Notes under the pieces: generated by a model
Database searches by the model: none
Told to the model about the DNA's origin: nothing
The model's input: only the letters and a program-made list of their open reading frames with translations
Shown here: positions 1 to 32,213 of the stretch, piece by piece
How positions within the stretch are numbered: the stretch's first letter is position 1
Layout: each line of letters opens with the position of its first letter
Translations under genes and position numbers: made by a program
Source of the DNA: Candidatus Magasanikiibacteriota bacterium
Lineage (GTDB): Bacteria; Patescibacteriota; Patescibacteriia; Magasanikbacterales; 2-02-FULL-50-9b
Assembly: GCA_943355025.1 (NCBI GenBank)
Contig: CALRDW010000012.1
Span: 1-32,213 of the forward strand
Direction: 5' to 3'
DNA length: 32,213 nucleotides

Positions 1-144
1 GAGCAGTGTGGAAATTGTAAATATAAACATATTTTTACACCACCGAAGCATAGGAGCAAAAGCAATTATAATCCCCACCGCTCCGTTATGTATTTAATTT
101 TGGCCAGTCGTACATGCGTGTACAATATGGAAATGAAATCATAA
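1..144 (+). CDS. C-terminal end of a truncated ORF (…EQCGNCKYKHIFTPPKHRSKSNYNPHRSVMYLILASRTCVYNMEMKS*), unknown product
   Basis: Frame 1 is open from the window edge to TAA at 142-144. No recognisable domain; a competing frame is also open for 95 nt, so coding is uncertain. Confidence 0.25.
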   Translation, partial: EQCGNCKYKHIFTPPKHRSKSNYNPHRSVMYLILASRTCVYNMEMKS

Positions 145-158
145 TCAAAAAAGGTTCT

Positions 159-269
159 GACAACGTCCCGAACGCGTACTGGAACCGTGACAATCGGCAG
201 GCGAACTTGAACAGGAACGAGCCGATGAATGTGAACGAGAATTATGGGACTGTTGGTGCGATCGGTTGA
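159..269 (+). repeat. Candidate DGR template repeat (TR) or decayed variable repeat (VR)
   Basis: Reads DNVPNAYWNRDNRQANLNRNEPMNVNENYGTVGAIG*. From 162 to 266, 10 of 35 codons are Asn (7 AAC, 3 AAT), spaced as N-x-N-x-N with W, R-x-A-N and N-x-G landmarks typical of DGR C-type-lectin repeats. The frame is closed by TAA at 69-71, so it is not the end of a long intact ORF. Confidence 0.5.
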
Positions 270-382
270 GTCAAACAGAAATACATTTGCGTGAAATTTT
301 CAGTCTGATATACTTTTGTCAGTGGGCCTGACGAATGACATGGCAGGACCGACACCGATTCAGTTCAGTCTAATTCTTGTAT

Positions 383-715
383 ATGCAGTTATTATCCGAT
401 CAGGAGTTTGTAGAAATGCTTGTGCGCGCAATTGTTGCGCATCCCGAATCAGTACGTACAGAACGCACGGTTGATGAGCGCGGAGTACTTATCACGCTTC
501 ATGTTCATCCGGAAGACATGGGCTATGTCATTGGTCGCGAAGGTCAAACGGCGCGCGCCATTCGCACACTTGCGAAAGTTGTTGGTGCAAAAAATAATGC
601 GCGCGTGAATCTTAAGATTGTTGAGCCAGAAGGATCGCGTGGCCCGCGTCCACGTGAAATGACACAGGCTCCGATGCGCGATGACGCACCATCAATCGAT
701 GATCTTGGAATTTAA
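383..715 (+). CDS. KH-domain RNA-binding protein (KhpA-like)
   Basis: Contains the KH GxxG signature (GYVIGREGQTARAIRTL). ATG at 383 preferred over the TTG at 377. Confidence 0.85.
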   Translation: MQLLSDQEFVEMLVRAIVAHPESVRTERTVDERGVLITLHVHPEDMGYVIGREGQTARAIRTLAKVVGAKNNARVNLKIVEPEGSRGPRPREMTQAPMRDDAPSIDDLGI

Positions 716-730
716 TTAGTAAGGCAAAAT

Positions 731-770
731 AAAAATATCGCGCTCAGTTTATTATGAGCGCGATATTTTT
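731..770. terminator. Bidirectional intrinsic terminator between convergent genes
   Basis: Perfect 16-bp stem AAAAATATCGCGCTCA (731-746) / TGAGCGCGATATTTTT (755-770), T-rich on both strands. Confidence 0.85.
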
Positions 771-2104
771 ATTTGTGCGCATGTTGCCAAAAAAACAAAA
801 TACAGAACGCCGAATCCTTGAAATAATGCAGGCGTTGTTATATTTATAACGAATAGTGCGATAGCTCCTGCAGCAAGATCGCGTCGTGGACAGTTGTAAA
901 TAATAAGTGTGAGGAGCGCGATATACGCGGCAGTACCAAGCGCACCAAGTTCTGTTATCATTTCAAAATAGCCCCAATCAAATTGTGTGCGCGATTTATT
1001 CGTGTGTGTAAGTGGGTCGAGGTAGGTGACTTCAGTGCCGAGGCCAGAACCAAGGAGTGGCCGCGCTTTGATATGACGATAAATATCCGGGAGCATCGCC
1101 ATTCGAATAACACCGCTCATATCGGTTTGAGGCGTTGTGATTCCGGTCACGCGGACGCCGAGCAGTTCGAGACCGAAGGATTGCCCACGACTCGCAATGC
1201 CGTGCGCGCTGAAAAAAATGAGCGCAGATATGATGAGTGTCAGACTTGAGACAGAGAGCCATGCTCGCCATGGCGCGTTCCATAATAAAACGAATGCGCC
1301 GACGGCAAGGCCGAGAAAATAAATGCGGGTGAAATTTAAAATGACGACAATAAGCGAGCACATCAGTAGCGCCCACAATTTTTTATCGCGCGTTTTTTTC
1401 ATGAGACTGTACATGAATACAAGGATGATTGGCACAAACAATAAGTGCTCCGCATTTACGATGCGAAAAAAATGTAAACCGAGATCAGTAATTTTTCCGG
1501 CCGCAACATCGCGGAACCAGTGATAATAAGAATCTTGTAGGATAAGTTGGCCGGTCGAATAGAGTGCGAACGTGAGGGTAGAAAAAAGTGCGGATCCAAT
1601 AATAAAAACTTTTATCGCTACATCGTATAGCGGCTGCCAATTTGTTTCCATCTCAAGCGCGGGAAAAATAATGAGCACGAATAAATATAGGATCGCGTCT
1701 TGAATAATAAAATGGGGTGCGTTGCCGCGCGCGAACCCGTTGACAATCGCCCACAATAAAAAAGCGCCGAATATGCCGAGCGTGACTAAGATTTTTTTCT
1801 GCGGCAGAATTATTTTTGTGCGCGTGCGGATTTTATGCCAGCCCCACACTGCAGCGAATATTCCCAAAACCCATGTTCGCATGAGTAGGGAATGTAATTC
1901 AAAAAAATGGCCGGCGCCGTCGAGTAATAATTCGATGGCCAGTAATTTCCATGCGAACGAAATATTTTTTATGCAAAAATATGCGAATGTGCCGATAAGT
2001 ATCGCCGCGATTACTTCTCGCGCAATTGGAAAATTGATTAGAAAAAAAGAAACGGTGCGAACCAAAATGTAGAAAGTAAAAAGCCAACGAAAGTATCGAT
2101 TCAT
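752..2104 (-). CDS. O-antigen ligase/polymerase-like polytopic membrane protein
   Basis: Long hydrophobic multi-TM ORF with a Wzy/WaaL-like loop (…RPLLGSGLGTEVTYLDPLTHTNKSRTQFDWGYFEMITELGALGTAAYIALL…). Start chosen at MNRYFRWLF (ATG at 2104). Confidence 0.75.
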   Translation of the reverse strand: MNRYFRWLFTFYILVRTVSFFLINFPIAREVIAAILIGTFAYFCIKNISFAWKLLAIELLLDGAGHFFELHSLLMRTWVLGIFAAVWGWHKIRTRTKIILPQKKILVTLGIFGAFLLWAIVNGFARGNAPHFIIQDAILYLFVLIIFPALEMETNWQPLYDVAIKVFIIGSALFSTLTFALYSTGQLILQDSYYHWFRDVAAGKITDLGLHFFRIVNAEHLLFVPIILVFMYSLMKKTRDKKLWALLMCSLIVVILNFTRIYFLGLAVGAFVLLWNAPWRAWLSVSSLTLIISALIFFSAHGIASRGQSFGLELLGVRVTGITTPQTDMSGVIRMAMLPDIYRHIKARPLLGSGLGTEVTYLDPLTHTNKSRTQFDWGYFEMITELGALGTAAYIALLTLIIYNCPRRDLAAGAIALFVINITTPALFQGFGVLYFVFLATCAQIKISRS

Positions 2105-2170
2105 GATAAGATGGTAGCAGTATCCGAGTACCATTGCAATTTTAGCCGCTATGAGTTATTATGCGCCGTT

Positions 2171-2821
2171 ATGAAATTTAAAGTCATTACATTATTTCCA
2201 GAAATGATCTCGTCGTATGCGTCAGCTGCGATGCTTGGCCGCGCAGCAGCAGCGGGTCTTATTGAAGTAACAACAATAAATCCACGCGTATTTACAACCG
2301 ACCGCCACCAAACAGTGGACGATAAACCGTATGGCGGCGGTGCGGGCATGGTAATGAAGCCTGAACCTTTGTATAAAGCAATTAAAGCCGCAGCTCCACG
2401 TGTAAGTAAAAAACGCTGCATTGTTTTGCTCTCGGCAAGCGGGCGGCAATTTACAGAGCGCGTTGCAAAAGAATTTGCACAGAATTACTCTGAAATTGTT
2501 TTTGTGTGCGGTCGGTACGAAGGAATTGATGCGCGCGTCGCAGAATTTGTTGATGAAGAAGTTTCCGTTGGACCGTTTGTTTTAACGGGCGGCGAATTAC
2601 CAACACTTATAATTATTGACGCGGTCGCGCGGCTTGTTCCGGGCGTACTTGGCAACGAATCGTCGCTCGACGAGGAATCGCACAATGAGGAAGGGAGTGG
2701 GGAATATCCACAGTACACGCGTCCTGAATCCTTTAAGGGCCATGTTGTTCCTCCTGAACTTTTGAGCGGCAACCACGGCGCGATTGCTGCGTGGCGAAAA
2801 AAGAATACGAAAAAATTTTAA
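2171..2821 (+). CDS. trmD: tRNA (guanine-N1)-methyltransferase TrmD
   Basis: MKFKVITLFPEM…DDKPYGGGAGMVMKPEPL…CGRYEGIDAR…VGPFVLTGGELP…YTRPESFKG: hallmark TrmD motifs. Confidence 0.97.
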   Translation: MKFKVITLFPEMISSYASAAMLGRAAAAGLIEVTTINPRVFTTDRHQTVDDKPYGGGAGMVMKPEPLYKAIKAAAPRVSKKRCIVLLSASGRQFTERVAKEFAQNYSEIVFVCGRYEGIDARVAEFVDEEVSVGPFVLTGGELPTLIIIDAVARLVPGVLGNESSLDEESHNEEGSGEYPQYTRPESFKGHVVPPELLSGNHGAIAAWRKKNTKKF

Positions 2822-2829
2822 AAAAACAC

Positions 2830-2863
2830 CGCCGCAAGAAGCACTGATTCTTCTTGGGCGGCG
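2830..2863 (-). terminator. Intrinsic terminator for the minus-strand ORF 2872-3144
   Basis: CGCCGC-AAGAAG…CTTCTT-(GG)-GCGGCG stem; on the minus strand it is followed by GTGTTTTTTT. Confidence 0.75.
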
Positions 2864-2871
2864 AATGAATT

Positions 2872-3144
2872 CTACTCGTGGTTACAACGACGCGTCGCGT
2901 CTTGGTGGGCGAGATAGACCGTAAGAACAATTTTTTTCCCATCAGTGTTTTCTACCTCCGGAAGTAATCTCACTGCAGCACATTCAGAACGAATTTCGTC
3001 CTGTGCGCGAATGAAGATGAGTGCACGCTCGTATGCTGCTTGTGCTGACGCGAGCCCACCCGGGTCCGTGCTGCACACCAGAGTCACTTGTGCAAAATAG
3101 TGACGCTTGCTGCGCTCAATACTGTATCTCCATGTGCATTCCAT
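2872..3144 (-). CDS. Hypothetical protein (90 aa)
   Basis: Intact ORF with its own downstream terminator; no recognised domain. Confidence 0.55.
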   Translation of the reverse strand: MECTWRYSIERSKRHYFAQVTLVCSTDPGGLASAQAAYERALIFIRAQDEIRSECAAVRLLPEVENTDGKKIVLTVYLAHQDATRRCNHE

Positions 3145-3179
3145 GACGCCACCCCTTTATTTGGGCCCGGAAGCAGTTT

Positions 3180-3199
3180 CTATTCTATATATAGAATAG
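3180..3199. promoter_or_regulatory. Perfect 20-bp palindrome CTATTCTATATATAGAATAG upstream of ORF 2872-3144
   Basis: Exact self-complementarity with no spacer, in the intergenic space between two minus-strand ORFs. Confidence 0.5.
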
Positions 3200-3213
3200 C
3201 ACAAGTATAAAAA

Positions 3214-3239
3214 AACCGCAGAAAGTTACATCTGCGGTT
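3214..3239 (-). terminator. Intrinsic terminator for ORF 3226-3468
   Basis: AACCGCAGA (3214-3222) / TCTGCGGTT (3231-3239); on the minus strand it is followed by a T run. Confidence 0.75.
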
Positions 3240-3468
3240 CTACTCTACGCACAGTGACAGCAATAACAATTGTGCTTGGTTTGAATCCGCGAGGCGGATT
3301 TTTCATGAGCGCATCGGTATCAACACTTACAATGTTCGCTCCTGAGGCCACGAGTTTGTTCAGTTCTCGTTCGAGTTTATTCCAGGGATCTGGCGGGTCA
3401 TCTCGCCAGGGATCCCACAGCACCGTCACATTAATAATCTCTATTTGTGCGGACGCAACTTCCTGCAT
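3226..3468 (-). CDS. Hypothetical protein (80 aa)
   Basis: Intact ORF MQEVASAQIEIINVTVLWDPWRDD…; purine-rich stretch upstream of ATG and a terminator at its 3' end. Confidence 0.55.
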   Translation of the reverse strand: MQEVASAQIEIINVTVLWDPWRDDPPDPWNKLERELNKLVASGANIVSVDTDALMKNPPRGFKPSTIVIAVTVRRVEPQM

Positions 3469-3562
3469 TGACTGTCCCTTTGATTGTTAGGCGTAGAAAG
3501 GGTAGCATACACGCCTCATAAATTCGATACTTTTCCACAGTTTGTACAACTCGGCGCAGCCC

Positions 3563-3591
3563 TTGACAGGGAGTTTATCCCCAGGTACAAT
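3563..3591 (+). promoter_or_regulatory. 16S rRNA promoter (sigma70-type)
   Basis: TTGACA (3563-3568), 17-nt spacer, TACAAT (3586-3591), located about 130 nt upstream of the 16S 5' end. Confidence 0.85.
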
Positions 3592-3608
3592 ACGCCCACG
3601 CGAAATAA

Positions 3609-3620
3609 GCTCGTTTACAA
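3609..3620 (+). promoter_or_regulatory. BoxA-like antitermination motif in the rRNA leader
   Basis: GCTCGTTTACAA resembles the boxA consensus GCTCTTTAACA. Confidence 0.4.
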
Positions 3621-3720
3621 CTCAAGATGTGACAAACCAACGACCTAGTAATTACTTTCAATTGGTAATGAACGTTCGGTGTGTGTTGTCCTTATTCTAT
3701 TCAAAAAAATCAATTGTATC

Positions 3721-5222
<1,502 letters not shown>

Positions 5223-5335
5223 CAGGGAGTAAAATCTTCTGATGTCGAGAGGTCTCGTTCTTCGGAACGACCTCGGGACGCACACATGGTTTGACACATC
5301 TTGAAATGTAAACGAAGCTTTCGTCTTCAGCGAAC

Positions 5336-5362
5336 AAAAAGGCACCCTTACGGGTGCTTTTT
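5336..5362 (+). terminator. Intrinsic terminator after 16S
   Basis: GCACCC-TTAC-GGGTGC followed by TTTTT (5358-5362), with an A-run upstream. Confidence 0.85.
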
Positions 5363-5401
5363 GTGTACTAGAGGTATTTTTTTGATGGAAACTGTCCCGC
5401 T

Positions 5402-6326
5402 TCAATTCATTTTTTGTCGCTGAGATTCTATGGCGTTATCAATAATCATGTCAATTTCTTTGCGAAGACGAATAGACCACGCTCGTTTAAATTGATCTTT
5501 TGAAGCGGTCGCTGTTACATGATCCAAAACTTTATCAACAATTCGGTCTTCGCCAAAGGGATAGCAGGAAAGCGCAGCGCTGTGGTCGAGTGCATAAAAT
5601 TTGGGGGACACGCTTGTTGGCCACCACCACGTGCTTGATTTTGCTGCTGCACCAACCTCAACTTTTTTTAATACCGCTTTTCTTTAATGCTCTGAGTACG
5701 GGTTTGAGTGAATCACCGCTATGGACACAGGTATCGAACAGAAGGAGTGGTTGATCCTTGTCCTCCATGAGATTGTGGTAAACAGATTTGAATTCTTCGA
5801 CAATGCTCTTCTCTTTTTGTAGACTGTCTTCACCCTGCCCCTTGAGATCATTACCAACCGCGCTGCATTTTCGAATAACCTCCCAGAGTTCATCGTCGGA
5901 CGTTTGGTCTATGCTTTTAAAGCCAGTCGGATTGATGAAATAAATGCCGGGCAGTGGCTCTTCGGGATGTTTGAACTTCCAGAATTTGATGAGGCCTGAG
6001 GCCATTGGCCGTGCACTGCGGTCGGCTATGAGAATGTTTGGAATGTGCTCGTTATATAAATGGTCAGCAACCGATTCACAAATTTCTGCAAGTTCTTTAC
6101 GTTGATTTGCCGTGCGAAAAAACATGAAATCACCCGGTTTAATTTCAGTCTCAGTAAATTTTTTTGGGTCGCGGAGCAGCAGGCTAACAAGATCTTTGAC
6201 GCTTTTATCACGGCTTTGTTGATGCGATAGTTCAATATCTGTTCCGAGTTCATAAATATTTTGATTGTACGATTCTTCGCCCGCGTCGCGTTTAAAATTT
6301 TTTGTACCGAAATTTTCAAATGGCAT
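5402..6326 (-). pseudogene. Phosphoribosyltransferase-like protein split by a +1-nt frameshift in an A7 run (gene could also be read through by recoding)
   Basis: ORF 6326-5658 contains a PRPP-loop-like segment (PLLLFDTCVHSGDSLKPVLRALKKSGI). Removing one A from the A7 run (5663-5669, minus strand) joins it to the frame VEVGAAAKSSTWWWPTSVSPKFYALDHSAALSCYPFGEDRIVDKVLDH…, which includes ORF 5402-5611. Confidence 0.65.
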
Positions 6327-6388
6327 AATGCAAGAAAGTATACATGAAAATTCTGTTGGGCTGCAAGTTGTGGTAGGGAACAGGGTAT

Positions 6389-6417
6389 TTGACGCAGAGC
6401 CGGAATATTGGTAGTAT
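6389..6417 (+). promoter_or_regulatory. Promoter of the tRNA-Ile / signal peptidase transcript
   Basis: TTGACG (6389-6394), 17-nt spacer, TAGTAT (6412-6417). Confidence 0.65.
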
Positions 6418-6490
6418 GTGGAGCATTCCGCCTGGGGATAAAGTCCGCGCACGGGCGGCAGCTCTTAGTTCAAAATTGGTTTTTCACTAC

Positions 6491-6567
6491 GGGCGATTAG
6501 CTCAGTTGGTTAGAGCGCGTCACTGATAATGACGAGGTCCGAAGTTCGAATCTTCGATCGCCCACCA
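6491..6567 (+). tRNA. tRNA-Ile(GAT), CCA encoded
   Basis: Cloverleaf GGGCGAT…CTGATAA anticodon loop…TTCGAAT T-loop…ATCGCCC-A-CCA. Confidence 0.96.
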
Positions 6568-6586
6568 GCCCGATAAAAATTTTTGT

Positions 6587-7204
6587 ATGGATGACTTCGC
6601 TCCCGACAATCTATTGTCACCGGAAGACGAACATCGGTACCCATTGAAACTGTTCTTTGTTGAACTTTTCAAGGTGCTCATCATTGGTGCGTTTGCTGTA
6701 GTTGCAATACGCTATTTTGTTTTTAAGCCGTTTGTTGTCAAAGGTACATCGATGGAGCCGAATTTCCACGAAAAAGAGTACTTGATCATCGACGAGCTGA
6801 GCTATCATTTCAAAGAGCCGCAGCGCGGAGAAATTGTAGTGGTTCGAACGTATACGGACGATCGCGAATATTTTTTGAAGCGCGTGATTGGTTTGCCGGG
6901 CGAGCGAATTGAAATTACAAATGGTCGCGTTAAAGTTTTTAACACTGAGCATATAGATGGTGCATATATTAATGAAACCAACTATCTGAACCCGAGTGTG
7001 CTGACAACCGGTGACATTAACGTGAAACTTGGGCCGAATGAATTTTATGTTCTTGGCGACAACCGACCAGCGAGTTTGGATTCGCGACGCATCGGGCCGA
7101 TTCAGCGAGGTGATGTTGTCGGGCGCGTACTTCTGCGTGGTTGGCCGCTTGACCGTTTAGATTATCTACTCAAAAATTATTATCCTCAACCGTTTAATCC
7201 GTAA
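6587..7204 (+). CDS. lepB: Signal peptidase I
   Basis: N-terminal TM, KGTSMEPN (catalytic Ser), YFLKRVIGLPGE (catalytic Lys), GDNRPASLDSRRIG. Confidence 0.95.
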   Translation: MDDFAPDNLLSPEDEHRYPLKLFFVELFKVLIIGAFAVVAIRYFVFKPFVVKGTSMEPNFHEKEYLIIDELSYHFKEPQRGEIVVVRTYTDDREYFLKRVIGLPGERIEITNGRVKVFNTEHIDGAYINETNYLNPSVLTTGDINVKLGPNEFYVLGDNRPASLDSRRIGPIQRGDVVGRVLLRGWPLDRLDYLLKNYYPQPFNP

Positions 7205-7209
7205 TTCGT

Positions 7210-8637
7210 ATGGCACTCAAGAAAAAACTAGTCCCTGCAAAAAAACCGGCGCCAAAACCACAACAGAAAATGCCTGTGCGTAAAGTAATGGCACCTGTGC
7301 CACAAGCGCCAAAAAAAGAGGTTGTGGATAAAGATACAAAAGCATCGGGTGCAAAGCGCCAAATCCAATTGCTTCGCGGCATGAAGGATATTTTGCCACG
7401 CGATCAGTATTACTGGAAAGCGCTCTACGATCACGCAGTAAAACTTGCAGAGGATTTTGGGTTTGACCGCCTTGAAACGCCGATTTTGGAAGATGCTTCG
7501 CTTTTTTCGCGGGGCGTTGGAAAGCAAACGGACATTGTTGAGAAGGAGATGTACGCATTTGAGGATCGCGATGGGGAAAAAATCGCGCTTCGTCCAGAAA
7601 ATACGGCGTCGGTTGTGCGTGCGTATCTGCAACACGGCATGTGGAATCAGCCACAGCCAATCAAGCTTTGGTATTGGGGGCCATTTTTTCGGCACGAGCG
7701 TCCGCAGGATGGACGACAGCGTCAATTTCATCAACTTGGTTTTGAAGTGCTTGGTGACGCATCACCAGTAATCGATGCGATGGTGATTCAGATGACTTAC
7801 TTATATTACAGCGAATTTAATTTGCCGATTAGCATTCAGATCAACTCAATCGGTATGCCGGAAGATCGAACGCGCTACAAAATGGAGCTTGTTCAATATT
7901 ATCGCTCGCATCGCGGAGTAATTTGTGAAATGTGCAAAGCGCGTCTCATAAAAAATCCGATGCGCGTTTTGGATTGCAAGGAAGATGTTTGTCAGCCGAT
8001 CAAAGCAAATGCGCCACAGATTGTTGACTATCTTTCAAATGAGTCGCGTGACCACTTTATGAAAGTACTCGAGTATCTGGATGAACTTAATATTCCATAC
8101 TTCCTCAATCATACGCTTGTTCGCGGGCTTGATTATTACACCAAGACGGTGTTTGAAGTTGTAACAACAGATGAGGATCAGGGATCTCAGACAGCGCTCT
8201 GCGGCGGTGGACGATATGATTTGTTGGTTGAAGAATTGGGCGGCAAGCCAACGCCTGCGTTTGGTGTCGCGCCTGGCCTCGAGCGCATGGTATCGCAGAT
8301 TCGTAAGCGCCAGGTTCCGGTTCCTGGAGCACCGCTTCCCCAGGTATACGTTGCGCAGCTCGGCGATTTATCACGTCGGAAAGCGATGACCCTTTTTACA
8401 CGTCTCCGTGAAGAAGGAATTCGCGCTGATCAGGATTTCTCGAAAAATTCTTTGAAGTCCCAACTTGAAAGTGCGAATGCGAAGAAAATTCCGTACGCAT
8501 TTGTTATCGGTCAGAAAGAAGTTCAGGAGGGAACCGTTATTATGCGCGACATGGATTCGGGCGCACAGGAAACGGTTGATTTTAACAAGGCGCCACAGAT
8601 CTTGAAGCGGAAATTAGGGCTTGAGAAAGCAGAATAA
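7210..8637 (+). CDS. hisS: Histidyl-tRNA synthetase
   Basis: Class II aaRS core GMKDILPRD…, RPENTASVVRAY, FRHERPQDGRQRQFHQLGFEVLG, LVRGLDYYTKTVFEV, CGGGRYD. Confidence 0.97.
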   Translation: MALKKKLVPAKKPAPKPQQKMPVRKVMAPVPQAPKKEVVDKDTKASGAKRQIQLLRGMKDILPRDQYYWKALYDHAVKLAEDFGFDRLETPILEDASLFSRGVGKQTDIVEKEMYAFEDRDGEKIALRPENTASVVRAYLQHGMWNQPQPIKLWYWGPFFRHERPQDGRQRQFHQLGFEVLGDASPVIDAMVIQMTYLYYSEFNLPISIQINSIGMPEDRTRYKMELVQYYRSHRGVICEMCKARLIKNPMRVLDCKEDVCQPIKANAPQIVDYLSNESRDHFMKVLEYLDELNIPYFLNHTLVRGLDYYTKTVFEVVTTDEDQGSQTALCGGGRYDLLVEELGGKPTPAFGVAPGLERMVSQIRKRQVPVPGAPLPQVYVAQLGDLSRRKAMTLFTRLREEGIRADQDFSKNSLKSQLESANAKKIPYAFVIGQKEVQEGTVIMRDMDSGAQETVDFNKAPQILKRKLGLEKAE

Positions 8638-8687
8638 AAAAGCGCATGCTTTTTTATTTCAACAGCATTCTAATAAACTTTCCGTTC

Positions 8688-8768
8688 AGGCTAAAATAAA
8701 AAATAGATGTCTCTCCGGGGGAGATAAACACGAGCCCCCATCGAGACATCTATTTTTTATTTTAGCCT
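8688..8768. repeat. Perfect 26-bp inverted repeat with inner GGGGG/CCCCC hairpin
   Basis: AGGCTAAAATAAAAAATAGATGTCTC (8688-8713) is the exact reverse complement of 8743-8768; the 29-nt loop holds a 5-bp G/C stem. Confidence 0.9.
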
Positions 8769-8816
8769 ATGCAGGTGTTAGTGCTATACTAATGCAATAC
8801 AAAAGTAGCACATCTC

Positions 8817-9464
8817 ATGCTTCCTAATCCTTTTGAAAAATCATTACCGCGCTTTGAGGATACAGACCCATTAAAAAATGCGGAGATTGTTCGTGAGTTT
8901 CTCGGACCAGAACGGGCGAAGAAATTTGCGCTCCTTTTTTCTGGAACTAAAAATGAGGTACAGCAACCGACAAGCACGGAAGAGTTACTTGCGATGAGCG
9001 CGGTTGCGAACAAGCTAGCCGAGGAGGAGCGAAGAAAATTAAGATTCGATCCTGAGTGGCAACAAAAAGAGCTCGAGCGTCGGATAAAGGATGTCAATAC
9101 CGACCAAGAATTTATTGTCGCTAATGTCTGGGCAACAGATTTTCCAGTTCCGGAGCAGCTTATTCCGGGGCCATATCGCGAAATTTATTTACTTGAGGGT
9201 GCCCCGCTCAGTGAATTTTTGGCAGAGCAGGATCGTAAAGGACTTCGACCTGTTGGTTTATATGAGTTGCTTGAGTATCTTCGAGGTGACAAAAATAATT
9301 GGTGGAGCGCTATTCCGCTTGTCGCGCTTGATTCTAGGTTGATGCGGCCTCTATATCCAGGTGTGTGGCGCGATCCTGGGGGCACTGCTGATGCACTTTA
9401 TCTGGAGACAGTGCCGGCCAGTGGGGCTAAAGAAAGCCTTCGGGTGCTGTTTGCACCAAAATAA
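8817..9464 (+). CDS. Hypothetical protein (215 aa)
   Basis: Intact ORF preceded by an extended -10 element TGCTATACT (8782-8790); no recognised domain. Confidence 0.75.
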   Translation: MLPNPFEKSLPRFEDTDPLKNAEIVREFLGPERAKKFALLFSGTKNEVQQPTSTEELLAMSAVANKLAEEERRKLRFDPEWQQKELERRIKDVNTDQEFIVANVWATDFPVPEQLIPGPYREIYLLEGAPLSEFLAEQDRKGLRPVGLYELLEYLRGDKNNWWSAIPLVALDSRLMRPLYPGVWRDPGGTADALYLETVPASGAKESLRVLFAPK

Positions 9465-9517
9465 TTATAGCAATAATTTTGGCTGTAGTATGTTGAAACC
9501 AGGCAGGAGCCAGGTAT

Positions 9518-9547
9518 TTGACGGGCAGGGCCTTTTTATGATAGTCT
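9518..9547 (+). promoter_or_regulatory. Probable rpsU promoter
   Basis: TTGACG (9518-9523), 18 nt, TAGTCT (9542-9547); the GGTATTTGACG context is identical to the tRNA-Ile promoter. Confidence 0.45.
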
Positions 9548-9587
9548 TCAAGACATAAATCCTAACTCACCGGGAGGTGAAATTACC

Positions 9588-9803
9588 ATGATCGAAGTGA
9601 AACGCAGAAAAAGCGAGAGCTTTGAGTCACTCATGCGCCGCTTCCGTAAGCAGGTGCAGATGAGCGGCAAGATGCTGCAGGCTAAAAAAGTCCAGTATCA
9701 CAAGTCGCATAAGAGTAAGAATGTTGTGCGTGAAAGCACCCTTCTTCGTCTTAAGCGCCGAGCACTCCTTGAATACAAACAGAAAGTTGGAAAGATTGTC
9801 TAA
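9588..9803 (+). CDS. rpsU: 30S ribosomal protein S21
   Basis: Basic 71-aa protein MIEVKRRKSESFESLMRRFRKQVQMSGKM…; GGGAGGTG Shine-Dalgarno upstream. Confidence 0.93.
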   Translation: MIEVKRRKSESFESLMRRFRKQVQMSGKMLQAKKVQYHKSHKSKNVVRESTLLRLKRRALLEYKQKVGKIV

Positions 9804-9832
9804 TTTAGTTCAGTTACCCCCAGGCATGTCCT

Positions 9833-10285
9833 ATGGGAATTTCAGAGCAAATTGAACACGATGTAGCCGAAGCAATGCGGGCGAAGGATGAACTTCGTCT
9901 TTCAACGCTTCGGCTTATTCGTGCCGCAATAAAAAACCAAGAGATTGAACAGCGAACAAAAGGCGCTGTTGATCTTGATCAACTCGCGATCACTGTGGTA
10001 AAGCGCCACTTGAAACAAACGCAGGAAGCCAAAGAAGATTATGCGCGGGGCGGCCGCGCTGATTTGATTTCAAAAGCTGACGCAGAAATTCGGATTCTTC
10101 AAAGTTATTTGCCACAGGAACTTCCAGAAGAAGAAATTTTAAAAATTATTGATGCGGTAATCGCAGCAGCAGGCGCGGGCGCGAACACCGGAAAATTAAT
10201 TGGCGACGTTATGAAACGTATCGCGGGCCGAGCCGACGGCGCACGCGTTCGCGGACTTGTAGAATCGCGACTCAAACAATCTTGA
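9833..10285 (+). CDS. GatB/YqeY domain-containing protein
   Basis: ISEQIEHDVAEAMRAKDELRLSTLRLIRAAIKNQEIE…LQSYLPQELPEEEI…GKLIGDVMK: YqeY family. Confidence 0.93.
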   Translation: MGISEQIEHDVAEAMRAKDELRLSTLRLIRAAIKNQEIEQRTKGAVDLDQLAITVVKRHLKQTQEAKEDYARGGRADLISKADAEIRILQSYLPQELPEEEILKIIDAVIAAAGAGANTGKLIGDVMKRIAGRADGARVRGLVESRLKQS

Positions 10286-10297
10286 CCCACGCATCGT

Positions 10298-12229
10298 ATG
10301 CCCCTTGCTCTTTTCAGAGATCGTGAACAAAATAAAAAAACTATTTTATTAAGCGTTGTAATTGCGGCTGCAACTTTTTTTGCATGCGCATTATTTTTCG
10401 CGCATCCTGTTTTTGCGGCGCAAGGGGACGCAATTCAAAATTTAAATTCTGTTCAAAAATCATCAGGGCTCGGAACCAAAAGTTTAGGGTCAATCATCGG
10501 AACAATCATTCATATATTTTTGGGCCTGGTCGGCGGCATCGCGCTTATCATCTGTATTTACGGTGGTTTTCTTTGGATGACGGCGGGCGGCAGCGAGGAG
10601 AAAGTTGAAAAAGCAAAACAGGTTTTGCGAAATGGTGTCATTGGGCTCGCACTTATTTTAATGTCATTCGGCATTACGCAATTTATCATGTCGAAAATCA
10701 ATGGTGCGACGCAAGGAACGCTTGCGGTTGGCGGCGCTGGTGGTGCAGGAAACGCGGGTGACGCATATTTGAAAAACTACGATGGTTCTTCCGCGCTTGG
10801 GACTGTTATTGATTCGCATAAACCGGGTCGCGGCGAATTAAATGTTCCGCGCAACACACTTATTAGTGTGTTATTTAAATTTCCCGTCGATCCCGCGACA
10901 CTTATTGATGCAAAATCGCCGCTCGCAAAACACAAAGCAATTATTGATGCTTCGGGAAAATCTGTTGACACGGTAATATCGGGTCCACTTAAGGAGGGTG
11001 CGATTTCGATTTTTGAAACAGCGGCAGGGAAAGAGGCATCGCTCAAAAGTTCGGAAGTAACGGTACTTATGGCAGGCGGCGGCACGGATCTTACTGGGTT
11101 TACTTTGTACCTTGGGAAATTGCTCGGCTCGTCACAGGATCCAACACCCATCACCGTCCAACTTTCGGACACAATCATGAAATGGAATGCGAAAAGTGTC
11201 AGCGCGTTTAAAGGGTATAAGCCGTATTCGTGGAAATTCACTGTTGGCACAACGCTTGACTTAACACCGCCGCGTGTTGTTTCGATCGTTCCTGTTTCTG
11301 GAAAAACGTACGATAAAAATATTACAATTCAAATTACATTTTCTGAACCAGTTAATCTCGCGAGTGCGGTTGGTGAATACGATCCAACAAAAGGAAAAAG
11401 CTTTACAAATATTACTGCGGCCGGAAAAGATTCAGCGCTGGTTCCTGGACAATGGCGCGCTGGATCAGGATTTGAAGTGATTGAATTTACACCACTCAAA
11501 GAATGCGCAACTAATTCTTGCGGACAAAAAATATTTTGTTTGCCGGGAAATGATGCAATTACGATTCGTGCACGATCAGGAAATATTAAAATTGGAAATG
11601 AACCGCAAGAAGATGTCGCGGGCGGTCTTGTTGGTGTAACGGATATGGCAAATAACGCGCTCGACGGCGGCGGCGAAAATGCAAAAACGCAGTGGAGTCA
11701 AAATAATGGGAAAGCACAAGGATCGGATGTCGACGATTTTTGGATGACATTTAATACAACGGACAAAACAAAAACAGGCGCGCCACAAGTTATTGATATT
11801 GATCCGCCGGCAGCAGCAACTTTGATTGCTGTCACGAGCGAAGTGAATATCACATTTGATTCGCTCATGAAAATTACATCATTTGGCGATGCAAAACTTA
11901 CGGCGCAAGATCCACGGGCGCAAGCAGGTTTTAGTAAAAACGCAGAAAATACAACGTTCAAAAATGCAAGCGATGAAACAATTGATGTTACAAAAATGAC
12001 GCTGGTGCATGTTGATCTCGCAAAAAACCAACCGTACGTCGTCTTTGTAAAAGACACAGCACAAGATATTTATCAGAACTGTTTTACACCAGCAACGGCA
12101 CCAAAGAATGATAAAAAAAATCTGTTCACTTGCAGCGATCCGAATCGCCAAGATAATTTTAATTGTTGTGATGGACAGGCAGCCGGTGATTCGTGTAAAC
12201 TGTTGAAGTATGACAAGAACGTTCCGTAA
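10298..12229 (+). CDS. Surface protein: T4SS-pilin (TrbC/VirB2)-like two-TM N-terminal module plus Ig-like domains
   Basis: GLGTKSLGSIIGTIIHIFLGLVGGIALIICIYGGFLWMTAGGSEEKVEKAKQVLRNGVIGLALILMSFGITQFIMSKINGAT, then Big_5/SbsA-like segments (PPRVVSIVPVSGKTYDKNITIQITFSEPVN). Confidence 0.85.
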   Translation: MPLALFRDREQNKKTILLSVVIAAATFFACALFFAHPVFAAQGDAIQNLNSVQKSSGLGTKSLGSIIGTIIHIFLGLVGGIALIICIYGGFLWMTAGGSEEKVEKAKQVLRNGVIGLALILMSFGITQFIMSKINGATQGTLAVGGAGGAGNAGDAYLKNYDGSSALGTVIDSHKPGRGELNVPRNTLISVLFKFPVDPATLIDAKSPLAKHKAIIDASGKSVDTVISGPLKEGAISIFETAAGKEASLKSSEVTVLMAGGGTDLTGFTLYLGKLLGSSQDPTPITVQLSDTIMKWNAKSVSAFKGYKPYSWKFTVGTTLDLTPPRVVSIVPVSGKTYDKNITIQITFSEPVNLASAVGEYDPTKGKSFTNITAAGKDSALVPGQWRAGSGFEVIEFTPLKECATNSCGQKIFCLPGNDAITIRARSGNIKIGNEPQEDVAGGLVGVTDMANNALDGGGENAKTQWSQNNGKAQGSDVDDFWMTFNTTDKTKTGAPQVIDIDPPAAATLIAVTSEVNITFDSLMKITSFGDAKLTAQDPRAQAGFSKNAENTTFKNASDETIDVTKMTLVHVDLAKNQPYVVFVKDTAQDIYQNCFTPATAPKNDKKNLFTCSDPNRQDNFNCCDGQAAGDSCKLLKYDKNVP

Positions 12230-15200
12230 TAATCTGATTCGATTATCTCGATTTTTTGTAATCGCAATCAGCGTCGGTGCGTTTTTATTTTTGCCTGCGG
12301 TTTCTGTGTTTGCGGCGCCGGCAGATCCGCTCGCTAATAATGCTGGCGCGTCGGATGTTGGGCTCACAACTGTTCAGGGCACGGCAGGGCTTGGAACAAA
12401 GTCACTCGGCTCGATAATCGGCAGCATCATCCACGGAATTTTGGGAACCATGGGCGTCATCGCGATCATCATCGTGATTTACGCGGGATTTTTATGGATG
12501 ACTGCGGCAGGAAGCGAAGAGCAAATTGAAAAATCAAAAAAATTATTACTTAATGGCGGCATCGGCCTCGTGATAATTTTTTCTGCGTATGCGATAACAA
12601 CATTTATTCTTGGGTCCGTTAGCGGTGCAACAGGAACTGGCGCCGCGAATCCAGGGGACGGTGGCGAAAATAATTTAAATTCGCAGGAAAGCGGAGGCCC
12701 GGGCGGTGGCAGTGGTTCTGGCGCGGGATTTGTGTTAAAAGGAATTACGCCGAGCGGCAAGCAGCTTGTTGCAAATCTTAAAGTCGCAGCAATTTTTTCT
12801 GCACCCGTTGATGTGGCAAGCGCTCAAAAAGCACTTGTTGTCACTGACGCATCAGGCGCGACGGTTTCGGGATCTGTTGGCGTCGATGGCGACATTATTA
12901 CGTTTATCCCGAGTTCAGTCTGTCCGAACCCAGACGCAGCGCTCAAATGCTTTGATGCGGGAGCTGAGTACACAGTAACGGTTACGGATGGAGCAGCAGG
13001 CGTGGTTTCTGCAATTGGAAAAAAGAAATTTACCTGCGGCGGTGGTTGCTCGACAAAGTTTACGGCTGGGACAGGTGTTGATAAAGAGGGGCCAAAAATT
13101 TCGAACACCGATCCAGAAGATGGCATGAAGGTGCCGGTAAATCAGATTGTGCCAGTTAGTGCGCTGCTTACCGACGACATCGCGGTTGCGTATGGTCGAT
13201 TATTTGTCGACGACAAACTTATAGAAACGGTTTTGGCGAAAAATTTGCCAAAAGAGTTTGAATTTTTCAGTAAAAAATTTGCAACAAAGGATGATAAACC
13301 GGGCCAGGCACGCAAATTAAAAATAGAAGCCCATGACACCGCAGATAATCTTGCAGCAGCAACGATTACTGTTTTTGGTGCGCCACAATCCTGCTTTAAT
13401 AAAGTGTTAGATCCTGTTCCAGCAGGCGACGAGATCGACATTGACTGCAGTCTTGCAGGCGGGGCATGTAATGAGTGCTCGACAAAACCCGTGATCAAAG
13501 GCGTTTCTCCACAGGACGGTGCGCCAGGGAATTTCGTTACACTTTCAGGTAGTAATTTTGGAAAGAATGCTGGCACCGTAACATTTTTAGGAAATGCTCT
13601 TGACCCGAAAGATGATGTTGTTGCGCCACTCGCGTGCGCGGCCGGCTGGTCAGGAAGCCAGGTGATTATTGAAATTCCAAAAAATGCGGTTTCTGGGCCG
13701 CTTCAGCTTAAAAATGAGGCCGGCCTCATTGATTCAACATCAGACATTAAGGGTGTGTATCTTAAATCATTTACAATTAATGATACTGTGCGTCCGGGAA
13801 TCTGCGCACTTACGCCGCTTTCAGGTTTTGGCGGAAAAACAAAAATAACTATTTCTGGGGCGACCGGAATTTCGCCAGACGGCGGCAGCCACGAGTTATT
13901 TTTTAGTGCGTTTGCGGCAGATCAACCAGAATGGACAGCAGATTCGGTTAGTGCGTTTGTGCCAACGTTAGAGCCGGGCCAAACTGAGGTTCAGGTTACA
14001 GCAGATGGTGTATCAAGCAACGCGCTTCTGTTTCAGATAACGGAAGATCCAGCAGCCGAAGCGCAGAAAGCAGTCGTGTCAGCGCTCGATCCGAAAAAGG
14101 GTGGCGTTGGACAATTTGTTTCGATTACAGGATCAAAATTTGGGTTTACACCGAATAAGGTCTTTTTTACGCCGATTGTTGGCGGTGTTCCAGTCGGAGA
14201 GGCGACGCCAGCAGATGTAAGTTTGCCAAAGGAGTGCGCAAAAAATTATTGGAAAATAAATGTAGATGATTCGGACGACAGCATTGTTATAAAAGTTCCG
14301 GAGCTTTCAGAGGGGGAATATGCAGTTACTGTTCAGCCGTTCGGTGTTGGAAAGGCAAGCTCTCCGAAGACATTTACAGTGACAAAGGAAAAACCGGGCC
14401 CACAAGTGTGTTCGCTGGTTGCAGACACAGGTCCGGGGGATGGCACGCTCAAGGTAAGTTTTTATGGCGAGCACTTGGGGACAAGTCCGGGCGGCGCACT
14501 CTTTTCGGATAAAAAAGTCGCAGCTACTCCAGTTAACGGAGGCTGGAACGATAATAATGCCGTAGTTATTGTGCCAAAGGGCGCTATCAGTGGAAGTGTG
14601 CGCGTCGCGATTGCAAGTGGTAAACCAATTGACGCAACTACGTGCGAGGCGAGCCCAGCGCTCTGTAGCAATCCACTCAAATTTACCGCGATTGATTGTC
14701 GCGTTCAGGCGAGCATTTGTGCAGCTGGAACAATGTGTTGCGGCGATGGGAGCTGCAAAGCAAGTTGTGGTGAGGGCGGGCCTGTCTATCACGCAGCAAC
14801 TTTTGCATGGTGTATTTCGACAGGAGAATCGTGTGCAGCTGCTCTGCCGCCGCGCATTGTTGAGGAATGTAAACTTGGTGACCCGACGAACATCGATATA
14901 CCGTCTCCAAGCCCGATGAGCGCGTGGCCGAGCACAACTGGGGCAAAGGTGTGTGTAAACGCAATGATTTCTGTAAAAATGACGGAGCCGGTTGATCCAG
15001 ATTCGGTTCTCATCAATAAAGGAGCTCTTAGCACGCTTACGATTCAGCGTTGCACGGGTGCGCCCGAAGCGCCGTGCTCGTCGTTCGATGAAAATCCGGT
15101 TGAGCTTACGAATCTTGTTGTAACATCACGTTCGGATAAAAAGAATGCGGGAATTTTTGTTCAACCAAAGGAACTTAAATCAAAGAGCACATACCGAATC

Positions 15201-18200
15201 GCGCTTACGGGAGGAATTTTTGGCTTTGATTCGGGATTGCCACTTGCAGGGCCAACAACAAATGTGAGTACGTGCAAGCCACAGGGCGACGAGGTGTATT
15301 GTTTCACATTTACAACAACCGACGACTATAACGTGTGCGAGATTGATGCGGTAAGCATGAGTCCACAAAGTTATATCGCAAAAAATTTGGGACCAATTCG
15401 CGATCCATTTTCAAAAGTTAAGCAGCTGCAGCCATGGCTCGCACTCGCCTACGCACAGCCGGATCATTGCCAGATCGTTGACCCATCACCGTTTCCATGG
15501 CAGTGGAATCCAGCAAAAGGAACCGATCAATATTACGATGTTGCGCATTCTATTTTGTTGAACTCACCGATTTCACATTTTCATGCAGTTCAACCAACAG
15601 AAGAAGGAAAAACAATTCCGCTTGCAATCGCGACAGTTAATGGTGCTGGCGAAAAATTGGTTGGCGCTGGACTCCTCGCAATCAATCCTGGAGTGCCGCA
15701 AGTTGTTGAGGCGTGTACAGAAGGATCAATGCCGTCGCCGACACCATCAAATTTGTGGGCGGATTCTGAAAATATTTGTCCAGACGCACTTGTGCTCGCA
15801 CAGTTTGATCAGCAGGTTGTTGGTCCCGCTGAAGGTCCTGTAGATTTTCAATTATGGGAGTGCACAAGCACCAAACCGGGCGAGGAATGCAAAACAGTTA
15901 CCTCTAAACCATTCCCAACTTCGTACGCAGAAATTCAGCCGAAAAAAATCCCAGGCGGTCCGTGGTATTATGAACTCGATCATAAAACATTGCCGAAGAA
16001 TACTTTTTTCTTGGCCGAAATTAAATCCACGACCAAAGTTCCGGGAAAGTTTGGTAAAGTGATGCCACAAAATAAAGCGTGCCGTCCGGGTGTTGGCTAT
16101 TGTTTTACATTTAAAACAGCAAAAACAATGGATCCGTGTAAGATTCAGAAAGTTATTATTTCGCCGGCAACTTGGCTTGCGGAAAACTACGGACTTCAGA
16201 AAAATGAAATTGGCGCTGATATTCTGTGGTCAGCATATCCACAGCCAGAAAATATTTGTACCGTGCTCGGTGGCGGACATACGTATAATTGGGGTGTAGA
16301 CACGGAACATCTTGGGTTTGCTGCAATTGATCCGGAGAATACACAGGCAGACGTAAGTGCAGAGCAGCCTGTTTCGGCTTTGAAGGAAACGGTTGACGAT
16401 GATCTGATTAAATTATTTGCAACAACTGAGGGAATTACAGGTACTGCGGAAATCAGCGTGCAGTTTCCTGATCCTACTGTTGTCGAGCACGAGCCTTTTT
16501 CATGTGTTGGCGGGTCAGTTTGTCCAAACGCATTCATGGGCGTCACTTTTTCCGTTAACATGGATCCAAAGACAGTGTCGGATAATATTTATTTGTATGA
16601 CTGCGGCGCTGTAAGCGATGTAAATCCGACGATCGACTGTCCGTTTGATGCGGCGTTGTGGAAAAAGAACGCTGTTAAATTAACTGCGTCCCCAATTGCG
16701 GCATCAAATAAAACGAAGTTTGAATTTTTTAAGAACGGCGAAAAACTTGGTACAACGCTCAAAACAATGACCCAGTACCGTCTCGCGGTTGGCAAAAATG
16801 TTTTGTCGGCGGCATCAAAGCCACTTGGAGGGTTAAATTTCCCAGACGCACCAGCTGTTTTTCTGTTTTATTCCTGGGTGTTTAGTACGGGTAATGCATT
16901 GTGTACCGTTGACCATGTTTCTGTTGCGCCGCTTATAGCCCAAGCTCACGCGCAAGGAGAGACACGTACATTTACAGCATTACCGTATACTTCGCCGGAC
17001 GCGTGTCATCCAAATGGACAAGCGCTCAACCCTGATGAGTATAAGTGGAGCTGGAGCTCAAGCAAGCCGCTTGTGGCAGCGCTGTTCCCACCAGCGCCTC
17101 CAGACATTGCAAAATCGAGCACATCCTCAACACAGGAATTTTACATGCGTGCCGCAGATGTTACGGGAACGAGCAGTACTCAGCAGTCGACTTTGACAGC
17201 GCTCGTTCAGGGTCAGAGCAAAAAAGGAGAGGCAACATGGAAAATGGTGTGTGCATCGCCACCGCTCGGATGTCCGTTAGTGACTGTTAATGGGCAGTCG
17301 CAGCAAACATATCCTGGCGCTGACAAATGTTGTTACGTTCCTGCAAAAATTGTAAAACCATACCCAGCGGCAGGGGACAAAGACGTGTGTATCAACACAC
17401 TCATTAAGATTCCTGTAAATACGCTGCTCGATCCACTCACAATTACATCGTCAACGGTTCAGATTGGTATCATAGACGCAAAAAATCCATGTAAAAGCGC
17501 GAATGGTAAGGATGCGTTTTGCTATGGCAAAATTCCGTATTCAGCGAATGTTGTCAATACGAAAATTGGTGAGAAAAATCAACAATACTCGTTTATTTTC
17601 CTGTCACTTCTCGACACACTCCCAGAAAACTCTAAAGTTCGTATACATGTCATGCGACAACCAGGTCAGGAATCAGAGCCGCCAGCCTCCGCGGTCATGT
17701 CTCAAAAAGGTGTGCCGATTGACGGGCAGAGTTGGGATTTTGAAACGGGAAGTAAGCCGTGTGAATTAAACGCTGTCGACGTATATCCGCCGCAGTCCAC
17801 CTTTACAAATCTCGCCGACAAACAGTCGATGTTCTCAGTTGGTGTAAGCAAACAGGGTGATTTCTCGATACCGTTGTCGCCAATTCCAAATAAATATGAT
17901 TGGACGTGGAAATGGTTTAGTTCACACACAGATGTTATCGCGTTTGACGCGGCTTCAAAGTTGCCTGCGACCACAATTAAGCCAGCGGGCTTGAACGGCG
18001 TGTCGACAATTACCGCATTTGCCTCCACAACTGTTGATGTTTACTTTAATTCAGGTAACAAGGTTGCGGGCTCTGCGATTGCAACTGCAGCACTTTGTGA
18101 AAATCCATGGTTTGCGGAAACGGATAGCGGCCTTGCGAATGACGACGCATCAAAAGATGTTCTCAAGAAGTTTCACCTGTCGTTTTGGTATTGCCGCGAC

Positions 18201-21200
18201 AACAAGGGCAAGCCGAACACTCTTCCTGCGGTGTACGGTGTCTACGATAGTTTGAGTGATAAAACATTTACTACGCAAGAAGCATTTCATCTTTCGGATT
18301 TTAACGACAATACAGGTGCAATCGGTGTTCGAATCGAATCAAATCTCAAGCATTATTCGCCACTTGAATGGTATTTACAAAAAGAATTTAAAGGCGATGC
18401 AGCTGCAACGAAGGTCGGCGGATTTCCTGCGGTTCGCGTGGGCGACACGGTTTATGTTGGTGTTGGTAATAAATTGTCGCCAACACAACAGTTTACGAAC
18501 ATCGTTGTTATGAGTCTTGCTGCGGGCTCGTCTGCAGACATGCAGGGAATTTTTAATCAGCTTGTTGCAAATATTCGATTTAATACCGACCTTAAAGATC
18601 TCGGACTGTGTTTTGCTGTGAATGATCAGGCGACAGATGTACAGTGCACGAGTGATGTTGCGTGCGTTGACGCGGGTACGGACGCAGTGTGCAAAGTTCC
18701 GCGTGCAAAGTTTATGCGAGACATTGTTCGCATCTCGGATGCATCTGCGCTTGCGCGAGCACTTTTGAAGGCGCATGATTCTGCGAATAAGTTTCCAGTG
18801 GTTACGGACGGGACATTTGTTCCAGGGCTTGTTAGTAGTAAGTGGCCAGCGTGGGCTGCGTTCATGGAGCAGCTCCATGTTCCAGCAGACCGCGTTGATC
18901 CAGTGAATGTATATACGTGTCCCGCGGGTTTTGATCCCGAGACGTGCTGGAACGACAAAATAAAACAATATCAGTGCAATCAGACATCGTATGTCTACCA
19001 TTATTACAGTAAGAATAATGGCGCTGGATACGAGCTTGGTATTCCGTTTGAGGAAGGTGCTGCCGGCTACACAGCATGGAACGCTCCAATTGGAATTCCG
19101 GATGGCAGTTCAATAAATCCTACATTTTGTTCAGGTAAACCGTTTGCGCCAGCTGCCGTTTGTGGTGATGGAGCAGTAACGCCGGGCGCTGAAGAGTGCG
19201 ATCCGCCAGACTCATCTTTTAAATTCGCCGATGCTCAATGTCTCTATGCAGCGCGCGCAGCAACGTGCAGTGCAACGTGTACAAAGATTCCTGGTAATTG
19301 TGTGAATTTGTGCGGTGATGGAATTAAAAATGGTCCAGAAACGTGCGATGAAGGACCGAAATATAATGGTAAGTACAATCACTGTCCGATTGATTGTGGC
19401 GTAAAAAATCAAGTTAACGAGCTTGGCGCATGTGGCGACGGCATCAAACAGTCGAATGAGGTGTGCGAGATTGGACAACCATCAGGGCGTAAATATAAAT
19501 TTGCTGATTTTCCCGACCAGGATATAATAGATTTCGTTGAATGTCGACAAGGTGTCGAACTGAAAAACCTTCCACACTTCGTGCCGTCTGCAGGGTTACT
19601 GCAATTCTCACCGACAGGCGCTATAGCGGTTACTAATTTTGCGGATGCGATCACGAAGTTTTGTTCTGGCAAGGCTGCGGCGCAATATGGATCCTGCAAA
19701 AAATATCCGGATGTTGCGTGTGTAAGTGATGCAAATTGTCTTGCGGGCGACACATGTTCATTCGTGACACAAGGCTCAAAGCATGGATTTCAAAAGATTG
19801 ATTCCTGTAATTGGAATTGTAAAAACTTCGGCCCTTATTGCGGAGATAAAATTGTAAATAAGGATAGCGGCGAACAATGCGATGGTGACGAAACAGGATC
19901 AGATCCACAGACAGGTGACGCGTGTGTTCGAAAGTGTACTGCCTCATGTCAGTGGCAAAAAACCGTTGCTGTAGATGTTTATGATGTTAATAATGTTAAA
20001 TTGAATGGAGCTCTAACTCCAGTCTGCGAAATTATAGATAATTCAAAAAATGCACCAGACATTGCTGGGTGTGGCGACGGAAAAGTTGATTCAGGAACTG
20101 GCGAGGAGTGTGACAGCGGGACCCAATGTAAACCGGGCCAGAACCCGAAGAATGCATCATGCAAAATTGGTGGCTTGAATAATGTCCAGTGTCTTGCGCA
20201 ATACGGCGCTGGAAATTCTTGCCAATATTGCACGGCGAGTTGCAAAAAAGCGTATGTGAGTGGCGGATATTGCGGCGACGGCATTCGTAATGGATCGGAA
20301 GTGTGTGATAAGAATGATATCGGGTATTTGTGCACGGATAAATACGATTATGGTTTTGCATATTGCAAACCAGATTGTAGCGGCACAATCAAGACGAATA
20401 AGCCGACGCAGGGCAGCATGATAATTGCGCAGAGTCCATCCACAGGATTGTGGTGGCCAGCGGTTGTGCTCTCAGCGCTTCCGACAGGGGACTTTAATAT
20501 TGAATTTACGGATGGCGTTCAATATCCAGGACCGAATAGCAATAATAAGCCTGCGCGCGCGTCAATGGTCGCTCTTGTTGGTGCTGTTTCAGCAGATCCA
20601 ACTGAGCCAGAACCATATGCGATTGGCATGACGGTTCTCACAGGCGACACACCGACAGAGCTTTTGTGGGCAACTGTTCTCGCCGAAGTTAAAAAAGATG
20701 GCAAGGTGAGCTCCTCACTTAAGGACGCTGCGGGCAAGCTTATTATTCCCGATCATGAATGGAAAAAAGCTGTTATTACAGCGGTCGGCGTTGGAAGTTA
20801 TACAGTTAAATTTGAGGATGGCACGATTAAGACAGGTGTTAAGATTACAAATATCGCACGGTTCCCGACTATTTGTCTGAGTTGCGCGCAGCAATCAGAG
20901 GACAATGTACAGCTTAAGAAAGAGCCGCAATATAGTACTATTAAAAACATTGAACTTACGTACACTGATCCAACTCTTGGTTGGTTTCCTCTGCGCACCG
21001 TTACGGAAATATTCCGCGGCGGCACACTGCTTGAGTACGCGGGCGCTCAAAATGATGTATTTAATTCCGCATTGTTTGGTAAAGGCTGGCCACATGTTGC
21101 TGGCACGGCTGCGACACATACAGTTTCTCCGATTGCGATTGATGTCGGCCCGAAAATAAATGCAACAATAAACCAATGTTTGGCAGTGGCAAAAACGTAT

Positions 21201-22037
21201 GCTGTTTATCCGTTCGCACACCCTAATGCGCAAGATCAGTGGTTATCGAATGTTCAGTTTAAGCTTCGTCCAGCAGGCGGTGCCTTCAGCTACACAGCCC
21301 CACCGTTTGAACTTACGGGCACGGCTGATCTGAAACAGACTGTTGAGCTGGAGCCTGCTGGTAAAGAGGGGGATTATCGAGTTGTTGTTTCGGGCCTTGT
21401 TCCAGGGCAGCAGCAGTTGAGTGTTCAATTTTTTCCGATTAACGGCTCTGTTTTGCCAGCTGGATCGCCACTTACCCTCAAGTCACTCATGCTTCCTAAT
21501 GATTCTTGGGTTTCAAATTGTCCTGTGGGTTCAAACGGTTGGCTTGATAAAAATAAGCGTTATGACACAGTGAATGATGATCAGGGGTATCAGGCCGCCT
21601 CAATTGCGTGGCTCGATGGCTGTTTGACGAGTGGCTTATTTACACAAATAGAAAGTGTTGTTGCATATGCTGGCGATGTTATTCCAGCGACACACAGGTA
21701 TATTGTTAGTATGTCAAAGCCTCTTGCGTCGGCGTATTACAATAGCTCCTACGAATTTTCAGTATATCAATCAAATGGCGCACCAAATTTTGCAGGGATT
21801 GTTGCGAATGTGTATTATCGCGCGGGTGCGCCAGATCCGATTACAAATCAGTATTGGAAATTAGTTGCTTCGATCAAGCCATCGCCCACTGATGCGTATA
21901 CTGATGACGGTAAGAAGTGGAATGCGTTTCATTTTCATGCGCAGCAAGATGGCCAAGCTTATACGCCGAGTGATGCGCTATTTACAGGCGCATTTGCGAA
22001 TGGTGGAGATGCAAAAAAACTACCTCTTATAAAATAA
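12210..22037 (+). CDS. Giant (3275 aa) multidomain surface protein with T4SS-pilin-like N-terminal module
   Basis: Same pilin-like module as the upstream gene, then IPT/TIG-like repeats, about four Cys-containing Ig-like modules, a pilin-globular-like domain, Myxococcus-type CGDGxxxxGExCD repeats and Tudor-like segments. Continuous ORF overlapping the previous stop by 20 nt. Confidence 0.9.
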   Translation: MTRTFRNNLIRLSRFFVIAISVGAFLFLPAVSVFAAPADPLANNAGASDVGLTTVQGTAGLGTKSLGSIIGSIIHGILGTMGVIAIIIVIYAGFLWMTAAGSEEQIEKSKKLLLNGGIGLVIIFSAYAITTFILGSVSGATGTGAANPGDGGENNLNSQESGGPGGGSGSGAGFVLKGITPSGKQLVANLKVAAIFSAPVDVASAQKALVVTDASGATVSGSVGVDGDIITFIPSSVCPNPDAALKCFDAGAEYTVTVTDGAAGVVSAIGKKKFTCGGGCSTKFTAGTGVDKEGPKISNTDPEDGMKVPVNQIVPVSALLTDDIAVAYGRLFVDDKLIETVLAKNLPKEFEFFSKKFATKDDKPGQARKLKIEAHDTADNLAAATITVFGAPQSCFNKVLDPVPAGDEIDIDCSLAGGACNECSTKPVIKGVSPQDGAPGNFVTLSGSNFGKNAGTVTFLGNALDPKDDVVAPLACAAGWSGSQVIIEIPKNAVSGPLQLKNEAGLIDSTSDIKGVYLKSFTINDTVRPGICALTPLSGFGGKTKITISGATGISPDGGSHELFFSAFAADQPEWTADSVSAFVPTLEPGQTEVQVTADGVSSNALLFQITEDPAAEAQKAVVSALDPKKGGVGQFVSITGSKFGFTPNKVFFTPIVGGVPVGEATPADVSLPKECAKNYWKINVDDSDDSIVIKVPELSEGEYAVTVQPFGVGKASSPKTFTVTKEKPGPQVCSLVADTGPGDGTLKVSFYGEHLGTSPGGALFSDKKVAATPVNGGWNDNNAVVIVPKGAISGSVRVAIASGKPIDATTCEASPALCSNPLKFTAIDCRVQASICAAGTMCCGDGSCKASCGEGGPVYHAATFAWCISTGESCAAALPPRIVEECKLGDPTNIDIPSPSPMSAWPSTTGAKVCVNAMISVKMTEPVDPDSVLINKGALSTLTIQRCTGAPEAPCSSFDENPVELTNLVVTSRSDKKNAGIFVQPKELKSKSTYRIALTGGIFGFDSGLPLAGPTTNVSTCKPQGDEVYCFTFTTTDDYNVCEIDAVSMSPQSYIAKNLGPIRDPFSKVKQLQPWLALAYAQPDHCQIVDPSPFPWQWNPAKGTDQYYDVAHSILLNSPISHFHAVQPTEEGKTIPLAIATVNGAGEKLVGAGLLAINPGVPQVVEACTEGSMPSPTPSNLWADSENICPDALVLAQFDQQVVGPAEGPVDFQLWECTSTKPGEECKTVTSKPFPTSYAEIQPKKIPGGPWYYELDHKTLPKNTFFLAEIKSTTKVPGKFGKVMPQNKACRPGVGYCFTFKTAKTMDPCKIQKVIISPATWLAENYGLQKNEIGADILWSAYPQPENICTVLGGGHTYNWGVDTEHLGFAAIDPENTQADVSAEQPVSALKETVDDDLIKLFATTEGITGTAEISVQFPDPTVVEHEPFSCVGGSVCPNAFMGVTFSVNMDPKTVSDNIYLYDCGAVSDVNPTIDCPFDAALWKKNAVKLTASPIAASNKTKFEFFKNGEKLGTTLKTMTQYRLAVGKNVLSAASKPLGGLNFPDAPAVFLFYSWVFSTGNALCTVDHVSVAPLIAQAHAQGETRTFTALPYTSPDACHPNGQALNPDEYKWSWSSSKPLVAALFPPAPPDIAKSSTSSTQEFYMRAADVTGTSSTQQSTLTALVQGQSKKGEATWKMVCASPPLGCPLVTVNGQSQQTYPGADKCCYVPAKIVKPYPAAGDKDVCINTLIKIPVNTLLDPLTITSSTVQIGIIDAKNPCKSANGKDAFCYGKIPYSANVVNTKIGEKNQQYSFIFLSLLDTLPENSKVRIHVMRQPGQESEPPASAVMSQKGVPIDGQSWDFETGSKPCELNAVDVYPPQSTFTNLADKQSMFSVGVSKQGDFSIPLSPIPNKYDWTWKWFSSHTDVIAFDAASKLPATTIKPAGLNGVSTITAFASTTVDVYFNSGNKVAGSAIATAALCENPWFAETDSGLANDDASKDVLKKFHLSFWYCRDNKGKPNTLPAVYGVYDSLSDKTFTTQEAFHLSDFNDNTGAIGVRIESNLKHYSPLEWYLQKEFKGDAAATKVGGFPAVRVGDTVYVGVGNKLSPTQQFTNIVVMSLAAGSSADMQGIFNQLVANIRFNTDLKDLGLCFAVNDQATDVQCTSDVACVDAGTDAVCKVPRAKFMRDIVRISDASALARALLKAHDSANKFPVVTDGTFVPGLVSSKWPAWAAFMEQLHVPADRVDPVNVYTCPAGFDPETCWNDKIKQYQCNQTSYVYHYYSKNNGAGYELGIPFEEGAAGYTAWNAPIGIPDGSSINPTFCSGKPFAPAAVCGDGAVTPGAEECDPPDSSFKFADAQCLYAARAATCSATCTKIPGNCVNLCGDGIKNGPETCDEGPKYNGKYNHCPIDCGVKNQVNELGACGDGIKQSNEVCEIGQPSGRKYKFADFPDQDIIDFVECRQGVELKNLPHFVPSAGLLQFSPTGAIAVTNFADAITKFCSGKAAAQYGSCKKYPDVACVSDANCLAGDTCSFVTQGSKHGFQKIDSCNWNCKNFGPYCGDKIVNKDSGEQCDGDETGSDPQTGDACVRKCTASCQWQKTVAVDVYDVNNVKLNGALTPVCEIIDNSKNAPDIAGCGDGKVDSGTGEECDSGTQCKPGQNPKNASCKIGGLNNVQCLAQYGAGNSCQYCTASCKKAYVSGGYCGDGIRNGSEVCDKNDIGYLCTDKYDYGFAYCKPDCSGTIKTNKPTQGSMIIAQSPSTGLWWPAVVLSALPTGDFNIEFTDGVQYPGPNSNNKPARASMVALVGAVSADPTEPEPYAIGMTVLTGDTPTELLWATVLAEVKKDGKVSSSLKDAAGKLIIPDHEWKKAVITAVGVGSYTVKFEDGTIKTGVKITNIARFPTICLSCAQQSEDNVQLKKEPQYSTIKNIELTYTDPTLGWFPLRTVTEIFRGGTLLEYAGAQNDVFNSALFGKGWPHVAGTAATHTVSPIAIDVGPKINATINQCLAVAKTYAVYPFAHPNAQDQWLSNVQFKLRPAGGAFSYTAPPFELTGTADLKQTVELEPAGKEGDYRVVVSGLVPGQQQLSVQFFPINGSVLPAGSPLTLKSLMLPNDSWVSNCPVGSNGWLDKNKRYDTVNDDQGYQAASIAWLDGCLTSGLFTQIESVVAYAGDVIPATHRYIVSMSKPLASAYYNSSYEFSVYQSNGAPNFAGIVANVYYRAGAPDPITNQYWKLVASIKPSPTDAYTDDGKKWNAFHFHAQQDGQAYTPSDALFTGAFANGGDAKKLPLIK

Positions 22038-22038
22038 T

Positions 22039-22449
22039 ATGGACGAATTACAGGACCACTCAACTCAGCAACCAGTTCTCGCTGGCGCGCCATCGCATCG
22101 CGGCTTAATTCTTGCTATAATTATGGTTGCGATAAGCGTGCTCGCTGTTGCAGGAATTTTATTTTATGTTTTGAAGCGCGGCGGCGCTTCAACGCTTCAA
22201 GGAAATGTTACTCATAATGCTGCTGGTGAGAGGCTTGTGCCGCTTACCAAGGATACAGATCATGATGGTTTGAGTGATGCAGAGGAAGCTCAGCTTGGAA
22301 CAAGCCCTAACAATCCGGATACGGATGGGGACGGATTGACTGATGAGTATGAGGTGCATCAAAGCCACACAGATCCGTTGAACGCGCACACAAAAGATCC
22401 AAAGATCACTGATTATCAGTGGCTTGTAAATCAGTCTCCCAAATTTTAA
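22039..22449 (+). CDS. Single-TM protein with thrombospondin type-3-like Ca-binding repeats
   Basis: TM segment GLILAIIMVAISVLAVAGILFYVL; DTDHDGLSDAEEAQLGTSPNNPDTDGDGLTDEYEV. Confidence 0.85.
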   Translation: MDELQDHSTQQPVLAGAPSHRGLILAIIMVAISVLAVAGILFYVLKRGGASTLQGNVTHNAAGERLVPLTKDTDHDGLSDAEEAQLGTSPNNPDTDGDGLTDEYEVHQSHTDPLNAHTKDPKITDYQWLVNQSPKF

Positions 22450-22454
22450 TTTGT

Positions 22455-23330
22455 ATGTTTGAAGACGACGACGTTCCATCACAATCACAGACAGCAGCAC
22501 CTGTGGAACCAGCTCCAGCAGCTCCACCCTTGGCTCCAGCGGTGGCAGGAGTGCCAGACATGTTTGATGGTTCTGCAACAGATCATGATGTGGCAGGCGA
22601 TGGTTATATGCCGGACGCGTCACCAGAAACAACGGTGAGCGGGCCAACAGCGCTCGAAGCAGGAAAATTAGTCGCAAAAAAATCGAGCGAGCATGATGAT
22701 TTATTTGCCGAAGCGCCAGGAGCAGGGGGTGGGGCGAGTCCCACACTTGCGCCGCCGGGAACAATTCCACAATTGTACGAAAAGAGTGAGCTCCATTCTC
22801 CGTCTGCACTTAAAAAAATTATACTCGTATTTATTATTTTGGCTGTCGTAGGCGGTGTTGCGTTTGCAGCATGGGTAATTTTTGGAAAATCGAAGGATGC
22901 CGCATCAGTTCCCGCTTCGGTACCAGCGGCAGCGAAACAGCCTGCTGCAGTAGTTCCTGACCCCGCACCATTACCACCAGACACGGTTGACATTGATGCG
23001 TCGAGCAAACCGAAAATAGTTGCGACAACAACGCCAGTTGTAGCGCAGCCGGTTGCTCAGCCGGAACCAACACCAGAGCCGACTCCTACGCCAGTTGTAA
23101 CTGACCCAATACTTGATACTGACAAAGATGGTTTGACAGATGTCAAGGAAACCGCGCTTGGAACAGATATAAATAATCCGGATACGGATGGCGACGGGCT
23201 CACGGATGGGGCAGAGGTAAATATTTGGGGAACGGATCCGTTGAAAAAGGATACGGATGGCGATGGGTTTTCTGACGGTCAGGAAGTCATGAACGGATTT
23301 AATCCAAAGGGTCCCGGCAAGCTCCGATAA
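22455..23330 (+). CDS. Single-TM protein with Pro/Ala-rich linkers and TSP3-like repeats
   Basis: MFEDDDVPSQ…; TM IILVFIILAVVGGVAFAAWVIFG; DTDKDGLTDVKETALGTDINNPDTDGDGLTDGAEVNIWGTDPLKKDTDGDGFSDGQEV. Confidence 0.85.
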   Translation: MFEDDDVPSQSQTAAPVEPAPAAPPLAPAVAGVPDMFDGSATDHDVAGDGYMPDASPETTVSGPTALEAGKLVAKKSSEHDDLFAEAPGAGGGASPTLAPPGTIPQLYEKSELHSPSALKKIILVFIILAVVGGVAFAAWVIFGKSKDAASVPASVPAAAKQPAAVVPDPAPLPPDTVDIDASSKPKIVATTTPVVAQPVAQPEPTPEPTPTPVVTDPILDTDKDGLTDVKETALGTDINNPDTDGDGLTDGAEVNIWGTDPLKKDTDGDGFSDGQEVMNGFNPKGPGKLR

Positions 23331-23354
23331 ATAATTCATGGTTCTTTTGAACGT

Positions 23355-24497
23355 ATGCCAGAGGAGATTATCACACAACCAACGGGAAGCAGCGCTGCAG
23401 AGCCGAGAATTCATACGATTCCTATGGAGTTTTATGGCGGGAAAAATCCTGCGCCAGCGGAAATTCCTCAGGCAGCGACGCCAGGAAACCAGCCTGTTAT
23501 GCAGCCGAAAATCGCGCCAAAGCCCGTAGCGGTTGTTGCAACTGGGCCTGCAGCTGCGCGCCCTCCTGGCGCATTCACACAACCCACTCAAAAATCCGGC
23601 GCGCCGATCGCGCTTATTGTAATCATTGTGGTTTTGGTACTCGGAGGCGGTGCTGGAGCGGCGTGGTTTTTTCTGCGTGCTCCGAAGCCGGCCGTACAAC
23701 CCGCGATACCTGCTGCTCCCGTTATTCCAATTGTTCAGGAGCCTGCCCCAGTCATCCAAGAGCCAACGACATCAACTCCTGCAACGACCACGCCAGAGGT
23801 TGTTCCTCAAGTTCCAACCACTCCAACATCATCGCCCGCGCTCGCGATATTGCCAGATCACCAATCGTACAAGGATTCCGTTGATGGCGACAACGACGGT
23901 GTTACGGATGTTGAGGAAGAGCTGTGGGGAAGCAATGGTGGTATAAAGGACAGCGACGGCGATGGTTATTCTGATGAAACAGAGCTTTATAATTTGTATG
24001 ATCCTGCGCAGGCAGCTCCGAGTAAATTGATCGAAAGCAAATATTCTGCGGTTTATATCAATCCGCAGTACAAATATTCGGTATATTATCCAAGTGCGTG
24101 GGTTGCACGTTCGCTCGACGAGGCGACTGGTCGCGAAACCATGTTTACAGCGATTACATCCGAGTTTGTTCAGATACGTACGTTTCCATATCCAACGGAC
24201 AAAACATTTGGTGCGTGGTTTGCCGAAAATTTTCCAACCGAAAATTTGGCTACTTATACGCCATTTGTGAATCGCTTCAAAGTTTCCGGCAGCATAAGTC
24301 CAGATCGGACTGTTGCAGTATTTACCGACGGCAGCACAATTTATGTTTTGAATTATGACGGTGGCACGCGTGCTGAAATAAATTATCGCATGACGTTTCG
24401 CGTCATGGTCCAGTCATTCAAACCTGCAAACATCGTAACGCCACTCGACATGTTGCCAGGAGTCTCGCTCACGACGACAACGATTTCAACACCATGA
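23355..24497 (+). CDS. Single-TM protein with TSP3-like repeats and a C-terminal PsbP/lipoprotein-like globular domain
   Basis: TM IALIVIIVVLVLGGGAGAAWFFL; DGDNDGVTDVEEELWGSNGGIKDSDGDGYSDETEL; YKYSVYYPSAWVARSLDEATGRETMFT…. Confidence 0.8.
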   Translation: MPEEIITQPTGSSAAEPRIHTIPMEFYGGKNPAPAEIPQAATPGNQPVMQPKIAPKPVAVVATGPAAARPPGAFTQPTQKSGAPIALIVIIVVLVLGGGAGAAWFFLRAPKPAVQPAIPAAPVIPIVQEPAPVIQEPTTSTPATTTPEVVPQVPTTPTSSPALAILPDHQSYKDSVDGDNDGVTDVEEELWGSNGGIKDSDGDGYSDETELYNLYDPAQAAPSKLIESKYSAVYINPQYKYSVYYPSAWVARSLDEATGRETMFTAITSEFVQIRTFPYPTDKTFGAWFAENFPTENLATYTPFVNRFKVSGSISPDRTVAVFTDGSTIYVLNYDGGTRAEINYRMTFRVMVQSFKPANIVTPLDMLPGVSLTTTTISTP

Positions 24498-24907
24498 ACG
24501 AGCCAGTCTCACTCATCGTTTTACAGCGTGCAGCCGCAAGTGTTCTTCGCAAAGAAGGTCGCGGTGGACTTCGAGTACAGATAGTGTTCGTTGGTCCAAC
24601 AGAAATTCAGCGCCTCAATCGGGTGTATCGAAAAAAAAATTATGTGACGGACGTACTCTCGTTTCGAGAACTTGACGAGGGTCCATTTGCAGACGTGGAT
24701 TATTTAGGCGAAATTGTTCTGTGTCGCTCGAAAATTCGAACTCAGGCGCGGGAATACGAGGTTTCATATCGTGAGGAATTGCTCCGCATGACGGTGCACG
24801 GAACGCTGCACCTGCTTGGGTATGATCACATCAAACCCCGAGATGCGCGTGTGATGCTGCCACGCCAGGAAGCATATTTGGGTACTATTATTGGTCGCCG
24901 CGCATAA
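24494..24907 (+). CDS. ybeY: Endoribonuclease YbeY
   Basis: NYVTDVLSFRE…YLGEIVLC…HGTLHLLGYDH metal-binding motif; ATGA overlap with the upstream gene. Confidence 0.95.
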   Translation: MNEPVSLIVLQRAAASVLRKEGRGGLRVQIVFVGPTEIQRLNRVYRKKNYVTDVLSFRELDEGPFADVDYLGEIVLCRSKIRTQAREYEVSYREELLRMTVHGTLHLLGYDHIKPRDARVMLPRQEAYLGTIIGRRA

Positions 24908-24911
24908 AAAT

Positions 24912-25274
24912 ATGAGTATTTTTAGGAGTTTTTTTTGTGCCCTTCGAGGGCTCGTACAGGTTTGGCGCGAAGAGCGAAATTTTAAAATTCATATGTTTGC
25001 GGCGCTTGCCGTTGTCGTGCTCATGCTTATTTTACCGCTCAAGGCGTGGGAATATATTGTATTGACGCTGACAATCGCGCTTGTTTTAATTCTTGAAATT
25101 GCGAACACGATCACGGAGCGTTTCGTTGATATGGTCAAACCACGTCTTCATGGTTACGTTGGTGCGATTAAAGATATGATGGCGGGCGCCGTGCTTATCA
25201 TGAGTATCGCGGCTGCGGTTGTCGGAGTCATAATTTTTTTTCCACACCTTGCTCCGTTTGTGATACAATACTAA
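24912..25274 (+). CDS. dgkA: Diacylglycerol/undecaprenol kinase family protein
   Basis: Small three-TM protein with EERNFKIHMFAA…EIANTITERFVDMV…GAIKDMMAGAVLI. Confidence 0.88.
   Translation: MSIFRSFFCALRGLVQVWREERNFKIHMFAALAVVVLMLILPLKAWEYIVLTLTIALVLILEIANTITERFVDMVKPRLHGYVGAIKDMMAGAVLIMSIAAAVVGVIIFFPHLAPFVIQY
25261..25269 (+). promoter_or_regulatory. Extended -10 element immediately upstream of ftsA (possible leaderless start)
   Basis: TGATACAAT at 25261-25269; ATG at 25276, at the expected TSS distance. Confidence 0.45.
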
Positions 25275-25275
25275 C

Positions 25276-26550
25276 ATGAAATTTTCGTCTCGTACCCCGC
25301 TCATCACGGGCATTGATATTGGTTCTTCTGCAGTTCGCATTGCTGTAGGACAAATTATCAACCAAGGAAGCGGCGAATTGTTACAAATTTTAGGATGCGC
25401 AGAGGTTCCTGCAGAGGGGATCCATAAAGGAATTATTACCAGCATTGATGATGCGGTTTCTTCGGTTGCGGCATGTTTGGAACGAGCAGAACGGCTTGCG
25501 GGAGCGCAGGTGAGTCACGCGATTGTTGGAATATCAGGAAGCCACATTTTGTCACAACAGAGTAAGGGCGTTGTTGCTGTTGCAAAACCAGACGGCGAAA
25601 TTACCGAAGAAGATGTTGTACGTGCAGTTGAGGCTGCGCGTACTGTTGCAACACCCGTTAATTACGAAATTTTGCATGTGATTCCAAAGACGTTTACGGT
25701 CGATGGTCAGTCGGGAATTAAAGATCCGACAGGCATGACAGGTGTGCGCCTTGAAGTTGATGCACAAATTATTCAAGGCGTTTCGTCGCAGATAAAAAAT
25801 ATTAGCCGCGTTGTATACCGCACAGGACTTGAGATTGATTCTTTGGTTTTATCAATTTTAGCAGCAGCAGACGTTGTAACAACGCAGCGGCAAAAAGAAC
25901 TCGGCGTTGCTGTTGTAAATATCGGAGCATCAACAACAAGCATCGCGATTTATGAAGAGGGTGATGTTTTGCATACCGCGATTTTGCCGATTGGTTCTGA
26001 GCATATTACTTCGGATATTGCGATTGGCCTCCGTACATCAATTGATGTTGCAGAGCGTGTCAAAACACAATTCGGAACAGTGCTTCCAAAAGCGGTTGGT
26101 CGGAAAGAAGAGATTTTTTTGGCAGAGCTTGGTGCGACCGAACAAGAGGTTGTTGATCGGAAATATGTTGCGGAAATAATCGAAGCACGCGCGGAGGAAA
26201 TTTTTAGAAAAATTGATAAGGAGTTTCGTGCTGTTGAACGCTCAGGGCTCCTTCCGGCTGGCGTTTTATTCACAGGTAGTGGATCCCGCATCGACGGACT
26301 TGTTGAGCTCGCAAAAAAAGAATTGCGTTTGCCCGCAGGACTCGGATACCCGATTGATATTACAAGCTTGTCAGAAAAAGTAAATGATTTAGCATTTGCG
26401 TCAGCAATTGGACTCGTTGCGTGGGGTGCGGAGCATGGCGCGGTGCAGAGCGTTCGTGGCGCAAAACTTTCTTCACTCGGGCATTCATTTAAGGATATAA
26501 AATCCGCGAGTCATCAGGTGCGCGAGTGGATACGCTCGCTTCTTCCGTAA
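25276..26550 (+). CDS. ftsA: Cell division protein FtsA
   Basis: Actin-like fold motifs GIDIGSSAVRIAVG, GISGSHI, VVNIGASTTSIAIYEEG, LFTGSGSRIDGL. Confidence 0.96.
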   Translation: MKFSSRTPLITGIDIGSSAVRIAVGQIINQGSGELLQILGCAEVPAEGIHKGIITSIDDAVSSVAACLERAERLAGAQVSHAIVGISGSHILSQQSKGVVAVAKPDGEITEEDVVRAVEAARTVATPVNYEILHVIPKTFTVDGQSGIKDPTGMTGVRLEVDAQIIQGVSSQIKNISRVVYRTGLEIDSLVLSILAAADVVTTQRQKELGVAVVNIGASTTSIAIYEEGDVLHTAILPIGSEHITSDIAIGLRTSIDVAERVKTQFGTVLPKAVGRKEEIFLAELGATEQEVVDRKYVAEIIEARAEEIFRKIDKEFRAVERSGLLPAGVLFTGSGSRIDGLVELAKKELRLPAGLGYPIDITSLSEKVNDLAFASAIGLVAWGAEHGAVQSVRGAKLSSLGHSFKDIKSASHQVREWIRSLLP

Positions 26551-26637
26551 GGTGTCTCTCAATCGGGCGGCAGATTTGGGTTGACCAGTGGATAACTTTT
26601 CCTGTACTCTATAGGCAGAGTCTCGACTCTCTTTGTT

Positions 26638-26643
26638 TATAAT
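26638..26643 (+). promoter_or_regulatory. ftsZ -10 element TATAAT
   Basis: TATAAT in the ftsA-ftsZ intergenic region; weak -35 overlapped by the dyad AGAGTC-TC-GACTCT (26617-26630). Confidence 0.45.
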
Positions 26644-26677
26644 ATCGGAACATTGAACACAAATAGTATTCGAATGT

Positions 26678-27970
26678 ATGCCTGAAGTTAAACCCGCATT
26701 GGAAACGTTTGCACGAATTGTGGTTGTTGGCGTTGGTGGCGCTGGTGGTTCTGCGGTGAACCGGATGGTTGAATCAAAAATTCGTGGCGTTGAATTTCTC
26801 GTTTTGAATACAGATATTCAAGCGCTTCATCATTCTCTTGCAACAAATAAAATTAATATTGGGAAAACAGTTACGCGCGGACTTGGAGCCGGAATGGATC
26901 CAGAAACCGGTCGTCGTGCAGCTGAAGAGTCTCAGAATGAGATTCGAGAAATTTTGAAAGGCGCGAACATGGTATTTGTAACGGCGGGAATGGGTGGTGG
27001 TACGGGATCCGGCGCCGCACCGGTTGTTGCTGATATCGCGCGCGAGCTCGGTGCTTTAACAGTCGGCGTTGTTACAAAACCATTTTCTTTTGAGGGCACG
27101 CAGCGAAAAACAATTGCAGATCGCGCGCATGAAGAGTTGACAAATCGAGTAGACACTATAATTACGATTCCAAATGATCGTGTGATGCAGATGGTGGATA
27201 AAAAAACGTCGCTTTCTGAAGCGTTTCGCGTTATTGATGACGTGCTTCGGCAAGCAGTTCAGGGAATTTCTGAATTAATCATGACGAATGGACAAATCAA
27301 TGTTGATTTTGCCGATGTACGCAAGATTATGTCGAATCAGGGTTCGGCACTCATGGGTATTGGCCGCGCTTCTGGAGAAAATCGTGCGATTGACGCGGCG
27401 AAGGCTGCGATTTCATCGCCATTACTCGAAATTTCGATTGATGGAGCACGTGGAATTTTGTTTATTGTTTCGGGTCCAGAAAATCTCAGCATGCAAGAAG
27501 TTACTGAAGCGGCGAAGGTTGTTACCGGATCGGCTGATGAAAACGCCGCAGTGATTTGGGGTCTAACGTATGATAATGATCTTGGGGATGACGTAAAAAT
27601 AACTGTTGTTGCAACTGGATTTGAGGATCGACGCGTTCGTGAGCCTCAACGAGAAGAGCCGCAGCCGTCAATTCGTCCAATTACACGCCCCGTGTTTCGT
27701 CAGCCTCAATCAAATGCGGCGCCCTCAGGTCAGCAGTTTCACTCATCGATGCAGGAGCAGCCGCGCGCAGAACAGCCAACGCGAATACAACCACAACCAA
27801 TTCGTCCCGTAATGCGTGAAGAAGAATCTCCGGTTGCGACATTTCAGAAAAAATCATTGTCTTCATCCACAACACGCATGGATGACGAGATTTCTAGTGG
27901 TAGCGATGATGAAGAAGTTGATATTCCCGCCTTCATTCGTAAGAAGATGAATGTTGGTGGTTCAAACTAA
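26678..27970 (+). CDS. ftsZ: Cell division protein FtsZ
   Basis: Tubulin signature GMGGGTGSGAAPVVA, VDFADVRKIM, C-terminal tail peptide DIPAFIRKK. Confidence 0.98.
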   Translation: MPEVKPALETFARIVVVGVGGAGGSAVNRMVESKIRGVEFLVLNTDIQALHHSLATNKINIGKTVTRGLGAGMDPETGRRAAEESQNEIREILKGANMVFVTAGMGGGTGSGAAPVVADIARELGALTVGVVTKPFSFEGTQRKTIADRAHEELTNRVDTIITIPNDRVMQMVDKKTSLSEAFRVIDDVLRQAVQGISELIMTNGQINVDFADVRKIMSNQGSALMGIGRASGENRAIDAAKAAISSPLLEISIDGARGILFIVSGPENLSMQEVTEAAKVVTGSADENAAVIWGLTYDNDLGDDVKITVVATGFEDRRVREPQREEPQPSIRPITRPVFRQPQSNAAPSGQQFHSSMQEQPRAEQPTRIQPQPIRPVMREEESPVATFQKKSLSSSTTRMDDEISSGSDDEEVDIPAFIRKKMNVGGSN

Positions 27971-27984
27971 TTTACGCGTTCTGT

Positions 27985-28446
27985 ATGATCTGTCCCGCGT
28001 GTAAAACCGAAACAAAGGTTGTTGACTCACGCGTTTCTCCTGACGGGCTCAGTGTTCGGCGTCGCCGCGAATGTGAAACATGCGGTGAGCGTTTTTCGAC
28101 GATCGAAGAAATGGAATTGCTCGACATCACGGTTGTTAAACGCGATGGCGCGCGTGAAGCGTACGACAGACAAAAACTTGAGCAGGGAATTCGGCTTGCG
28201 CTTCGCAAGCGACCAGTTACCAATGAAAGTTTTCATACATTGATATCGCGCATTGAGCGTGAAATTCAAAAAAAATGTAAACGCGAGATCACAAGCGGCG
28301 AGCTTGGCGAGATAGTGATGCATCATTTGAAAAATTTTGATAAAATAGGGTATATCCGTTTTGCATCGATTTATCGATCATTCACGGATGTTGGAACATT
28401 TGCAAAAGAAGTTCGTAGTTTACAAAAACAAAAAAAGAAAAAGTAA
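27985..28446 (+). CDS. nrdR: Transcriptional repressor NrdR
   Basis: MICPACKTETKVVDSR…RRRRECETCGERFSTIE zinc ribbon plus ATP-cone (VVKRDGAREAYDRQKL). Confidence 0.97.
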   Translation: MICPACKTETKVVDSRVSPDGLSVRRRRECETCGERFSTIEEMELLDITVVKRDGAREAYDRQKLEQGIRLALRKRPVTNESFHTLISRIEREIQKKCKREITSGELGEIVMHHLKNFDKIGYIRFASIYRSFTDVGTFAKEVRSLQKQKKKK

Positions 28447-28449
28447 CGT

Positions 28450-28668
28450 ATGGATGATCATTCAGCAGAACGACGATTCAATGATATAGATCGGCGGCTT
28501 CGAAAAATTGAACAGTACATGATGTGGGGGACCATCATGGGCGGGGTGCGGTTATTACTCCTCGCAATTCCACTCGTGCTCGCATTAATTTATATTCCGC
28601 CGTTTGTCCGCACAGCGGTTCCGTATATCGCACCATACCTAGAGGCTCTGCGTCAGCATAAATTTTAA
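28450..28668 (+). CDS. Small single-TM hypothetical protein (72 aa)
   Basis: Intact ORF tightly packed between nrdR and pyk, TM segment LLLLAIPLVLALIYIPPF. Confidence 0.7.
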   Translation: MDDHSAERRFNDIDRRLRKIEQYMMWGTIMGGVRLLLLAIPLVLALIYIPPFVRTAVPYIAPYLEALRQHKF

Positions 28669-28679
28669 CAGTTCTTTCT

Positions 28680-30086
28680 ATGAAGCGAACGCGTATCGTC
28701 GCGACCATTGGTCCTGCGTGCAATAGTCTTGCCGCAATTACAAAATTAATTTCCGCTGGCGTCAATGTTGCGCGTTTAAATTTTTCTCATGGGGAATATG
28801 ATGAGCACGCAAAATATATCGCTCTTATCCGCGTGGTCGCAAAAAAACAAGGACGCGTTGTAAGTTTGTTACAAGATTTATCAGGCCCTAAAATTCGCGT
28901 GGGGCTTTTGCCGCCACAAGGAATGGTTCTCGAAGAAGGAAAGACAATTGTTTTTAGCAACGACCCGCAACGAAAAAATGGAGTGCCGTTTCAATATTTA
29001 GGCTTGCCGCGTGATGTTAAGAAGGGAGATCAGATTTTGCTCGACGATGGACTCATGGGCGTTGAAGTTATGAGCACATCTGCGAGGGAGGTCACCGCGC
29101 GCGTTGTTACTGGTGGCGTACTTTTATCGCACAAGGGAATTAATGTGCCGAGCGCAAGTTTGCGTGTGCCAGCGATTACAGATAAAGATAAAAAAGATTT
29201 GATTTTTGGTTTGGCTCATTCTGTTGATTGGGTTGCGCTTTCTTTTGTCCGTGATCCGCGCGACATTGAGCATCTTCGTGAACTTATTGTTAAGGCTCGG
29301 CCACACACCATGCCAAAAATAATTGCGAAAATTGAAAAGCACGAAGCGATTGTGCATTTGAAAGAGATTATTCATGCAGCTGATGGAATTATGGTGGCGC
29401 GCGGCGATCTTGGTATTGAAATTCCCGCAGAACAAGTTCCGCTTATTCAAAAACGGATTATTCGTTTGTGCTTGGCAGCGGGAAAGCCGGTTATTGTCGC
29501 AACACAAATGCTCGATTCGATGATTCGAAATCCGCGGCCAACACGCGCCGAAGTTTCTGATGTGGCGAATGCGGTGCTCGACGGTACGGATGCGGTCATG
29601 CTCTCGGGTGAGACGGCAAGCGGAAAATATCCCGCCCAAACCGTTGAAATGATGCGTACAATTATTGATGCGGTTGAAAATCCGTCGAGCGACGATGTAC
29701 AGACAAGAGTTCAGTCGGGAGCTGGTTCAGACTCTGAGGATCAGCTCGGAGCAGAGATCAGAATTGCGACTGCGAGTATGCGCCATGCAACCGTCGTAAT
29801 TATTCCACACAATAGTTTGGCAATTGTGCCGCTTGTGGCACGACTCAGAACCTCGCTTATTCTGATTCCACACGTAAAAACAGCGGCAGAAGCTGGCATA
29901 CTTAATTTGTATGCGGGGGTATACCCTATTCAAGCGCGATCACTTACACGCGCTGGTTCTGTTGCCGCGATTCTCAAAGAAGCACGTGCACGAAAGATTA
30001 TTTCTCGTGGGGATCGTGTGATTTTAATCACAGCGGCAAAGCGAAGCGGGCGACTTATCCACGTGGAGGAACTTGCTGCTCTATAG
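28680..30086 (+). CDS. pyk: Pyruvate kinase
   Basis: MKRTRIVATIGPAC…ARLNFSHGEYDEH…IIAKIEKHEAI…GIMVARGDLGIEIP…DAVMLSGETASGKYP. Confidence 0.97.
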   Translation: MKRTRIVATIGPACNSLAAITKLISAGVNVARLNFSHGEYDEHAKYIALIRVVAKKQGRVVSLLQDLSGPKIRVGLLPPQGMVLEEGKTIVFSNDPQRKNGVPFQYLGLPRDVKKGDQILLDDGLMGVEVMSTSAREVTARVVTGGVLLSHKGINVPSASLRVPAITDKDKKDLIFGLAHSVDWVALSFVRDPRDIEHLRELIVKARPHTMPKIIAKIEKHEAIVHLKEIIHAADGIMVARGDLGIEIPAEQVPLIQKRIIRLCLAAGKPVIVATQMLDSMIRNPRPTRAEVSDVANAVLDGTDAVMLSGETASGKYPAQTVEMMRTIIDAVENPSSDDVQTRVQSGAGSDSEDQLGAEIRIATASMRHATVVIIPHNSLAIVPLVARLRTSLILIPHVKTAAEAGILNLYAGVYPIQARSLTRAGSVAAILKEARARKIISRGDRVILITAAKRSGRLIHVEELAAL

Positions 30087-30101
30087 TCGTGGTATCAAAC
30101 G

Positions 30102-30110
30102 TGCTATACT
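30102..30110 (+). promoter_or_regulatory. Extended -10 promoter element for the secreted beta-repeat protein
   Basis: TGCTATACT, identical to the element upstream of ORF 8817-9464. Confidence 0.5.
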
Positions 30111-30159
30111 TCTTATATTAAATTTTGAATTAAATCTCGCACAAGCGAATAGTAAAAGT

Positions 30160-31857
30160 ATGTTAAAAAATCTATTAGTGCGTTTGCGGTTACACGTCGC
30201 TATTCTCGGGACAGCAGTCGGCCTTGTAACATGCTTACTCATGGCAGCACCAGCACACGCGGCAACTGTCACATGGACAGGCGCGGTTAACGGCACTGCT
30301 TCTCTTCGTGGTAATTGGGACGCAGTAATTGCGACTGGAGACACGCTACTTATCAATTCAGGAAGCACGAGTATTACATTTGACACTGCGTTTGCTACGA
30401 GTGGTACACGTATTTATACAACAAGTGGTTATACTGGAACGATTGGCGTTACCTCATCAACAATCAGTTTTTCTTCGTCTACATTTGCTGGCGGTATTTT
30501 TGGTTGCGGCGCGAACACGTGCAATTTTTCGGGTACAGTCACTGTGGGAGGCGCAACAATTACCTCTGGCGCAGGTACTATTGCCATGGTTGGTTCTTTT
30601 GGCCTTAATATTAATTCAGGAACGTTTATATCTAACTCGGGCTCAGTAACAGTTGGAGGTGCTCTTGCACAAGTTGGTGGCGCGCTCACTGTTTCGGGGC
30701 CCATGACTGTTAGCGGTGCCATGACTATTACTGGTGGGACAGTCGGTGTTGGCACTGCTAAAACTTTGACCGTGTCTGGCGCTTATTCAAATTCGGGTGG
30801 TACTGTAACGCTGACTGGCACCGGCAAGATCGTTAACGCTTATTCATTAGTAGCTTTGGTTGATTCCGCAAATAATACGAAGACGTCGTATTCTTCTACA
30901 GAGACAATATTTGTGCGCGTGCAGGATAATAATAGAAACTTGGATGCTGCCTCAGCGGAAACAATGAGCATTGTTCTTTCGACAACAGGTCAGTCGCAGG
31001 ATATAGAAACACTCGTTTTAACAGAAACGGGTGCGGCAACCGGTATTTTTTCTGGTAACATTCCGTTTAAAGGACCGTCAAATATAAGTGTAGGCGATAA
31101 TGTGCTCGAAGCGACAGCAGATGGCACCATTACTTATCGCTATACAGACTCTGCAGATACCTCTGACACAGCCGTGGCAGTTGCAGCTTACAGCGTTGGC
31201 ACGCCGAAAACCCTTTCTCCTCCGACAAACACGACAGTTTCATTTTCAGGAACCCCGGCAGCAGACGGAAGCGTAAAACTTTCACTGGGAGCTACGAACG
31301 CATTACAAATGGTTGTCAGTAACTACGCAGATTTTCACGATGCAACATGGGAGACTTACGTTACAACGCGAGCATGGAAACTTCTTCCTGGAGCTGGCAC
31401 CAAAGCTGTGCATGTTATGTTTGAGAGTCCTGATGGCGTTCGAAGTAACGATATTACTGCCATGGTAGACGTAGCGGTGAATACGCCGATTGTGACGCTA
31501 CCTTTGCCGCCCGTAGTTTTGCCCCCAGTTTTGCCAGTGCCACCTGTAGTGCTGCTGCCAGCACCTGTTTTTGAACCGGTAGCACCTCCAGCAGCTGTGC
31601 AGCCTCTGCCTGTGTCACCAGCGCCATTAGTGGTTATTGAATTTACGCGTGTACTTAAGGAAGGTGCGCATGGTGCTGATGTTGCTCAACTTCAGACCTT
31701 ACTGATCGAACGCGGCGCACTTAAATTGCCAAAGGGTATTGCCAAAGGGTATTATGGTGCAATGACGCGTAATGCGATAAAGAAATTTCAAAAGAGCATG
31801 AAGCTTAAGCAAACTGGCTCATTTGATGAAGCGACCGAAGCTGCTCTTGTACAATAA
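30160..31857 (+). CDS. Secreted beta-repeat surface protein with C-terminal peptidoglycan-binding (PG_binding_1) domain
   Basis: Signal peptide MLKNLLVRLRLHVAILGTAVGLVTCLLMAAPAHAA; Gly/Ser/Thr beta-repeats; Pro-rich linker; LKEGAHGADVAQLQTLLIERGALKLPKGIAKGYYGAMTRNAIKKFQKSMKLKQTGSFDEATEAAL. Confidence 0.88.
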   Translation: MLKNLLVRLRLHVAILGTAVGLVTCLLMAAPAHAATVTWTGAVNGTASLRGNWDAVIATGDTLLINSGSTSITFDTAFATSGTRIYTTSGYTGTIGVTSSTISFSSSTFAGGIFGCGANTCNFSGTVTVGGATITSGAGTIAMVGSFGLNINSGTFISNSGSVTVGGALAQVGGALTVSGPMTVSGAMTITGGTVGVGTAKTLTVSGAYSNSGGTVTLTGTGKIVNAYSLVALVDSANNTKTSYSSTETIFVRVQDNNRNLDAASAETMSIVLSTTGQSQDIETLVLTETGAATGIFSGNIPFKGPSNISVGDNVLEATADGTITYRYTDSADTSDTAVAVAAYSVGTPKTLSPPTNTTVSFSGTPAADGSVKLSLGATNALQMVVSNYADFHDATWETYVTTRAWKLLPGAGTKAVHVMFESPDGVRSNDITAMVDVAVNTPIVTLPLPPVVLPPVLPVPPVVLLPAPVFEPVAPPAAVQPLPVSPAPLVVIEFTRVLKEGAHGADVAQLQTLLIERGALKLPKGIAKGYYGAMTRNAIKKFQKSMKLKQTGSFDEATEAALVQ

Positions 31858-31872
31858 ATAAGATATCGAAAC

Positions 31873-31901
31873 AAAAAACACCTCTAATCGAGGTGTTTTT
31901 T
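31873..31901 (+). terminator. Intrinsic terminator
   Basis: AAAAAACACCTC-TAATC-GAGGTGTTTTTT. Confidence 0.9.
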
Positions 31902-32056
31902 GTTTTTCTTTTCCTGGAAGGTCAATTTGGTCGCGGCCTTGTCAGAGGTGCATTATCGTGTTACACTGAGCCCACAAATTGAGGTGTCTGTGGATGGGTG
32001 GCCACGCGGGCCACATAAATTTGGAGAGGTGGGCCGTAGCATAGAAAATTATATAC

Positions 32057-32146
32057 GGAGAGGTGGCCGAGTGGTTTAAGGCAACGGTCTTGAAAACCGT
32101 CATGGGTGAAAGCTCATCGAGAGTTCGAATCTCTCCCTCTCCGCCA
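32057..32146 (+). tRNA. tRNA-Ser(TGA), CCA encoded
   Basis: Class II tRNA with long variable arm; CTTGAAA anticodon loop; GGAGAGG…CCTCTCC-G-CCA. Confidence 0.95.
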
Positions 32147-32213
32147 AAATTCGGAATTCAAATTTCCGCAAAAAATATGGTCGGCGCGAAGCGCCGTCTG
32201 TTCTGCATTCCCC

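Follow-up and report, generated by a model that had tools for sequence, protein, structure and literature searches.

The regulation of diversity-generating retroelements (DGRs), which are systems of targeted hypermutation, is, to our knowledge, poorly known, and a mutator that is constantly active should be costly. Among the systems described so far, Roux et al. 2021 (PMC8144416) found one clade, DGR clade 2, to be restricted to Patescibacteria and reported below-average activity for it, with purifying selection as a suggested reason; that paper does not mention a repeat or a frameshift in the reverse transcriptases (RTs) of clade 2. In the DiGReF survey (PMC3521204), a frameshift in a DGR RT was read as a sign of inactivation or as an error of sequencing, and no DGR had more than four variable repeats (VRs). 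In the open-access papers searched, DGRs and phase variation are mentioned together, but DGRs are not joined with slipped-strand mispairing and no DGR RT is described as switched by a repeat; the paper of Paul et al. 2017 about DGRs in CPR bacteria lies outside this scope, and priority is uncertain.

The window analysed here is the complete contig C12, a stretch of 32,213 nt from Candidatus Magasanikiibacteriota, in a 98%-complete genome assembly of 988,540 bp and 33 contigs. Its left end carries a template repeat (TR). From the copies of this repeat and the RT genes that accompany such copies, we consider it likely, with a probability of about 0.8, that the window copy is a DGR template, in all probability an orphan one, and that the RT serving such TRs is phase-variable through slippage.

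The template repeat at the left end of the window

An earlier note on this DNA, made from its letters, had pointed to an Asn-rich peptide at window positions 159–269 and had proposed a DGR repeat there, with a TR favoured over a VR. The peptide is present, with 10 Asn codons (7 AAC, 3 AAT) and a TGA stop, and so is the in-frame TAA that the note had placed upstream at 69–71; its length needs correcting, from the 35 codons claimed to 36 sense codons. One of the two tests set beforehand that could refute the proposal was a search of the genome for near-copies with adenine-biased mismatches, and such copies were found.

By blastn, near-copies of window positions 1–420 lie on C28, C2, C24, C13, C23, C15 and C3. 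Four copies, those of the window (C12), C28:807, C2:85064 and C24:8793, are non-coding, TR-like and have a common upstream flank. In seven further copies the repeat is the 3′ terminus of an open target ORF; three of these ORFs are complete, the other four are truncated where their contig stops, and in all seven the VR is followed by the target stop codon. Compared with window positions 159–240, these VRs are mismatched at 117 of 189 template adenines but at no more than 22 of the 385 non-A positions (seven VRs, Fisher p = 2e-48). The TR core, defined by this bias and by a per-site table, lies at 159–240 on the forward strand and has 27 unmutated adenines. The TR most similar to it is the C24 copy, and each of the 27 adenines there occupies codon position 1 or 2, none position 3. 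The letters found at TR adenine sites over nine VRs are A (95), G (94), T (32) and C (22). The VRs that can be aligned, nine or more in number, and the four TR-like copies are dispersed over the ~1-Mb genome, and the G-rich 3′ ends of TR and VR copies are unlike each other in the alignment used for an IMH/IMH* comparison. The window TR has no match among phage records.

Window positions 159–269 are a TR of a DGR. That this copy is a TR and not a VR follows from its unmutated adenines, its non-coding character and a 5′ flank common to other TRs, in agreement with the earlier note. One could read the segment instead as a chance Asn-rich fragment, or as a dispersed repeat unrelated to DGRs, and a window that contains no RT might be cited in favour of this. 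The adenine-specific mismatches with seven target ORFs refute it, and the flank common to the TR copies also stands against it, as do the RTs that the genome contains, some of them next to sister copies of the repeat, so that we regard its probability as practically nil.

The 5′ flank of the TR extends over positions 1–158 of the forward strand, as judged by blastn and by alignment of the copies. Its part from 54 to 158 is common to the three other TR copies, the C28 copy matches the flank throughout, and the cassette is already under way at position 1, where the contig starts. No promoter or terminator was found in window positions 1–500. On the other side, the 3′ end of the repeat (241–276, forward strand) resembles the end of a target gene, with the stop TGA followed by AGTCAAAC; a perfect hairpin comes right after the repeat in the C24, C13 and C28 copies, but the window copy has none. 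Positions 263–276 match target-gene ends at 10 of 14 sites and TR ends that precede an RT at 3 of 14, which is a short match. To the right of the window TR there is no RT; a putative gene for a KH-domain RNA-binding protein, taken from the ORF list and matched by NCBIfam KH-domain models below their curated cut-off, adjoins it instead (377–715, forward strand). The lack of a neighbouring RT and the target-like 3′ end make it probable that the window copy is an orphan TR, one that arose by recombination between a TR and a VR. On C13, a target gene runs into a TR 3′ end, followed by a hairpin and then the RT, as would be expected of the converse product. These short matches would be read most simply as the outcome of recombination of VR with TR copies.

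Elsewhere in the window, a 215-aa ORF (8817–9464, forward strand) aligns over its first ~30 residues with the N-terminus of the target family, fitting MLPNPFxKxLPxFxDTDPLKNxEIVRExLG, whereas its C-terminus is unlike that of the family and lacks a VR. Positions 12210–22037 form one ORF of 3,275 aa with a hydrophobic N-terminal stretch, and this giant protein is probably secreted or exposed on the cell surface.

Target proteins and RT genes of the genome

The target family has 32 matches in the genome, comprising at least 16 near-full-length paralogues and including several pieces at contig ends, and the contig break at window position 1 is accounted for by a dispersed family of this kind. The proteins are ~370–400 aa long, and most of this length is conserved, with the last ~37 residues variable. 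A genome of the same family (G003) has 12 matches, and two genomes of the same order (G021 and G035) have 3 each. In these two, short contigs (L097, G021:C15; L098, G035:C6) carry target-family VR copies at both ends in opposite orientation, with a DGR between them; it looks as if the assembly had broken within target copies that lie inverted to each other.

The C-type-lectin fold is usual, not obligatory, in DGR targets, and the earlier note had expected such a scaffold. Searches of Pfam, PHROGs and NCBIfam gave no significant family for the target, and Foldseek against PDB and BFVD gave nothing significant. An AlphaFold model of the target is confident in its C-terminal half. Structural realignment of the target to PDB chains returned mostly C-type-lectin/FGE folds at middling Z scores of 5.3–6.4; the VIA-align rows include Mtd (5.4), TaqVP (5.3), an FGE paralogue (5.7) and DCIR (4.4). 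The target C-terminus is predicted to be C-type-lectin-like and to resemble the DGR targets Mtd and TaqVP, as the note had supposed, a lectin fold being indicated by structural realignment alone.

A search for DGR-type RT genes, also proposed in the note, locates them on contigs other than that of the window. PF00078 matches lie on C30, C24 and C13, and phrog_1423 also matches the RT in the profile search. Both RT genes of the system, those of C13 and C24, change frame at one loop. The two halves of the C13 gene are open in different frames and carry the DGR motifs GIPIGNLTSQ and YGDD, and the break falls just before GIPIGNLTSQ, at AAAGAGAGAGGGGGAGC. The C24 gene (L014, 7880–8375, minus strand) keeps a (GA)9 tract, the sole place with (GA)6 or more in the 988-kb genome, and has lost its YxDD part through an internal deletion from GIP to SYYG. 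The RTs of G035 and G021 have (GA)10 at the same loop, with their halves in different frames.

A second, partial DGR-like RT with the motifs GLPLGNLTSQ and YNDD is present on C30 (L013, 3039–4196), directly after an ORF ending YGFRLERRVPLST. This RT and the preceding ORF, which ends in GFRLERR, were considered as part of the system and left out of it, as no A-biased repeat pair was found on the contig. The assembly thus contains no full-length RT in a single frame, the C13 gene being split, the C24 gene internally deleted and the C30 gene partial. Since the assembly breaks at these repeats, an RT copy may be missing from it; if none is missing, the local DGR may be dying, because the C13 tract has decayed and the C24 RT is without its catalytic part.

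Simple repeats in patescibacterial RT genes

When 84,980 species genomes were scanned for GA tracts of six units or longer, at most 30 nt before the DNA of GIPIG[NKS][LF]T, 29 GA-tract RT loci emerged, with tracts from (GA)6 to (GA)35. Named Patescibacteria-type lineages account for 27 of the 29, and L110 matches G279, which is placed in that phylum. The tract is in frame at five of these loci and in either off frame at the others, with an open half on both sides. The GA-tract RT pattern was not found in IMG/VR.

For a sample blind to the tract, RTs were gathered by their catalytic motif alone, 67 from Patescibacteria and 71 from viral contigs. A score-ranked set of viral RTs was dropped as a control because ranking favours unbroken RTs, and the motif-only set took its place. 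In this sample, a simple repeat occurs in the gene of 39 of 67 patescibacterial DGR RTs and of 1 of 71 viral ones (p = 6e-15); split frames number 23 of 67 against 0 of 71. The flanks of the sampled RTs contain 3 simple repeats per 105 kb.

The loop before GIPIGNLTSQ holds (GA)n, G10, (CT)16 or (AGCA)8 in different RTs, and related RTs of Wolfebacteria have (GA)35 and (GA)17. A tree of 106 RTs shows ~14 changes of state for the tract at the loop, against a mean of 29 in shuffles; with fewer changes than in the shuffles, the tract is inherited, yet it has been gained or lost repeatedly. An AlphaFold model of a natural in-frame RT with (GA)13 has a mean pLDDT of 87, the exception being the disordered tract loop at residues ~190–222. 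Judged from this model, which is confident except at that loop, the loop probably tolerates different lengths.

Tracts also occur at or just before the RT start, 540–670 nt before GxPxGNLTSQ, as poly-G9–13 (L148–L152, L155, L156, L158, L169, L170, L175 and L177), (CTGTC)7 (L135) or (GA)6 (L176). At this site the tract of L149, L170, L175 and L177 lies within an ORF that encodes the N-terminus and continues into the RT; other tracts lie upstream of the start. A third site is mid-gene, with (GA)10–16 located ~255 nt before GxPxGNLTSQ and ahead of LKMDIKSFF in L190, L192 and L204; the tract is in frame in L190 and L204 and out of frame in L192. Two individual loci may be added. L120 has a compound loop tract at 1214–1278, (GA)6 followed by G9, in which two slippery repeats adjoin. 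In L134 the loop of the DGR RT has no repeat tract but is interrupted by in-frame stops, and the TR/VR pair beside it has 26 adenine and 0 other mismatches.

Counting one genome per species, the tract among homologues is in frame in 5 cases and in the two off frames in 21 and 12. In-frame tracts (5 of 38) fall below one third (p = 0.009), a deficit that could come about through selection that keeps the mutator off in most cells. Programmed slippage, which we rank as the main rival to phase variation, would draw on the same counts. The ribosome or the RNA polymerase would slip on the tract and a little full-length RT would be made constantly, with no switching in the DNA; a −2 ribosome slip on GA repeats re-pairs perfectly, in-frame tracts are under-represented, and one off frame is the commoner. 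The imbalance of 21:12 is, however, not significant (p = 0.16), and in place of a single fixed shift direction at a conserved slip site we found both offsets, in-frame members and several repeat units. Nor would a specific slip site predict that CT16, AGCA8 and G10 occupy the GA loop, or that additional tracts lie near the gene start and in mid-gene. On balance we hold programmed slippage to be unlikely.

Every one of the 33 genes with a split frame has a second half that is open over at least 138 codons and includes YxDD, and the dN/dS of this half is 0.085–0.2 in unsaturated pairs. By these codon measures, the out-of-frame part of the RT is under purifying selection. Adenine-specific TR/VR pairs were found automatically at 41 of 83 RT loci, and at the 18 loci with an off-frame RT the TR–VR mismatches sum to 304 at adenines and 22 elsewhere. 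This ratio indicates that mutagenesis was recent relative to ordinary divergence, despite the off state that was sequenced.

The same observations bear on the possibility that the RTs are pseudogenes broken at a mutation-prone repeat and the DGRs dead relics. The C24 RT without its catalytic part and the decayed C13 tract would fit such decay, which is also how frameshifted DGR RTs were read in the DiGReF survey (PMC3521204). It is, on the other side, difficult to reconcile with second halves that are open and retain YxDD in 33 of 33 genes at the dN/dS given above, with almost exclusively adenine changes in VRs beside off-frame RTs, with an enrichment of the repeat about like that of a conserved feature (39/67 against 1/71), and with the existence of in-frame tract genes, and we judge decay to be highly improbable. 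Open halves on both sides of a purine-rich GA tract that resembles a Shine-Dalgarno site might suggest instead that the halves are made separately, by re-initiation after the tract, and then assemble. The (CT)16 and (AGCA)8 tracts are unlike Shine-Dalgarno sites, no conserved start codon after the tract is evident by eye, and relatives have the same enzyme as one ORF with the tract in frame or absent; an RT of two polypeptides is therefore given almost no weight.

A probable switched mutator and its relation to known systems

We prefer phase variation of the RT by slippage, and the course of events would be as follows. An RT that makes errors at adenines would copy the TR RNA into cDNA, which would then take the place of the C-terminal VR in members of the large dispersed target family, with the window TR used in trans. 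A hypermutable simple repeat, usually (GA)n, in the disordered loop just before GIPIGNLTSQ would change its repeat number at replication and shift the C-terminal half with YxDD into or out of frame. Active RT would be made only in cells with a fitting repeat number, and the sequenced majority would be mostly off; in a minority of cells the RT would come on, the target family would be diversified, and the RT would go off again, so that switching in living cells would be reversible. In general terms, it seems to us probable that the patescibacterial DGR mutator is a contingency locus, in which the RT gene has repeats at one to three places (5′ end, mid-gene and the loop before GIPIGNLTSQ) that switch targeted hypermutation stochastically, and two diversity generators are nested one in the other.

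A phase-variable RT, if true, would explain how many hypermutable genes are kept in very small genomes, and it would offer a reason for the less active look of the patescibacterial DGR clade in population data. Surveys that filter on RT length would then undercount DGRs in Patescibacteria, and tract length in metagenomic reads would mark cells in the mutating state.

The system described here probably corresponds to DGR clade 2 of Roux et al. 2021 (PMC8144416). It shares with DGRs the order target(VR)-TR-RT, the adenine-specific TR/VR mismatches and the motifs GxPxGNLTSQ and YxDD, and with DGRs including clade 2 the targets without recognisable domains and a target end that is, by prediction, C-type-lectin-like; unlike clade 2 as described in that paper, its RT gene is often interrupted by a simple repeat. 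Like DGRs of the DiGReF survey (PMC3521204), it combines intact TR/VR with a frameshifted RT and has several paralogous targets, some paralogues being without a VR; unlike those DGRs, with their four VRs or fewer, it has nine or more VRs that can be aligned and, in addition, four TR-like copies, all of them dispersed. Its resemblance to the SSR contingency loci of Neisseria, Haemophilus and Campylobacter lies in a tract within the ORF or at its 5′ end, a variable number of units, on and off frames among homologues and the conservation of both halves. It differs from those loci in that it is found across many lineages of Patescibacteria, in that switching is here proposed from the frames of homologues, and in that the gene to be switched would encode a targeted mutator, where those loci control surface structures or restriction enzymes.
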